Source: an uncultured Veillonellaceae bacterium
GTDB taxonomy: Bacteria > Bacillota > Negativicutes > Veillonellales > Dialisteraceae
Length of the DNA: 64,000 bases
NCBI GenBank assembly: GCA_927353735.1
Contig: CAKMIA010000004.1
Coordinates: 1-64,000 of the forward strand
Direction: 5' to 3'
In this document: positions 1 to 64,000 of the stretch, one piece after another
Layout of the letters: every line of letters starts with the position of its first letter
Numbering within the stretch: position 1 is the stretch's first letter
Notes under the pieces: model-generated
Database searches by the model: none
Seen by the model: the letters and a program-made list of their open reading frames with translations, nothing else
What the model was told of the DNA's origin: nothing
Made by a program: the position numbers and the translations under genes

Positions 1-312
1 CCCTTTTCCCAGACAAGGGCGCCCTCCGGAGACAGCGCCGCGGCCCCCTTCCCCCAGCCGTTTCTCCTGAGCCCCGTCCTCGTAGAGGCCGAGGCTGCGG
101 ATGCAGCGCAGCAGATTTTCCTCCGAGAGGGCATCGCGCACCTGTCCCGCCAGCATACCGCCCCAGAGGGACGTCTCCGCCGGCGATACCGACACCTCCT
201 CGCCGAGAGGCATGACGATCCCGCCCGGAAGCGCCAGATCCTCCGCCTGTGCCACCGCCGCACCGGCCCACAGCCACAGTGCCGCTCCCATTGCTCCGAG
301 CCACCGTTTCAT
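1..312 (-). CDS. Exported protein of unknown function, 3' end outside window
   Basis: Partial gene: 104 codons from the ATG at 312 to the window edge, with no stop reached. A purine-rich ribosome site (AGAAGGGAG) lies just upstream of the ATG. The N-terminus MKRWLGAMGAAL is a typical Sec signal peptide with likely cleavage after AQA. The mature start EDLALPGGIVMPLGEEVSV closely resembles DDLTLPAGEVLPLGSRVAV in the product at 1220-1957, so the two are paralogs. It is the last visible member of a leftward run of three secreted proteins. I do not recognise the family. Export across the inner membrane is well supported; function is unknown. Confidence 0.7.
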   Translation of the reverse strand, partial: MKRWLGAMGAALWLWAGAAVAQAEDLALPGGIVMPLGEEVSVSPAETSLWGGMLAGQVRDALSEENLLRCIRSLGLYEDGAQEKRLGEGGRGAVSGGRPCLGKG

Positions 313-446
313 CTGCTTCTCCCTTCTGCGCACCGCGCAATGCCGTAATTTATCCTGATTGTACAGGAAAGGCCGCTGCCCTTCAAGACAGCAAAAATGC
401 GGCTTCCGGACCAGAGCCTGCGCCCTTCCGACAAAGCCGCGTTCCC

Positions 447-1223
447 TTATTCTGCTTTTCCGACCGCTGCCAGCACGAGCCGGTCCCCTGCCTCGCGCAC
501 CGCGTCCTTCTGGCTGTCATTGCACCACAGGAAGACCGCCCGGTAGCTGCCGTCCGCCTTCCAGAGATAGCCCTTCACATACGTCGGGAAGAGCCATCCG
601 TCCACATAGACCAGCACCCGGCTGCCCGTGGTGTATACCGGCACGCCGTCCGTCCCGGCCATCAGATGCAGCGCCTCCACGCTGCGCAGCTCCGTGTGCA
701 GGATGGAATAGGGCATGGGTTCGCCGGTCTCCCGGCGCAGCTGTGCGATGCCCTCGAGAATGGACTGGTTCATCATTGCCCCTGCATTGCCCAGCATGTG
801 ATTGAAGGCGGCGATCTTCTGCACGCCCTCCGCGGTGACCGTCCGGCCGTCCTCCCCGCCGAAGAGACCCGCCAGCAGGACATCCAGCTGGCTGTCCCGG
901 GTCTCCAGATTGAGCACATCCGCCGTCTGGGTGATCCCATCGCCGGTGATGCGGAGCTGCCCCAGACAGGGCGCCGCCGTCAGCGACGGATCGATGCCGC
1001 GGATATCCATGGGGTAATAGGACGCCCCGTCTCCCAGCTCCATCGCCGGCAGAAATCCCATGGGCAGGCCTTCCACGCCGCCCGCCTTTTCCAGTGCCGT
1101 CAGCTCCTCTGCCGCGGCTTCCGCCGCCTGTGCCGCCGGTGCGGGCTCCGCGGCCAGTGCCGGCACGCTCCATGCGGCCGCTCCCGCCAGGAGCAGCGCC
1201 GTCATCCACGCCTTCGTTCTCAT
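447..1223 (-). CDS. Exported hypothetical protein
   Basis: 258 residues from the ATG at 1223, which overlaps the stop of the upstream gene in an ATGA arrangement, so the two are translationally coupled. The reading frame stays open farther upstream, but that stretch is antisense to the neighbouring gene's coding frame and has no signal peptide. Residues 1-25 (MRTKAWMTALLLAGAAAW, then an ALA cleavage site) form a signal peptide, followed by an Ala-rich stretch. The rest is a globular domain with no motif I recognise and no membrane segment. It probably acts in the cell envelope or periplasm together with its neighbours. No function is assigned. Confidence 0.75.
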   Translation of the reverse strand: MRTKAWMTALLLAGAAAWSVPALAAEPAPAAQAAEAAAEELTALEKAGGVEGLPMGFLPAMELGDGASYYPMDIRGIDPSLTAAPCLGQLRITGDGITQTADVLNLETRDSQLDVLLAGLFGGEDGRTVTAEGVQKIAAFNHMLGNAGAMMNQSILEGIAQLRRETGEPMPYSILHTELRSVEALHLMAGTDGVPVYTTGSRVLVYVDGWLFPTYVKGYLWKADGSYRAVFLWCNDSQKDAVREAGDRLVLAAVGKAE

Positions 1224-1957
1224 TTTGCTGCCTCCGCTGCCTTCTCCAGAATCGGAGCGAAATACCGGCCGGATGCCTGATCCGCCAGTACGACCGTCAC
1301 CGTGAGATGATCTCCCTTCTGCGTATTCAGCGCACAGAGCCATATCGGTGCGGCATAGCCCAGGATCTCCGGCATGAGCTGCGTCCGCGCGAGCTGGTAG
1401 GTCACGCCGCCCGGGGAGGTGCCCTCCTTCTTCACGGTCATTTTCGCCGCTTCCAGACCGAGCTTCATGCTCTCGGAGAGCTCGCCGTGCGCCTTGAAAT
1501 GATCCAGCTTCTCTGCGGATACGCCGTTCGCCTCGCCGTATGCCCTGATCCAGTTGTTCCACCGGAGCTGGTCCGCCTCCGAGAGAGGCAGCTCCATGGG
1601 CAGCGCCAGCACGTACGCCGTATACATCGTATTGCCGGACACGCTCCGCAGCTGGTAGGCCCGGCTCTGGCGGATGATGTCCAGCGCGGTCTCCGCCATG
1701 CGCTCCGCCGCGTCCTTTTCGTCCCGGCTGTACACGCCCATGTCGATGTAGTCCGCCGCCACCGACCGCACCAGAGCCGGATCACTCAGCAGCTCCGCCA
1801 GCTTCGGCGCAAAATAGGAATCCTCACCGCGCCATACTGCCACGCGGCTGCCCAGCGGAAGTACCTCCCCCGCCGGGAGCGTCAGGTCATCAGCCTGTGC
1901 CGTCAGGCCGCCCGCCAGAAGCGCCGCAGCCAGCACCGCGCCCATCCACTTTTTCAT
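1220..1957 (-). CDS. Exported hypothetical protein, paralog of the gene at the window start
   Basis: 245 residues with a strong ribosome site (GAAGGAGG) before the ATG. The signal peptide MKKWMGAVLAAALLAGG ends at AQA-DD. The mature N-terminus DDLTLPAGEVLPLGSRV is shared with the partial gene at 1-312, which points to local duplication. The remainder is soluble and mostly helical by composition, with a predicted amphipathic C-terminus ILEKAAEAAK. It overlaps the following gene by four bases and is probably co-transcribed with it. No known family was recognised. It may be a lineage-specific envelope protein of Negativicutes. Confidence 0.75.
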   Translation of the reverse strand: MKKWMGAVLAAALLAGGLTAQADDLTLPAGEVLPLGSRVAVWRGEDSYFAPKLAELLSDPALVRSVAADYIDMGVYSRDEKDAAERMAETALDIIRQSRAYQLRSVSGNTMYTAYVLALPMELPLSEADQLRWNNWIRAYGEANGVSAEKLDHFKAHGELSESMKLGLEAAKMTVKKEGTSPGGVTYQLARTQLMPEILGYAAPIWLCALNTQKGDHLTVTVVLADQASGRYFAPILEKAAEAAK

Positions 1958-1985
1958 AGCGTCCTCCTTCAGGCCGGACCGGCGC

Positions 1986-3449
1986 TCATGCCTTCGGCGC
2001 CCTGCGGCCCAGTTCTTTTTCTATTATATCATTCTTCACGTGCTGCAAGGTGTCGGACAGATTGATCTCCATGATGTCCGGATTCATGAGGCGGGTGTAT
2101 TCCGGCCAGAGCGTATCCATCTGCTGCTCCGCGTAGCGGATGATGTCAGGCAGCTCGGGCAGCTTCACTGCCGCGCCATTCTGCACGACCGGCTTCAGCA
2201 GGTCCTCCACCGTGTAGGTCCCTGCGGCGAGCTGCTTCTTGCGCCACTTCGCGGACTCCGTAGTGAGCGTGAACGTGCCGCCGTCCGCCATGGGCTCCTC
2301 GGCGAGGCACACCAGATCGGTGATCATCTTGCCCGAGTCCTTCCGGTAGAACCGGCGCACCGTTTTGATGCCCGGGTTCGTCATCTTCGCCACGTCATTG
2401 GAGATCTTCATCACCGGCTCGAAGGTGCCGTCCTCCCGCTCCTTGGCGCACATCTTGAAGACGCCGCCCATGGCGGGAGAGCCGTCGGCGGTGATGAATT
2501 TCGTGCCGATGCCCCAGGAAGAAACGGTGCAGCCCTGCTGCTTCAGGGAGGCGATGGTGTATTCGTCCAGATCGTTCGAGCCGGAAATGATGGCGTCCGG
2601 GAAGCCCGCCTCACGGAACATCCGGCTCGCTTCCTTCGAGAGGTACGCCAGATCGCCGCTGTCGATGCGGATGCCGTACGCCCTGGGCAGGCGGCCCGCC
2701 GCGCGGAGCTCCTTAAAGACCTCGATGGCATGGGGCACGCCGAATTCCAGCACGTGATACGTATCCGCCAGCAGGATGAGTCCTTTTTTGTAAATGTCCG
2801 CATAGGCGCGGAACGCATCCAGCTCGGAATCAAAGCTCATGATCCAGCTGTGCGCCATCGTGCCCAGCACGGGGATGCCGAAGCGCTGGCCCGCCTCCAC
2901 ATTGCTTGTGCCGTTGAAGCCGCCGATCATGGCCGACCGCGCGCCCCACAGGCCCGCGGAGTGGCCCTGCGCCCGGCGCAGCCCGAATTCCATGAGCGCG
3001 TCCGTTCCGGCCACCGTGCGGATGCGCCGCGCCTTCGTGGCCACGAGGCTTTCATGGTTCATGATCATGGACAGGCCCGTTTCGAGCAGCATCGCCTCGG
3101 CGGTCGTCCCGTGGAAGCGGAGCAGCACCTCGCCGGGGAAAGCCACCGTGCCTTCCGGCATGGCGTAGATATCACCGGTGAAATGGAAATGCGCCAGATA
3201 GTCGAGGAATTCTTCCTCGAAAATGCCCAGCGAGCGGAGATAGGCGATGTCCTCGTCCGTGTAGCGGAACCGCTCCACGAAATCAGCGAGATGCGCCAGA
3301 CCGGCCACCACCGTGTAGCCGCCGCCGAAGGGATTCTGCCGGTAGAAACGGTCAAATACCACGCGCCGTTCGTGCCGTCCCATCTTGAAGAGCGCATTCG
3401 TCATCGTCAGCTGGTACAGATCCGTGACCAGCCCTGTATACTTCGCCAT
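1986..3449 (-). CDS. pncB: Nicotinate phosphoribosyltransferase
   Basis: 487 residues, the usual length of the Gram-positive-type enzyme. It joins nicotinate to PRPP, with ATP hydrolysis, to give nicotinate mononucleotide in the NAD salvage pathway, in the cytosol. Recognisable family blocks are DLYQLTMTNALF near the N-terminus, FRYTDEDIAYLRSLG, the GTMAHSWIMSF segment and the RIDSGDLAYLS phosphate-binding region. The start is set at MAKYTGLV because a good ribosome site (GGAGG, 3455-3459) lies just upstream; a longer start 13 codons earlier has none. A 7-bp hairpin (3465-3481) sits immediately upstream of the ribosome site. A TTTGAT-16-TATAAT promoter lies farther upstream. Confidence 0.93.
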   Translation of the reverse strand: MAKYTGLVTDLYQLTMTNALFKMGRHERRVVFDRFYRQNPFGGGYTVVAGLAHLADFVERFRYTDEDIAYLRSLGIFEEEFLDYLAHFHFTGDIYAMPEGTVAFPGEVLLRFHGTTAEAMLLETGLSMIMNHESLVATKARRIRTVAGTDALMEFGLRRAQGHSAGLWGARSAMIGGFNGTSNVEAGQRFGIPVLGTMAHSWIMSFDSELDAFRAYADIYKKGLILLADTYHVLEFGVPHAIEVFKELRAAGRLPRAYGIRIDSGDLAYLSKEASRMFREAGFPDAIISGSNDLDEYTIASLKQQGCTVSSWGIGTKFITADGSPAMGGVFKMCAKEREDGTFEPVMKISNDVAKMTNPGIKTVRRFYRKDSGKMITDLVCLAEEPMADGGTFTLTTESAKWRKKQLAAGTYTVEDLLKPVVQNGAAVKLPELPDIIRYAEQQMDTLWPEYTRLMNPDIMEINLSDTLQHVKNDIIEKELGRRAPKA

Positions 3450-3464
3450 ATATACCTCCTGTCC

Positions 3465-3481
3465 CCGCCGGGAGCCGGCGG
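3465..3481 (-). promoter_or_regulatory. Hairpin next to the pncB ribosome site
   Basis: Perfect 7-bp stem (CCGCCGG/CCGGCGG) with a 3-base loop in the pncB leader, ending about 6 bases before the ribosome site. It could modulate translation or mRNA stability. It has no T-run, so it is not a terminator. Confidence 0.4.
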
Positions 3482-3513
3482 AATCCATGGTGAAAAGAAT
3501 AGAATTATCTCAA

Positions 3514-3541
3514 ATTATACACCGATTTTTCCTAAATCAAA
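3514..3541 (-). promoter_or_regulatory. Promoter of pncB
   Basis: On the minus strand TTTGAT (3541-3536), a 16-base spacer, then TATAAT (3519-3514). It is placed about 65 bases before the pncB start, and the terminator of the upstream gene lies just behind it. Confidence 0.55.
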
Positions 3542-3546
3542 GAAAT

Positions 3547-3574
3547 AAAAAAAGAAAGGGGCCTGCGCCCCTTC
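3547..3574 (-). terminator. Intrinsic terminator of the flavin-fold gene
   Basis: 7-bp stem (AAGGGGC/GCCCCTT, 3556-3573) with a 4-base loop, followed on the minus strand by seven T. It lies directly after the stop at 3578. Confidence 0.75.
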
Positions 3575-3577
3575 TCT

Positions 3578-3976
3578 TCATGGCAGATCCCAGGTCTGCG
3601 TCCGGCCGATGATCTCATGCATCACCGCGCGGCCGCCCTCGATGCGGAAGACCGCCCGGTCTCCGTCCCTGACGCACACCGCCGACAGCGTGTCCCGTCC
3701 GCTTTCCGCCATCGCCGCGTGCGCCGCCGGCCGGCAGTCCTCCGCGAGCCGTCCCGTCACGGAGAGCCAGCTCTTGTCCGGATGCATCGCCGCGATCTCC
3801 GCCGCGGCATTTTTCTTCAGCGCCCGGTACAGCGCCGTCTCCCGCCGCACGGAAATATACACGGCGCCGTCAAACAGGCCGGCCTCGCCCACCGGTTCCA
3901 CACAGGGACGGCCTCCGTCCGCTGCCGCCACGAAAAACACACCACACTCCCGCAGATATTCCACAGTCCGCTCCAT
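3578..3976 (-). CDS. Pyridoxamine 5'-phosphate oxidase family protein
   Basis: 132 residues, the size of small single-domain split-barrel flavin proteins. The pattern MERTVEYLRECGVFFVAAADGG, then RPCVEP, GAVYISVRRET, AEIAAMHPDKSWLSVTGRL and an AVFRIEGGRAV strand matches the PPOX-like FMN-binding fold often annotated as putative nitroimidazole reductase or general flavin protein. Substrate and cofactor cannot be read from sequence. It stands alone with its own terminator, divergent from the esterase gene. Its -10 (TATAAT, 4011-4006) lies back to back with that gene's promoter region. Confidence 0.75.
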   Translation of the reverse strand: MERTVEYLRECGVFFVAAADGGRPCVEPVGEAGLFDGAVYISVRRETALYRALKKNAAAEIAAMHPDKSWLSVTGRLAEDCRPAAHAAMAESGRDTLSAVCVRDGDRAVFRIEGGRAVMHEIIGRTQTWDLP

Positions 3977-4039
3977 CGTGTCTCCCCCTTTTCTTTCTTT
4001 TCTCTATTATACAACAGCTCCGCCCCGAAGCCGCCGGCG

Positions 4040-4045
4040 TATAAT
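4040..4045 (+). promoter_or_regulatory. Probable -10 of the esterase gene
   Basis: TATAAT 24 bases before the ATG at 4069, with no convincing -35. A strong ribosome site (AAAGGAGG) follows directly, so the leader would be very short. Confidence 0.4.
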
Positions 4046-4068
4046 GGGGGCAAAGAAAGGAGGCTCTC

Positions 4069-4731
4069 ATGGAAAAAACGGCTCTTTCTCTTCCGCAGGT
4101 CACAGCGGACCTGTACCGCACCGCCGCACCGGCGGAGACGCTCATCACGGTGCTCCTCCCGGTCCCGGCGGATCTCTCCCGCCTGCCCGTATACAAAAAG
4201 GACCGGGCCGCGCTCCTCGCCCTCACCGGTCTGGACTGGAACGCCCTGCCGCCGTGGCCCGCGCCGCCCCTCCGTCCCGGTGACGCGCCCTTCACCGGCG
4301 GCGCCGCGGAATTTCTTGCTGCCCTCACGGAGACGATCCTCCCCGAAGCGGAACAGGCTGCCGGCCTCGCCCCGGCGCGCCGTTTCCTGCTGGGCATTTC
4401 CCTCTCCGGCCTCTTCGCGCTCTGGGCCTCGTGCATGACAGACCGCTTCGCCGCGTGCGCCGCCCTCTCCGGCTCCTTCTGGTACGACGGCTTCACGGAC
4501 TGGCTCCGGACGCACCCCGCCCGCGTGCCCCGGGTCTATCTCGGCCTCGGCCGCAGGGAAAAAGACGCCCGCCATCCCCGCCTCGCCGCCATCGAACGCG
4601 CCACGGACGAGACTGCCGCCATCCTCCGCGGCGCCGGCGTCTCCGTCACCGCAGAGCGTTTCCCCGGCGGCCACCGCACCACGCCAGACCGCCTCGCCCG
4701 CGCCGTACGGTGGCTGCTGGACGGGCAGTGA
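4069..4731 (+). CDS. Putative alpha/beta-hydrolase esterase (esterase D / siderophore-esterase type)
   Basis: 220 residues. The nucleophile elbow GISLSG (Gly-x-Ser-x-x-Gly) near residue 108, a following ALSGSFWYDG segment, VYLGLGRREKDARHP (the place of the acidic residue and the conserved Glu-Lys of this family) and the terminal histidine in FPGGHRTTP give a complete catalytic triad arrangement of the PF00756 esterase family. There is no signal peptide, so it should be cytosolic. Relatives include ferric-siderophore esterases (BesA/IroE) and generic carboxylesterases; the substrate here is unknown. It is a single gene with its own terminator. Confidence 0.75.
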   Translation: MEKTALSLPQVTADLYRTAAPAETLITVLLPVPADLSRLPVYKKDRAALLALTGLDWNALPPWPAPPLRPGDAPFTGGAAEFLAALTETILPEAEQAAGLAPARRFLLGISLSGLFALWASCMTDRFAACAALSGSFWYDGFTDWLRTHPARVPRVYLGLGRREKDARHPRLAAIERATDETAAILRGAGVSVTAERFPGGHRTTPDRLARAVRWLLDGQ

Positions 4732-4747
4732 CCTTACGGCCACACAA

Positions 4748-4785
4748 AAACGGACTGACCTTTCATCAGTCCGTTTCTTTTATTG
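4748..4785. terminator. Bidirectional terminator between convergent genes
   Basis: 11-bp perfect stem (AAACGGACTGA/TCAGTCCGTTT) flanked by an A-run on the left and a T-rich run on the right. It serves the esterase gene on the plus strand and the DUF4911 gene on the minus strand. Confidence 0.8.
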
Positions 4786-4793
4786 TCCGCGCC

Positions 4794-5027
4794 TTACTGC
4801 CCCAGCGCGGCGAGTTCCTCTCCGGTGAGAAATTTCACGGAGATATCCAGCCCGGACAGAACCTCGATCACTTCTTTCCGGGTGTCGGCGGTGGAGTGGA
4901 TGCAGCACACCGCGCGGCGCACGTCGATGGTGGTGAGCACGCCCAGATATTCGTAGCCCTCCAGAATGCGGTTCACGTAATTCACATCGTGCGGATCGAT
5001 CTCAATATATACAGCGTCATTTTCCAT
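4794..5027 (-). CDS. DUF4911 domain-containing protein
   Basis: 77 residues, full length for this small family. The core IEIDPHDVNYVNRILEGYEY, followed by a Cys-Cys pair, RKEVIEVLSGL and the hydrophobic C-terminal half, fits DUF4911. It overlaps the start of the U32 gene by 11 bases and is the last gene of the mltG-trmR-trhP operon. That fixed position suggests a link to tRNA modification or to the U32 protein, but no biochemical role is known to me. Cytosolic. Confidence 0.75.
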   Translation of the reverse strand: MENDAVYIEIDPHDVNYVNRILEGYEYLGVLTTIDVRRAVCCIHSTADTRKEVIEVLSGLDISVKFLTGEELAALGQ

Positions 5028-6249
5028 GAGCGCGCCTCCTCAGAATGGTATAGGGCAGAAGGGGCGTCTCCGTGCGCATGGTGACGATCTCCAGCGGATG
5101 CGGCGCGGAGAGGACGGTCATGCCCTCTGCATTGGTCATCTTGCCGATGGTGAGCGGGAATACCTCTCCTTCCGGCGAAAGGCATTCCAGCGTTTCCGTG
5201 GTCTTGAAATGGTTGCGCTGCTGGATGCGCGCGATCTTCGTATCCGGGTCCCATCCGAGTACGAGGCCCACGAAATCATAGGGCTGCTCCGGCTGCGACC
5301 GGACATAGGCCTGCGCGGAGTGGTCCGGATTGCCCAGTGCGAAGCCCGTGGTATAGGGACGGTGGGAGATCTTTTCCAATTCCTCCCGCCATTCCTTCCG
5401 CACGCGGAAGGCGTCTCCCTCGGCGTAGTACGCGTCGATGGCCTTCCGGTAAGCGGCGGTGACCGCTGCGGCGTAGTAGACGCTCTTCATGCGGCCCTCG
5501 ATCTTCAGGCTGGACGCGCCGGCCTGAATGAGCTGCGGGATCTGGTCGATGAGGCACAGGTCCTTGCTGTTCAGGATGTAGGTGCCGTGCTCGTCCTCCT
5601 CGATGGGCCAGTACTGGCCGGGGCGGGTCTCCTCCACGAGGGAGTAGCGGAAGCGGCACGCCTGGATGCATTCCCCGCGGTTTGACTGCCGTTTCCCGTC
5701 GGTGAAGAAATTCGACAGGAGGCACCGGCCGGACCAGGAGATGCACATCGCGCCGTGCACGAAATATTCCAGCTCCACGTCCACCTTCTTCCGGATCTCC
5801 GCCATTTCCTCGATGGATACTTCCCGGGCGAGCACCACCCGGGAGGCCCCCATATCCTTCCACATTTTCACGGTGCGCCAGTTGGCGGCGCTGGCCTGGG
5901 TGGACACGTGGATCGGCAGGCGGGGCGCCGCTTCCCGGGCAAGCTGGAACACGCCCAGATCAGAAATGAGCGCCGCGTCCGCGCCGATGTCCTGCAAAAA
6001 TTTCAGGTACGTGTCCAGCCCCTCCAGATCGCCGTTCCGGGGGATGATATTGACGGTGACGTAGAATTTTCTGCCTCGTTCATGGACGAAGGCCGCGGCT
6101 TCCTTCATTTCCCCGGCGGTGAAGTTGCCGCCGTAGGCGCGGAGGCCGAAGCCCTTGCCTGCGAGATAGACCGCGTCCGCGCCGTAACGGATAGCCATTT
6201 TCAGCTTTTCCATATTGCCGGCCGGGGCGAGCAGTTCAATTTTATTCAT
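5017..6249 (-). CDS. trhP: U32 family protein, probable tRNA uridine-34 hydroxylation protein TrhP
   Basis: 410 residues from the ATG at 6249 (ribosome site GAGGAA). U32 core: ELLAPAGNMEKLKMAIRYGADAVYLAGK at the N-terminus, HVSTQASAANWRT, VELEYFVHGAMC, then the cysteine-bearing block SGRCLLSN and RGECIQACRFRY, expected to hold an iron-sulfur cluster, then the NSKDLCLIDQIP and SLKIEGRMKS blocks and the C-terminal extension. U32 proteins of this branch work with prephenate-derived cofactors to make 5-hydroxyuridine at the wobble base of tRNA. The next gene upstream encodes TrmR, which methylates that product, and the order mltG-trmR-trhP matches Bacillus yrrL-yrrM-yrrN/O. It is often annotated as peptidase or collagenase-like, which is probably wrong here. 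Confidence 0.85.
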   Translation of the reverse strand: MNKIELLAPAGNMEKLKMAIRYGADAVYLAGKGFGLRAYGGNFTAGEMKEAAAFVHERGRKFYVTVNIIPRNGDLEGLDTYLKFLQDIGADAALISDLGVFQLAREAAPRLPIHVSTQASAANWRTVKMWKDMGASRVVLAREVSIEEMAEIRKKVDVELEYFVHGAMCISWSGRCLLSNFFTDGKRQSNRGECIQACRFRYSLVEETRPGQYWPIEEDEHGTYILNSKDLCLIDQIPQLIQAGASSLKIEGRMKSVYYAAAVTAAYRKAIDAYYAEGDAFRVRKEWREELEKISHRPYTTGFALGNPDHSAQAYVRSQPEQPYDFVGLVLGWDPDTKIARIQQRNHFKTTETLECLSPEGEVFPLTIGKMTNAEGMTVLSAPHPLEIVTMRTETPLLPYTILRRRAHGK

Positions 6250-6841
6250 ATCGTTCCTCTTTCTTCCGGGACACGGCAAGGCCGTCTCCCTCAGGATGGA
6301 TGGCTGTATCATAATGGGCCCGCACATAGGCGAGATAGTCCCGGAGGCGCATCACCAGCGTGCGGTACCGGTGCGGCACGGGGTCTCCGCTCTCCACAAG
6401 GCCGCGGAAGAGCACATTGTCGGCGGCGATCACCGCCCGGGGCGAAAGCAGCGGCTCCGCCAGATAGAGATGGCGCAGGTACTGGCCCTTCGGCCCGTCG
6501 AGATACAGGAAATCATAGGGGCCGGAGAGCGACGGGATGATGTCCGCCGCGTCCCCCAGATGGCACCGGATGCGGCCGGCGCAGCCCGCGTCGGCTATGG
6601 CGCGCACCGCCCGGGCATGGCGGTCCGGGTCGAGCTCCACCGTATCGATCTCCGCCCCGGGACAGCGCTCCGCCATGAGCAGCGCGGAAAAGCCCACCGC
6701 CGTGCCGATTTCCAGAATCCGCTTCGGCGCCGTCGAGGCGCACGCCTCAAGCAGGGCCTCCCGTTCACTTTCCCGCAGGATGGGCACACCCGCCGCGAGA
6801 GCCTCCTCTTCCAGCGCCTGAAGCACATCACGAATTTCCAT
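6242..6841 (-). CDS. trmR: tRNA 5-hydroxyuridine O-methyltransferase TrmR (YrrM-like)
   Basis: 199 residues from the ATG at 6841 (MEIRDVLQ), chosen because GAGGAA precedes it at good spacing; an ATG 33 bases farther upstream has no ribosome site. Class I SAM-dependent fold of the catechol O-methyltransferase type: motif I ILEIGTAVGFSALLMAE, acidic loop IDTVELDPDR, GDAADIIP, DFLYLDGPKGQYLRH and VIAADNVLFRG with the metal-binding Asp/Asn. It overlaps mltG by 14 bases and trhP by 8, so the genes are tightly coupled. Expected reaction: 5-hydroxyuridine-34 to 5-methoxyuridine in tRNA. A generic small-molecule O-methyltransferase is the alternative. Confidence 0.82.
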   Translation of the reverse strand: MEIRDVLQALEEEALAAGVPILRESEREALLEACASTAPKRILEIGTAVGFSALLMAERCPGAEIDTVELDPDRHARAVRAIADAGCAGRIRCHLGDAADIIPSLSGPYDFLYLDGPKGQYLRHLYLAEPLLSPRAVIAADNVLFRGLVESGDPVPHRYRTLVMRLRDYLAYVRAHYDTAIHPEGDGLAVSRKKEERYE

Positions 6842-7865
6842 AAATTTCCTCGATGGCCTGTAAATGTTCCTCATAGGTTTTCAGGAACACATGGTGGCCG
6901 TCCGCCTGGGCCACATAGTACAGGTATTCCCCCGGCTGCGCGTCCAGCACGGCCAGAATGGCCGACCGGCCCGGCGCGCCGATCGGTCCCGGCGGCAAAC
7001 CTGTGCGCTGGTACGTATTGTACGGCGAGGCCACCTCCAGATCCCGCGTGGTGAGCTCCGGCTTCGTCTCTCCCAGCGCGTACTGCACCGCCGCGTCGAT
7101 CTGGAGCGGCATCCCCGCCTGAAGCCGGGCAAAGATGACCGAAGCGATCGGCTCCTGATCCCCGGGGAAGCGCGCCTCCCGCTCCACCAGAGACGCAATG
7201 GTCATGAGGTCGTGCAGAGTGAGCCCTCTGGCCTCGGCCTTACGGCGCACCTCTGCATCGAGGATCTCGTCGGTGCGTTTATACATCATGTCGCAGATCT
7301 GCCGGGCCGAATAATTTTCGGGAATGTCATAGGTGTCCGCGAAGAGGAAGCCCTCGCCCGCCACGGCGGCCGGCTCCGGCCCCTTCATGTAAGGCAGCGG
7401 CGCGTAGGACGACGCCTCCGCCAGGAATCCCTCTCCGCCGGGCAGAGCGGCTTTCTTCAGGATGGCTTCCATCTGTGCCGCCGTGGAGCCCTCGGGGATG
7501 GTGACGGTCTCGAAGGCCTCGCCGCCTCCCTTCCGGAGCTCCCGGATGGCCTCCTCCGCCGTCAATCCGCAGGGCAGGCGGTAATGGCCGCTCTTGAGGG
7601 CGCTGCTTTCATTGTTCAGCAGCAGCGCCAGACGGAACACGCGGGCGCTCCGGATGACGCCCTTCTCCTCCAGCAGGGAGGCGATCTCCGCGCCGGTCAT
7701 GTTCTCTTCGATGTCGATGACAGCGCTTCCCTCCTGCGGGCCGCGGGCGCCGGCGTATTCATACTGCCACACCCCGCCGAGAACGATGAGCCCCGCCAGC
7801 AGCGCCCCTGCTGCGCCCAGAAGCAGCTGCTGCGAGCTGAATCGTTTCCTGAAATATTTCCCCAT
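6828..7865 (-). CDS. mltG: Endolytic murein transglycosylase MltG
   Basis: 345 residues. A short cytoplasmic N-terminus is followed by one membrane helix (about residues 13-34), a LysM-like region and the YceG catalytic domain. The catalytic glutamate is in TIASLVEREA (Glu228), followed by ASVIFARLQAGMPLQ, DAAVQYALG, the SPYNTYQRTGLPPGPI block and the C-terminal YYVAQADGHHVFLKTYEEH. It cleaves nascent peptidoglycan strands at the outer face of the inner membrane and acts as a terminase of glycan polymerisation. First gene of the mltG-trmR-trhP-DUF4911 operon. Confidence 0.92.
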   Translation of the reverse strand: MGKYFRKRFSSQQLLLGAAGALLAGLIVLGGVWQYEYAGARGPQEGSAVIDIEENMTGAEIASLLEEKGVIRSARVFRLALLLNNESSALKSGHYRLPCGLTAEEAIRELRKGGGEAFETVTIPEGSTAAQMEAILKKAALPGGEGFLAEASSYAPLPYMKGPEPAAVAGEGFLFADTYDIPENYSARQICDMMYKRTDEILDAEVRRKAEARGLTLHDLMTIASLVEREARFPGDQEPIASVIFARLQAGMPLQIDAAVQYALGETKPELTTRDLEVASPYNTYQRTGLPPGPIGAPGRSAILAVLDAQPGEYLYYVAQADGHHVFLKTYEEHLQAIEEIYGNS

Positions 7866-7967
7866 AAAATCCCTCTGCGGTCGACGAAAATGATTTTACA
7901 AATTTCACCCGTTTATTATATCATATGCTTGTATAGATTCCGCCTGACGGGCGAAGAGGAGGCACAG

Positions 7968-8360
7968 ATGATACTGCGGAAGGGACTCACCGGGACCGCG
8001 TCGCGAACGGTCGCCGATACGGATACGGCGCTGGCCGTGGGAAGCGGGAGCCTGCCGGTGTGCGCAACACCGGTGCTGTCCGCCGTGATGGAAGCGGCGG
8101 CGGTGGACGCGGTGAAGGGCTGCCTGCCCTCCTCGGCGACGACCGTCGGCATTTCCCTCACGCTCCGCCACACCTCCCCCACCACGGTGGGCCACACGGT
8201 GACCGCCCGGGCGGAACTTATCGAAACGGAGGGACGCCTCCTCACCTTCCGCATCACCGCAGAGGATGAGGCCGGCGAGGTGGGCTGCGCCGAGCACGTG
8301 CGCTGCCTCATCGAATCGGCGCCCTTCATGGAAAAAGCAGAAAAGAAATACAGAAAATGA
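7968..8360 (+). CDS. Hotdog-fold thioesterase, FlK-like
   Basis: 130 residues, ribosome site GAGGAGG before the ATG. The segments VLSAVMEAAAVDAV and TVGISLTLRHTSPTTVGHTV match the fluoroacetyl-CoA thioesterase (FlK) family: the His of RHTSPT and the Glu of VMEAAA are in the expected places for the catalytic set. In non-fluoroacetate organisms these proteins are probably general acyl-CoA thioesterases; the substrate here is unknown. Cytosolic. It overlaps the next gene by four bases and opens a four-gene rightward operon. Confidence 0.78.
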   Translation: MILRKGLTGTASRTVADTDTALAVGSGSLPVCATPVLSAVMEAAAVDAVKGCLPSSATTVGISLTLRHTSPTTVGHTVTARAELIETEGRLLTFRITAEDEAGEVGCAEHVRCLIESAPFMEKAEKKYRK

Positions 8361-9277
8361 TCGTCAGTGCGAGCCGCCGGACAGACCTGCCTGCCTATTA
8401 TGCAGACTGGCTGTGCCGGCGTTTTTCAGAAGGGTATGTGCTCGTGCGGAATCCCTTCCGCCCCGGACAGGTCTCCCGGCTGGCCCTCACGGAGGAGACC
8501 GTGGACGGCCTCGTTTTCTGGACGAAAAATCCGCTCCCTCTGGCGCGGCATCTGGCGGCATTCCGCCCCTATCCCTATTATTTCCAGTGGACCCTCACGC
8601 CCTACGGCGCACCCGTCGAGCCAGGCCTGCCGGATAAGAGGCGCCTTGTCTCCGCCTTCCGGGAGCTGGCGAAACGCATCGGCCCGGACCGCCTCGTGTG
8701 GCGCTACGACCCGGTGCTGCTCTCCCCGGAATGGACGACGGCCCGCCATATAGAAGCCTTCGGGGCGCTCTGCCGCGCGCTGGCTGGCAGCACCGACACG
8801 TGCATCGTGAGCTTTCTCGACCGGTACCGCCACTGTGGGCCCGCCTTCCGGAGGCTCCGCATCCGTCCGCCGGGCGAAGCGGAACGGGCCCAGCTCCTCG
8901 CCGCATTCCGGAGGAGCGCCGCGGCCTGCGGCCTCACGCTCCGCGCCTGCTGCGAGGAGGAGAGCGGCCTTCCGCCGGCGTCGTGCATCGATGCGGAACG
9001 GCTTGCCCGCCTCGGCGGATTTTCTCTCCCCGTCCATCAGAACCGGAGCCAGCGCCGGGGCTGCACCTGCGCCGAAGCGGTGGACATCGGCACGTACGGC
9101 ACCTGCCCTGCGGGCTGCGCGTACTGCTACGCCACGGACCCGTCCCGCCCGGTGTGCCGCTTTTCTCAGGAGTCGCCTGTCGCGGGTGCTCCGCTCACCA
9201 GTGCGGACCAAATAAAGGACCGCGCCATGCCGAAGCGGCGCCGGCCCGTTTCCCCGTCTCTGTTTCCCGAATTGTAA
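8357..9277 (+). CDS. DUF1848 family protein
   Basis: 306 residues. N-terminal MIVSASRRTDLPAYYADW, LVFWTKNPLPLARHL, PYYFQWTLTPYG and RLVWRYDPVLLS, followed by a C-terminal cysteine cluster (CTCAEAVDIGTYGTCPAGCA, then YCYA), are the hallmarks of DUF1848. The clustered cysteines suggest an iron-sulfur cluster and the family is often compared with radical SAM or spore photoproduct lyase folds, but activity is not established. It overlaps the thioesterase by four bases and is 11 bases before a true radical SAM gene. Confidence 0.8.
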   Translation: MIVSASRRTDLPAYYADWLCRRFSEGYVLVRNPFRPGQVSRLALTEETVDGLVFWTKNPLPLARHLAAFRPYPYYFQWTLTPYGAPVEPGLPDKRRLVSAFRELAKRIGPDRLVWRYDPVLLSPEWTTARHIEAFGALCRALAGSTDTCIVSFLDRYRHCGPAFRRLRIRPPGEAERAQLLAAFRRSAAACGLTLRACCEEESGLPPASCIDAERLARLGGFSLPVHQNRSQRRGCTCAEAVDIGTYGTCPAGCAYCYATDPSRPVCRFSQESPVAGAPLTSADQIKDRAMPKRRRPVSPSLFPEL

Positions 9278-9288
9278 AGGAGGCTTTC

Positions 9289-10206
9289 ATGAGCATCTGC
9301 AATCTCTGTCCCCGCCGCTGCCGGGTGGACCGCCGCCGGTCCGTTCACAACGAGGGACCCGTGGGCTACTGCCGGCTCGGCACGCTCCCCGTGGTCTCCC
9401 GGGCGGCGCTCCATCACTGGGAAGAGCCCTGCATCAGCGGCACCCGCGGCGCCGGCACTGTCTTTTTCGCGGGATGCAATCTATCCTGTGTGTACTGCCA
9501 GAATTATGAGATCTCCGAGCTGCGCCGGGGCACGGAAATTTCCGTGGAACGCCTGCGGGAGATCTATTTCGAGCTCATCCGTCAGGGCGCGCACAATATC
9601 GACCTCGTGACGCCCACCCATTTCACCCGCGCCATCTACCAGAGCCTCGCCGAGCCGCTGCCCGTACCGGTGGCCTACAACTGCGGCGGTTATGAAAGCG
9701 TGCACACCGTGGCCTTTCTCCGGAACAAGATCCAGATCTGGATGCCGGACCTGAAATACAGCGACAGCCGCGCCGCCGCCCGGTACAGCCAGGCGCCGGA
9801 CTATTTCGAACGGGCCGCCGCGGCCATTGAACAGATGTACCGCCAGACCGGAGACTATGAGATCGGCCCTGACGGCCTCCTCCGGAAGGGCGTGCTCATC
9901 CGCCACCTCATCCTGCCGGGCCAGCTGGAAAATACGAAAGGGGTCCTTGAGTACATCGCCGAGACCTTCCGTCCCGGGCAGGTGCTCTTCAGCCTCATGC
10001 GCCAGTACGTGCCCTGCGGCCGCGCCGCGGAGTTTCCGGAAATCAACCGGCGGCTCACTGACGAGGAATATGAGGAGGCGGAAAGCTATATGGAGGCGCT
10101 CGGCATAGAGGACGGCTACGTCCAGCAGAAAGATTCCGCCGATACCGCCTATACCCCCGCTTTCGACGGCACCGGGGTGCTGTCGCCTTCCACAGAAAGG
10201 AAATAA
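9289..10206 (+). CDS. pflX: Radical SAM protein, PflX / PflA-like
   Basis: 305 residues from the ATG at 9289 (ribosome site AAAGGAGG). An N-terminal CNLCPRRCRVDR cysteine block precedes the radical SAM motif CNLSCVYCQN (Cys-x3-Cys-x2-Cys). LVTPTHFTRAIYQSL, VAYNCGGYESV, IWMPDLKYSD and VLIRHLILPGQLENTKGVL follow the order seen in the putative pyruvate formate-lyase activating enzyme family PflX. The acceptor protein is unknown; no pyruvate formate-lyase gene is nearby. It should cleave SAM reductively through a [4Fe-4S] cluster in the cytosol. It lies 7 bases before the exported protein gene. Confidence 0.82.
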   Translation: MSICNLCPRRCRVDRRRSVHNEGPVGYCRLGTLPVVSRAALHHWEEPCISGTRGAGTVFFAGCNLSCVYCQNYEISELRRGTEISVERLREIYFELIRQGAHNIDLVTPTHFTRAIYQSLAEPLPVPVAYNCGGYESVHTVAFLRNKIQIWMPDLKYSDSRAAARYSQAPDYFERAAAAIEQMYRQTGDYEIGPDGLLRKGVLIRHLILPGQLENTKGVLEYIAETFRPGQVLFSLMRQYVPCGRAAEFPEINRRLTDEEYEEAESYMEALGIEDGYVQQKDSADTAYTPAFDGTGVLSPSTERK

Positions 10207-10213
10207 TAGCCCC

Positions 10214-10876
10214 ATGAGAACAAAACTGACCGCCGCGGCGCTGGCCCTCTGGCTCGCAGGAGCCCTCTGCCCCGCCGCCATCGTTTCCGCTTCCGATGCG
10301 GCTTCCTTCCCCTCGGCCCGCACCACCTCTGCTGAGGAGGCCCCGTGGCTGCCGGAGGGCGCTGACGTCCATCCCGCAGAGACCCGGCCCAGTGAGGCGC
10401 TCCGCCGGCTCCTCATCGCCTACTACCAGATCCCCGAGGAAGCGTGGGCCGCTGCCCGCTATGCCTATACCCGCATCGATCTGGACGGCGACGGCAGGAA
10501 GGAGATCCTCGCAGTCATCCGCAGCCCCTACACCAGCGGCACCGGCGGCGATTCCGCGCTGCTCCTCTCTGAGGAAAACGGCCGGCTCACCATCCGCCAG
10601 TCCTTCACGCTCATCCGCACGCCTATTCTGGCGGCGGATACCCTGCCGGAGGGCCTCGCCTCCGAAGGAAAGGCGCTCATTCACCGCCGCTCCGGCGGCG
10701 GTGCACCGGCGGAAACGGTCTGTCTCCCCTGCCGGTCCGGCCGCTATCCCCGCGTGTCCCGCGCGGTGCCCATAGCGGACCTCCGGGGCGTACAGGGAAC
10801 GGTCCTCCTCGACGGGACCGCGCCGGAATTTTCCCTCTGCCCGGAGGCAGAGGCCATTCCTGCGGCAGGCCGGTGA
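10214..10876 (+). CDS. Exported hypothetical protein with an FG-GAP-like calcium motif
   Basis: 220 residues. The signal peptide MRTKLTAAALALWLAGALC probably ends near VSA or SAS. Around residues 79-92 the segment YTRIDLDGDGRKEILAV is a classic Asp-x-Asp-x-Asp-Gly calcium-binding repeat unit as in FG-GAP/VCBS proteins, here only once. The rest has no recognised domain. It follows pflX closely and ends at a strong terminator, so it is the last gene of the operon starting at 7968. Probably periplasmic; function unknown. Confidence 0.7.
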   Translation: MRTKLTAAALALWLAGALCPAAIVSASDAASFPSARTTSAEEAPWLPEGADVHPAETRPSEALRRLLIAYYQIPEEAWAAARYAYTRIDLDGDGRKEILAVIRSPYTSGTGGDSALLLSEENGRLTIRQSFTLIRTPILAADTLPEGLASEGKALIHRRSGGGAPAETVCLPCRSGRYPRVSRAVPIADLRGVQGTVLLDGTAPEFSLCPEAEAIPAAGR

Positions 10877-10898
10877 ACATATTTCATAAAAAGAAAAG

Positions 10899-10924
10899 GA
10901 AAGGGCCCGCCCCTTTCTTTTTTT
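10899..10924 (+). terminator. Intrinsic terminator of the thioesterase-DUF1848-pflX operon
   Basis: 7-bp stem GAAAGGG/CCCTTTC with a 5-base loop, followed by a run of T. Confidence 0.8.
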
Positions 10925-10978
10925 GTGCTTTTATATGTTATGATAAGAAAAAACAGATTCAGGAAAGAAGGATTATCC

Positions 10979-11536
10979 ATGAAACAGGAAGATATGGAGC
11001 ATCTCATTGCCAAAGCAAAGGAACTGGGCGCCTCCGCTGCGGTTCCCGTATCCGTCCCCACCATCAAACTCGGCATGTGGACCCGGATGAAATGCCAGTA
11101 CGGCTGCCCCAATTACGGACAGACCCTGTGCTGCCCGCCCCACGCACCCTCTGCGGAATTCACCCGGAAATTCCTCGCGGACTACACCCACTCTCTCCTC
11201 GTACAGATGACCATTCCCTACGACCCGGAAGATGCGAAAGACTGGAACGCCTATGACCGGAAGATCCATCTCGCCCTCACCGACCTCGTCATCGGCGTGG
11301 AAAGAGAAGCGTTCCTCATGAATTACTACAAGGCCTTCGCCCTGAAGGCAGGCCGCTGCCGCCTGTGCGACACCTGCAACCTGAAAAAATGCGTGCATCC
11401 TGACCGCGCCCGTCCGTCCGCCGAAGCGTGCGGCATCGACGTGATGGCCCTCGCCGCGGACAACGGCTTCGATTCCCGCGTCCTCCGCGGCCCGGTGAAG
11501 GAATTCAAGATCTACGGCCTCATCCTGCTAGACTGA
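10979..11536 (+). CDS. DUF2284 domain-containing metal-binding protein
   Basis: 185 residues from the ATG at 10979 (MKQEDMEH; ribosome site AGGAAAG), preferred to an in-frame ATG 18 codons upstream lacking one. Two cysteine clusters, CQYGCPNYGQTLCCPPHAP near residues 39-57 and CRLCDTCNLKKCVHP near residues 125-139, define DUF2284 and suggest iron-sulfur binding. Role unknown; relatives are described as predicted metal-binding proteins. A TGT-TATGAT extended -10 lies at 10936-10944. Confidence 0.8.
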   Translation: MKQEDMEHLIAKAKELGASAAVPVSVPTIKLGMWTRMKCQYGCPNYGQTLCCPPHAPSAEFTRKFLADYTHSLLVQMTIPYDPEDAKDWNAYDRKIHLALTDLVIGVEREAFLMNYYKAFALKAGRCRLCDTCNLKKCVHPDRARPSAEACGIDVMALAADNGFDSRVLRGPVKEFKIYGLILLD

Positions 11537-11555
11537 GCCGGAAAAAGAAACAAAT

Positions 11556-11587
11556 AAAAAGCCCTCCCGAAAGGAAGGGCCTTTTTT
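11556..11587. terminator. Bidirectional terminator between DUF2284 and the dehydrogenase gene
   Basis: 8-base arms GCCCTCCC/GGAAGGGC with one mismatch, flanked by A5 on the left and T6 on the right, between two convergent genes. Confidence 0.75.
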
Positions 11588-11594
11588 CATGGCA

Positions 11595-12668
11595 TTATTT
11601 TTCGTCCCTGCTGAGTTCCTCCAGTTCGAGGATCGCTTTCTCGATCATGTCCAGCGTCACTGTATACGGGGACTGGTCCAGATCGTATTTCGTGGACGCA
11701 TGCTCCGCGAGGCGGTGCGCTGTGGCCAGCGATTCGCCCACGTCGGCCAGACGATGGGGCAGCGCCAGATCCCGGCAGAAGGCAAGCATCTTGTCCCGGG
11801 CCTCATACTGGCCGTCCATGGTGAGGAGCACCAGTGTGCCGTAGCATACCACGGCGCCGTGGAGATATTCCCGGTCGTGCTCGACCTCCGTATGGCCGTT
11901 GTAGATCGCGTGGCCCACGCTGGAATTGTAATCCCCGGTGAGGCAGTTCGATACGAGGCCGGTCGTCACGATCACCAGCTGAATGACCCGCTCCAGATCC
12001 TCGGTGATCCTCCCGCTGTCGAAGGCCTCCATGCCCGCCCGGCCGTATTTGAGCAGCTCATCGGAGCAGTTTCCCGCGATCTGGGCGCCAAGGCCGCGCA
12101 CATAGGGCACCTCTTTATCGCCGCGGACGGAGAAAAGCACCTCGTACTGCTTCGACAGGGCGTCGCCGATGCCTGCCCAGAAATAATCTCTCGGAGAATG
12201 GAGCACTACCTCCGTATTGATGAAGGTGTGATACGCCGGGCGCTTCCGGTACCACACCTTGCAGAAGGTGCCGTCCGGATGATATACCACGCACACCGCC
12301 GTGACCGGCGCGCAGTTCGAGCACAGCGTGGGGAACGTGAAGATCGGCTTGTCCAGATGCTCCGCGGCGATCTTCGCCGTATCCACCGCACGGCCGCCGC
12401 CCACGGCAAAAATCATATCCGCCTGCTGCACCTCGGGGATCGCCTCCAGCGCGGCCGCTGCCTCGAAGGTGCTGTTGTCTCCGTACTGAAAGGAGCCGAG
12501 GATCTCAAGCTTTCCTTCGCAGGACTTGCGCAGTGCCGGCTCTGCCGCCGCACGGGACTTCTCGCCGCCGATGATGACGGCGGTCTTTCCGAAAGCGCCG
12601 CAGATGCCCGGCACGGCATCATATGCATCAGCGCCAATGGTATAGCTGGGGAAGAACTGATTGATCAT
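11595..12668 (-). CDS. Iron-containing alcohol dehydrogenase family protein (glycerol dehydrogenase-like)
   Basis: 357 residues from the ATG at 12668, preceded by GAAAGGAG; ten codons farther upstream the frame is open but has no ribosome site. NAD-binding glycine motif AVGGGRAVDTAK (residues 88-99), then metal ligands Asp169 (GIGDALSK), His253 (SVGHAIYNG) and His270 (LHGAVVCYG), which is the ligand set of the glycerol dehydrogenase / glycerol-1-phosphate dehydrogenase branch. The substrate is a small polyol or polyol phosphate by family; not determined. It lies just downstream of the UgpB-type transporter operon but behind a terminator, so it is likely its own unit; a -10 TATAAT (12719-12714) precedes it. 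Confidence 0.82.
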   Translation of the reverse strand: MINQFFPSYTIGADAYDAVPGICGAFGKTAVIIGGEKSRAAAEPALRKSCEGKLEILGSFQYGDNSTFEAAAALEAIPEVQQADMIFAVGGGRAVDTAKIAAEHLDKPIFTFPTLCSNCAPVTAVCVVYHPDGTFCKVWYRKRPAYHTFINTEVVLHSPRDYFWAGIGDALSKQYEVLFSVRGDKEVPYVRGLGAQIAGNCSDELLKYGRAGMEAFDSGRITEDLERVIQLVIVTTGLVSNCLTGDYNSSVGHAIYNGHTEVEHDREYLHGAVVCYGTLVLLTMDGQYEARDKMLAFCRDLALPHRLADVGESLATAHRLAEHASTKYDLDQSPYTVTLDMIEKAILELEELSRDEK

Positions 12669-12734
12669 AAAGTAGCTCCTTTCGTTAAACTCATACAATG
12701 AAACATTTTTTATATTATAGACCCAAAAGAATAC

Positions 12735-12779
12735 AAAAACACCCGGCAGAGAAAAAATTTCTCCCTGCCGGGTGTTTTT
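12735..12779. terminator. Terminator of the ABC transporter operon
   Basis: 10-bp stem CACCCGGCAG/CTGCCGGGTG with A5 on the left and T5 on the right; the loop itself contains an inner palindrome. It ends the leftward operon that starts at 17833. Confidence 0.8.
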
Positions 12780-12824
12780 ATTATCAGGCTTTATATGTCC
12801 TGTCGACCGACATAGAAGAACGGA

Positions 12825-13640
12825 TCAATGCCGGATTCCCTCTTCCACCCAGCCTTTCAGCTCGTCGATTTCCTCCAGAAGTTCCGTCTGTGTCAGATGC
12901 TCGTGGGGCTCATATTCGATGACGATATCCGCATCCTTCGTATAGGCTCCCGCCCAGTGCATGATGGACCGGATATCTGCCGTCCCGAGATGATAATCCC
13001 GGTGCTGGTCTTCCATGCCGTCATTATTATGCACATGGAAACCGCGGACGCGCGGACCATATGCGGCCAGGAACTTTTCCACATCCAGCCCGTTTACATT
13101 GGCATGGCCGATGTCAATGAGCGCCTCTGCATCAGGCATCTCTTCAAACAGATGAAAGTATTCCTCATTGGTAAAGAGGTGCGTCCCTTCCTTCGGATGC
13201 CGGCAGAGATTTTCGATTACAAAATGCACGCCCTGCTGATGGGCCTCCTCGTTCAGCTGACGCATTACGGCCCGAGCATTTTTCTGTGCCTCCGGAATGG
13301 CTTCCGGCGCAAACTGAAGCTGGGAGTAATGAAACACCACATGACGCGCTCCATACGCGGCCGCCAGAGCAAATACCTTTCTGTAGCTTTCCATCAGCCA
13401 TGCATGCTCCGGCGAATCCAGCGGCGACGTGGCTTCAATCTGTACATACGGTCCATGAAAGGTCATGGGAGCGCTGCACCGGGGCACGACCTCCTCTGAC
13501 AGTTCCTTCCAGTAGGCATCGCTGTGAGTGAAAGCGGAAAATTCTGCGCCGAAATCCTCCCGGCCGCACCGGCTCACCCATCGGCCAAATTCTCCGATGC
13601 CCTTCATTCCCACAATAAGATCACTCACAAAATATTTCAT
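12825..13640 (-). CDS. Sugar phosphate isomerase/epimerase family protein (TIM barrel)
   Basis: 271 residues of the xylose-isomerase-like / AP endonuclease 2 fold. Metal-site blocks are visible: MTFHGPYVQ, HVVFHYSQL, HFVIENLCRHP (Glu), ALIDIGHANVNG (Asp, His), GFHVHNNDG (His) and DIVIEYEPHE (Glu). The start overlaps the stop of the ABC ATPase gene in an ATGA arrangement, so it is the last gene of the importer operon and probably acts on the imported compound or its product. In ugp-type operons this place is often held by a glycerophosphodiesterase; here it is a different enzyme class. Exact substrate unknown. Confidence 0.8.
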   Translation of the reverse strand: MKYFVSDLIVGMKGIGEFGRWVSRCGREDFGAEFSAFTHSDAYWKELSEEVVPRCSAPMTFHGPYVQIEATSPLDSPEHAWLMESYRKVFALAAAYGARHVVFHYSQLQFAPEAIPEAQKNARAVMRQLNEEAHQQGVHFVIENLCRHPKEGTHLFTNEEYFHLFEEMPDAEALIDIGHANVNGLDVEKFLAAYGPRVRGFHVHNNDGMEDQHRDYHLGTADIRSIMHWAGAYTKDADIVIEYEPHEHLTQTELLEEIDELKGWVEEGIRH

Positions 13641-14731
13641 TCTGCGGCCTCCTCCGGATATCCGATATTCCGTTCCGTTGCGGCGTCAAAGAAATGCAGC
13701 GCCCCCGGATTCGGCTTCCAGTATGCCTGGCGGCAGCCCTGAAGGACGTCATCACGCATGATGGAAATAACTTCTTCCCCGTTGATGGTGAAATAATATC
13801 CCACACGGCTCCCGTAATCCTCATGATACTGTACCGTAACCGGGACGGCCCCTTCTTCCGGCTCCGCGGTGAGCGTAATATCTTCCGGGCGAACCCCGGC
13901 CAGCAGTTTTTCCGCTCCGGCCGTACCGACCTTTTCCGCCCAGCCCGGCGTCAGAGGCAGCGCCGTATCATTGAGGCGCATCGTGCCCGCAGCGGTCTGT
14001 CCGTCAAAAACATTCATGGACGGAGAGCCGATGAATTTGGCCACAAAGAGATTGGCCGGACGGCGATAGACCTCATGCGGCGTATCGAGCATCTGAATCC
14101 GTCCGTCATTGATGACCGCAATCCGCTGCCCCACCGTCATGGCTTCGATCTGGTCATGGGTGACATAAATCATGGTCTGGCCGTACATTTCATGAATGCG
14201 GACCAGTTCCTTTCTCGCCTTGCCGCGAAGCTGTGCATCCAGATTGGACAGCGGCTCATCGAGAAGGAAGAAATCGGCCTGTTTTACCAGTGCCCGTGCC
14301 AGAGCCACGCGCTGGCGCTGACCGCCGGACAGCTCTCTCGGCAGACGCTGTTCCAGCCCGTCCAGATTGAGAATGGTCACCGCTTTTTTTACCCGGTCGG
14401 CAATTTCCTTCTCCGGAATGCGGTGGATGCGAAGCCCGTAGGCAATATTTTTCTCCACCGTCATATGGGGAAACAGGGCATAGTTCTGGAATACCATACC
14501 GATGCCGCGGTCCCCCGGGTCCATGTCATTTGCCAGTTTTCCATTGAGATACAGCTCGCCGGAGCTGATCGTCTCCAGTCCGCTGATCATGCGGAGAATG
14601 GTGGATTTGCCGCAGCCGGAGGAGCCGAGAAGAATCAGACGCTCTCCTTTCCGGATCGACAGGTTCAGCCCTTTGATGACTTCATTCTTGCCAAACCGTT
14701 TGATTACATTCTTAAATTCAATGCTGTACAT
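13637..14731 (-). CDS. ABC transporter ATP-binding protein, UgpC/MsmK type
   Basis: 364 residues. Walker A GSSGCGKST near residue 36, Q-loop VFQNYALFPHMT, signature LSGGQRQR, Walker B FFLLDEPLSNLD and switch histidine YVTHDQ. The roughly 120-residue C-terminal OB/TOBE regulatory domain is typical of carbohydrate importers (MalK, UgpC, MsmK). Peripheral membrane protein energising the two permeases encoded upstream. ATG start with GGAG; nine bases separate it from the permease stop and four bases overlap the isomerase. Confidence 0.9.
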   Translation of the reverse strand: MYSIEFKNVIKRFGKNEVIKGLNLSIRKGERLILLGSSGCGKSTILRMISGLETISSGELYLNGKLANDMDPGDRGIGMVFQNYALFPHMTVEKNIAYGLRIHRIPEKEIADRVKKAVTILNLDGLEQRLPRELSGGQRQRVALARALVKQADFFLLDEPLSNLDAQLRGKARKELVRIHEMYGQTMIYVTHDQIEAMTVGQRIAVINDGRIQMLDTPHEVYRRPANLFVAKFIGSPSMNVFDGQTAAGTMRLNDTALPLTPGWAEKVGTAGAEKLLAGVRPEDITLTAEPEEGAVPVTVQYHEDYGSRVGYYFTINGEEVISIMRDDVLQGCRQAYWKPNPGALHFFDAATERNIGYPEEAAE

Positions 14732-14740
14732 CGTATCTCC

Positions 14741-15562
14741 TCATCCCTTGATACCCGACTGGGCAAACGTACCGATAATGAACTTCTGGCAGACGGCGTA
14801 AAGACCGAGAGGCAGCAGCATGGTGAGCGTCGCCACCGCCATGGCCACCGGCACATCCGTCCCGCCTTCCGAGCTGACAAACATCTGCAGTGCCAGCGAC
14901 AGGGTATAATTCACTTCACTCTTGATCATGATGGCCGGCCATACATATTCATTCCACGAATTGATAAAGAAAATAATGCCGATGGAAAGGATCGCCGGCC
15001 GGATAAGCGGCACCACAATCGTCCGAAGACGCGTCAGATGAGAGGCCCGTTCCAGCTCTGCCACTTCCATAAGCGACATGGGAATGCCCTTCATATACTG
15101 ACGGAGCAGGAAGATCCCCGTCGCATCCGCCAGCTGCGGCAGCGCCACGCCGTAAATGCTGTCCACAAATCCCACCTTTGACAGTGTGATGTAGTTCGGG
15201 ATCATCGTCACAGTAAAAGGAATAAAAATGGTGCTGATGAGCAGGAAATACAGAGCGGTCTTTCCCTTGAAATGGAAAAACACAAACGCATAGGCGGCGA
15301 AAACACTGGTTACCAGCTTAAATATCGTTACCAGCGCGGCAATGATAAAGGTGTTCGACAGAATCTGCACAAAATTGATGGTCGTGAAAACACGGTCATA
15401 GGCAGAAAACGTCGGATCCGCCGGAATGAGTGAGGATGACTGGAAGGCCTCGCTCATGGTCTTGAAGGACGTGGATAGAGAGAAGAGCAGCGGATAGATG
15501 AGCAGCAGCACCAGAATGATGAACAGCAGGTGCCACTTGATTTCTGAAGAATTAATTTTCAT
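14741..15562 (-). CDS. ABC transporter permease, UgpE/MalG type
   Basis: 273 residues from the ATG at 15562 (ribosome site GAAGGGAG). Six hydrophobic segments, beginning HLLFIILVLLLIYPLLFSL. The cytoplasmic coupling loop reads LMEVAELERASHLTRLRTI, where most relatives have EAAxxDGA, so the loop is degenerate but in the right place before VVPLIRPAIL. The C-terminus QKFIIGTFAQSGIKG is the standard ending of this subfamily. Inner membrane. It overlaps the other permease by 11 bases. Confidence 0.88.
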   Translation of the reverse strand: MKINSSEIKWHLLFIILVLLLIYPLLFSLSTSFKTMSEAFQSSSLIPADPTFSAYDRVFTTINFVQILSNTFIIAALVTIFKLVTSVFAAYAFVFFHFKGKTALYFLLISTIFIPFTVTMIPNYITLSKVGFVDSIYGVALPQLADATGIFLLRQYMKGIPMSLMEVAELERASHLTRLRTIVVPLIRPAILSIGIIFFINSWNEYVWPAIMIKSEVNYTLSLALQMFVSSEGGTDVPVAMAVATLTMLLPLGLYAVCQKFIIGTFAQSGIKG

Positions 15563-16460
15563 AGTAGACTCCCTTCTCCACAAACCGGAATTCCAGGTAG
15601 AGGAGCACAAGGAAAATCAGCATGGTGATAATGGCCAGTGCTGCCGACATGCCTGTCTCATAAAAGGTGAAGGCATAGTCGTATCCCTGATAGATGATAT
15701 TGGAGCTGGCATCGTTCGGCCCGCCCTGCGTAAGGACCTTGATCGGGGTAAATACGTACTGAAGCCCCTGCACGATGGTCATGATGAGAATATACACCGC
15801 CGTCGACGAGGTAAGCGGCACCACGATCTTCGTGAAGATGTTAGAATTGGGCGCCTTTTCCAGCTTTGCCGCTTCGATGAGCTCCTCCGGCACGCTGTTC
15901 ATGCCGGAAAGAAGAATCAGGAAATTATAGCCGAATGCCTTATACACCGCCACCAGACTGATGACGAGAATTACGAGCCCCGGCGTCTTGGACCATGCGG
16001 GAAGCGCCACACCCACCGCATCGGCAATCGCGCCGACCGGACCGGATACCGGATTGAAAATCCACTGGAACAGAATAGCACCCACCACGAGGGCGATCAG
16101 CGAGGAGGAAAACAGAAGTGTCTTGTAGATATACTTTCCTTTCTTCATGAGGAATGTATTCACAAAGGCCAGTACATAGGGCAAAAGGAAATTGAACAGC
16201 ACCAGAATGACGATATAGAGCAGCGTATTTTCCGCAATCGTCACCGTGACCGGATCAGTAAGCAGGTTCACGTAATTGTCCAACGCCACAAATTTCATTT
16301 TCGGCGACACCATATTCCACTTGAAGAAACTCAGGTAAAGGGTGTACAGCAGCGGATAAAACATAAACAGGATAAATACGGCGAGCGACGGCAGCACGAA
16401 GAGAAAGGCCAGCCGTCTTTCCCTCCTGCGATAGGCGCTCTGATCATCAGCCGATTTCAT
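15552..16460 (-). CDS. ABC transporter permease, UgpA/MalF type
   Basis: 302 residues from the ATG at 16460 (GGGAGG upstream); a longer frame 14 codons upstream lacks a ribosome site. Six membrane segments, beginning LAFLFVLPSLAVFILFMFYP. The coupling loop ELIEAAKLEKAPNSNIFTKI is the EAA motif, with the usual DGA replaced by EKA, and is followed by VVPLTSSTAVYIL. It pairs with the product at 14741-15562. An intercistronic hairpin separates it from the binding protein gene. Confidence 0.88.
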   Translation of the reverse strand: MKSADDQSAYRRRERRLAFLFVLPSLAVFILFMFYPLLYTLYLSFFKWNMVSPKMKFVALDNYVNLLTDPVTVTIAENTLLYIVILVLFNFLLPYVLAFVNTFLMKKGKYIYKTLLFSSSLIALVVGAILFQWIFNPVSGPVGAIADAVGVALPAWSKTPGLVILVISLVAVYKAFGYNFLILLSGMNSVPEELIEAAKLEKAPNSNIFTKIVVPLTSSTAVYILIMTIVQGLQYVFTPIKVLTQGGPNDASSNIIYQGYDYAFTFYETGMSAALAIITMLIFLVLLYLEFRFVEKGVYYEN

Positions 16461-16486
16461 TTTCAGGACCTCCCATACATGACAGA

Positions 16487-16512
16487 AGAGCCGCCTTCCC
16501 AAAGACGGCTCT
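16487..16512 (-). promoter_or_regulatory. Intercistronic hairpin between binding protein and permease genes
   Basis: 7-bp outer stem AGAGCCG/CGGCTCT plus 3 inner pairs around a 4-base loop, in the 74-base gap. No T-run follows on the minus strand. Such hairpins in ABC importer operons commonly stabilise the upstream binding protein mRNA or cause partial termination, which would raise binding protein dosage. Confidence 0.55.
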
Positions 16513-16534
16513 CCACTTGTCTGACACTGCGATG

Positions 16535-17833
16535 TTATTTGAGCAGCTGATTCAGCTCATCCTGCGTTTCTTTCAGCGCAGTTGCCGGCGCTTCTCCGGA
16601 GAGGATTCTATCACGCATATCTGCGAACATCTTCTCCGCTTTTACGCCCACATCACCGGGGAAAGCCACCCACGGCGTGAGGCTCGGCAGTTCATCAAAG
16701 GCCACCTTGAGAGCCGGCGTCTTTGCAATGGCTTCCTGCACGGACGGTTCATTCACCACATCCTGACGCGGCGGCAGGTATCCCGTGTTGATCGTCCACG
16801 CAGCGAGATATTTCGGCTGCATGATGAATTTGATGAATTCCCACGCTGCCTGCTGTTCTTCTTCTGACTGTGCCGTTACTGCCAGGAAGTTGCCGCCTGC
16901 GGGAATCTCCACCTTTTTATCACCGAATGCCGGGAAAGGACATGCCATAACATTGAAGCTGGAGGACTGTGTGATGGTTCCGATCTTGGCACTCGTTCCC
17001 AGGAGCATGCCCACCTTGCCACTGTAGAAGGAAGCAATGCCTTCATCTGCGGCAATATGCAGTGCGGACTGGTCTTTCAGCACCATGTCTGCATACAGCT
17101 GATAAGCTTCCTCCGATTCCTTGGAAGCAAAGGCCGCTTTCTTGTTTTCATCCAGAATCACCGCACCGTTGGAAGTCAGGAGGCCCTGCGTTGCCCAGTT
17201 ATCCTGATATTCCTGCATATAGAAGCCGTATTCTCCGGTTGCATCGTGAATCTTTTTGGCATAATCCTGCACTTCCTGCCAGGTCTTCGGAGCCGCCTGC
17301 GGATCAAGTCCTGCTGCAGTGAAAAGATCAGGATTGTAGAAGAGCAGCGGCGCACTGATGGAGAAGGGCAGCCCTACCTGCGTATCTCCCGTTTTAGCCA
17401 GCCCCAGCACGTTCGGCAGGAACGTCTTGGACAGATAGTCCGGATCTTTCGTATCCTTTTTAGCCAGTTCTTCCGGAGATACATACTGGAAATTTTCGTT
17501 GAAATAATCCAGATAATTGTAGCCGATCATAGCGATCGACGGAGCCTTGCCGGATGCTACATCCGCCTGCAGGTTCTTCATCAGGCCCGGATACATATCC
17601 GGATTGTACACTTCCTTCACGAGGATCTTGTCCTGGGACTTGTTGAAGTCATCCACCATCTGTTTGATGACCGGTGCACCGAAATTCTTCGTGTACACAT
17701 GCCAGAAGGTAACGACAGTCTTCCCGTTTTCCTTCGTCGCTTCCTTCGGCGCACTTCCGCCGCCGCATCCGGCCAGCGCGAAGGTCATCACGGAAGCCAG
17801 GAGCAGGCAAAGCCATTTCATCAAATGTTTCAA
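16535..17833 (-). CDS. Extracellular solute-binding lipoprotein, UgpB/family 1
   Basis: 432 residues from a TTG at 17833 (MKHLMKWLCLLL). GGAAGGAG lies 8 bases before that TTG and about 20 before the next ATG, so TTG is preferred. Lipobox LAGC puts the modified cysteine near residue 23. Family 1 features: VVTFWHVYTKNFGAPV, PSIAMIGYNYLD, GLDPQAAPKTWQEVQDYAKK, FYSGKVGMLLG and INTGYLPPRQDVV, resembling E. coli UgpB in order and spacing. By family the ligand is a sugar, glycerol-3-phosphate or glycerophosphodiester; I cannot choose between these. Anchored in the envelope, delivering substrate to the permeases. Confidence 0.85.
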   Translation of the reverse strand: MKHLMKWLCLLLASVMTFALAGCGGGSAPKEATKENGKTVVTFWHVYTKNFGAPVIKQMVDDFNKSQDKILVKEVYNPDMYPGLMKNLQADVASGKAPSIAMIGYNYLDYFNENFQYVSPEELAKKDTKDPDYLSKTFLPNVLGLAKTGDTQVGLPFSISAPLLFYNPDLFTAAGLDPQAAPKTWQEVQDYAKKIHDATGEYGFYMQEYQDNWATQGLLTSNGAVILDENKKAAFASKESEEAYQLYADMVLKDQSALHIAADEGIASFYSGKVGMLLGTSAKIGTITQSSSFNVMACPFPAFGDKKVEIPAGGNFLAVTAQSEEEQQAAWEFIKFIMQPKYLAAWTINTGYLPPRQDVVNEPSVQEAIAKTPALKVAFDELPSLTPWVAFPGDVGVKAEKMFADMRDRILSGEAPATALKETQDELNQLLK

Positions 17834-18128
17834 CTCATTCTCTCCTTCCATTCTTCGAAAACAAAAATATCATGTACACCCATTACTGTAAAGCATTATA
17901 TTAATCAGTGTCAGAACACATGAATGAGGTACACGATTTATTAATCACATTATATCATAGAGCCATGCGCGTTGTGTTAGAAGAACGTAAAAAAATAAGC
18001 GGTTATGTAAAATTTATTTAACACAAATAAGGTCGATTTCTGCACCAAAAGAAGCAGTAATCGCCTTCTCCGGAAATAATACACCCACAACCGGATACTG
18101 TCAGAAAAGACAGGCCCTTTTCCCCACA
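17834..18128 (-). promoter_or_regulatory. Upstream region of the ABC importer operon with palindromes
   Basis: About 300 AT-rich bases without a gene. Two minus-strand TATAAT hexamers (near 17948 and 17900) lack clear -35 partners. TTGTGTTA (17972-17979) and TAACACAA (18019-18026) form an 8-bp inverted repeat 39 bases apart. A 21-base imperfect palindrome, GTTA..TAAA.TTTA..TAAC, lies at 18002-18022. These are candidate operator sites for a regulator not encoded here. No other structure was recognised. Confidence 0.4.
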
Positions 18129-18156
18129 CAAAAAAGCCCGCAAATTTTGCGGGCTT
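18129..18156 (-). terminator. Terminator of bioB
   Basis: 9-bp stem AAGCCCGCA/TGCGGGCTT followed on the minus strand by T7, just after the bioB stop. Confidence 0.8.
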
Positions 18157-18171
18157 CTATTTATATTCCTA

Positions 18172-19170
18172 TTACAGCTGCGGCGTGGTGAAGGAGCGGC
18201 CGAGGTCTTCGGTCATGCGGATGTCCTCCTGGGGATCGCGGCCGGCGGTGGTGAGGTAGCCTCCCACCATGATGCCGTTCAGGCCGCCGGTGAGGGCGTA
18301 GGCCTGGAGGCTCCGGAGATTGACCTCCCGGCCGCCGGCGGTGCGGATGAGCGCCTTCGGCAGGACGAAGCGGAACATAGCGAAGGTACGGAGCACTTCC
18401 AGCGGCGGCAGGCGGCGGTTCGTGTAGAACGGCGTGCCTTTTACCGGATTCAGGATATTGAGCGGAATGGAGTCGATATGCATTTTCTTCAGGGTGAAGG
18501 CCATCTCCACGCGCTGGTCGAGGGATTCCCCGAGGCCGATGATGCCGCCGGAGCACACGCGGATGCCCGCCTTCTGCGCGGCGGAAATGATGACGTCCTT
18601 ATCCTCGAAGGTATGGGTGGTGCAGATCTCCGGAAAATAGGACGGCGCGGTCTCGATATTGCAGTGGATGCGGGTGACGCCCGCTTCCTTCAGCTGCCGG
18701 GCCTGCTCGTCCGTGATGAGGCCGAGGGAGCAGCACACCTCGATGCCCACTTCCTTCCGGATGCGGCGCACCAGGTCGAGGATCTCCTCAAATTCATTGG
18801 GGTTGTCCTGATTGCGTCCGCTGGTAACGAGAGAGAACCGCACCGCGCCGGCCTCTTTGGCTTTCCGCGCGGCGGCGAGCACTTCCTCCTCCGGCAGGAG
18901 ACGATAGACCTTCGCGCCCGTCTGGTACCAGCCGGACTGGGCGCAGAATTTGCAGTTTTCCTGGCAGTGGCCGCTCCGCGCATTGATGATGGCGCAGAAA
19001 TCGACCGCATTGCCGCAGAATTTCTGGCGGATCTTGTCGGCCATCGCCAGCAGCAGCATGGTGTCCTCGTCCTTCGTGCGGATGAGACGCTTTGCTTCCC
19101 CCTCCGTAATGGAGCCGCCGTCCATGACTTTTTCGGCCAGCTCGATGATTTCAGCACAGGTGCTTTCCAT
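18172..19170 (-). CDS. bioB: Biotin synthase
   Basis: 332 residues from the ATG at 19170 (GGGAGGG upstream). The radical SAM motif GHCQENCKFCAQS supplies the [4Fe-4S] ligands. The further conserved blocks LVTSGRNQDN, CCSLGLITDEQARQLKEAG, RIHCNIETAPSYFPEICTTH, CSGGIIGLGES, DSIPLNILNPVKGTP and the ending TAGRDPQEDIRMTEDLG match BioB. It inserts sulfur into dethiobiotin in the cytosol. No other biotin genes are adjacent, so this is a single-gene unit, preceded by a consensus-like promoter overlapped by a candidate BirA operator. Confidence 0.95.
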   Translation of the reverse strand: MESTCAEIIELAEKVMDGGSITEGEAKRLIRTKDEDTMLLLAMADKIRQKFCGNAVDFCAIINARSGHCQENCKFCAQSGWYQTGAKVYRLLPEEEVLAAARKAKEAGAVRFSLVTSGRNQDNPNEFEEILDLVRRIRKEVGIEVCCSLGLITDEQARQLKEAGVTRIHCNIETAPSYFPEICTTHTFEDKDVIISAAQKAGIRVCSGGIIGLGESLDQRVEMAFTLKKMHIDSIPLNILNPVKGTPFYTNRRLPPLEVLRTFAMFRFVLPKALIRTAGGREVNLRSLQAYALTGGLNGIMVGGYLTTAGRDPQEDIRMTEDLGRSFTTPQL

Positions 19171-19204
19171 ATTAGAGTCCCTCCCTGATGCCCGTTCCGG
19201 GCGC

Positions 19205-19239
19205 ATTGTTACTTTATGATGTAGTATAGGATAAACAAT
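19205..19239 (-). promoter_or_regulatory. Candidate BirA (biotin) operator
   Basis: Inverted half-sites ATTGTTTAT and ATTGTTACT (minus-strand reading of the two arms), 33 bases from TTG to CAA, which is the half-site length and spacing of Firmicute BirA operators. It covers the -10 and most of the spacer of the bioB promoter, so binding would block transcription when biotin is plentiful. Confidence 0.6.
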
Positions 19240-19251
19240 CTATTTCGTCAA
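19223..19251 (-). promoter_or_regulatory. bioB promoter
   Basis: TTGACG (19251-19246), 17-base spacer, TATACT (19228-19223) on the minus strand, about 50 bases before the bioB start. Confidence 0.75.
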
Positions 19252-19312
19252 CATTTTTTATTTATTAGTTTACTATACGTTTACAATGCATTTTCTCCGC
19301 GGCCGGTTTCTA

Positions 19313-19321
19313 TGCTACAAT
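19313..19321 (+). promoter_or_regulatory. Extended -10 of the membrane protein-msrC operon
   Basis: TG-C-TACAAT ending 25 bases before the ATG at 19347, with no clear -35. Confidence 0.45.
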
Positions 19322-19346
19322 AGGGAAGAAAAGAAAGGAGCGGACC

Positions 19347-19739
19347 ATGTTCGAAATGCATTGGCTGGAAGCGGCGGCGCTCGCCGCGGCAGCGCTGTGG
19401 TGGGGCGCGGCGTGTGTCCAGCAGTTAGACAAAAAATATGCCCGGAGCCGCCGCTATATGTGGTGCTACTATGTGGGCTACCTCGGCTGGTCGCTGTGGC
19501 TGCTGTCATGGGCGTCCAACCTGTCGGGCATCCTGAGCCTCGGCGGCAATATGTGGGGCGCCACGCTCATCATCGTGCCGCTCGTGGCCTGGCACATGGG
19601 CGAATGCTGGCGCATTGAGGGCCTGATCGACCAGAATGAGGAAGCGGCGGAAAAGATCCGCAAGGGCCAGCTCATGAAGCGGGTCAGCACGGCGCTCTTC
19701 CTGATGAATTTTGTTCTGCTCTGGCAGTACGGCATGTGA
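19347..19739 (+). CDS. Small membrane protein of unknown function
   Basis: 130 residues, ribosome site AAAGGAG. Three or four hydrophobic segments (about residues 6-24, 40-57, 68-83 and 110-126) separated by charged loops; the loop after residue 90 is rich in Glu and Lys. Trp and Tyr are abundant at the membrane borders. I recognise no family. It is seven bases before msrC and probably co-transcribed with it. Confidence 0.7.
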   Translation: MFEMHWLEAAALAAAALWWGAACVQQLDKKYARSRRYMWCYYVGYLGWSLWLLSWASNLSGILSLGGNMWGATLIIVPLVAWHMGECWRIEGLIDQNEEAAEKIRKGQLMKRVSTALFLMNFVLLWQYGM

Positions 19740-19745
19740 GGCATC

Positions 19746-20228
19746 ATGGACATCGAAAAAAGATACTTTCCCACCAAACGCGAGCTTTACGACGCGGTGT
19801 ACGACACGGCGGATGCAATGCTCCGGGAAACGGACGATGCCTGCGCGGTGCTGGCCAATGTGTCGGCGCTGCTGATGCTCTTTCTCCCTGACGTGAGCTG
19901 GACCGGCTTCTATCTGCTGAAGCGGGGCCGCCTCGTGCTGGGGCCCTTTCAGGGAAAACCCGCCGTGGCGGAGATCGAGATGGGCCGCGGCGTATGCGGC
20001 ACGGCGGCCGCCGAGCGGCGCACGCAGATCGTGGCCGATGTACACGCCTGCAAAAATCACATCGCCTGCGATGCCTCGTCCGCCTCGGAGATCGTGGTGC
20101 CGCTTCTGGACGGAGGCGCCCTCTTCGGCGTCATCGATATCGACAGCCGGAAACCGGCGCGCTTCGATGAAGAAGATGCGGCAGGCCTCGCCCGGCTGGC
20201 GGAGCTCCTCTGCCGGAAGCTCTTCTGA
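19746..20228 (+). CDS. msrC: Free methionine-(R)-sulfoxide reductase, GAF domain
   Basis: 160 residues, essentially one GAF domain. The fRMsr signature is intact: VSWTGFYLLKRGRLVLGPFQG, IEMGRGVCGTAAAERRTQ and HIACDASSASEIVVPLLDGG, with Cys84, Cys102 and Cys108 as the redox cysteines and GALFGVIDIDSRKPARFDEED closing the fold. It reduces free methionine-R-sulfoxide with thioredoxin as partner, protecting the cytosol from oxidation. Second gene of a two-gene unit. Confidence 0.92.
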   Translation: MDIEKRYFPTKRELYDAVYDTADAMLRETDDACAVLANVSALLMLFLPDVSWTGFYLLKRGRLVLGPFQGKPAVAEIEMGRGVCGTAAAERRTQIVADVHACKNHIACDASSASEIVVPLLDGGALFGVIDIDSRKPARFDEEDAAGLARLAELLCRKLF

Positions 20229-20232
20229 CGCC

Positions 20233-20267
20233 AAACGGACCGTTCTGAAAGGAACGGCCCGTTTTTT
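20233..20267 (+). terminator. Terminator of msrC
   Basis: Stem AAACGG.CCGTTC / GAACGG.CCGTTT with one mismatched pair, followed by T7. Confidence 0.8.
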
Positions 20268-20282
20268 TATTTTCTGTCATTG

Positions 20283-20312
20283 AAAAAGCCGCCCTTCACG
20301 GACGGCTTTTTT
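20283..20312 (-). terminator. Terminator of gyrA
   Basis: Stem AAAAAGCCG.CC / GG.CGGCTTTTT, with T5-T6 on the minus strand, just after the gyrA stop. Confidence 0.75.
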
Positions 20313-20322
20313 GTATAGGATA

Positions 20323-22782
20323 TTACATCAGGGTGCCCTGTTCTTCTTCGTCGATGTCATCCTTCGGGGTGACGGCGATGGAGGAAACGCGGTCTCCTTC
20401 CTGGAGCTTCACGAGGCGTACGCCCTGTACGGTCTTGGATTTCTTCACGGATACCGTATTCACCGGTACGCGGATAACCTGTCCGCCTTCGGTGATGGTG
20501 ATGATCTCGTCATCGTCCTGCACGGCCAGCATGCCGACGGCTTTCTTCTGCTTGCCGAAGTTGCGGGAGCCCATGCCGCCCCGTTTCTGGAGCGTGTACG
20601 CTTCCGCGTAGTTCCGCTTGGCGAAGCCGTCCTCGGATACGGTGAGGACTTCCTGTTCGGCATTCACCACGGTGCCGCCCACCACTTCGTCGCCGTCCTG
20701 CTTCATCTTAATGCCGATGACGCCCTGTGCCTGGCGGCCCTGCGGCGTGACGTCCGCCTCGTCGAAGCGGATGGCCATGCCCAGACGGGTGGCGAGGACC
20801 ACCGTGTCGTGGTCATTGGTGCGGCGCACGGCGATGAGTTCGTCGCCCTCGCGGAGGTTGATGGCGATGATGCCGCTCTTGCGCACGTTGGTGTATTCCG
20901 AGAAGGCGGTCTTCTTCACATAGCCCTTGCGGGTGATCATGAAGAGGTACTTCGTCTCTGCGGACTTGTCGATGTCGAAGAGCTCCGTCACCTTCTCGCC
21001 GGAGGTGAGGTTCGGCAGGAAGTTGATGATCGGCGTGCCCTTGGCGGTGCGGCTCGACGACAGGATGATATCCGCCGCGGTGAGCATGAATACCCGGCCG
21101 CGGTTCGTGAAGAAGAGAAGGCGGTGATGGGTGGAGGTGGTGAGGATCTTCGCCACGTAGTCCCCTTCCTTCGTCTTCATGCCGGCCACGCCGACGCCGC
21201 CCTTGCCCTGCTTGCGGTACGTATCGGTGGACATGCGCTTCACGTAGTTTTCATTGGTAAGCGTCACCACCATCGGTTCATCGGGGATGAGGTCCGCCGC
21301 GTTGAAATCGGTGGCATCCACGGTGATCTCCGTGCGGCGCGCGTCGCCGAAGCGGGCCTTTTCATCGAGCAGCTCATCCTTCACCACGCCCATGATCTTG
21401 TCGCGGCTGGAGAGCAGGTCTTCCAGATAGGCGATCTGTTCCTTCACGTCCTTGTAGTCCGCTTCGATCTTGTCCCGTTCCAGTCCGGTCAGACGGCGCA
21501 GGCGCATATCCAGAATGGCGATGGCCTGCTTTTCCGAGAGGCCGAATTTTTCCATGAGGGCGCCCTTGGCGATGTCGTCCGTCTGGGATTCGCGGATGGT
21601 GCGGATCACCTCGTCGATGTGGTCCAGCGCGATGAGGAGGCCTTCCAGAATGTGGGCCTTGGCCTTGGCCTTTTCCAGCTCGAAGGTGCTCCGGCGGGTG
21701 ATGACCTCTTCCTGATGCTTCAGATAATAGTAGAGGATCTGCTTCAGATTCAGGATGCGCGGATGGCCGTCCACCAGCGCCAGCATGATCGCGCCGAAGG
21801 TGATCTGCATCTGGGTATGCTTAAAGAGATTGTTCAGCATGATCTGCGGATTCACGTCTGCGCGGAGCTCGATGGCGATGCGCATGCCCGAGCGGTCCGA
21901 TTCATCGCGGAGGGCGGTGATGCCGTCCACCACCTTCTGCCGCTGCAGGTCGGCGATGGTCTCGATGAGGCGCGCCTTGTTGACCTGATAAGGCAGCTCG
22001 GTGACGACGATGCGGCTCTTGCCGCGGCCCATGTCCTCGATCTCCGTACGGGCGCGGACCGTAATGCCGCCGCGGCCGGTGCGGTACATGGACTCGATGC
22101 CCTTCCGTCCCATGATGAGGCCGGCGGTCGGGAAATCCGGGCCCTTGATGTACTGCATGAGCTCATCCACGGTGATGTCCGGCTGGTCGATCATGTGGCA
22201 CAGGCCGTCCACCACTTCATTCATATTGTGCGGCGGGATGTTCGTGGCCATGCCGACGGCGATGCCGTACGACCCGTTCACCAGCAGATTCGGGATGCGC
22301 GACGGGAGCACCACCGGTTCCTGCAGGGAGCCGTCGTAGTTCGGCATGAAATCCACGGTGTTCTTGTCCAGATCGCGGAGCATTTCCGTGGTGATCTTTG
22401 CCATGCGCATTTCCGTATAACGCATAGCTGCCGGGGAGTCGCCGTCCACCGAGCCGAAGTTGCCGTGGCCGTCCACCAGCGGATATCGCGTGGAGAAATC
22501 CTGCGCCATGCGCACCGCCGATTCATACACCGCCGTGTCGCCGTGGGGATGATACTTACCCAGCACTTCGCCTACGATACGGGCGGATTTTTTATACGGC
22601 TTGCCCGGGAGCATCCCCGCTTCCTGCATTGCATACAGGATGCGCCGGTGTACCGGCTTCAGCCCGTCCCGGACGTCCGGAAGCGCACGGGAAACGATGA
22701 CCGACATCGCATAATCGATGTAGGACCGCTTCATCTGTCCTTCCAGAGCGGTGGGGACGATTTTACCTTCCTGCCACTCCAT
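20323..22782 (-). CDS. gyrA: DNA gyrase subunit A
   Basis: 819 residues from the ATG at 22782 (GGAGAGG upstream). The N-terminus [20 protein letters not shown], the winged helix with [17 protein letters not shown], the catalytic Tyr122 in [10 protein letters not shown], the [10 protein letters not shown] region and a C-terminal beta-pinwheel with a GyrA-box-like KRGGMG (Gln-Lys-Arg-Gly-Gly) identify GyrA rather than ParC. Residues 83 and 87 (E. coli numbering, identical here) are Thr and Glu. It cuts and passes DNA with GyrB to introduce negative supercoils. gyrB is not adjacent. The leader carries a terminator-like hairpin. Confidence 0.95.
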
Positions 22783-22812
22783 ACATTCCTCTCCTTTTCC
22801 TCTGCTTCGCAG

Positions 22813-22842
22813 AAAAAACCGGCGGGGATCTGCCCTGCCGGT
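22813..22842 (-). promoter_or_regulatory. Terminator-like hairpin in the gyrA leader
   Basis: On the minus strand ACCGGC-A-GGG, a 5-base loop, then CCC-C-GCCGGT, immediately followed by T6. It sits between the only visible -10 and the gyrA start, where no upstream leftward gene needs a terminator. Candidate attenuator. Confidence 0.5.
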
Positions 22843-22858
22843 CAGTTTCTTTTTATTT

Positions 22859-22867
22859 ATTATACCA
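22859..22867 (-). promoter_or_regulatory. Extended -10 of gyrA
   Basis: Minus-strand TG-G-TATAAT (22867-22859), about 80 bases before the gyrA start; no good -35. Confidence 0.5.
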
Positions 22868-23023
22868 TACATTTCCGTATAAGGCCCGATTTCTGCGGTT
22901 TTACGGGAAATTCCTCTCTTTATTCTATAAGATTCACACAAATTTCAGGAAATGTATGATAATTCAAAATGCGCCGCGAAAACCGCCCGTTTCCCCGCGC
23001 TTTTTCAAATTCCCCGAGTGTTG

Positions 23024-23029
23024 TATAAT
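23024..23029 (+). promoter_or_regulatory. -10 of the lipoprotein gene
   Basis: TATAAT 53 bases before the ATG at 23082; the hexamer 17 bases upstream (TTTTTC) is a poor -35. Confidence 0.4.
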
Positions 23030-23081
23030 AGAAAAAATATAGGCTTTTTTGTCTCCGGCAACGAAAAAAGGAGGTGCCCCT

Positions 23082-23585
23082 ATGACAAGACGACTCCGTG
23101 CCGCAGCAGCAGCGGCGCTGACGGCGGCCGGCCTTCTTCTCTCCGGCTGCGGCAGCCTTCCTTTTTTCAGCGATCCCTGGGAAGGCACATGGTGGGGCGT
23201 GCAGAACGCCGGCACGAACTGGTCCGGCGATGAGATCCGCAATCTTGAGACCTTCACCTTCACGAAAAACGGCGACTCCATCACCGTAGAGCACAAGACC
23301 CAGCGGGGCGGCAAGGAGATCGAAGGCAGCCTCTCCGGCACAGCCCGGGAGGACGGCGGCCGCCTCATCATCACCCCAAAGGACGGCGGCCGGGAAGAGA
23401 CCTTCTCCTACAGCCGCACCGGCAGCGAGATCGAAACGTCACTCACCAATGCAGACGGCTCTCCGGTCATGCTGAAGGAACTCACCCCGGACAACAATGG
23501 GGAAATGGAGCAGATCCGCAGCGAGATCGTGAAAATTTCCGCCCGTCCGGAAAACAAAGTGAATACCACGCTTTCCCGCCACTGA
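23082..23585 (+). CDS. Lipoprotein of unknown function
   Basis: 167 residues from the ATG at 23082 (AAAGGAGG). Signal peptide with lipobox LLLSGC, cysteine near residue 22. The mature part starts WEGTWWGVQNAGTNW and alternates short beta strands and turns (TFTKNGDSITVEHKTQ, GRLIITPKDGGREETFSYSR), suggesting a small lipocalin-like or beta-sandwich domain such as those of WEGTW-type lipoproteins. No specific family is claimed. Probably attached to the inner or outer membrane. Confidence 0.72.
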   Translation: MTRRLRAAAAAALTAAGLLLSGCGSLPFFSDPWEGTWWGVQNAGTNWSGDEIRNLETFTFTKNGDSITVEHKTQRGGKEIEGSLSGTAREDGGRLIITPKDGGREETFSYSRTGSEIETSLTNADGSPVMLKELTPDNNGEMEQIRSEIVKISARPENKVNTTLSRH

Positions 23586-23593
23586 GCGGAACG

Positions 23594-23625
23594 CAGCCCG
23601 GCTTCGAAGGCCGGGCTGTTTTTTT
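23594..23625 (+). terminator. Terminator of the lipoprotein gene
   Basis: 9-bp perfect stem CAGCCCGGC/GCCGGGCTG followed by T7. Confidence 0.85.
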
Positions 23626-23631
23626 GCATAC

Positions 23632-23662
23632 AAAAGAGCCCCGCCGGGGAAGCGGGACTCTT
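23632..23662 (-). terminator. Terminator of the Hsp20 gene
   Basis: Stem AAGAG..CCGC/GCGG..CTCTT with a T-run on the minus strand, located 40 bases after the hsp20 stop. Confidence 0.6.
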
Positions 23663-23700
23663 CTGCAAAGGGGATGTAGAATGATGTTGAAATTGAGGGA

Positions 23701-24126
23701 TCAGCCGATCTGGATGTGATACGGTGCCTTTTCGACTTCCTGTTCCACCTTCGGGAGGGAAATCGTGAGGATGCCGTCCTTCAGATCTGCCTTGATGTCT
23801 TCTTTCTTGATGCCTTTCACAGCGAACTGACGGCGGAATGCGGAAGCCACTCTTTCCCGTTTCAGGAAATGACGGTCCTCATCCTTCGTCTCCTTGCTTT
23901 CATCTTTCTTGGCTTCGATGGTGAGTACATCATTGACGTAGGTGATATTCACTTCATCCTTGGTGAAGCCGGGGAGATCGGCCTTGATCTCATAATGATC
24001 TTTCAGCTCTTCAATATCTACCTTCGGAATCTTCACCGCGCTTGCGGGGGCGAAGTCATCGAAGAACGAATCCAGCGCATTGCTGCCAAAAAATCCATCG
24101 TCAAACATCGGAAGTAAACTACGCAT
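23701..24126 (-). CDS. hsp20: Small heat shock protein, Hsp20 family
   Basis: 141 residues from the ATG at 24126, eight bases after GGAG; a TTG two codons earlier is too close to the ribosome site. N-terminal arm with FDDGFFGSNALDSFFDDF, then the alpha-crystallin domain KIPKVDIEELKDHYEIKADL, GFTKDEVNITYVNDVLTIEAK, FLKRERVASAFRRQFAV, DIKADLKDGILTISLPK and a short C-terminal tail with IQI as the I-x-I/V anchor. ATP-independent holdase in the cytosol. Transcription is under a perfect CIRCE element that overlaps the promoter. Confidence 0.92.
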   Translation of the reverse strand: MRSLLPMFDDGFFGSNALDSFFDDFAPASAVKIPKVDIEELKDHYEIKADLPGFTKDEVNITYVNDVLTIEAKKDESKETKDEDRHFLKRERVASAFRRQFAVKGIKKEDIKADLKDGILTISLPKVEQEVEKAPYHIQIG

Positions 24127-24207
24127 ATCCAAGACTCCTTTCCGGTCTGTTCTTTATATTTTTCTCAGGAGGCTTCCCTTTCAGGTCCTCTTCCTGATTA
24201 CGTCCCT

Positions 24208-24236
24208 ATTATATGCATTATTAGCACTCGCATCAA
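24208..24236 (-). promoter_or_regulatory. hsp20 promoter
   Basis: Minus strand TTGATG (24236-24231), 17-base spacer, TATAAT (24213-24208). The -35 lies inside the CIRCE spacer. Confidence 0.75.
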
Positions 24237-24247
24237 GAGAGTGCTAA
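24221..24247 (-). promoter_or_regulatory. CIRCE element (HrcA operator)
   Basis: Perfect match to TTAGCACTC-N9-GAGTGCTAA at the consensus spacing. It overlaps the -35 of the hsp20 promoter, so HrcA would repress hsp20 in the absence of heat stress. HrcA itself is not encoded in this window. Confidence 0.95.
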
Positions 24248-24272
24248 TAATTTTTTGAAAAATTTTTTCATT

Positions 24273-24302
24273 AAAAAAGGCCGCCCGTAAGGACGGCTTT
24301 TC
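24273..24302 (-). terminator. Terminator of the MFS gene
   Basis: Hairpin with arms GCCG.CC and GG.CGGC plus flanking A/T pairs and a 6-base T-run on the minus strand, directly after the stop at 24307. Confidence 0.7.
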
Positions 24303-24306
24303 TGTT

Positions 24307-25494
24307 TCATTTTCCCTGCCAGGAAATGCGGCGGAGACGATCCCGTTCCGGCTTCATGAGCACCCAGCACAGGAAGGCGGACAGGGCAAGGAAGCACGCC
24401 CCCGGCACCGGCGTGAGGCCGAGACCGATGGTGTCCGCTGCCAGGCTCCCTGCGGCGGTGCCGATAGCGATGCCGATATTGGCCGAGGTCGGCAGGAGCG
24501 CCCCTGCCATGAGGAGCGTCCCCGGATGAAAGACCGTGGAAATATGGAGGAAATAGATCTGCAGGCTGGAATTGTAGATGTAGATGAGGCAGCCCAGCAG
24601 GAGCATGACTGCAATGCCCGCCCAGAGCAGATGCACCGCTGCGGCGAGGAGCGCCACCAGCACGGTCTCCGCCGCCAGGATCGGCCAGAGGATGTACATT
24701 CCGCCGGCGGCGGCCACACGGCCGCTGCTCAGATTGGATACGATGGTCATGGCGCCGAAGAGGAAGAGCACCGGGCTCACCCAGAGGGCATCCAGTCCCA
24801 TCACCTGTTCCAGCAGGGGCGTCACATAAGCGTACCACGTATAATTGCCGGCAAGCGCGCACATCCCGATGCCCATGCCGAGGAGGATGCGCCGGTCACG
24901 GAAGAGGGACAGCTCCGTCCGCAGATCCGGAATGGCTGCCGGTGCCCCTTCCTTCGGCAGCATCTTCATCATGAGCAGCAGATCCGCCGCGCTCACCACG
25001 GCGATGAAAATGAAGATCCACTGCCACGGCACATAGGCTGCGGCCATCGTCCCCACAGGCACGCCGAGGACCGCTGCCACGGAGAAGCCGGCGAAGATCC
25101 ACGCCATGACCGACGGCAGATATTTCCGGTCCGCGATGTCCGGCGCAAACGTGGTGGACACGGCGAGAACGGTGCCGGACAGGGCGGCCAGAAAGACCCG
25201 GTCCGCCAGCAGCATGGCATAGGTGTCCGTAAAGAAAGCGGCCAGATTGCCGAGAATGAAAAGTCCGGTGAGCACCGCGAGGAACTGATACCGCGGGAAG
25301 CGGCTGCCCCACAGCGACAGCACCGGCGTCCCCGCCGCATAGGCAAGGGCAAACCAGGAAATGAGCATCCCCGCCTGGGTGAGCGATACGTGCAGCGACT
25401 CCGAAATATCGGGGACGATGCCGATCATGATGAACTCACAGGTGCCGAGGACGAAGCTCAGAGTAACGAGCGATATAACAGCGGGATTCCACAT
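24307..25494 (-). CDS. MFS transporter, DHA1 (AraJ-like) family
   Basis: 395 residues from the ATG at 25494 (AGGAGG upstream). Twelve hydrophobic segments; the first is followed by FVLGTCEFIMIGIVPDISES, the DHA1/AraJ start pattern. Motif A is weak (LSLWGSRFPRYQ in the loop after helix 2) and motif C-like glycines lie in GFSVAAVLGVPVGTMAA. Relatives export sugars, drugs or metabolites by proton antiport; the substrate cannot be assigned. Inner membrane. Single gene with its own terminator. Confidence 0.85.
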   Translation of the reverse strand: MWNPAVISLVTLSFVLGTCEFIMIGIVPDISESLHVSLTQAGMLISWFALAYAAGTPVLSLWGSRFPRYQFLAVLTGLFILGNLAAFFTDTYAMLLADRVFLAALSGTVLAVSTTFAPDIADRKYLPSVMAWIFAGFSVAAVLGVPVGTMAAAYVPWQWIFIFIAVVSAADLLLMMKMLPKEGAPAAIPDLRTELSLFRDRRILLGMGIGMCALAGNYTWYAYVTPLLEQVMGLDALWVSPVLFLFGAMTIVSNLSSGRVAAAGGMYILWPILAAETVLVALLAAAVHLLWAGIAVMLLLGCLIYIYNSSLQIYFLHISTVFHPGTLLMAGALLPTSANIGIAIGTAAGSLAADTIGLGLTPVPGACFLALSAFLCWVLMKPERDRLRRISWQGK

Positions 25495-25592
25495 AACAGC
25501 CTCCTGAAAAGAAAGATGTTCCATTATACATCCATCTGTCAACGACGGCAAAACCATGGAGGGCCCCCTGCGTTCCTATTTTTCCCCGGCAC

Positions 25593-25601
25593 TGCTATAA
25601 T
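25593..25601 (+). promoter_or_regulatory. Extended -10 of the cyclodeaminase gene
   Basis: TG-C-TATAAT ending 30 bases before the TTG start at 25632; no clear -35. Confidence 0.45.
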
Positions 25602-25631
25602 AAAAAGAAAAATCAATAATGAGGTGATATT

Positions 25632-26261
25632 TTGGAAACAGCATTTCGTAAAGACACCATCGACGGATTTCTCGACGCGCTGGGCAGCACGTCTCCCGCA
25701 CCGGGCGGCGGCGCCGCAGCGGGACTCCTCGGCGCACAGGCCTGCGCCCTCGCGGAAAAGGTGTGCGCCCTCACGCTGACGAACAGCAAATATGCGGAAA
25801 TCCATGACCAGGTCAAAACCTGGCTGGCCATCTTCCAAGAGGCGCGGTCCATCATGCTCGACCTCATGGACGAGGACGCCGCCAATTTCGATGCACTCAT
25901 GAAAGCCTACCGCCAGCCGAAGCCGGATGACGAAGCCGGAAAGGAAGCGAGGACGGAGGCCATTCAGGAGGCGCTGAAAAAATCCGCACAGGCGCCGAGC
26001 CAGATCGCCCAGACCATGGCGGACATGATGCCCCTCTTCACGAAGGTCCTCCAGCAGGGCAATACCAATCTCATCACGGACAGCATCATCGCTGCCCAGT
26101 GCGCCATGGCGGCCGTCCATGCGGCCGTCCTCAATGTGCGCATCAATCTGAAATCCATCAAAAATGAATTCTATGTCCACGAAATGGAGGACACCATCCG
26201 TTCCTGGGAGGATGCCTGCACGGCGGTGGACGCGGTGCTCACCTATCAGGTCACGCTCTGA
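25632..26261 (+). CDS. fchA: Cyclodeaminase/cyclohydrolase family protein (formimidotetrahydrofolate cyclodeaminase-like)
   Basis: 209 residues from a TTG start; GAGGTG lies five bases upstream and no ATG is available before the conserved domain. The FTCD_C signature SPAPGGGAAAGLLGAQACALAEKV lies near residues 20-44, followed by four long helices (YAEIHDQVKTWLAIFQEA, MDEDAANFDALMKAYR, SIIAAQCAMAAVHAAVLNVRINL). By family it converts 5-formimino-THF to 5,10-methenyl-THF, or methenyl-THF to formyl-THF, in one-carbon metabolism. No other folate gene adjoins it, so the exact reaction is uncertain. Confidence 0.82.
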   Translation: METAFRKDTIDGFLDALGSTSPAPGGGAAAGLLGAQACALAEKVCALTLTNSKYAEIHDQVKTWLAIFQEARSIMLDLMDEDAANFDALMKAYRQPKPDDEAGKEARTEAIQEALKKSAQAPSQIAQTMADMMPLFTKVLQQGNTNLITDSIIAAQCAMAAVHAAVLNVRINLKSIKNEFYVHEMEDTIRSWEDACTAVDAVLTYQVTL

Positions 26262-26316
26262 AATCAGAAATACGGCTTCTGCGGGAGCCGTATTTTTTGC
26301 GGAAAGGAGGCGCTTC

Positions 26317-27897
26317 ATGAAGCGTTCCGATGCGCCCTGGGCCGAAGCGCTCATCCGGCGGCGCTGGTTCCGGCTCCGGCTCTTCGCACTGGGTGCCGCG
26401 GCCGGTGTGGCCGCAGGCCTCACCGTCTCGCTGTACCGCTTCCTCATCGTTCAGGCTGAATCCTGCCGGGCCGTGCTGGCGGCGGTCACCGCAGACGCGG
26501 CGGCAGGCGGTCAGTACTTCCCCGCTCTTGCGTGGGCAGCGGGGCTGCTCATACTGGCCTTCCTGCTGGCGGCGCTCTGCCGGTGGGAGCCCATGGCCTC
26601 GGGAAGCGGCATCCCTCAGGTGAAGGGCGCCCTGCTGGGCCTGTTCCGCCTGCGCTGGCTCCGCATCCTCTGTGTGCAGATCTTCGGCGGCGCGCTCGCC
26701 ATCGGGGCCGGGCTCTCCCTCGGTCATGCCGGTCCGGCGGTGGAGATCGGCGCGGCCTCTGCCCAGGGCGTGAGCCGCGCTGCCGCACGGGACCGCACGG
26801 AGACACAGTATCTTCTCACCGGCGGGGCCGGCGCCGGGCTGGCGGCAGTCTTCAACGCCCCGCTCACGGGGATGCTTTTTGCTCTGGAGGAGCTGCACCA
26901 CCAGTTTTCCGCGGCCGTGATTCTCCCCGCCATGGCGGCGGCGGTGACCGCGGCATGCACCGTGCAGTTCTTCTTCGGCTCCGGCACGGTCTTTCTCTTT
27001 TCCGGCCTTCATCCGCTCCCGCCCTCACAGCTGCTTTGGGCCGTGCCCCTCGCCATGGTCTGCGGCGCGGCGGCGGTGCTGTTCAATCAGGGGCTCCTCT
27101 CGGTGCGCCGGTTCTACGGCCTCCCCTGCTTCCGCCGTCCGGAAGCGCGCATCGCCTTTGCCCTTGTCTGCGCCGCACTGGCCGTCTTTTTCTGTCCGGC
27201 CCTCACCGGCGGCGGAGAGCCCCTCATCAATGCAGTCACCGCCTTGCCGCCGGCCTTTCCCGTCCTGCTGACGCTGCTCCTCGGGAAAGCCCTCTTCACC
27301 TTTCTCAGCTTCGGAAGCGGCGTCCCCGGGGGCTTCTTCTTCCCGTCCCTCACAGTGGGCGCCCTCACCGGCGCCGCCTTCGGCTCCCTGCTCACCGGCG
27401 CCGGCCTGCTCCCGCCGGAAGCGATGCCCGATCTGATCCTCCTCGCCATGGCCGCCTTTTTTGCAGGCTCCGTACGCGCCCCCATTACCGGGGCGGTGCT
27501 CCTGCTGGAAATGACGGGACGCTTCGATCATCTCCTGCCGCTGGCCCTGGTCACCGCCATTTCCTACGTCACCAGCGGCCTGCTGGGAGGCGTCCCCATC
27601 TATGAGGCGCTCCTCCGCCGTCAGACCGCAGAGCGGCAGACCTCCAATGAAGAAGGGCATCTCACCACGCTCCTTGTGGAAAGCGGTTCCCCGCTGGCCG
27701 GCTGTTCCGCTGCCTCTCTCCCGCTGCCGCCCCATACGGTGCTCGTATCGATCCGGCGGAATGAAATGTCCATCGTGCCGAACCCGTCATGCCTCATCCG
27801 GGAGGGCGACCAGCTCCTCTTCCTCACCCAGCAGCCCGAGGCCGAATTCCTCCACCGTCTGAAGGACACACCGCCGGTGCCTGACCCGAAAAAATAA
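26317..27897 (+). CDS. ClC family chloride channel/antiporter with C-terminal TrkA_C domain
   Basis: 526 residues from the ATG at 26317 (AAAGGAGG). ClC core of about 18 helices: GSGIPQ (96-101), the GHAGPAVEIGA filter loop (136-146), FALEELHH with Glu191/Glu192 in place of the ClC-ec1 E202/E203 pair, GSGVPGGFFFPSL, and the central Tyr in GVPIYEALL. The loop that normally reads GREGP has Ala138 where the gating glutamate belongs. A TrkA_C/RCK-C regulatory domain fills the last 80 residues (TVLVSIRRNEMSIVPN, GDQLLFLTQ). It moves chloride or another anion across the inner membrane; proton coupling may be lost. Confidence 0.88.
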   Translation: MKRSDAPWAEALIRRRWFRLRLFALGAAAGVAAGLTVSLYRFLIVQAESCRAVLAAVTADAAAGGQYFPALAWAAGLLILAFLLAALCRWEPMASGSGIPQVKGALLGLFRLRWLRILCVQIFGGALAIGAGLSLGHAGPAVEIGAASAQGVSRAAARDRTETQYLLTGGAGAGLAAVFNAPLTGMLFALEELHHQFSAAVILPAMAAAVTAACTVQFFFGSGTVFLFSGLHPLPPSQLLWAVPLAMVCGAAAVLFNQGLLSVRRFYGLPCFRRPEARIAFALVCAALAVFFCPALTGGGEPLINAVTALPPAFPVLLTLLLGKALFTFLSFGSGVPGGFFFPSLTVGALTGAAFGSLLTGAGLLPPEAMPDLILLAMAAFFAGSVRAPITGAVLLLEMTGRFDHLLPLALVTAISYVTSGLLGGVPIYEALLRRQTAERQTSNEEGHLTTLLVESGSPLAGCSAASLPLPPHTVLVSIRRNEMSIVPNPSCLIREGDQLLFLTQQPEAEFLHRLKDTPPVPDPKK

Positions 27898-27927
27898 AGC
27901 CTCTTCCCCAAAAGGGAAAAGGCTTTT
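27896..27927. terminator. Bidirectional terminator between ClC and ECF genes
   Basis: Stem AAGCC..TTCCC/GGGAA..GGCTT with T4 on the right and an A-rich left flank, between convergent genes. Confidence 0.7.
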
Positions 27928-27939
27928 CTTTTGCAAATT

Positions 27940-28446
27940 TCACAGCAGGCGCCCCCGCAGGAGCAGGGCGGCCGCCCATGCGGCGGCCACATTGACGACG
28001 CCCTCCAGAAGCAGTCCCGGAAGAGAGGAGAGGCCGGCGGCCACACTGTCGTAGATCAGTGCGCCGAACAGGGTGTAGCCTGCGGCCATCCACAGGGAGG
28101 ACAGCGCCCAGCCGGCGGCGGCGCGGGGCAGGCAGACCGGGCGGCGGTCTCCCGATACGGCAGATGCGATGAGCACCATCCCCCATTTGATGAGCACCGT
28201 AGGCCCTGCCCACAGGGCAAATCCGGCGAAGAAATCCGCCATGGCAGAGCCGACAGCGGCGGCCAGTGCCGCCTCCCTCCTCGGAAGCAGGAGCACAGCC
28301 ATAAAGATCACCGCATCCCCCAGATGAGCATAGCCCAGCGGGATCGGCACCTGAAAAAATGCAGTGGCTGTAAAGACCAGCGCTGCGGACACCGCCGCGG
28401 CGCAGAGTCTGGCAGCAGGATGATGGATGGACAGAAAGGGCATCAT
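27940..28446 (-). CDS. ECF transporter S component
   Basis: 168 residues, ribosome site AAAGGAGG before ATGATG. Five or six hydrophobic helices with the ECF S-component pattern: AAAVSAALVFTATAFFQVPI, then GYAHLGDAVIFMAVLLLPRR, then SAMADFFAGFALWAGPTVLIKWGM. The LGDA and PTVLIK blocks are those of the PF07155-type family. It binds a vitamin-like substrate in the membrane and needs a separately encoded energising module (EcfA/EcfT), which is absent here. The substrate cannot be read, and no known vitamin riboswitch was recognised upstream. Confidence 0.78.
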   Translation of the reverse strand: MMPFLSIHHPAARLCAAAVSAALVFTATAFFQVPIPLGYAHLGDAVIFMAVLLLPRREAALAAAVGSAMADFFAGFALWAGPTVLIKWGMVLIASAVSGDRRPVCLPRAAAGWALSSLWMAAGYTLFGALIYDSVAAGLSSLPGLLLEGVVNVAAAWAAALLLRGRLL

Positions 28447-28590
28447 AAGCGGCCTCCTTTGCAGGACATTTGACGAAACGGCCCCGTTTCTCTGAAAATT
28501 GCTCTTATCCTACCATGGCCGCGCCGGTCTGTCCAATAGAAAAAGCTCAGCCGCCCGCCGTTTCTCCTGAAACAGGCTATAACGGGCAAC

Positions 28591-28621
28591 AAAAAAGGCT
28601 CCGGAAATTCCGGAGCCTTTT
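28591..28621 (-). terminator. Terminator of the ATP synthase operon
   Basis: 10-bp stem AAGGCTCCGG/CCGGAGCCTT with a 5-base AT loop and T6 on the minus strand, nine bases after the atpC stop. Confidence 0.85.
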
Positions 28622-28629
28622 GAGCTGTA

Positions 28630-29049
28630 TCAGAGTTTGCCTGCCACATGCAGACGGGTGAGTGCACGCTGGAGAGCCAGCTTCGCCCGTTCTACATCGA
28701 TATCCGCATTTTTGCTGGCCAGACGGTCTTCTGCACGTTTCCGGGCAGCTTCCGCACGGGCCACATCAATGGTGGACGCAAGTTCTGCAAGAGGAGCGAT
28801 GATATTGACGCAGTTGTCCTTCATTTCGAGGAAGCCGCCGAATACGGCGATTTCTTCTTCACCGCCTGCGCTCTTGATGCGGACGGGATTGATCGTCAGC
28901 GCTGCTGCGAGCGGGAGGTGATTTTTCATCACTGCGAATTCACCGTCAACTGCACGGGCAACGACCATCATGGCGCCGTCTTTCGTATAGATCGGGCCGT
29001 CCGGCGTAATGATTTCCACATGCAGCGGAGAGACAAGGGTATCAGCCAT
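28630..29049 (-). CDS. atpC: ATP synthase F1 subunit epsilon
   Basis: 139 residues, normal length. The beta-sandwich domain (LHVEIITPDGPIYTKDGAMM, GEFAVMKNHLPLAAALTINP, EEIAVFGGFLEMKDNCVNII) is followed by the two-helix C-terminal hairpin (DVARAEAARKRAEDRLAS, ERAKLALQRALTRLHVAGKL). It couples the central stalk to the c ring and can inhibit ATP hydrolysis. Last gene of the operon, three bases after atpD. Confidence 0.95.
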   Translation of the reverse strand: MADTLVSPLHVEIITPDGPIYTKDGAMMVVARAVDGEFAVMKNHLPLAAALTINPVRIKSAGGEEEIAVFGGFLEMKDNCVNIIAPLAELASTIDVARAEAARKRAEDRLASKNADIDVERAKLALQRALTRLHVAGKL

Positions 29050-29052
29050 GGC

Positions 29053-31406
<2,354 letters not shown>

Positions 31407-31411
31407 TCAGA

Positions 31412-32947
31412 TCACCCCGCTGCCGTTTCAGTATTCTTTGCCGCCTTATAACGAGTCTTGAATTCATCAATGGCTGCACGCAGCGCTGCTTCGTTTTCAT
31501 CGGTGAGCTTCTTCGTTTCACGGATGGAAGCGCCGATTTCCGGATGGCTGCTGTGGAGGAATGCGATCAGCTGATGTTCGAAGGGAACGACTTCATCCAC
31601 TTCGAGGTCATCAAGGAAGCCCTGTACGGCCGTGAAGATAGCCATGACCTGGTCTTCGACCGGGTACGGGCTGTACTGCGGCTGCTTCAGGATTTCGGTC
31701 GTTCTCTGGCCGCGGTCGATCTGTGCCTTGGTGGCCGGATCGAGGTCGGAGCCGAACTGTGCGAAGGCTGCGAGTTCACGGTACTGAGCCAGATCCAGAC
31801 GCAGGGTACCTGCGACCTGTTTCATGGCCTTGATCTGCGCGGAACCGCCTACGCGGGATACGGACAGGCCGACGTTGATAGCCGGACGGATGCCTGCGTA
31901 GAAGAGGTTCGTTTCCAGATAGATCTGGCCGTCGGTGATGGAAATGACGTTCGTCGGGATGTATGCGCCGACGTCGCCTGCGAGGGTCTCGATGATCGGC
32001 AGTGCGGTGATGGAGCCGCCGCCCAGTTCATCGGAGAGACGAGCCGCACGTTCCAGCAGACGGGAGTGCAGATAGAATACGTCGCCCGGGTAAGCTTCAC
32101 GTCCCGGCGGACGGCGGAGCAGCAGGGACATGGCACGGTATGCCACAGCCTGTTTGGAGAGATCATCATAAATGATGAGGACATCCTTGCCCTTGTGCAT
32201 GAAGTATTCCGCGATGGATACACCGGAGTACGGTGCGAGGTACTGCATCGGGGAGCCTTCGGATGCGCCCGCATGGACGATGATGGAATAATCCATGGCG
32301 CCTTCCTGCTTCAGCTTTTCGTATACGCGAACGGCGTTTGCATTCTTCTGGCCGATGGATACATAGATACAAATGACGTCCTGGCCCTTCTGGTTCAGGA
32401 TGGTGTCGATGGCCACTGCCGTCTTGCCGGTGCCGCGGTCGCCGATGATCAGTTCACGCTGACCACGTCCGATCGGTACCATGGAGTCGATGGCTTTCAG
32501 ACCAGTCTGCATCGGCACATTAACCGGCTGTCTGTCGGCAATGCCCGGTGCCTTGATTTCAATGTCGCGATATTCGTCAGTCTTGATTTCGCCCTTGCCG
32601 TCGATCGGCTGGCCGAGGGAGTTGACAACGCGGCCGATGACTGCGTCGCCTACCGGTACCTGCATCAGGCGGCCCGTACGTTTTACGATGTCGCCTTCCT
32701 TGATGGTCTCGTACTTGCCGAGCAGTACGACGCCGACGTTGCTTTCTTCCAGGTTCAGCGCCATGCCGTATACGCCGTTGGGCAGTTCGAGCAGTTCGCC
32801 GGACATGCAGTTTTCCAGGCCGTATACGTGAGCGATGCCGTCGCCGACTTCAAGGACCCTGCCTACTTCATCGACATTGAGGTCTACTTTGTAGTTTTCG
32901 ATCTGTTTTTTGATGACAGATGTAATTTCATCTGAACTGATTTTCAT
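31412..32947 (-). CDS. atpA: ATP synthase F1 subunit alpha
   Basis: 511 residues. [20 protein letters not shown] at the N-terminus, [14 protein letters not shown], Walker [69 protein letters not shown] and [19 protein letters not shown] are all in place. Non-catalytic nucleotide-binding subunit of F1. Gene order H-A-G-D is canonical. Confidence 0.98.
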
Positions 32948-32962
32948 TTCCTATAAGTCACC

Positions 32963-33508
32963 TCAATCTTTTTGCATGATTCTTGCTTTCAGGGTTTGCA
33001 GCTGTCTCGCTACGGAACCGTCGATCAACTGGTCGCCGATCTGCACAGTGAAGCCGCCGAGGAGAGCGGCGTCCACCTTCTGCTTCATGATGATCTTCTT
33101 GCCGGTCATTTCTTCCAGCTTGGCTTTCAGTGCGTCCGCCTGGTCCTGCGTGAGCGGGAATGCGGATGTGACAAGCGCTTCGTCGATGCCGAGGCCTTCA
33201 TGAGCCAGTGCGGTGTACACGCTGACCATGTCAGGGAACAGCTCAAAGCGGTCTCTGTCGATCACAACGTAGCAGAACTGCAGCACGACGGGCTGCACCT
33301 TATCTGCAAACAATTTCTGTATGGTATCTTTCTTGGCATCCTTCGTAAGGAAAGGATGATTAAGGAAGGATTTCAGCTCCGAATTTTCAGCGAGGGCATC
33401 GCTGATCAGAGTGAGTTCCTCTTCTGTTTTTTCCAGGCTTTTCTGCTCAAGAGCAATCTCATAGATAGCGCGTCCGTACTTTTTAGCGACGATTACGTTC
33501 TTATCCAT
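32963..33508 (-). CDS. atpH: ATP synthase F1 subunit delta
   Basis: 181 residues. N-terminal helical domain AKKYGRAIYEIALEQKSLEK, NSELKSFLNHPFLTKDAKKD, and the C-terminal part LTQDQADALKAKLEEMTGKK, GFTVQIGDQLIDGSVARQLQ are OSCP/delta signatures. It joins the peripheral stalk (subunit b) to the F1 head. Two bases separate it from atpF. Confidence 0.96.
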   Translation of the reverse strand: MDKNVIVAKKYGRAIYEIALEQKSLEKTEEELTLISDALAENSELKSFLNHPFLTKDAKKDTIQKLFADKVQPVVLQFCYVVIDRDRFELFPDMVSVYTALAHEGLGIDEALVTSAFPLTQDQADALKAKLEEMTGKKIIMKQKVDAALLGGFTVQIGDQLIDGSVARQLQTLKARIMQKD

Positions 33509-33510
33509 GA

Positions 33511-34005
33511 TTATTTACCTGCTTTGCGGGCACCCAGTTTCGCGATGCTTTCAGCGATCAGACGATCGTTGGTGTCCGGAGTCATATTCTTGCTGATGAT
33601 CTTGGAAGCAATGTCGCAGGAAATCGCGGCCACCTGAGATTTCAGATCTTCGAGAGCTTCAACGCGTTCTCTTTCGATCTGCTTGGAAGCAGCTTCCTTT
33701 TCCTTCGCAATCGCTTCGCGCGCTGCATCGATCTGTGCCTGCGCCTGGATCTGAGCTTCCTTCACGGCTTTGCTGACGATGTCCTGTGCTTTGACCTGTG
33801 CGTCGCGGAGCTGAGCTTCATAGCTTTCTTTCAGCTTCTGTGCGTCTGCATTGGCGGAAGCAGCGGAATCGAGATCGTTCTGGATGCGGGCTTTACGTTC
33901 GTCCAGAACTTTCAGCATCGGCTTATAGGCGAAATGGCCCAGAATAGCACAAAGGATGACGAAGTTTACGATCTGCCACAGCAAGGTTCCATTTAATTCT
34001 ACCAA
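33511..34005 (-). CDS. atpF: ATP synthase Fo subunit b
   Basis: 164 residues. One N-terminal membrane helix (LLWQIVNFVILCAILGHF) followed by a long charged coiled-coil stalk with Ala-rich heptads (ARIQNDLDSAASANADAQKL, AREAIAKEKEAASKQIERER). Forms the stator dimer holding F1 still against the rotating c ring. A single b-type gene only; no separate b' gene is present. Confidence 0.95.
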   Translation of the reverse strand: MVELNGTLLWQIVNFVILCAILGHFAYKPMLKVLDERKARIQNDLDSAASANADAQKLKESYEAQLRDAQVKAQDIVSKAVKEAQIQAQAQIDAAREAIAKEKEAASKQIERERVEALEDLKSQVAAISCDIASKIISKNMTPDTNDRLIAESIAKLGARKAGK

Positions 34006-34040
34006 TGAAATCCCCTCCTTAGGCTAATGAATGTGTGAAA

Positions 34041-34292
34041 TTAGCCGAGGAACGGATTCGCGAATACGAGAACGATGGCGATAACGATGGCAATGATCGG
34101 AATAGATTCGATAAGGCCGATGGCAACCAGCATGTTGGTGAAGAGTTTGCCTGCCATTTCAGGCTGACGGGTCATGCCGTCAAGAGCATGAGCTGCTGCA
34201 TTGGAGTCGGAGAATGCCGCTGCGATAGAAGCAAGGCCTGCAATGATAGCTGCTGCGAGAACGGAATACTGTGCAACAATAGTCTGATCCAT
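34041..34292 (-). CDS. atpE: ATP synthase Fo subunit c
   Basis: 83 residues, two membrane helices with the cytoplasmic loop TRQPE (41-45) and a strong ribosome site AGGAGG. The ion-carrying carboxylate is Glu62 in GLIESIPII. In helix 1 the usual Gly-x-Gly-x-Gly run is replaced: residues 24-34 read AAAFSDSNAAA, with Ser28 and Ser30 at glycine positions and Asp29 at the place of Gln32 of Na+-type c subunits. Ser63 follows Glu62 as in Na+-binding rings. The set Asp29/Glu62/Ser63 suggests a two-carboxylate, possibly Na+-binding site. The rotor ring lies in the inner membrane. Confidence 0.95.
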   Translation of the reverse strand: MDQTIVAQYSVLAAAIIAGLASIAAAFSDSNAAAHALDGMTRQPEMAGKLFTNMLVAIGLIESIPIIAIVIAIVLVFANPFLG

Positions 34293-34392
34293 GGTTATAA
34301 TTCCTCCTGAGAATTAAATATTTCCGGGGTCTCCCGGTATACATGCCGTTTGGACGGACGGTGCCGTTTTGGATGATGAGAAATGTCCGTGA

Positions 34393-35058
34393 TCACTCAA
34401 CGCTCTCTTTCAGGTAAATGGACACGAGCGTGGTGAAGATGTAGGCCTGGACTGCGCCCACGAACAGGCTGAAGGCAATCCAGATCATAGGTACGAGCCA
34501 CGGCGCCAGAGCATAGAGAACTTCCAGCAGAATTTCCCCTGCCAGGATGTTGCCGAATAGACGCATGGCCAGCGTAATGGGCCGCGCCACCTCTTCGACA
34601 AGATTCATGACGACGAACAGCGAAAACGGCTTGAAGAAATGCCCGATCCAGTGGCCGAAGCCCTTATTCTTCAGATAGTAGAAGTGGATGGCCAGAGAAG
34701 AGGCAATGGCAAGCCCCAGTGTCGTATTGACGTCATTGGTGGGAGAAGCCGTCAGATGATTCGTCGGCAGAAGCCCGAGCTGGTTCGAAGTGAAGATGAA
34801 AAGGAAGAGGGTCAGGAGCCATGTTGCGACCTGACGGTATTTATGCCCGATATTGTCCTGGAACTGATTGCACAGCGCCTCTACGAGCATTTCCATGGCA
34901 TTCTGTATGCCGCTCGGCACCATCGCGCGTCCGCGGGTCGCCGCGAGCGTCACGAGAATGACGATGATGGCCGCCAGCCATGTGGTGAAGATGGTATCCA
35001 GATTGACCTGCATTCCAAATAACTCTGTCACTACGTGTGTACCTGTATGAAGATGCAT
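34393..35058 (-). CDS. atpB: ATP synthase Fo subunit a
   Basis: 221 residues, about five or six membrane helices. The essential Arg is in ARPITLAMRLFGNILAGEIL; FTSNQLGLLPTNHLTASPTN and the C-terminal FSLFVGAVQAYIFTTLVSIY are the expected half-channel helices. Forms the ion path next to the c ring. The 100-base gap to atpE holds a small CCGGG/CCCGG hairpin (34324-34337), which may favour high atpE translation or stability. Confidence 0.95.
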   Translation of the reverse strand: MHLHTGTHVVTELFGMQVNLDTIFTTWLAAIIVILVTLAATRGRAMVPSGIQNAMEMLVEALCNQFQDNIGHKYRQVATWLLTLFLFIFTSNQLGLLPTNHLTASPTNDVNTTLGLAIASSLAIHFYYLKNKGFGHWIGHFFKPFSLFVVMNLVEEVARPITLAMRLFGNILAGEILLEVLYALAPWLVPMIWIAFSLFVGAVQAYIFTTLVSIYLKESVE

Positions 35059-35097
35059 AGTCTCACCCCCTCTCTCTTACAAGGATGTCAAGAAGAT

Positions 35098-35481
35098 TTA
35101 TTCCTTAATTACACTGACGACTTTGTCAACAATGGTGGCGGCCGTCAGTGAAAGTAAGCCAGCAAGAAAGCCGAATACGGCAAGTCCGGCGGCAAGCGTC
35201 ACAAGAACGCAGGCGCCGATCTCGAAGAAAAGGCGGGCGCCCGTGTAGAACACGAGCCGGTGCCCGATATCCTCGGGCTTTCTCCCCGCTTCAGACCATT
35301 TGATGTACTTGGCGCGGAGGAACGACAGAAATGCGATCTGGAAGAGGGCTCCCAGGACCACGCCTGCGCCGTAGGAGAGGCCGAAGCATACGGCCGCTGC
35401 CGCCGCGGCGATCACCGCGATGCCGGCGGTTATCTTCCGGATATGCGCCGCATAGACGGGGAAGGTCTCATCGTATATCAT
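35098..35481 (-). CDS. atpI: ATP synthase subunit I family protein
   Basis: 127 residues with four hydrophobic segments (about 18-35, 37-54, 80-96, 98-115). Position directly before atpB, size and the IKWSEAGRKPEDIGHRLVFY loop fit the AtpI (PF03899) group, thought to help c-ring assembly or Mg2+ supply. The ribosome site GAGGAA overlaps the end of the upstream gene. Confidence 0.78.
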   Translation of the reverse strand: MIYDETFPVYAAHIRKITAGIAVIAAAAAAVCFGLSYGAGVVLGALFQIAFLSFLRAKYIKWSEAGRKPEDIGHRLVFYTGARLFFEIGACVLVTLAAGLAVFGFLAGLLSLTAATIVDKVVSVIKE

Positions 35482-35482
35482 G

Positions 35483-35716
35483 TCATTTCCTCAGCATCTG
35501 CTTGATGACAGACCATATGCCGCTCACGCCGCCCAAAAGGGAGCCCCCTACGAGCCCCCACGGCGATGTACCGAAATATTCATCACACCGAAGACCTGCA
35601 TAGACACACAGTCCGATGCAGGTCAGCATGGTGAGCCCCGCTCCGGAAGCCACGGCTGCACTGCGCAGCGGACTGAAATCTGAATGCTTGTCCCTGGTCT
35701 GATGCTTTTTCTCCAT
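35483..35716 (-). CDS. AtpZ/AtpI family protein
   Basis: 77 residues from the ATG at 35716 (MEKKHQTRDK). Two membrane helices, the first AAVASGAGLTMLTCIGLCVY, the second WGLVGGSLLGGVSGIWSVIK, with the short loop RCDEYFGTSP typical of the AtpZ/AtpI (PF09527) family at the head of ATP synthase operons. The exact start is uncertain because the closest ribosome-like GGAG is 16 bases away. First gene of the operon. Confidence 0.75.
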   Translation of the reverse strand: MEKKHQTRDKHSDFSPLRSAAVASGAGLTMLTCIGLCVYAGLRCDEYFGTSPWGLVGGSLLGGVSGIWSVIKQMLRK

Positions 35717-35794
35717 GGGCCGTGGCAGGTTCTCCTTCCGTCGTGGGTGCTCATTTTTTGGATGCAAAAAATGACAGCACATTGGTTATACATC

Positions 35795-35828
35795 TGTCAA
35801 CTGAAATTCATACGTTTTCATTGTATCA
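35795..35828 (-). promoter_or_regulatory. Promoter region of the ATP synthase operon
   Basis: Minus-strand extended -10 TG-A-TACAAT (35828-35820) about 105 bases before the first gene, and a separate TTGACA (35800-35795) nearer the gene with only a weak -10 (TGTCAT). Either could be used. The 339-base gap between the first atp gene and wecB holds this and the wecB terminator; nothing else was recognised. Confidence 0.4.
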
Positions 35829-35932
35829 TATGCCGATAGCCGGCGCCACTGAAAATCCACAGAAAATGGGCGGTCCCGCCGGAAATTCCGCCCCTTTTTC
35901 CCTCTTTTTTCCGCCGGTTTTTCCAAACACGG

Positions 35933-35957
35933 AAAAAGAAACGCCTCCGGGCGTCTC
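35933..35957 (-). terminator. Terminator of the wecA-wecB operon
   Basis: Stem GA.ACGCC/GGCGT.TC with a 4-base loop (tccg) and a TTTCTTTTT tail on the minus strand, about 100 bases after the wecB stop. Confidence 0.65.
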
Positions 35958-36055
35958 TGCGGAGCCGTTTCCGCCGGTCTCCCGGCCGGTACGGCCCCGC
36001 GTGGTGACGCGCGCTGCGTTTCTTTTTTATCTGTGCAGGCATGAGGCCCGCCTGA

Positions 36056-37198
36056 TTATTTTGTTACGAACGGCGCCGGAACGGTCTCCGTCAGCCCTGC
36101 ATGATGCAGGAGCCATGCCACGATACGCTCCGATGCATGGCCGTCGCCGTAGGGATTGACCGCCTCGGCCATTTCCCGGTACGCCCCCTCATCGGTAAGG
36201 AGCCTGTGCGCCGTCTCGTACACCGCTTCCTCGTCGGTGCCGACGAGCTTCACCGTGCCGGCGGCCACCGCTTCTGGCCGCTCCGTGGTATCGCGCAGGA
36301 CCAGCACCGGCTTGCCGAGGCTCGGCGCCTCTTCCTGGATGCCGCCGCTGTCGGTGAGGACAATAGCCGACCGGGCCATGAGATTCGTGAAGGGTTCATA
36401 TTCCATGGGTTCCACCAGATGGATGCGCGGATGCCCTTCCAGCTCCTCCGACACCGCTTCCCGCACGAGAGGATTGCGGTGTACGGGGAATACGATCTCC
36501 GTATCGGGGATGTCGTCCACCAGCCGGCGGAGCGCGCGGTACACGTGGTGCATGGGCGCGCCGAGATTTTCCCGGCGGTGCGTGGTGACGAGGATCACCC
36601 GCTTGTGCTCCTCGATCTGTTCCAGCTCCTTGTCCGCAAAGGTGTAGTCCTTCTTCACCGTGGCGAACAGGGCGTCGATGACCGTATTGCCGGTAACGAA
36701 GATGCGGGACGGGTCTTTATTTTCCCGGAGCAGATTGTCCCGGGCCGTCTCGGTGGGGGCAAAGTGATAGTTCGCCAGCACGCCCGTGAGCTGCCGGTTG
36801 GCCTCTTCCGGGAAGGGGGACAGCAGATTGCCCGTGCGGAGCCCCGCCTCCACGTGGCCCACGGGGATCTGCGCATAAAAAGCGGCCAGCGCCGCCGTGA
36901 AGGTGGTGGTGGTATCGCCGTGGACGAGCACGCAGTCCGGCTTTTCCTTCGAAAAGACCTCCTGAAGGCCCCGGAGCACCCGCCCGGTGATGTCGTAGAG
37001 GGTCTGCCCCTTCGCCATGATATTCAGGTCATAGTCCGCCTGCAGGTGGAACAGCTGCATCACCTGATCGAGCATTTCCCGGTGCTGCGCGGTGATGCAC
37101 ACCCGGGTCTCGATTTCCGGATGCTTCCGGAGCTCCCGGATGACCGGTGCCATTTTGATTGCTTCGGGACGCGTCCCGAAGATAGTCATGATTTTCAC
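36056..37198 (-). CDS. wecB: UDP-N-acetylglucosamine 2-epimerase (non-hydrolysing)
   Basis: 380 residues from a GTG at 37198, with GGAAGGAA eight bases upstream; an ATG three codons later is the alternative. KIMTIFGTRPEAIKMAPVIR, CITAQHREMLDQVMQLF, VLVHGDTTTTFTAALAAFY, GHVEAGLRTGNLLSPFPEE, VTTHRRENLG and LTDSGGIQEEAPSLGKPVLV are full WecB/MnaA signatures. It interconverts UDP-GlcNAc and UDP-ManNAc for surface polysaccharide or teichoic-like polymers in the cytosol. Follows wecA after 28 bases. Confidence 0.95.
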   Translation of the reverse strand: MKIMTIFGTRPEAIKMAPVIRELRKHPEIETRVCITAQHREMLDQVMQLFHLQADYDLNIMAKGQTLYDITGRVLRGLQEVFSKEKPDCVLVHGDTTTTFTAALAAFYAQIPVGHVEAGLRTGNLLSPFPEEANRQLTGVLANYHFAPTETARDNLLRENKDPSRIFVTGNTVIDALFATVKKDYTFADKELEQIEEHKRVILVTTHRRENLGAPMHHVYRALRRLVDDIPDTEIVFPVHRNPLVREAVSEELEGHPRIHLVEPMEYEPFTNLMARSAIVLTDSGGIQEEAPSLGKPVLVLRDTTERPEAVAAGTVKLVGTDEEAVYETAHRLLTDEGAYREMAEAVNPYGDGHASERIVAWLLHHAGLTETVPAPFVTK

Positions 37199-37226
37199 AG
37201 TAAATTCCTTCCTTTCGGAAAAACGT

Positions 37227-38273
37227 TCAGTGTTCTTCTTCCTCTTCGTTCCGTCCGCCCTCGGTGAGGACGCCCAGCCGCTTGGCCCACAGGAGATAGA
37301 TGACCAGCACCACCGCCAGCAGCAGGACGCCCGCTGCCAGCTGCAGATGGATCACCAGCAGCGCCGTGCAGGAGAAAAAGGCCGTGAGGGCATACATGAT
37401 GAGCACCACCTGCTTCTGGGTGAGCCCCTTGGCCAGCAGGCGGTGATGGAGATGGCGCTTATCCGGCGAAAAGACCGGCACGCCGGAGTGCTTCCGCCGC
37501 GCGATGGCCATGAGCGTATCCATGATCGGCACGGACAGCGCCACCAGCGGCACGATGAGCACCGCGATGGCGGCGGTCTTCATGGAGCCCATCACGGACA
37601 CCGCGGCGATGACATAGCCGAGGAACATGGACCCCGTATCGCCCATGAAGATTTTTGCGGGATTGAAATTGTACTGCAGGAACGCGATGGCGGCGCCGGC
37701 CATGGCGACCATGGCGGCCGCGCACACCCACTGCCCCATCTGGAAGGCAAAGAAGGAAATGGTGACGGACGCGATGGCGGCAATGCCCGCGGCCAGTCCG
37801 TCCAGACCGTCGATGAGATTCACCGTATTGACGAAGCCGATGATCCAGAAAATGGTGAGCGGGATGGAGATCAGCGCCGGGAAGTACAGATAGCCCACGA
37901 AGGGCAGCTTCAGCCAGTCGATGCGCACGCCGAAAATCACCACGAAGATGGCCGCCGCCATGATCTGGCCGCAGAGCTTCACCTTCGGCGGCAGGGAGTA
38001 GCGATCATCCAGAATGCCCACGAAAATGAGGAACGTCGCGCCGCAGGCCAGTCCCAGCAGCTGCGGGTCGTCAAAGCCGACGGTGAGCGCGATCGATGCA
38101 ATGAAGCCCGCGTAAATGGCGAGCCCGCCCAGCCGGGGAATCAGTCCGTGGTGAACCTTCCGCGCATCCGGCCGGTCTACGGCTCCTATCGCGACGGCCA
38201 GACGCTTCACAAAGGGCGTCAGTACAAAGGTCACGACGAGGGCCGCGAGAAACGTGTACGCATAGGCGAACAC
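37227..38273 (-). CDS. wecA: Undecaprenyl-phosphate N-acetylglucosaminyl-1-phosphate transferase (WecA/TagO family)
   Basis: 348 residues if begun at the GTG at 38273 (MFAYAYTFLAALVVTF), which has GGAGG seven bases upstream; an ATG at 38303 is directly preceded by the -10 and has no ribosome site. About eleven membrane helices. Catalytic blocks: RPDARKVHHGLIPRLGGLAI, GILDDRYSLPPKVKL, NLIDGLDGLAAG, FMGDTGSMFLG and PDKRHLHHRLLAKG. Transfers a GlcNAc-1-P-type sugar to undecaprenyl phosphate, the first step of lipid-linked polymer synthesis, at the inner membrane. Paired with wecB. Confidence 0.9.
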   Translation of the reverse strand: MFAYAYTFLAALVVTFVLTPFVKRLAVAIGAVDRPDARKVHHGLIPRLGGLAIYAGFIASIALTVGFDDPQLLGLACGATFLIFVGILDDRYSLPPKVKLCGQIMAAAIFVVIFGVRIDWLKLPFVGYLYFPALISIPLTIFWIIGFVNTVNLIDGLDGLAAGIAAIASVTISFFAFQMGQWVCAAAMVAMAGAAIAFLQYNFNPAKIFMGDTGSMFLGYVIAAVSVMGSMKTAAIAVLIVPLVALSVPIMDTLMAIARRKHSGVPVFSPDKRHLHHRLLAKGLTQKQVVLIMYALTAFFSCTALLVIHLQLAAGVLLLAVVLVIYLLWAKRLGVLTEGGRNEEEEEH

Positions 38274-38309
38274 CGTAACACCTCCTATGACAGAGTTATT
38301 CATATTGCC

Positions 38310-38318
38310 ATTGTAACA
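38310..38318 (-). promoter_or_regulatory. Extended -10 of wecA-wecB
   Basis: Minus-strand TG-T-TACAAT (38318-38310), about 37 bases before the GTG start of wecA. Confidence 0.45.
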
Positions 38319-38444
38319 CAAATCCCCTAAGTGAGAAGAGCGCCGCCCGATTTCCCGCCCCGCGGGACGGACCGGACCACGCAGAAAAGCGCGAAAACGG
38401 CGCGGCCTCTCCCGCCGGAAGGAGCGCCGCGGCCCGGGCCGTCG

Positions 38445-38453
38445 TGCTACAAT
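38445..38453 (+). promoter_or_regulatory. Extended -10 of the IMPACT-family gene
   Basis: TG-C-TACAAT ending 30 bases before the ATG at 38484, preceded by a very GC-rich stretch without a -35. Confidence 0.45.
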
Positions 38454-38483
38454 AGGAGTAATGATTTTCAGAAGGAGGCTCCC

Positions 38484-39125
38484 ATGCTCATTCCCTACAC
38501 CGCGCCGGAAGCGGCCTGCCGCACGCAGACCGAGATCCAGAAATCCCTTTTCATCGCCGACCTCGCGCCGGTCTCTTCCATGGAGGAGGCCGCGGCCTTC
38601 TGGGACAGCCGGCGGAAAGAATTCCGCGACGCCACCCATCACTGCTTCGCCTGCCGCATCGGCACGGGGCAGGTGCTGGAGAAATCCAGCGACGACGGAG
38701 AGCCCCAGGGCACGGCGGGTCATCCCATGCTCCACGTGCTCCAGATGCAGGAGCTCACCAATACGGCCCTCGTGGTGACCCGCTATTTCGGCGGCATCAA
38801 GCTCGGCGCGGGCGGCCTCACCCGGGCGTACAGCGGTGCCGCGGCCTCGGCCTGCCGGAGCGCGTCCCTCGTGACGTACACGCCCCATCTCCGGGTCTCG
38901 CTGGTCCTCCCCTATGACATGGTGGGCCTCTTTGAAAAATATGCCGGCGACAAAGCGCTCCGCGTGGCGGACCGGTCCTTCACCGACACGGTGACCTTCA
39001 CGCTCCTCGTGCCGCCCGCCGACTGGGAGCCCCATCTCCGGGACCTGACGAATCTCACCGCCGGGCGGGCCCGCGCGGAAACGCTCGGCGAGGAGTACGT
39101 GCCCCTCGCCGCAGAAAGGAAGTGA
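38484..39125 (+). CDS. IMPACT/YigZ family protein
   Basis: 213 residues from the ATG at 38484 (GAAGGAGG). UPF0029 core: EIQKSLFIADLAPVSSMEEA, FRDATHHCFACRIGTG, SSDDGEPQGTAGHPML, LVVTRYFGGIKLGAGGLTRAY. C-terminal DUF1949-like domain with VSLVLPYDMVGLFEKY. Relatives are linked to translation regulation (eukaryotic IMPACT) and RNA or ribosome binding; the bacterial role is poorly known. Cytosolic. Six bases before the ATPase gene. Confidence 0.9.
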   Translation: MLIPYTAPEAACRTQTEIQKSLFIADLAPVSSMEEAAAFWDSRRKEFRDATHHCFACRIGTGQVLEKSSDDGEPQGTAGHPMLHVLQMQELTNTALVVTRYFGGIKLGAGGLTRAYSGAAASACRSASLVTYTPHLRVSLVLPYDMVGLFEKYAGDKALRVADRSFTDTVTFTLLVPPADWEPHLRDLTNLTAGRARAETLGEEYVPLAAERK

Positions 39126-39131
39126 CCTCCC

Positions 39132-40334
39132 ATGGCGGAGTGCGAACGCAGAGACTACATGGAATTCCTCCTCCGGAACCGGGACCGGGAAATGGTGAAG
39201 GTCCTCACCGGCATGCGCGGCGCCGGCAAGACGACGCTCCTCGCGCAGTACATCCACCATCTCCGGCAGTCCGGCGTCCCGGAGGACCGCATTCTCTATC
39301 TGGACCTGTCCGAGCCGGAGGTGCAGCGCCGTTTCCCGCAGGAAACGCTCTACCGGTACATTCTCTCCCGCCTTCCCGGCGGACAGCCGGCCTATATCTT
39401 TCTCGACGAGGTGCAGGAGCTCCCTGATTTCGCCCGGCTGGCGGACGGCCTCTTCCGCATCCGCCACTTCGACCTCTGTCTGGCCGGCTCCGCCATGGAC
39501 CGGTCCCTGTCCTCCCTGACCTCGCTCCTGCCGGGGCGCTGCCGCATCCGCACCGTGTATCCCCTTTCCTTTGCGGAAACAGCCGCCGGCCGGGAAACAC
39601 CGCCGCAGGACCGGGATCTCCTCCGCTACGCCGAGGGCAGCTCCCTTCCGGGGCTCTTCCACAAAGAGGCACTGCACAGCACGCTGGATACGATCCTTTC
39701 AGCGGCGCTCTTCCACGAGCTCTGCGACGATGCCTCGCTCCGCACGGGCCTCCTCCTCAAGATCCTCCGCTACCTGGCGGAGCACGCCGGCGAATCCGTG
39801 GCGATGCAGGCCATGGAGACCGCCACAGGACGCGCCGGACGGCCCCTGCTGGAAAAAACGCTCCGCTCCTATCTCCGGTGCCTCGGGGAGGCAGGCCTGC
39901 TCCTCACCGTGCCTTCCGTGGCGATTTCCGACGGGACGCTGCCGGAGCCGGACGGGCGCACGGTCCGCTTCTTCTTCTCCGACGGCGCCATGGCCAGCCT
40001 CTGGAGCCGCCGCGGCCGCACGGAATGGCAGTGCCTCTGCAACGCGACGGCAGTGGAGCTCTTCCGCCGGTACGGCGCCGTGGAGACCGCCGCCTCCGAG
40101 GCTGGCCTGGTGGATTTCCTCACCGGCCGCCGGGAGATCCCCGTGCTGTGGCAGCTCATCCCTCATGGTGATGACCGGGACGCCCCGCAGAAATGGCAGG
40201 CCCTCCTCGCGGCGCCCGCCACCTGCCGGAAGATCGTCCTCACCTTCACGCCGGAAGCCTTTCCCGGCGCGCCCTCCGTTTTTGTGCGGCCTCTCCTGCC
40301 GTGGTTCCTCCGCGGCCGCCCCGCCTCTCTCTGA
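39132..40334 (+). CDS. ATP-binding protein of the AAA_14/DUF4143 type
   Basis: 400 residues. Walker A TGMRGAGKTT near residue 28, then QRRFPQETLYRYILSRL, Walker B AYIFLDEVQELPDF, sensor-like LCLAGSAMDRS, RIRTVYPLSFAET, and a C-terminal half (LRTGLLLKILRYLAEHAGES, LEKTLRSYLRCLGEAGLLL, TAVELFRRYG) that corresponds to DUF4143. Members are common in bacteria and archaea; a role in DNA-related or toxin-like processes has been guessed but is not established. Operon with the IMPACT-family gene. Confidence 0.82.
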   Translation: MAECERRDYMEFLLRNRDREMVKVLTGMRGAGKTTLLAQYIHHLRQSGVPEDRILYLDLSEPEVQRRFPQETLYRYILSRLPGGQPAYIFLDEVQELPDFARLADGLFRIRHFDLCLAGSAMDRSLSSLTSLLPGRCRIRTVYPLSFAETAAGRETPPQDRDLLRYAEGSSLPGLFHKEALHSTLDTILSAALFHELCDDASLRTGLLLKILRYLAEHAGESVAMQAMETATGRAGRPLLEKTLRSYLRCLGEAGLLLTVPSVAISDGTLPEPDGRTVRFFFSDGAMASLWSRRGRTEWQCLCNATAVELFRRYGAVETAASEAGLVDFLTGRREIPVLWQLIPHGDDRDAPQKWQALLAAPATCRKIVLTFTPEAFPGAPSVFVRPLLPWFLRGRPASL

Positions 40335-40341
40335 TTTTCTC

Positions 40342-40363
40342 CCGCCTCCGGGCGGCTTTTTTT
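40342..40363 (+). terminator. Terminator of the DUF4143 ATPase gene
   Basis: Stem CCGCC/GGCGG with a 4-base loop and a T7 tail, just after the stop. Confidence 0.75.
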
Positions 40364-40370
40364 GTGCACA

Positions 40371-40413
40371 AAAAAACTGTAAGAACGGGAATTCCCGTTT
40401 CTTACAGTTTTTT
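40371..40413 (-). terminator. Terminator of rpoBC
   Basis: Long stem AAAACTGTAAG..ACGGG / CCCGT..CTTACAGTTTT with one mismatch and T6 on the minus strand, 16 bases after the rpoC stop. Confidence 0.9.
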
Positions 40414-40428
40414 CTTCATCGCTGAGGC

Positions 40429-43400
40429 TTACTGTGCCTGCTGTTCTTCTGCAGCGGGTTTCGGTTCGCCTTCGTGGATCACCTTGATCCGGCGGTACCG
40501 GGACATGCCGGTGCCTGCAGGAATCAGCTTGCCGATGATGACATTTTCCTTCAGGCCGATGAGCGGATCGGACTTGCCCTTGATCGCTGCTTCGGTGAGG
40601 ACTCTCGTCGTTTCCTGGAAGGATGCGGCGGAGAGGAAGGAGTCGGTCGCCAGAGCGGCCTTCGTCGTGCCGAGGAGCATGTTGCGGCCCACGGCCTTTT
40701 CCTTGCCCTCGTCCTCGAGACGCTGGTTCTCCTGACGGTAAGCCACCATATCGACGGTCTCGCCCGGGAGCCATTCGGAATCGCCGGGCTCCTCGATCTT
40801 GATCTTGCGGAGCATCTGACGGACGATGATCTCGATGTGTTTATCGTTGATTTCTACGCCCTGAGAGCGGTATACGCTCTGGACTTCGGATACGATGTAC
40901 TGCTGCGTGGCCTGTACGCCCTTGACGCGGAGGATGTCGTGGGGATTGATGGAGCCGTCCATGAGCTTCGTCCCCGGTTCGATGACGTCTCCGTCCTTGA
41001 CGATGGCACGCTTGCCGAAGGGCAGCTTGTACTGTTCGCTCGTCTCTTCATTGGTGACGGTGACGATCGGCACGCCCTTGTTCTCTTCGGATTCGCTTAC
41101 CGTGACGGTGCCGCCGATCTCACTGATGATGGCGTGGCCCTTCGGTTTACGCGCTTCGAACAATTCTTCGACACGGGGAAGACCCTGTGTGATATCTTCG
41201 TTCGATACGGTGCCGCCGGTGTGGAATGTACGCATGGTCAGCTGGGTACCAGGTTCGCCGATGGACTGTGCGGCGATGATGCCTACCGCTTCGCCGATCT
41301 CCACGTGGCGGCCGGTGGCCAGATTGCGGCCGTAGCACTTCGCGCAGATGCCGTGTGCGGAGTGGCAGGTCAGGATGGAACGGATCTTCAGGCTGTTGAA
41401 ATGCTTCTGGATCTCTTCGGCCTGTTCTTCCGTGATTTCTTCGTTCTTCTTCGCGATGAGCTCGCCCGTTTCCGGATTGATCACATCGTCCACCGGGCAG
41501 CGTCCGGTGATGCGGTCTGCAAGGGTCTCGATCACGCCGCCGCTCTGAACGATCGGGGTGACTTCCACGCCTTCCACTTCGTCCATGTGGACGCGAATGG
41601 ACGGTACGTCCGCAGCGAGGATGGCGTCGGCCACTTCCCCGGTGATCTCCGTGCCGGCCGGGAAGAGTTCGCAGCGGCTGCGGTCCGCAGCCGCTTCATC
41701 GAGATGCTTGCCGCGCAGGCGGGTATTCATGAAATGACGGAGGCTGGCCGTGAGTTCTTCGTCGGCTGCCTTGGCGCCGAGGTCGATCGTTTCCGCCGCC
41801 GGCGTTTCCGCGCCGTCCTGATACATCGGGATGATGGTCACTTCATGGATGAGGCGGTGATTGAGAAGGGTGATGTCGTCGGAGGTGAGCGTGCGGCCCT
41901 TCACGAGGAGCACGTCGCCGCTCTTCGGATCGAGCACGTCTTCATCGAGCATCGCGCCGAGAAGCTTCGGCTTCAGACCGTTGATGGTGTGGCGTACGGT
42001 GGAAGCCATGCGCACCCGTTCCCTGTCGAAATCGAGAACGACGATGTCGCAGTCTTCCTCGCGGACGATGACGTCCTGGGATACGTCGACCAGACGGCGG
42101 GTGAGGTAACCGGAGTCTGCCGTACGGAGTGCCGTATCGGCCAGACCTTTACGGGCGCCGTGAGAGGAGGTGAAGTAATCCAGTACGGTCAGGCCTTCAC
42201 GGTAGTTCGCCTTGACAGGCAGTTCGACCGGACGGCCGGAGGTATCGGCGATCAGGCCGCGCATGCCGGCGAGCTGGCGCATCTGGCTGTCGTTACCACG
42301 GGCACCGGACTGAGCCATCATGGTGAGCGGGTTGAATTTCTTCATGCTTTCCTTCATGGCTTCGCCCACTTCGTCCGTGGCCTTCGTCCAGATCTCGACG
42401 ACTTTCTTATACCGTTCCGCGTTGGTGATGAGGCCGCGGCGGAAGAAATTCTTGACACGTTCGACTTCCGCATCCTTTTCGGCGATGATCTCGTTCTTGT
42501 TGGCCGGGACAGCGACATCGTTGATGCCGATGGAGATGCCCGATACGAGAGCGTAATGGAAGCCGAGCGCCTTGATGCTGTCCAGCAGGTCGCCCGTGGC
42601 CTTGAAGCCGAGCTTGCGGAAGCAGTTATTGACGAGCTTGCCCATCTGCTTCTTGTCGATGACGACGCCGAGGCATTCTCTGCCGTCGCCTCTCTTGTGG
42701 AAGAAGCGGAGCACTTCGGGGATCGCGTAGTTGAAGATCACGCGGCCCGGCGTGGTGATGACGAGGCCGTGGCCGGGGATGTCCACACGGATGAAGTGCT
42801 GGAGGAAATCGCCGCCCCGCTTTTCGTCCTTCGCCAGATCATAGGCGAGCATGATTTCGTCATAGCCGGTGTAGGCCGGGAGCTTGTCGAATTCGACGGT
42901 CTCCTCGTCCTCCGGCGTGATGGTGAGGTAGTAGCTGCCGAGGATCATATCCTGAGACGGAATGGCCACCGGCTTGCCGTCCTTCGTGGACAGGATGTTG
43001 TTGATGGAGAGCATGAGGGTCCGTGCTTCCGCCTGTGCCTCCACGGACAGCGGCAGATGGCACGCCATCTGGTCGCCGTCGAAGTCGGCGTTGTAGCCCG
43101 GGCATACCAGCGGATGCAGCTTGATGGCACGGCCTTCCCACAGGATGGGTTCGAAGGCCTGAATGCCGAGGCGGTGCAGCGTCGGTGCGCGGTTCAGGAG
43201 GACCGGATGTTCCTTGATGACATCTGCGAGGACATCCCATACTTCCGGTGCGAGCTTGTCCACTTTCTTGCGGGCCACCTTCAGGTTGTTCGCCATGCCG
43301 CGGGCGATGAGCTCATGCATGATGAACGGCTTGAACAGTTCCACTGCCATTTCCTTCGGCAGGCCGCACTGATACATTTTCAGTTCCGGGCCGACGACGA

Positions 43401-44433
43401 TAACGGAACGGCCGGAGTAGTCGACGCGCTTGCCCAGCAGGTTCTGACGGAAACGGCCCTGCTTCCCTTTCAGCATATCGGAGAGGGATTTCAGCGGGCG
43501 GTTGCCCGGGCCGGTGACCGCACGGCCGCGGCGGCCGTTGTCGATGAGGGCATCGACCGCTTCCTGGAGCATGCGCTTTTCATTGCGGATGATGATTTCC
43601 GGAGCGCCCAGCTCGAGCAGACGCTTCAGACGGTTGTTTCTGTTGATTACACGGCGGTAAAGGTCGTTCAGGTCGCTCGTGGCGAAGCGGCCGCCGTCGA
43701 GCTGCACCATCGGGCGCAGATCCGGCGGGATGACTGGGATGACCGTCATGATCATCCATTCCGGCTTGTTGCCGGACTGAATGAAGGATTCCACTTCTTC
43801 CAGACGGCGGATGCTGCGCACGCGGCGCTGGCCGGTGGCGGTCTTCAGGTCTTCCTTCAGCTCCGCTTCCAGCTTTTTCAGGTCCAGTTCCTTCAGGAGG
43901 GTCTGGATGGCTTCTGCACCCATGCCGGCCTTGAAGGAATCATAGCCGTACTTCTGCACGGTTTCCTGATATTCCGCTTCGGTGAGGATCTGCTGCTTCG
44001 TCAGATTGGTCGTGCCCGGATCGAGGACGATGTACGCTGCGAAATACAGCACCCGTTCCAGCGCACGGGGAGAAATGGAGAGGATGAGGCCGATGCGGCT
44101 CGGGATCCCCTTGAAGTACCAGATGTGGGATACCGGGCAGGCGAGGCTGATGTGGCCCATGCGTTCGCGGCGGACCTTGGAGCTGGTCACTTCCACGCCG
44201 CACTTGTCGCACACCGTGCCTTTATAGCGCATTCTTTTGTATTTGCCGCATTTGCATTCCCAGTCCTTCGTCGGTCCGAAGATCTTTTCGCAGAAAAGAC
44301 CGTCGGTCTCCGCCTTCAGGGTGCGATAGTTGATGGTTTCCGGCTTCGTGACTTCGCCGTGGGACCATTCAAGGATCTTTTCCGGGGAGGCGATGCCGAT
44401 CTTCATGGAGTCAAATTCATTTACATCTAACAA
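40429..44433 (-). CDS. rpoC: DNA-directed RNA polymerase subunit beta'
   Basis: 1334 residues from a TTG start ([17 protein letters not shown]); AAAGGAG lies ten bases upstream. Zinc ribbon [28 protein letters not shown], the catalytic [16 protein letters not shown] loop, the second zinc site [16 protein letters not shown], the bridge/trigger region [18 protein letters not shown] and the C-terminal [20 protein letters not shown] are present. It carries the active-site Mg of RNA polymerase. 26 bases after rpoB. Neighbouring ribosomal protein genes usually found beside rpoC are absent. Confidence 0.98.
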
Positions 44434-44459
44434 TTGGATACCGCTCCTTTCCGGGAATG

Positions 44460-48236
<3,777 letters not shown>

Positions 48237-48667
48237 TCTGCGCCTCACCCTTTCGTAGTGATAAAACCATTTGTCAATAGCCCGCAAAAATCCCGGGCAC
48301 AAAATGAAGCAAGGCCATACTTGACAACCTTGCCAAAACCGGTTCCTCACGGTGAAATCCCCGCTCCGGAGCCTGAATGTACCAAAAAATAAACCTGTTG
48401 TGAATTCATATTTTACCATATACATAAAAGAGCCGCAATGAAATCGCCCGTTTTTGCTTCGTTTTTCTCCTTATTCAAAAATTCTTCCACATTGCTATAG
48501 GATAATTCTTTATATAGAAATATTTTTACAGTATATAGAACTTTTTTATTCTGGCAGAATTTACAGATTGTTTCATAAAAAAGCGAAGAAACCGGCGCGC
48601 CTTCAGCCGCTCCATTCCCATTCCTGCCCGGAGCCTTTACAATAAGAGGCAGAAAGGAGGGAGTCTC
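48237..48667 (-). promoter_or_regulatory. rpoB leader and rpoB-dinB intergenic region
   Basis: 431 bases without a gene. Minus-strand TG-G-TAAAAT (48418-48410) is a candidate rpoB promoter giving a leader of about 165 bases. Within the leader there are two small hairpins: GCAAGG/CCTTGC followed by a T-rich stretch, and GCCCG/CGGGC just before TTGACA (near 48270). On the plus strand TTTACAAT about 25 bases before dinB is its probable -10. The AT-rich part 48430-48580 shows no other recognisable structure and no LexA-like box. Confidence 0.4.
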
Positions 48668-49831
48668 ATGCCCAGACGCTGGATCATGCACGTGGATATG
48701 GACGCCTTTTTCGCGTCCATCGAACAGAGGGACCACCCGGAATGGAGAGGAAAGCCGGTCATCGTGGGCGGCCTGTCCGCCCGGGGCGTGGTGTCCACTG
48801 CTTCCTACGAGGCGCGGGCCTTTGGCATCCATTCCGCCATGCCCATGAGCCGGGCGCGCACGCTCTGCCCGGCGGGCATCTACGTGCGGCCCCGGTTCGA
48901 GCTGTACCGCAGTGTGTCCGATGAAATCCACCGCATCATGCTCCACTACGCGGCGGAGATCGAGCCCATTTCTCTGGACGAGGCCTTCATGGACATCACA
49001 GGCATGGGCACCCAGTACCCCACGCTCGGCGCCATCGGCCGGGCCATCAAGGGGGAGATCCGGGAAAAGACGGGCCTCGTGGCGTCCGCCGGCATCGCGC
49101 CGAATAAATTTCTCGCCAAAATGGCCAGCGACATGGACAAGCCCGACGGCCTGACCATCATCCCCTACGGCAGGGAGGCGGCCATTCTGGCGCCGCTGCC
49201 CCTGCGCCGCCTCTGGGGCGTGGGCTCCGTCACGGAGGGAAAGCTCCTCGCCGCCGGGTTCCGCACCATCGGAGACATCCAGCGCGCCGCCCCCGGTACG
49301 GTGGAGGCCGCCGTAGGCCGGCTGGCCGATCATCTCCGGCGGCTCTCCTTCGGCATCGACGACCGCCCCGTGCAGGCCGAGCGGGCGGTGAAGTCCATCG
49401 GCGATGAAGAGACCTACGAAACGGACCTCACCGATCCCGCGGCCATCCGCCGGCGCATCGCCATCCACAGCGACACCGTGGCCTCCCGCCTGCGCCGCCG
49501 GCACCTCACAGCCCGCACGGTGTCCCTCAAGATCCGCTTCGCCTCCTTCCGCACAGTCATGCGCTCCGTGTCCTTTGAGGAAGGGACCAATCTGCAGGAG
49601 GATATCGAAGCGGCGGCGCTCTCCCTGCTGGAGAAGATCCCCCGCACGGAAGCGGTGCGCCTCACCGGCGTGACCTGCTCCAATCTGGCGGAGGAGGTGG
49701 AGACGATCTCCCTTTTCCCCGACCGAAAGGACGCGCTCCGCCGGGCCGCCCGCGCGGTGGACGCCATTCAGGCCCGGTACGGCAAGGACGCCATCCGCAA
49801 GGGCTTCTACATGGAAGAAGAAAAATCCTGA
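48668..49831 (+). CDS. dinB: DNA polymerase IV
   Basis: 387 residues, ribosome site AAAGGAGG. Y-family landmarks: MHVDMDAFFASIEQRD (first catalytic Asp), ARGVVSTASYEARAFGIHSA, ISLDEAFMDIT (catalytic Asp-Glu), ASAGIAPNKFLAKMASDMDK, the thumb helix-hairpin-helix LWGVGSVTEGKLLAAGFRTI and a little-finger domain ending VETISLFPD, which resembles a sliding clamp-binding sequence. Error-prone translesion synthesis. Divergent from rpoB. Confidence 0.95.
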   Translation: MPRRWIMHVDMDAFFASIEQRDHPEWRGKPVIVGGLSARGVVSTASYEARAFGIHSAMPMSRARTLCPAGIYVRPRFELYRSVSDEIHRIMLHYAAEIEPISLDEAFMDITGMGTQYPTLGAIGRAIKGEIREKTGLVASAGIAPNKFLAKMASDMDKPDGLTIIPYGREAAILAPLPLRRLWGVGSVTEGKLLAAGFRTIGDIQRAAPGTVEAAVGRLADHLRRLSFGIDDRPVQAERAVKSIGDEETYETDLTDPAAIRRRIAIHSDTVASRLRRRHLTARTVSLKIRFASFRTVMRSVSFEEGTNLQEDIEAAALSLLEKIPRTEAVRLTGVTCSNLAEEVETISLFPDRKDALRRAARAVDAIQARYGKDAIRKGFYMEEEKS

Positions 49832-49895
49832 CTGCATTGCAATGGCCGGGCGAAGCGGGTAAGATGAAACCATCAATACCATAAGGAGGTCAGCT

Positions 49896-51032
49896 ATGAT
49901 CAACGAAGAACGTCTGAAACAGACCTTCACCGATCTCGTCCGCATCTACGCACCGAGCGGCGGCGAGCGGGAAGTCTGCGAATATCTGAAAAAAATCATG
50001 AAGCGCCTCGGCGCCAAAGTCACCGAGGACGGCGCAGGCGAAGCCACCGGCACGGCCTGCGGCAATCTCATGGCCCTCTTCCCCGCCACGGCGGAAGGGC
50101 TCCCGGGCGTCGCCTTCACGGCGCATATGGACTGCGTGGAAAAGTGTAAGGACATCGAACCGGTCCTCGAGGACGGCGTGTACCGCTCCAAAGGCGACAC
50201 CATCCTCGGCGGCGACGACAAGGCCGGCGTGGCGGCCATCGTGGAAGCCCTCACGGTCATGAAGGAGACCATGATCCCCCACGGCCGCATCCTCGCGGTC
50301 TTTACCGTACAGGAAGAGACCAGCCTCGGCGGCTCCCAGAATTTTGACGGCCGCCATGCCGAAGGCATCGACTTCGGCTACGTCCTCGACGCGGACGGCG
50401 CGCCGGGCACAGTGGCACAGGCCGGGCCGGGCGAATACAAGATCACCTGCACCATGCACGGCCGGGCTGCACACGCCGGCATTGAGCCGGAAAAGGGCGT
50501 CAACGCCATTCAGATGGCCGCGGCGGCCCTGTCCCGCATCCAGAGCGGACGCATCGATGAAGAGACCACCTGCAACGTGGGCTGCATCGAAGGCGGTCTC
50601 GCCACCAATATCGTCCCCGATACGTGCACCATCCGCGCGGAAGCGCGCAGCCGCGATCCGGAGAAGCTGCTCCGCACGGTCAAGACCATGACGGACGCGC
50701 TGAAGAGCGCCGAAGCGGATTTCCCCGGCGGCTCCGCAGAAGTCTCCGCGGAAGAGCTCTATCAGGGCTTCTCCATCGGCAGCGACCACGAATCGCTCCG
50801 CCTCGTCCGGGCGGCCTGCGCTTCGCAGCAGCTCCCGTTCCGCCTCACCGTCACCGGCGGCGGCAGCGATGCCAACTGGTTCAACCGGAATGCCTTCCCG
50901 GCGGTGCTCCTCGGCGTCGGCATGACCTCCTTCCACACCTCCAGCGAATCACTGGCCCTGAAGGATCTCATCGACTCCGCGCGCCTCGTCTACGGCATCA
51001 TCGAAGCACAGTCCCACGCGGCACACGCCTGA
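49896..51032 (+). CDS. M20 family metallopeptidase, peptidase T-like
   Basis: 378 residues, ribosome site AAGGAGG. Di-zinc ligands: His in FTAHMDCVEK, bridging Asp in LGGDDKAGVAAIVEAL, catalytic Glu-Glu in TVQEETSLGGS, Asp in VLDADGAPGTV, and the distal His in TSFHTSSESLAL. A lid/dimerisation domain (HGRAAHAGIEPEKGVNAIQM) is inserted between. The length and motif order fit the PepT subgroup of M20 (often listed as peptidase T-like or M42-like), releasing N-terminal residues from di- or tripeptides in the cytosol. Single gene with its own terminator. Confidence 0.88.
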   Translation: MINEERLKQTFTDLVRIYAPSGGEREVCEYLKKIMKRLGAKVTEDGAGEATGTACGNLMALFPATAEGLPGVAFTAHMDCVEKCKDIEPVLEDGVYRSKGDTILGGDDKAGVAAIVEALTVMKETMIPHGRILAVFTVQEETSLGGSQNFDGRHAEGIDFGYVLDADGAPGTVAQAGPGEYKITCTMHGRAAHAGIEPEKGVNAIQMAAAALSRIQSGRIDEETTCNVGCIEGGLATNIVPDTCTIRAEARSRDPEKLLRTVKTMTDALKSAEADFPGGSAEVSAEELYQGFSIGSDHESLRLVRAACASQQLPFRLTVTGGGSDANWFNRNAFPAVLLGVGMTSFHTSSESLALKDLIDSARLVYGIIEAQSHAAHA

Positions 51033-51045
51033 GATCATAAAAAAG

Positions 51046-51079
51046 AACGTCCCGTCCTCCCCGGACAGGGCGTTTTTTT
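51046..51079 (+). terminator. Terminator of the peptidase gene
   Basis: Stem AACG.CCC.TCC / GGA.GGG.CGTT with T7 after the right arm. Confidence 0.75.
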
Positions 51080-51085
51080 GCACGC

Positions 51086-51120
51086 AAAAACCGGCCTCCC
51101 TTTCCGGAGAGACCGGTTCT
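51086..51120 (-). terminator. Terminator of the udg-dnaB-lonC unit
   Basis: Stem AACCGG..CTCC / GGAG..CCGGTT adjoining the stop at 51123, with an A5 run on the plus strand that gives T5 in the transcript. Confidence 0.7.
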
Positions 51121-51122
51121 TT

Positions 51123-51854
51123 TTATTGTCCGGCATGGCGCTCTGCGCGCACCGCCGCAAATTCCGCCAGCAGATCCGGCGGCGTCCCGCTCTGCCATAC
51201 CCAGTCCGGCGCCGCCGCCGCGGCCCGTTCCTTCGCTTCCCGCAGATCGTAGTACACATCCCACTTGGACTGCACCAGATCGCGGCCATACTGCCGCAGC
51301 AGGTACGCCGGATGAAAGGTGGGCATGACGGGAATCCCCTCCCAGTCGATCCAGTGGCCGCGGCTCCGCACGATGCCCGCCTCATGGCCCAGGAAATACC
51401 GAAGCGCCGCCTTGCCCAGCGCCACGATCACCTTCGGCTGCACCAGACGGATCTCCTCCCGGAGCCACTTGTCTGCACAGAACCGCCCCTCGGCGATATC
51501 CGGCGTGCGGTTGCCCCGGGGCCGGCACTTCACCACATTCGTCACATACACCCGGTCGCGGGTGATGCCCACCGAGGCGAGCGCCTTGTCCAGCAGCTGC
51601 CCCGACGGCCCGATAAGCGGCGCGCCGTAATCATCCTCGACGCCTCCGGGGCCCTCGCCCACCAGCATCAGCGGCGACGGCACGGGCCCGCTGGACAGCA
51701 CCGGCCCCAAATTGCCCTCCTGCCGGAGATGGCAGGCCGCGCAGCGGCGGATGGCTTCGGCGATCTCCTCATGGGAGGAAAAGCGGGCCGCCTCCTCCTG
51801 CGGCTTCTCTTCGGCGATCCGGTCCTCCGGATCCTCTCTGCCCCACAGATCCAT
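51123..51854 (-). CDS. Uracil-DNA glycosylase, family 4
   Basis: 243 residues, ribosome site AAGGAG. Iron-sulfur ligands in RRCAACHL and TNVVKCRPRGNRTPD plus FCADKW; active-site motif VGEGPGGVEDDYGAPLIGPS (Gly-Glu-Gly-Pro-Gly) and MPTFHPAYLLRQYG. These are the signature of family 4 enzymes (UDGa type, related to a phage SPO1 polymerase domain). It removes uracil from DNA in base excision repair. Three bases after dnaB on the same strand. Confidence 0.92.
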   Translation of the reverse strand: MDLWGREDPEDRIAEEKPQEEAARFSSHEEIAEAIRRCAACHLRQEGNLGPVLSSGPVPSPLMLVGEGPGGVEDDYGAPLIGPSGQLLDKALASVGITRDRVYVTNVVKCRPRGNRTPDIAEGRFCADKWLREEIRLVQPKVIVALGKAALRYFLGHEAGIVRSRGHWIDWEGIPVMPTFHPAYLLRQYGRDLVQSKWDVYYDLREAKERAAAAAPDWVWQSGTPPDLLAEFAAVRAERHAGQ

Positions 51855-51857
51855 ACG

Positions 51858-53273
51858 TTATGCTCCTTCCGGCTCTTCCCGGTCTGTCGTCTCGTAGAAG
51901 AGAGTGAACTGGCCAGCGAAATACATTTCCACAGTCCCTACCGGGCCGTTGCGGTTCTTCGCGAGGATGATCTCCGTGAGATTGCGCCGGGCGTCATCCG
52001 CTTCCAGCTCCTTATTGTAGTAGGCCTCGCGGTAGAGGAAGCTCACCATGTCCGCGTCCTGTTCGAGAGAGCCCGATTCACGCAGATCGGACAGGAACGG
52101 CCGGTGATCCTGCCGGGCCTCCACGCTTCGGGACAGCTGGGACAGGGCGATGACCGGCACATTCAGCTCGCGGGCCAGCCCCTTCAGCGAGCGGGAGATC
52201 TCGGAAATTTCCTGCTGGCGCCCTTCATTGGCGCGGCTGCTCCGGCTCTGCATGAGCTGGAGATAGTCGATGATGATGAGGTCCAGTCCCTTTTCCGCCT
52301 TGAGGCGCCGCGACTTCGACCGGATCTCCGCGGCGGTGATGCCCGACGTGTCGTCGATATAGAGCGGCGCATCCATGAGCACGCTCGCTGCATTGGCCAG
52401 ATTGGCCCATTCCTGCTGCGTGGACAGCCGCCCCGTGCGCAGCTTCTGGCTGTCGATGAGCGCCGTCGAGCAGAGCAGACGCTGCACGAGCTGGCTCCGC
52501 GGCATTTCCAGCGAGAAGAACGCCACCGATTTCTTTCCGCCGAGGGCCACGTTCTTGGCGATATTCAGGACGAACGCCGTCTTGCCCATGGACGGACGGG
52601 CGGCGACGATGATGAAGTCCCCCTTCTGGAAACCGCTGGTGAGGGCGTCGAATTTCTGATAGCCCGAGGACAGTCCCGTGATGCCCGTGCGGTTCTGGTA
52701 CTTTACATTGATATCCGACAGCTCCTGCTGCACCGCCTCGCCCAGCGAGACGAAGTCGCCCTTCCGGTCGTCCTTCGCCACCTCGAGGATGCGCCGCTCC
52801 GCGTCGTCCACGATATTGAGCGTCTCGTCCTCGCCGGCATAGGCCTCGGAGGCGATCATATTGGCCGCGTCGATGAGGCGGCGCAGCTTCGCCTTGTCCG
52901 CCACGATCTCCGCATGGCGGCGCACGGACTTCGGCAGGATGCAGTGCTCGGGAAGCTCATTGACGTAGAGCACGCCCCCCACGTCGTCCAGCCGGCCCAT
53001 GCGGCGCAGCTCCTCCGTGGTGGTGAGGATGTCCACTTCCTTCCCCTGATGGGCCAGATTGAGGATCGCCCGGAAGACGACGGCGTTCGCTTCCTTGTAG
53101 AAATCCTCCGCCCGCAGGAGATCCTCTCCCACGACCACCGCTTCCTTGTCCACCAGCATCGCGCCCAGCACGGACTGTTCCGCCTCGATGCTCTGCGGCG
53201 GGATGCGGTCTACGGCCAGCGCGCCTGCGCTGTCTGCCCGGCTCCGTCCCTGTTTCTGTCTCTCATTCGGCAC
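51858..53273 (-). CDS. dnaB: Replicative DNA helicase
   Basis: 471 residues from a GTG at 53273 with AGGGGG upstream; it overlaps lonC by 11 bases. N-terminal helical domain DRIPPQSIEAEQSVLGAMLV, linker, then RecA-like domain: SGYQKFDALTSGFQKGDFII, Walker A ARPSMGKTAF, FFSLEMPRSQLVQRLL, Walker B DLIIIDYLQLM, and ALSQLSRSVEARQDHRPFLS with the arginine finger. Unwinds DNA at the fork as a hexamer. Confidence 0.97.
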   Translation of the reverse strand: MPNERQKQGRSRADSAGALAVDRIPPQSIEAEQSVLGAMLVDKEAVVVGEDLLRAEDFYKEANAVVFRAILNLAHQGKEVDILTTTEELRRMGRLDDVGGVLYVNELPEHCILPKSVRRHAEIVADKAKLRRLIDAANMIASEAYAGEDETLNIVDDAERRILEVAKDDRKGDFVSLGEAVQQELSDINVKYQNRTGITGLSSGYQKFDALTSGFQKGDFIIVAARPSMGKTAFVLNIAKNVALGGKKSVAFFSLEMPRSQLVQRLLCSTALIDSQKLRTGRLSTQQEWANLANAASVLMDAPLYIDDTSGITAAEIRSKSRRLKAEKGLDLIIIDYLQLMQSRSSRANEGRQQEISEISRSLKGLARELNVPVIALSQLSRSVEARQDHRPFLSDLRESGSLEQDADMVSFLYREAYYNKELEADDARRNLTEIILAKNRNGPVGTVEMYFAGQFTLFYETTDREEPEGA

Positions 53274-55200
53274 CGGTATCCCCCTCTCTGACCATCAGGA
53301 TCTTCCTGATCTCCTCGATATGCTTCACCGGCACCACCTCCATGCCGAGATGGTACGGCCCGATATCATTCTTATTTTTCTCCGGGATGAGAAGCGTCTT
53401 CATCCCCGCCTGGCAGGCGCCGAAGGCTTTCTCCGCAATGCCGCCCACAGGCTTCACCTCGCCGGTGAGGGAAATCTCCCCGGTGAGCGCCACATCCTGA
53501 CGGAGCGGCACCTTCTCCACTGCAGACAGAATGGCCGACGTGATCGCACAGCCCGCGGACGGCCCGTCGATATTGCCCCCGCCGATCACATTGATGTGCA
53601 GGTCATAGTCCGACAGATCCCGGCCGAGACACATCCGCACCACCGATGCGGCGGTCGCCACGGAATCCTTCGCCATGGAGCCGGCAGTCTCATTGAAGCG
53701 GATCGAGCCCTTGCCCTTTTCATGGGCCGGATAGGCCGCTGCTTCGATCTCGATGATGCTCCCCCAGTAGCCCGCCACGCCGAGGCCGTACACATGGCCG
53801 ATGCGCGGCGTGTCCGACGCGAGCTTCTCCCGCCATGGGGAGAGCCGCGATGCCCGGGCGGTCTCCCGGATGAGCGCCTCCGTGATGACCGCGCCCTCCG
53901 TATGGCCTGCACGGTACACCGCCCGGCCGTACGCATCGGACAGCAGATTCACCGCCTTGCGCCCTTCCATGGTGTACTCGCTGATGAGCTCCGCCGCGCC
54001 GGGCTCCATCGATACGTGGAGCCGCTCCGCCGCGCCCCGCGCGATGTCCGCCACCGACTGCGGCGACAGCGGTTCAAAGAAAATTTCCGCACAGCGGGAG
54101 CGGATCGCCGGATTGATCTCCTCCGGCAGGCGCGTCGTCGCCCCGATGAGGATGAAATCCGCCGGCGCGCCCTCCTTGAACAGCTTGTGAATGTACGCCG
54201 GGATGCCCTCGTCCTCCTCGTCGTAATAGGCGGACTCGAAATACACCCGCTTGTCCTCCAGCACCTTCAGCAGCTTGTTCAGCAGGATCGGGTCCAGCTC
54301 GCCGATCTCATCGATGAAAAGCACCCCGCCGTGAGCGTCCGTCACGAGCCCCGGCTTCGGTTCCGGAATGCCCTCGTCGGCCAGATCCCGCTGCGCCCCC
54401 TGATAGATCGGGTCATGGACCGAGCCGATCAGCGGGTTCGTCATGTCCCGGCTGTCCCAGCGGAGCGTGGTGCCGTCGCATTCCACGAACGGCGCGTCGC
54501 TGCGGAAGACCGAGGTCCCCCGGCCCCGCACCGCCTCCAGCACGAGCCGCGCCGCCGTGGTCTTCCCCACGCCGGGCGGTCCGTAGAGGATCATATGCTG
54601 CGGATAAGGCGAGCCCAGCTTGGAAAGCATCGCCTCCACCGCCCGGTCCTGTCCGATGATGTCCTCCATCCGCTGCGGGCGGAGCACCTTCGTGACCGTA
54701 TCGGTGAGCTTCACCTTTTCCAGCGCCTCCAGCTTCTCCAGCCGGCGCCGCGTCTGGGGCGTCTCGATATCGGCGGTCTCCTCCTCGATGACCTCCCGGC
54801 GGATCTCGTCCACATACTCCTGATGGCGCTCCTCCAGCCGGTCGGAGATCTTCCGCTCCAGCTGCTCCTCCACGGCGCGCCGCGCCAGCAGATCCGAGAG
54901 CTTTTCCTCCAGATTGTCCAGCACCAGCGGGATCTCCTCATCCGTCGGCGGCCGGTTGTAATCCCGGCTCTCCAGGATCAGCCGCTGCATCCCGATGAGT
55001 CGCACCCGCGGATTTTCATCATGAATATATTTCAGCGCATCATACCGCCCGGTACGCACAATGAGCTCCTCCGGCCCCACCAGACTGGCATAAATGCTGT
55101 ACACCGCGTTGATCTTCCGGTTCAGATCATCCGTCACCGCTTTATCCGTATCCTGATCCCGGCGCATGAGCCGGCTCAGCAGATCCTTGATATCATCCAT
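53263..55200 (-). CDS. lonC: ATP-dependent Lon-type protease, LonC/LonB subfamily
   Basis: 645 residues. The N-terminal region is helical with coiled-coil character (residues 100-160); AAA+ domain with Walker A YGPPGVGKTT and Walker B GVLFIDEIGELD, then DFILIGATTRLPEEI; C-terminal protease domain with catalytic Ser548 (NIDGPSAGCA) and Lys591 (GGIAEKAFGA). No classical LonA substrate-binding domain is present. Cytosolic protein quality control or regulated proteolysis. Coupled to dnaB by an 11-base overlap. The usual upstream partner rplI is missing; the KAP module lies there instead. Confidence 0.88.
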   Translation of the reverse strand: MDDIKDLLSRLMRRDQDTDKAVTDDLNRKINAVYSIYASLVGPEELIVRTGRYDALKYIHDENPRVRLIGMQRLILESRDYNRPPTDEEIPLVLDNLEEKLSDLLARRAVEEQLERKISDRLEERHQEYVDEIRREVIEEETADIETPQTRRRLEKLEALEKVKLTDTVTKVLRPQRMEDIIGQDRAVEAMLSKLGSPYPQHMILYGPPGVGKTTAARLVLEAVRGRGTSVFRSDAPFVECDGTTLRWDSRDMTNPLIGSVHDPIYQGAQRDLADEGIPEPKPGLVTDAHGGVLFIDEIGELDPILLNKLLKVLEDKRVYFESAYYDEEDEGIPAYIHKLFKEGAPADFILIGATTRLPEEINPAIRSRCAEIFFEPLSPQSVADIARGAAERLHVSMEPGAAELISEYTMEGRKAVNLLSDAYGRAVYRAGHTEGAVITEALIRETARASRLSPWREKLASDTPRIGHVYGLGVAGYWGSIIEIEAAAYPAHEKGKGSIRFNETAGSMAKDSVATAASVVRMCLGRDLSDYDLHINVIGGGNIDGPSAGCAITSAILSAVEKVPLRQDVALTGEISLTGEVKPVGGIAEKAFGACQAGMKTLLIPEKNKNDIGPYHLGMEVVPVKHIEEIRKILMVREGDTGAE

Positions 55201-55211
55201 CCCAAACTCCC

Positions 55212-55279
55212 CGTCCCGGAAAGGGACGTCTCTATTTCAGGCCAATACGGCCCACATTATATATATCTGCTTTATTATA
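55212..55279 (-). promoter_or_regulatory. lonC promoter region
   Basis: Two minus-strand TATAAT hexamers (55279-55274 and 55261-55256) without clear -35 partners, and a 6-bp hairpin CGTCCC/GGGACG (55212-55228) next to the ribosome site GGGGAG. Confidence 0.4.
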
Positions 55280-55322
55280 CCCCACGCCGAAAATCTGACA
55301 TATACCGGAAAGACCGACTTTC

Positions 55323-57625
55323 TTAAATGCGCTTTCTCAGCAGACATTGTATCTTCTCATTCCTGACAGGCAGAAAATCTATCATCTCATCAAGTTCCGC
55401 TTCTGTTACCTCTGCATCATGGGCCGACGTATTCTTTTTCAAAATCTTTCTCATAAGAGCCAAATACGCTGCTGCCCTCCGAACTTCATCGGGATGCAGT
55501 TGTTGTATATCCAACGTTTCTGACAACAAATATTGTTTCACCCGGCCTACTATCTCAGGAGTTTGCAGCTGGGGTTCCATAAAATAAAAATGCCAGCTCC
55601 ATGTTGTCTTCCCATCCTCATAGCCAAATATTTTCCCCAGCATACTTATAACCAGCCAGATCAGCACGACTCCGCAGGACGATTTTTTTAGAAACTCTGA
55701 ATAGCTGTTATTCCCCGTTTTTTTATCATGCCAACGCCAAAAATACAGTAAATCTGCAATTGATTCTTCACGTAAAAGCACCTCCGGGCGTTGTGCCGTC
55801 TGGACAATTCGATTTCTCAGTGTTTGCGCCAGTTGATAAAATAATGCTTCCGGCATAAAGGGCGCCTGTACCAGTCCCGTTTCATTGCCGTAAAATCCCG
55901 GGATTCCATAGCCAGCCGTTCTCAGCATTCTCAATAAAATCGCCATTGATATCTGCGAGTTTTCAAACAGTATATTGACAGCCATTTGATCCCATTCCCC
56001 GGTTTTACAATCCTGCCACCCCTCTTCCAGCAGGGAAAAGCAAAATTTATTTCGCCAGATCTGATAACGGTAAGGGTCGATCTGATTTTTACACTGTCTG
56101 TATGCAGCTGTTACCGCTTGCATAAAAGTACGACCCGCTTCCGGATTCCGAAATTTTTCCGCCATTTCTCCTTTTTTGCTAATACCAGCTGCTTGCCGGA
56201 AAAAGGAATCAATCCTTCCTGACTGTATCAGTTGGATAAGACTATTGCATATCTGCGATGATTCCGAGCCTTTCAAGATCTCAACAACACGTTCTAATGA
56301 AACCGCCTCCCGCGGCAAAACCAGCCGGAAATAACGGTCAAAATATATCTCCTGATTGATTCTCTGCGAAACGGCACTGCCTTCTATCGGACGTTCTATC
56401 GAAGGCCACCCAGCCACATTGGCGACCTGTGGGAATAAAATTCCTAATAATTCTTTCAGATACATCTTTGTCTGCAAAGAACAGCATTCTTCCAGATTTC
56501 GTATCAACACCTCTCCTTCTTTCGAAATCTCATTTTCCAATCCTCGCATGATATCTGGTGCCAGCCAAAACTCTTTATGGTCTACCATATGACGAACCAC
56601 CGGTGATTCATACAGTTCCAGTACCGTAACTGCCAGCAAATCCCCAACATCGCAACTTTCCCCACAGGCTGTATATCGAAAAGAAAATGCATTGAGTACC
56701 CGTTCACAATCACGAATATTTTTTATATAGTTTCCGACAAGTATTTGCAGGATATCCTGCAAATGCTGCTTATCAATGCTCCCTTCAATTCGGCCCTTCA
56801 TCATACCGTTTAATCTGGCCTCCAGTATCTGGCGAAGCTGTAATAAATCCGGCTCCGGGATCGCAACAGGTACCTGTACAACTTTCTGTAAATATTCCTT
56901 GCCCTGTTCCTGCTGCACCCGATTCAATGCCCGAATCACGATATTCTTGTCATATGCCAATACATATATAATTCGTGGAAAATCTGCAATATTCTTTACC
57001 AGCTGAAAAACCAATCCTATTTGTTCGTCAGATAACCGGTCAATATCATCAATAAAAAAACGATCCACTTCTTTGAATGCTTCTGTAAATCCTTTTTCAA
57101 AAAATTCTTTTGCTGCCTGTGTTTTTGTTCCACTGATGAATGCATCATCATCTTCTGGATAGAGTCTTTTAATACCTGTGTACCGGGAATTCCATAGAAA
57201 CTTCCAAGAACTGCTCCACTATTTACTGCAATCTGGGCCGCGTTCCTTACAAATTTTTGTTGAAAACGTCTGAGCGCTTTTAACATTTTTTTATCATCCG
57301 ACATCGCCTCATTTAATGCCTCAAAGAATAACTCAATTAACGAGAAGCGATTAATAGCCAGCCAGGAATTAAACCGCTGTACCTTAAATTGTGCCGTATC
57401 CAGATGAGATTCCATCAAATTAAAAAGTGACGTCTTTCCGCTCCCCCAGGCCCCTTCTATCCCAATTACAATTCCATTCCCCCGTTCTGTTTGCATATTT
57501 GCATAATTGCGCAGCATATCCGCCAGCTGTTTGGCAAATTGTGTTCTCCCCAGTAAATCCTCTTCTTCGAAAATGATTGGTTGATCGTTTACAAATATCG
57601 TCATATCCTGTTTTTCCATTTTCAA
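55323..57625 (-). pseudogene. KAP family P-loop NTPase, split by a frameshift
   Basis: Two overlapping frames on the minus strand make up one KAP protein. The upstream part (57625-57017, TTG start) has LLGRTQFAKQLADMLRNYA and Walker A EGAWGSGKTSLFNLMESH, and ends in out-of-frame residues. The downstream part (to 55323; its first possible start is a GTG at 57068) begins DRFFIDDIDRLSDEQIGLVF, the KAP Walker B. Reading the downstream frame backwards past 57068 gives family-like sequence (DDDAFISGTKTQAAKEFFEK), so the shift lies between about 57110 and 57200; an A5 run at 57117-57126 is a candidate site. Full length would be about 765 residues. The region is markedly AT-rich (one 60-base line at 56701 has 21 G+C). 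Pseudogene, sequencing error, or frameshifted expression cannot be told apart here. Confidence 0.75.
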
Positions 57626-57732
57626 ATTTCACGGCTCCATTCCATCATGTATCATCGATAAACGCCAACAACTTATAATATTGTAAAACAGCAATTATAT
57701 ATTTAAAATAAAATTCTTTCCGATTTCTCCGT

Positions 57733-57738
57733 TATAAT
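57733..57738 (+). promoter_or_regulatory. -10 of the helicase-nuclease gene
   Basis: TATAAT 34 bases before the ATG at 57772, in an AT-rich divergent gap shared with the KAP gene. No good -35. Confidence 0.4.
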
Positions 57739-57771
57739 GGATAGAAAACCATCCCATCTCCGAGGAAAATT

Positions 57772-60288
57772 ATGAAAAACGACGATCTCTCCCATTCTTC
57801 CGGCGCCGCATTGCAGAATATGCTGAACTATCTGCGTAAAGCCGCTGCCCTGAACGAAATCCCTCAGCCCGGCATCGCCGAGGAAACGGCGCCTCCCGCC
57901 CTTTCTCCCGGGCAGATCCTTCAAAAACAATATTGGAAACTCGATCCTGCCCAGGTCGAAGAAAGCGCCGCTGCCCTCTATCTGGCGCCTCAGCTTCATC
58001 CGATCGCCCACGATCAGGAAACGCCCCTGATTTTTCCGTTCGGCATCAACGAAAGTCAGCTGGAAGCGGTCCGTCAGGCCATGACCAGCCAGCTCAGCGT
58101 CATTCAGGGGCCGCCGGGCACGGGAAAGACGCAGACCATTTTAAACATCATTGCCAATCTGCTCATGCGGGGTCTGACCGTGCAGATCGTTTCCGGGACG
58201 AATTCCGCGACGGCCAATGTACAGGAAAAGCTCTCGTCCCCGGATATCGGCCTCGCGTTCCTGACCGCCTTTCTCGGAAGCCGGCACAATAAAGAGCTGT
58301 TTATCCAGCAGCAGACCGGAAAATATCCGGATATCTCCGACTGGCAGATGGAACCGGAGCCAATGAAAAAACTGCTGGCCTCCATCGAATCACTGACGCT
58401 TGCCGTCTCTCAGACATTCGCCGCACAGAAGCGGCTGGCCCGGGCCAGAGAGGAGTACCGGGCGGTCCAGCTCGAGCAGTCTTATTTTGAAAAATTTTTG
58501 GAAGAGGAGGCCCGTCCCGTTCAGCCGGTCCGCCTCCGGTCCCGGACCCGAACAGAAGCGCTCCTCCGGCTGTGGATGGCATGCGAACTCGCCGTAGAAG
58601 AGGATCATCCGCTTTCCTTCTGGCTGAAGCTGCGGGGCCGTTTTCTCTGCGGCATCGGCAGCTGGGCATTTTATCGTCTGCCGCCGGCAGACATCATCCG
58701 TTCTCTGAAGGAGGCCTATTACCGGGTCCGGCTTCAGGAGCTGGCGCAGGAGATCGCACAGTTAACGGACGCATTGTCCCGTGCCGATATTCATGCGCTT
58801 ACAGACCGGCTCACCGCTGAGTCCCGCCGATACCTGCATGCCGTCATCTATGAACGGTTCCGGACGCGTCTTCCCCACCGGCGCCGCCAGTTTTTTTCTT
58901 CCGATCTCTCCTCTGTACGTAGCCGCAACAATTTCTGCGACGAATATCCTGTCGTTCTGAGCACCACGTTTTCTTCCCGCTCCAGTCTTCCCCATACCCT
59001 CTATGATTTTCTCATCATGGATGAAGCGTCTCAGGTCGATATTGCGAGCGGCGCGCTGGCTCTCACCGGAGCCCGCCGTGCAGTGATCGCCGGCGATACC
59101 AGACAGCTTCCCAATGTGGTGCCATCCCGGCTGCGGTGGGAGCATGAAGCACTTTTTCGCCGCTATCAGATCCCGGACGGATATTTTGCCGGTCGGGAAA
59201 GCTTCCTGAGTTCTCTCGTAAAATGTGTGCCGCAGCTGCCGCAGACGCTGCTGCGCGAGCACTACCGCTGCCATCCGGACATCATCAATTTCTGCAATCA
59301 GGAATACTACAACAATGAACTGCTCGTCATGACCGAAGCACAGGGAGAAACGGATGTCCTGCGGCTCGTGCAGACCGTCCCGGGCCATCACGGAAGACAG
59401 CACGTCAATCAGCGCCAGATCGATGTCATCCGCAGCGACGTACTGCCCGCCCTGCGTTCCGTTCCCGCAGAGGATATCGGCATCGTGTCCCCGTACCGGG
59501 ATCAGGTATACCAAATCCGGCAGCAGCTTGCAGGACCGCAGCTTCTGGCGGAAAATGTATCCACTGTCCATAAATTTCAGGGCCGTGAAAAAGACACCAT
59601 CATTATCACCACCGTGGACGATATCATCACACCTTTTTCCGATGACCCCCATCTCCTGAACGTGGCTGTCTCCCGTGCCAGGCGTCACCTGATCGTGGTC
59701 GCCTCCCCGGAGGAACAGCCGGAGGGGAGCCATGTCCGGGATCTCATGGCCTATATCCGTTATCACGGCGGCCAGCTGCTGCACAGCGACATCCGTTCCG
59801 TCTTCGATCTTCTGTACCGTCAGTATGCGGAGGAACGGCAGCAGTTCCTTGCCCGCCATACCGCGGTCTCATCGTATGTCTCGGAAAATCTGATGTACGG
59901 CCTGATCGAAGACATCCTGAAAGCCGTTCCCGAGCTTCATCTCGCGGCGGTTCCCCATGTGCCGCTTCTGGAAATATTTTCCCGTCCGCAGCGGTCTCTC
60001 CTTTCTATGGAAGAACAGGGATACATCCAAAGAGGCGCCCACGTGGATTTCCTGCTGTATCACACCATCCGGAAAATTCCTGTTTTCGCCATCGAGGTGG
60101 ACGGTTTCCGCTTTCATCAGAAAGGGACACGGCAATTTGACCGGGACCGGATGAAGGATCACATTTTTCAGACGCTCCGGCTGCCCCTGCTTCGTTTCTC
60201 AACCACCGGCAGCAATGAAGAAAAGCAGCTGCGGGACATCCTCCAGCGCTATATTCAAACGTATTTCCATGCCGACCTCAGTCATTAG
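57772..60288 (+). CDS. SF1 (Upf1-like) helicase with C-terminal Vsr/DUF2726-like nuclease domain
   Basis: 838 residues, ribosome site GAGGAA. Motif Q/I: FPFGINESQLEAVRQAM and GPPGTGKT (113-120); motif II MDEAS (416-420); motif III GDTRQLP (441-447); REHYRCHPDIINFCN; motif V STVHKFQGREKDTIII; motif VI NVAVSRARRHLIVV. The last 85 residues (Asp759 in HVDFLL, then FAIEVDGFRFH with Glu775 and Asp777, and the FDRDRMKDHIF helix) look like a PD-(D/E)XK/Vsr-type endonuclease. The DUF4011 domain found in the long Gao_Hhe defence proteins (DUF4011-helicase-Vsr) is absent. Probably acts on DNA or RNA; a defence role is inferred. Codon use here is GC-rich, unlike the adjacent KAP gene. Confidence 0.8.
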   Translation: MKNDDLSHSSGAALQNMLNYLRKAAALNEIPQPGIAEETAPPALSPGQILQKQYWKLDPAQVEESAAALYLAPQLHPIAHDQETPLIFPFGINESQLEAVRQAMTSQLSVIQGPPGTGKTQTILNIIANLLMRGLTVQIVSGTNSATANVQEKLSSPDIGLAFLTAFLGSRHNKELFIQQQTGKYPDISDWQMEPEPMKKLLASIESLTLAVSQTFAAQKRLARAREEYRAVQLEQSYFEKFLEEEARPVQPVRLRSRTRTEALLRLWMACELAVEEDHPLSFWLKLRGRFLCGIGSWAFYRLPPADIIRSLKEAYYRVRLQELAQEIAQLTDALSRADIHALTDRLTAESRRYLHAVIYERFRTRLPHRRRQFFSSDLSSVRSRNNFCDEYPVVLSTTFSSRSSLPHTLYDFLIMDEASQVDIASGALALTGARRAVIAGDTRQLPNVVPSRLRWEHEALFRRYQIPDGYFAGRESFLSSLVKCVPQLPQTLLREHYRCHPDIINFCNQEYYNNELLVMTEAQGETDVLRLVQTVPGHHGRQHVNQRQIDVIRSDVLPALRSVPAEDIGIVSPYRDQVYQIRQQLAGPQLLAENVSTVHKFQGREKDTIIITTVDDIITPFSDDPHLLNVAVSRARRHLIVVASPEEQPEGSHVRDLMAYIRYHGGQLLHSDIRSVFDLLYRQYAEERQQFLARHTAVSSYVSENLMYGLIEDILKAVPELHLAAVPHVPLLEIFSRPQRSLLSMEEQGYIQRGAHVDFLLYHTIRKIPVFAIEVDGFRFHQKGTRQFDRDRMKDHIFQTLRLPLLRFSTTGSNEEKQLRDILQRYIQTYFHADLSH

Positions 60289-60316
60289 ACCGACTCCATT
60301 TCCACCTACGACCAAT

Positions 60317-60348
60317 AAAAAAGAGAATCCCGAAGGATTCTCTTTTTT
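60317..60348. terminator. Bidirectional terminator between helicase and porin genes
   Basis: 12- to 14-bp stem AAAAGAGAATCC/GGATTCTCTTTT with loop CGAA and A/T runs on both sides. An almost identical hairpin ends the second porin gene (62104-62134). Confidence 0.85.
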
Positions 60349-60370
60349 CGTACAGGCATTTCTGAAGAAA

Positions 60371-61594
60371 TCAGAATACGTAGTTGAGGGATACGGTCCA
60401 GGTATCTTCCGGATCCGTGCTTTCTTTCGCTTCCGCGGCGAAAGCGTATTCTGCATGGAGATAGGTATTCTGTGCGAGGGTCACTTCGCCGACGGCATTC
60501 CAGAATTTGAGTTCGCCTGCCGACTTGATATCGCTCAGGATATCGGTCTGGAGACCGGTGCCGCCGAGGTATACGCCGTCGCCCACCTTATTGTAGGCCA
60601 CGTCCAGCTGCCAGGTGCCAGGTTTCTTCAGGTCTCTCATGCCGTAGCCAAGGCCTGCATTCCAGGCGGTGTCATAGTCGCCCCAGGTGGTATTCTGCCA
60701 GTATTCGCCGAATACGCGGAAATCGCTGACGGGGATCACGAGGCCCACGCCCCAGATCTCGTAATCAATGCCTTCCTTTTCCATGTTGGTGTAATAGTTG
60801 GCATAGAGATCGAAGGCGCCGAGATCGGCATTGGCCTTTGCGTAGAAGGTGTCCAGATTATCAATATCGGCCGAGGGATGACGGGAGGAATTGAACTGGC
60901 CATAGCCTACGGCTACATCGACTCTGCCCAGATCAGCTGCGAGCTGCGCGCCATCAAAGCCGTAGGAGCTGTTGTACAGCCAGCCGCCCTGATTGCCGAG
61001 GGTCATGCCGTAACGTCCGAGGGTGAGATCTACCGCGCCGAAGTCATGGTTCACATTCAGCAGTTCCATGCCCACATCCGCGTCGCTGTCGCCCTTGAAG
61101 TTCACATTGTCCGTGGACAGACGGGCATTCGCAGTGGTGCTGTCATTGATCTGGCCCTTCATATTGATGCGGACACGGCCGTTCCAGGATTCCTTATCCC
61201 CGTTGTCGTTGCTCTGATAACGCATACGGGCATCGCCGCTCCAGGAGATGTTGCCCACTTTCTTTTCCAGGTTGGACACGCGCACGCCCAGGCTGTCCAG
61301 CTCATCAGCATATTCCCCAGCGAGCTGATCGATGATGGCGCGCTGTTCCGCATTGTACTGGTCTTCCTTTGCCATCAGGCGGGCGATGATCTGAGCCATT
61401 TCATAACGGGTGATGTTCTTCTGGCCACCAAAGGTGCCGTCCGGATAGCCTGCCACGATGCCCTGTGCGGACAGATCCGCCACGGCCTTATAGGCCCAGT
61501 CTGAAGTGGACACGTCGGAGAACGGGTTTGCTGCCTGTGCAGAGACTCCGAGGGAGAGTGCCGCTGCAGCTGCCATTGCGAGAAGTTTCTTCAT
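60371..61594 (-). CDS. ompM: SLH-domain porin (OmpM type)
   Basis: 407 residues. Signal peptide to AQA-ANPF; one SLH domain (FSDVSTSDWAYKAVADLSAQ, IVAGYPDGTFGGQKNITRYE); a coiled-coil segment (QYNAEQRAIIDQLAGEYADE, LDSLGVRVSNLEKKV); then a beta-barrel of alternating strands ending SLNYVF with terminal Phe, the outer membrane assembly signal. The SLH domain should bind modified peptidoglycan, tethering the outer membrane to the wall. It forms a diffusion pore. Paralog of the gene at 62158, very similar in the first 130 residues; the barrel is about 35 residues shorter. Confidence 0.92.
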   Translation of the reverse strand: MKKLLAMAAAAALSLGVSAQAANPFSDVSTSDWAYKAVADLSAQGIVAGYPDGTFGGQKNITRYEMAQIIARLMAKEDQYNAEQRAIIDQLAGEYADELDSLGVRVSNLEKKVGNISWSGDARMRYQSNDNGDKESWNGRVRINMKGQINDSTTANARLSTDNVNFKGDSDADVGMELLNVNHDFGAVDLTLGRYGMTLGNQGGWLYNSSYGFDGAQLAADLGRVDVAVGYGQFNSSRHPSADIDNLDTFYAKANADLGAFDLYANYYTNMEKEGIDYEIWGVGLVIPVSDFRVFGEYWQNTTWGDYDTAWNAGLGYGMRDLKKPGTWQLDVAYNKVGDGVYLGGTGLQTDILSDIKSAGELKFWNAVGEVTLAQNTYLHAEYAFAAEAKESTDPEDTWTVSLNYVF

Positions 61595-61738
61595 AATTCT
61601 TCGTTCCTTTCTGCTTCTCCTATTCTCTTTCAGAAATGAACGAAAAGTGTCCGCGCGAGCCGTCCCTGTTTCCTCTGCTTCTTCTTTTTCGTCATTTCCT
61701 CTGCCCGGGAGAGGAGAAAATCCCCCGCTGCTGCTCGC
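61595..61738 (-). promoter_or_regulatory. 5' leader of the first porin, conserved with the second
   Basis: About 140 bases from the promoter to the ATG. On the minus strand it contains a GAGGAAACAGGG segment, CTCGCGCGGAC, CTTTTCGTTC and the ribosome region GAAAGGAACGAAGAAT; the same order with small changes occurs upstream of the porin at 62158-63483. Candidate post-transcriptional control region. Confidence 0.5.
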
Positions 61739-61767
61739 AATATATCACAGCATTCTCGCATTTGCAA
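61739..61767 (-). promoter_or_regulatory. Promoter of the first porin
   Basis: Minus strand TTGCAA (61767-61762), 17-base spacer, TATATT (61744-61739). Confidence 0.65.
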
Positions 61768-62102
61768 CGTATTTATAAAATAGTTTAATCTTTAATAATA
61801 AGAATCTTTCGTTTATAAATTTACAGGTATGGAATTTCCGTTTTTCTATCCGCTTTCGGACATAGAAAAAGGAAGACTCCCGAAGGAGTCCCTCTTGCAC
61901 ATGATTTTAAAAAAATCAGAATATTCTATGAAACGGTCATGCAAATCCGTTTTTTATGCGGCAACAAAAATCACACTACTTGTCGCATCTCTCGCTTTGT
62001 ACCATACACGACACTCCCACAGGGAAACGCCGTATACTTCCCACTCTGCATCTCTTGGTCTGATATTGGCAAAGCCCAGTCTGAAATCAATCATTTACGC
62101 AA
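61768..62102. other. Porin intergenic region with no convincing gene
   Basis: AT-rich stretch between the two porin units. It holds an extra terminator-like hairpin (61866-61892) and, on the minus strand, a 46-codon frame (62094-61954, MIDFRLGFANIRPRD...) without a ribosome site. The hairpin followed by ATCAGAATATTC resembles the end of a porin gene, so this may be a remnant of a third copy. Nothing else was recognised. Confidence 0.4.
61866..61892 (-). terminator. Extra terminator-like hairpin, possible remnant
   Basis: GACTCC/GGAGTC stem with the same CGAA loop as the porin terminators and a T5 run on the minus strand. Confidence 0.55.
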
Positions 62103-62103
62103 C

Positions 62104-62134
62104 AAAAAAGAGAATCCCGAAGGATTCTCTTTTT
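62104..62134 (-). terminator. Terminator of the second porin gene
   Basis: Stem AAAAGAGAATCC/GGATTCTCTTTT, loop CGAA, T6 on the minus strand; near-copy of the hairpin at 60317-60348. Confidence 0.85.
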
Positions 62135-62157
62135 CTGTATGGTAATTTCCGGAGAAA

Positions 62158-63483
62158 TTAGAATACGTAGTTGAGGGATACGGTCCAGGTGTCGTCCGGA
62201 TCTGCGCCCTGATCAGCTTCTGCTGCGAATGCATATTCTGCATGCAGATAGGTGTTCTGTGCGAGGGTCACTTCGGCAATGGCATTCCAGAACTTAATTT
62301 CGCCTGCGCCATCATAAATACCGGTATCATCGCCCTTACCTGGCTGAGAATCTTTTACTTTCCACAGGGTATCGAGGATATCGGTCTGGAGGCCGGTGCC
62401 GCCAAGGTATACGCCTGCGCCTACATCATTGTAAGCTACATCGAGGGACCAGCTGCCCGGTTTGCTCAGGTCTTTTGCACCATAGCCGATGCCTGCATTC
62501 CATGCATCATCATAAACATCAGCTGCGGTGTTCTGCCAGTATTCGCCGAATACACGGAAGCCGCCAACCGGTACATTCAGGCCTACGCCCCAGATATCAA
62601 AGTCTACTGCAGTCTTGCTTTCCTGATTGCTGTAGTAATTTGCATAGAGATCAAATGCGCCGAGGTCTGCATCAGCCTGTGCATAGAACACATCCTGATT
62701 TGCAATCAGATCTTCAGTGATGGTCCGGTCGCCGAAAGCGCCACTACCAGTAATATTCTTCCAGCTAACGGTGCCGGTATTGAACTGGCCATAGCCGAGT
62801 TTCAGGCCAACCTTGCCCAGTTCCGTGCCAACCTGAACGCCGTCGAAGCCGTTGGAATCACCATAGAGCCAGCCGCCCTGGTTGCCGAGGGTTACTGCAT
62901 AACGGCCGAGGGTGACATCCCATGCGCCGAAGTCATGCTTTACATTCAGCAGTTCTGCCGTTACATCTGCGTCGTCATCGCCCTGGAAGTTGACGTTGCC
63001 GGTGGAGAGACGGACATTGGCAGTGGTGCTGTCATTGATCTGGCCCTTCATGTTGATGCGGATACGGCCGTTCCAGGAATCATCAGCGCTGTTGTCCTTG
63101 CTCTGGTAACGCATACGGGCATCGCCGCTCCAGGAGATGTTGCCAACTTTCTTTTCCAGGTTGGAAACACGTACGCCCAGGCTGTCCAGTTCGTCTGCGT
63201 ATTCTGCTGCCAGCTTGTCAATGGTGGCACGCTGTTCAGCGTTATACTGATCTTCTTTTGCCATCATGCGAGCGATGATCTGTGCCATTTCATAACGGGT
63301 GATGTTCTTCTGGCCACCAAAGGTGCCGTCCGGATAACCTTCTACGATGCCCTGTTCAGACAGGTCTGCTACTGCCTGGTATGCCCAGTCAGAGGTGGAT
63401 ACATCGGAGAACGGGTTTGCTGCATAAGCGGATGCGCCTGCAGCGAGAGCAGCTACTGCTGCCATTGCGAGAATCTTTTTCAT
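62158..63483 (-). CDS. ompM: SLH-domain porin (OmpM type)
   Basis: 441 residues. Signal peptide MKKILAMAAVAALAAGASAYA; SLH domain (FSDVSTSDWAYQAVADLSEQ, IVEGYPDGTFGGQKNITRYE); coiled coil (AEYADELDSLGVRVSNLEKK); beta-barrel ending SLNYVF. It differs from its paralog at 60371 mainly by inserts in the barrel (around VSWKNITGSGAFGDRTITED, and DTLWKVKDSQPGKGDDTG), likely surface loops. Peptidoglycan-tethered outer membrane channel. Own promoter, long leader and terminator, so it is expressed separately from the paralog. Confidence 0.92.
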   Translation of the reverse strand: MKKILAMAAVAALAAGASAYAANPFSDVSTSDWAYQAVADLSEQGIVEGYPDGTFGGQKNITRYEMAQIIARMMAKEDQYNAEQRATIDKLAAEYADELDSLGVRVSNLEKKVGNISWSGDARMRYQSKDNSADDSWNGRIRINMKGQINDSTTANVRLSTGNVNFQGDDDADVTAELLNVKHDFGAWDVTLGRYAVTLGNQGGWLYGDSNGFDGVQVGTELGKVGLKLGYGQFNTGTVSWKNITGSGAFGDRTITEDLIANQDVFYAQADADLGAFDLYANYYSNQESKTAVDFDIWGVGLNVPVGGFRVFGEYWQNTAADVYDDAWNAGIGYGAKDLSKPGSWSLDVAYNDVGAGVYLGGTGLQTDILDTLWKVKDSQPGKGDDTGIYDGAGEIKFWNAIAEVTLAQNTYLHAEYAFAAEADQGADPDDTWTVSLNYVF

Positions 63484-63631
63484 ATTCTTCGCTCCTTTCT
63501 TTTTTTCCCATTTCTTTTTTCAGGAGCGAGTCAGAAAAGCGTCTGCGCGAGTTGCCTTGTTTCCTCTGTTTCGTCTTTTCTTTCTCTTTCCGTCCGCCGC
63601 ACGGGATGGGAGCTCCTTTGCGGTTGGTATT
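63484..63631 (-). promoter_or_regulatory. 5' leader of the second porin, conserved with the first
   Basis: About 145 bases. Minus-strand elements in order: GAGGAAACAAGG, CTCGCGCAGAC, CTTTTCTGAC, TGAAAAAAG and GAAAGGAGCGAAGAAT before the ATG, matching the leader at 61595-61738. Confidence 0.5.
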
Positions 63632-63660
63632 AATATAGCACCCTATGCAGTTTTTTTCAA
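63632..63660 (-). promoter_or_regulatory. Promoter of the second porin
   Basis: Minus strand TTGAAA (63660-63655), 17-base spacer, TATATT (63637-63632); same -10 and spacing as the other porin promoter. Confidence 0.7.
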
Positions 63661-63702
63661 GATGTTTGCCTGAAATTTAACATTTTTTTAACTCGTCATA
63701 AT

Positions 63703-63724
63703 AAAAAAGCCCGCCGGAGCGGGC
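63703..63724 (-). terminator. Terminator of rsmG
   Basis: 6-bp GC stem GCCCGC/GCGGGC with a T6 run on the minus strand, 17 bases after the rsmG stop. Confidence 0.75.
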
Positions 63725-63741
63725 CTCTTCTCTATAATGTT

Positions 63742-64000
63742 TTATCCTAAAATGGGATTTTTCTCGGCGATGCCGGTTTTGCGCGGGAAGGTCTTCGGCG
63801 CGGGGCCGTGCTTGCGGAGACGGAGGATGCACCGTTCCTCCCCGGTGGGAAGGCGGAGCTCCTTTTTCTCCTCCAGCGAGGTCTCCATGAGGGAGAGGAG
63901 CTTTCCTGCGGCGGTAATTTCCTCCTCCGCCCCCGGCCCCTTCATGGCGAGGAATACGCCGCCCTCCTTCACAAAGGGCAGGCTCCATTCCGCCACCACG
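63742..64000 (-). CDS. rsmG: 16S rRNA (guanine-527-N7)-methyltransferase RsmG, C-terminal part
   Basis: Only the last 85 or so codons are in the window; the gene runs off the right edge, so no start is seen. The visible part, VAEWSLPFVKEGGVFLAMKG, then EEEITAAGKLL, LRLPTGEERCILRLRKHGPA and the ending KTFPRKTGIAEKNPILG, is the standard C-terminus of RsmG (GidB), whose YPRKxGxPxKxPL tail is very conserved. It methylates N7 of G527 in 16S rRNA with SAM; loss gives low-level streptomycin resistance in other bacteria. Confidence 0.88.
   Translation of the reverse strand, partial: VVAEWSLPFVKEGGVFLAMKGPGAEEEITAAGKLLSLMETSLEEKKELRLPTGEERCILRLRKHGPAPKTFPRKTGIAEKNPILG

Follow-up and report, generated by a model that had tools for sequence, protein, structure and literature searches.

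PifA of plasmid F is a single-gene abortive-infection factor directed against T7, and its range has been found to be narrow (PMC8594841). The KAP-type P-loop NTPase that characterizes PifA is also found in QatA, a member of a four-gene system, and in Tmn. The latter carries two transmembrane domains (PMC11846954). Among helicases, Gao_Hhe combines a helicase core with a C-terminal restriction-enzyme-fold nuclease in a protein of about 1800-1900 aa that includes DUF4011. The MkoA/MkoC proteins of Mokosh possess a UPF1-like SF1 helicase core, and the nuclease of Mokosh is of the PLD type. Here we compare with these systems a KAP NTPase gene and an SF1 helicase-nuclease gene that are neighbours in a 64,000-nucleotide stretch of DNA from an uncultured Veillonellaceae bacterium (hereafter the window). 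We assign a probability of roughly 0.8 to the reading that the interval holding them is variable cargo made up of two unrelated, individually acquired genes, with a KAP gene that is most likely inactive and a pairing that is accidental.

From left to right, the locus consists of lonC (minus strand), the KAP NTPase gene (minus), an intergenic gap, the SF1 helicase gene (plus) and two SLH-domain porin genes (minus) (Table 1). In agreement with a preliminary description of the locus, which had proposed the two central genes as a candidate defence module, the divergent genes are indeed flanked by lonC and the porins, and the KAP gene is rich in AT, with a GC of 0.39-0.43 versus 0.64 in lonC. The gap contains TATAAT-like sequences in both directions, as well as an AGGA ahead of the helicase ATG; a consensus scan of positions 55100-60500 returned 9 matches versus 6.8 by shuffling (sd 2.8), which is not above expectation.

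Table 1. Features of the lonC-porin region, in window coordinates.
Feature	Position	Strand	Details
lonC	53263-55200	minus	
Variable interval	55226-60316		without counterpart at the same place in related genome G002 (blastn)
KAP C-terminal fragment	55323-57068	minus	581 aa, Walker B IDDIDR, no stop until 55323
KAP N-terminal fragment	57017-57625	minus	202 aa, TTG start, Walker A GAWGSGKTS intact
Join of KAP frames, net -1	57054-57060	minus	run of seven T
Intergenic gap between the divergent genes	57626-57771		146 bases, AT-rich
SF1 UPF1/IGHMBP2-like helicase with C-terminal DUF2726 nuclease	57772-60288	plus	838 aa

In a blastn comparison with a genome of the same genus (G002), the lonC of which is 92% identical, similarity to the window is lost at two points, 55225 next to lonC (25 bases before the gene) and 60317 next to the porins. 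Because G002 holds different DNA between these points (13 kb), the lonC-porin interval is variable within a genus. Read by eye, the G002 interval (L068:3000-16100) contains a polysaccharide-synthesis cluster and a short transposase-fragment-like ORF. Flanking repeats and a tRNA, as signs of a mobile element, were searched for at the window locus and none were found. The proposal that rplI usually stands next to lonC holds for 20 loci, all from families other than that of the window, and fails within the window's own family, where rplI is beside lonC in none of the nine genomes in which the lonC locus was examined; the rplI of the window genome is on another contig. As rplI does not adjoin lonC within the family, its absence here is no mark of an insertion. 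The GC3 values of the KAP gene (0.43) and of the helicase gene (0.66) compare with 0.75-0.85 for core genes, and the difference between the two argues for separate origins. Both genes were probably acquired horizontally, and most likely independently of each other.

The KAP NTPase gene (55323-57625) had been taken as a single gene, but consists of two overlapping frames rather than one ORF. The N-terminal fragment matches Pfam KAP_NTPase over positions 1-149 (E 5e-18) and the PADLOC PifA profile over positions 5-188 of 720 (E 6e-28), and the C-terminal fragment matches the same profiles over positions 155-290 (E 1.7e-24) and 187-641 of 720 (E 7e-43), respectively. Both halves are above the PF07693 cut-off, their Walker A and Walker B motifs align with those of relatives, and together they follow the PifA profile in order over positions 5-641, such that the tie to PifA proposed at the outset is borne out along most of the length. 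Every -1 join across codons 150-202 of the upstream frame was scored with a profile of KAP relatives, of which seven are PifA-like and the eighth is more distant. The top-scoring join (310.6 bits) falls inside the seven-T run and yields IVF/FIDDIDRL at Walker B, giving a read-through product of 767 aa in which a hydrophobicity scan reveals one strong peak near residue 649. The single intact reading frame of PifA-like KAP NTPases is therefore lacking here, as a net -1 frameshift is located just ahead of Walker B. Because this shift parts Walker A from Walker B, the KAP gene is most likely inactivated.

The homopolymer frameshift may have arisen in sequencing or assembly, a point that counts against the above reading. 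We regard it as a tentative alternative that the organism itself carries an unbroken KAP gene; this would be compatible with the rest of the preferred reading, except for the loss of function. The shift falls within a run of seven T, no stop interrupts either frame elsewhere and the window genome is a 34-contig draft, all of which would fit such an error, whereas short-read errors are uncommon in homopolymer runs of seven. Production of the KAP protein by programmed -1 ribosomal frameshifting, or use of the T run as a phase-variation switch, is most improbable. Read in the upstream frame, the run gives GTT TTT TTA, which contains the canonical slippery-type heptamer T_TTT_TTA in the correct frame and exactly at the join; however, loss of a single base in a T run at the same codon phase would itself create this heptamer. 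RNA folding downstream of the run is no better than that of shuffles (z = 0.35) and the KAP relatives are encoded in one frame, and for these two reasons mutation or assembly error is preferred over programmed frameshifting. It is scarcely credible that the KAP gene serves as a defence switch, with the ATPase produced by only a fraction of ribosomes or cells through slippage or -1 frameshifting at the T run ahead of Walker B, and with the helicase-nuclease as its partner.

Strong KAP matches occur in eight of the 381 genomes of the window's class, the window genome included. Full-length PifA matches of 220-285 bits are given by the relatives at L076, L077, L200, L201 and L202, and the intact PifA-like relatives span 710-742 aa in one frame; those at L203 and L204 are longer, at 877-889 aa. 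Most are AT-rich with respect to their surroundings (e.g. GC of 0.29 in a locus of 0.41, and 0.40 in a locus of 0.58). The relatives are stand-alone genes, four of seven being situated among other defence genes: Gabija GajA/GajB together with an RT-Toprim (DRT) gene at L077, an IetS-like and a Ppl-like gene at L200, an HKD-Snf2 helicase at L201, and a SIR2-type (LmuA-like) gene at L204. The L076 gene stands alone within a cobalamin-type gene cluster. A search of phage records with the KAP protein gave no match. By its PifA match and the neighbours of its relatives, the KAP gene belongs to a family plausibly tied to defence.

The window helicase is composed of AAA_11, AAA_12 and a C-terminal DUF2726 (Pfam), the same set as in its relatives; a restriction-endonuclease fold has been described for DUF2726 (PMC3710099). 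The protein was aligned with 3 relatives and then with 29; it retains the nuclease residues D759, E775, D777, H782 and K795 as well as the helicase motifs, and these are invariant or nearly so across the 30 aligned members, window included. An AlphaFold model (pLDDT 89) gives UPF1, SETX and IGHMBP2 as the best Foldseek matches, with Dna2 lower in the list; a single-sequence model of the nuclease domain (pLDDT 50) was too poor for use.

The helicase starts ∼100 residues downstream of the usual family start, and the N-terminal segment is missing; in most relatives this extra sequence has a modal length of 103 residues, with 30-65 residues in a minority. It is possible, if doubtful, that the helicase is a 5′-truncated remnant resulting from the arrival of the KAP DNA and that both genes are decaying, which would be compatible with the interval being cargo of two unrelated genes. 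The absence of a segment found in most relatives (usually about 40-100 residues), the AT-rich character of the adjoining gap and a search upstream of the helicase that found no trace of the missing part are consistent with such a remnant. Against it, the 838 codons that remain carry no stop and keep every motif, the ATG is preceded by AGGA and a TATAAT-like sequence, and the relative at L188 (813 aa) also lacks the segment. At least one other such member thus exists, and the segment may not be obligatory in the family. The short form may be truncated, or else a working variant, and given the signals before its ATG the helicase may be expressible as it stands.

One genome scan returned 439 relatives of the helicase, 80 of which were kept; family members share 38-49% identity with the window protein and are distributed over Clostridia, Bacteroidales, spirochaetes and Negativicutes. 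The family is sporadic, mostly solitary and without a constant partner, with occasional defence neighbours. Its commonest neighbour, a Fic protein, is found at only eight of 86 loci (median distance 142 bases). At L075:11994-13109 a SoFic-like Fic protein lies directly beside an SF1-DUF2726 helicase, and seven other loci likewise have Fic. PADLOC matches among the 100 nearest neighbours were similar to those among 100 genes at least 6.5 kb away (6.5-10 kb), among the 25 families listed for each. As such matches are no denser beside the helicase relatives, the neighbourhood adds no weight to a defence role of the helicase. In phage records the helicase has six matches, of which one covers 61% of the query (32% identity) and the other five only shorter stretches. 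The family reaches no NCBIfam cut-off, and its PADLOC matches are through the helicase core only; as a sporadic family with occasional defence neighbours it is plausibly tied to defence.

Of ∼95 distinct helicase loci, each examined with up to 10 kb of flanking sequence, only L074 has a clear KAP gene, which is of the PDC-S20 subtype and lies 3.5 kb from the helicase relative; conversely, the helicase was sought at nine KAP loci and was absent from all nine. Upstream of the L074 helicase relative (L074:3221-8000), the PDC-S20-type KAP gene is followed, as read by eye, by DUF262-like and HEPN-like ORFs. Adjacency of the two genes was thus not observed to recur in independent genomes. The helicase family is present in about 19 of the 381 genomes of the class, and it coincides with a strong KAP match in the window genome and G375 only, on different contigs in the latter. 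With the window genome left out, 0.33 coincidences would be expected and one or more would arise by chance with a probability of 0.29, so that the co-occurrence is at chance level. That the genes form a true two-gene defence system, with a common divergent promoter region, KAP as the sensor of infection and the helicase-nuclease as the effector, is very unlikely on these counts: adjacency across a 146-base gap, the occurrence of both families among defence genes and the KAP of another subtype at L074 would agree with it, but the genes are not co-conserved, they differ in base composition and the KAP frame is broken. The divergent arrangement could still be co-regulated, which is a point against accidental pairing. 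Both neighbourhood and co-occurrence counts lead us to reject a shared module. The preliminary description had itself held that homologs which never occur together would speak against the module, and this is essentially what is observed; what stands of its link to defence is that each gene alone belongs to a plausible defence family. The pair provides no evidence of a new two-gene defence system and is an ordinary adjacency.

By analogy with PifA of plasmid F, the intact PifA-like relatives probably work alone: a phage product would be sensed, the KAP P-loop ATPase would then change state, and infection would be aborted. The conserved motifs of the helicase-nuclease suggest a stand-alone enzyme that would be loaded onto nucleic acid and move along it by ATP hydrolysis, as other UPF1-like SF1 helicases do, with cleavage carried out by its DUF2726 nuclease of restriction-enzyme fold. 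Phage exclusion is a putative function of either gene. As a pair, the KAP gene and the helicase matter little. The part worth keeping is the SF1-DUF2726 helicase-nucleases as a broad, sporadic and solitary family below all NCBIfam cut-offs, together with the demonstration that the lonC-porin interval varies within one genus.

Of the described systems, PifA (PADLOC PDLC02361) is matched by the window KAP protein in its KAP P-loop domain, in a near whole-length profile match over two halves and in being a single gene without a fixed partner, whereas the window gene is frameshifted and its sequence is distant. The likeness to QatA is confined to a weak match to a KAP-type P-loop NTPase (38.8 bits versus a cut-off of 600), and QatA differs in belonging to a four-gene system. 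Tmn likewise shares the KAP-type P-loop NTPase and has two transmembrane domains, where the hydrophobicity scan of the window KAP gave the single strong peak noted above. The kinship to Hhe that had been suggested for the helicase reduces to a weak match of the helicase core (57 bits with PADLOC Hhe; 83 bits versus a cut-off of 2000 with NCBIfam Hhe). Although core and C-terminal restriction-enzyme-fold nuclease are common to both, the window protein is less than half the length of Gao_Hhe and gives no DUF4011 match, and membership is rejected. Elsewhere in the window genome, contig C6 encodes an 1873-aa SF1 helicase (L220:3826-9444, minus strand) of low GC (0.47), which is related to PADLOC PDC-S37 (E 2e-67) and to the Hhe/ProA profiles, below NCBIfam cut-offs; it is a better Hhe-like defence candidate than the window helicase. 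Mokosh MkoA/MkoC provides the best PADLOC match (155 bits) through the same UPF1-like core, but as the match is confined to that core and DUF2726 occupies the C terminus in place of a PLD-type nuclease, membership is again rejected. Dna2, IGHMBP2 and UPF1 resemble the window helicase in helicase-core fold and sequence, and differ in that its nuclease is arranged differently.
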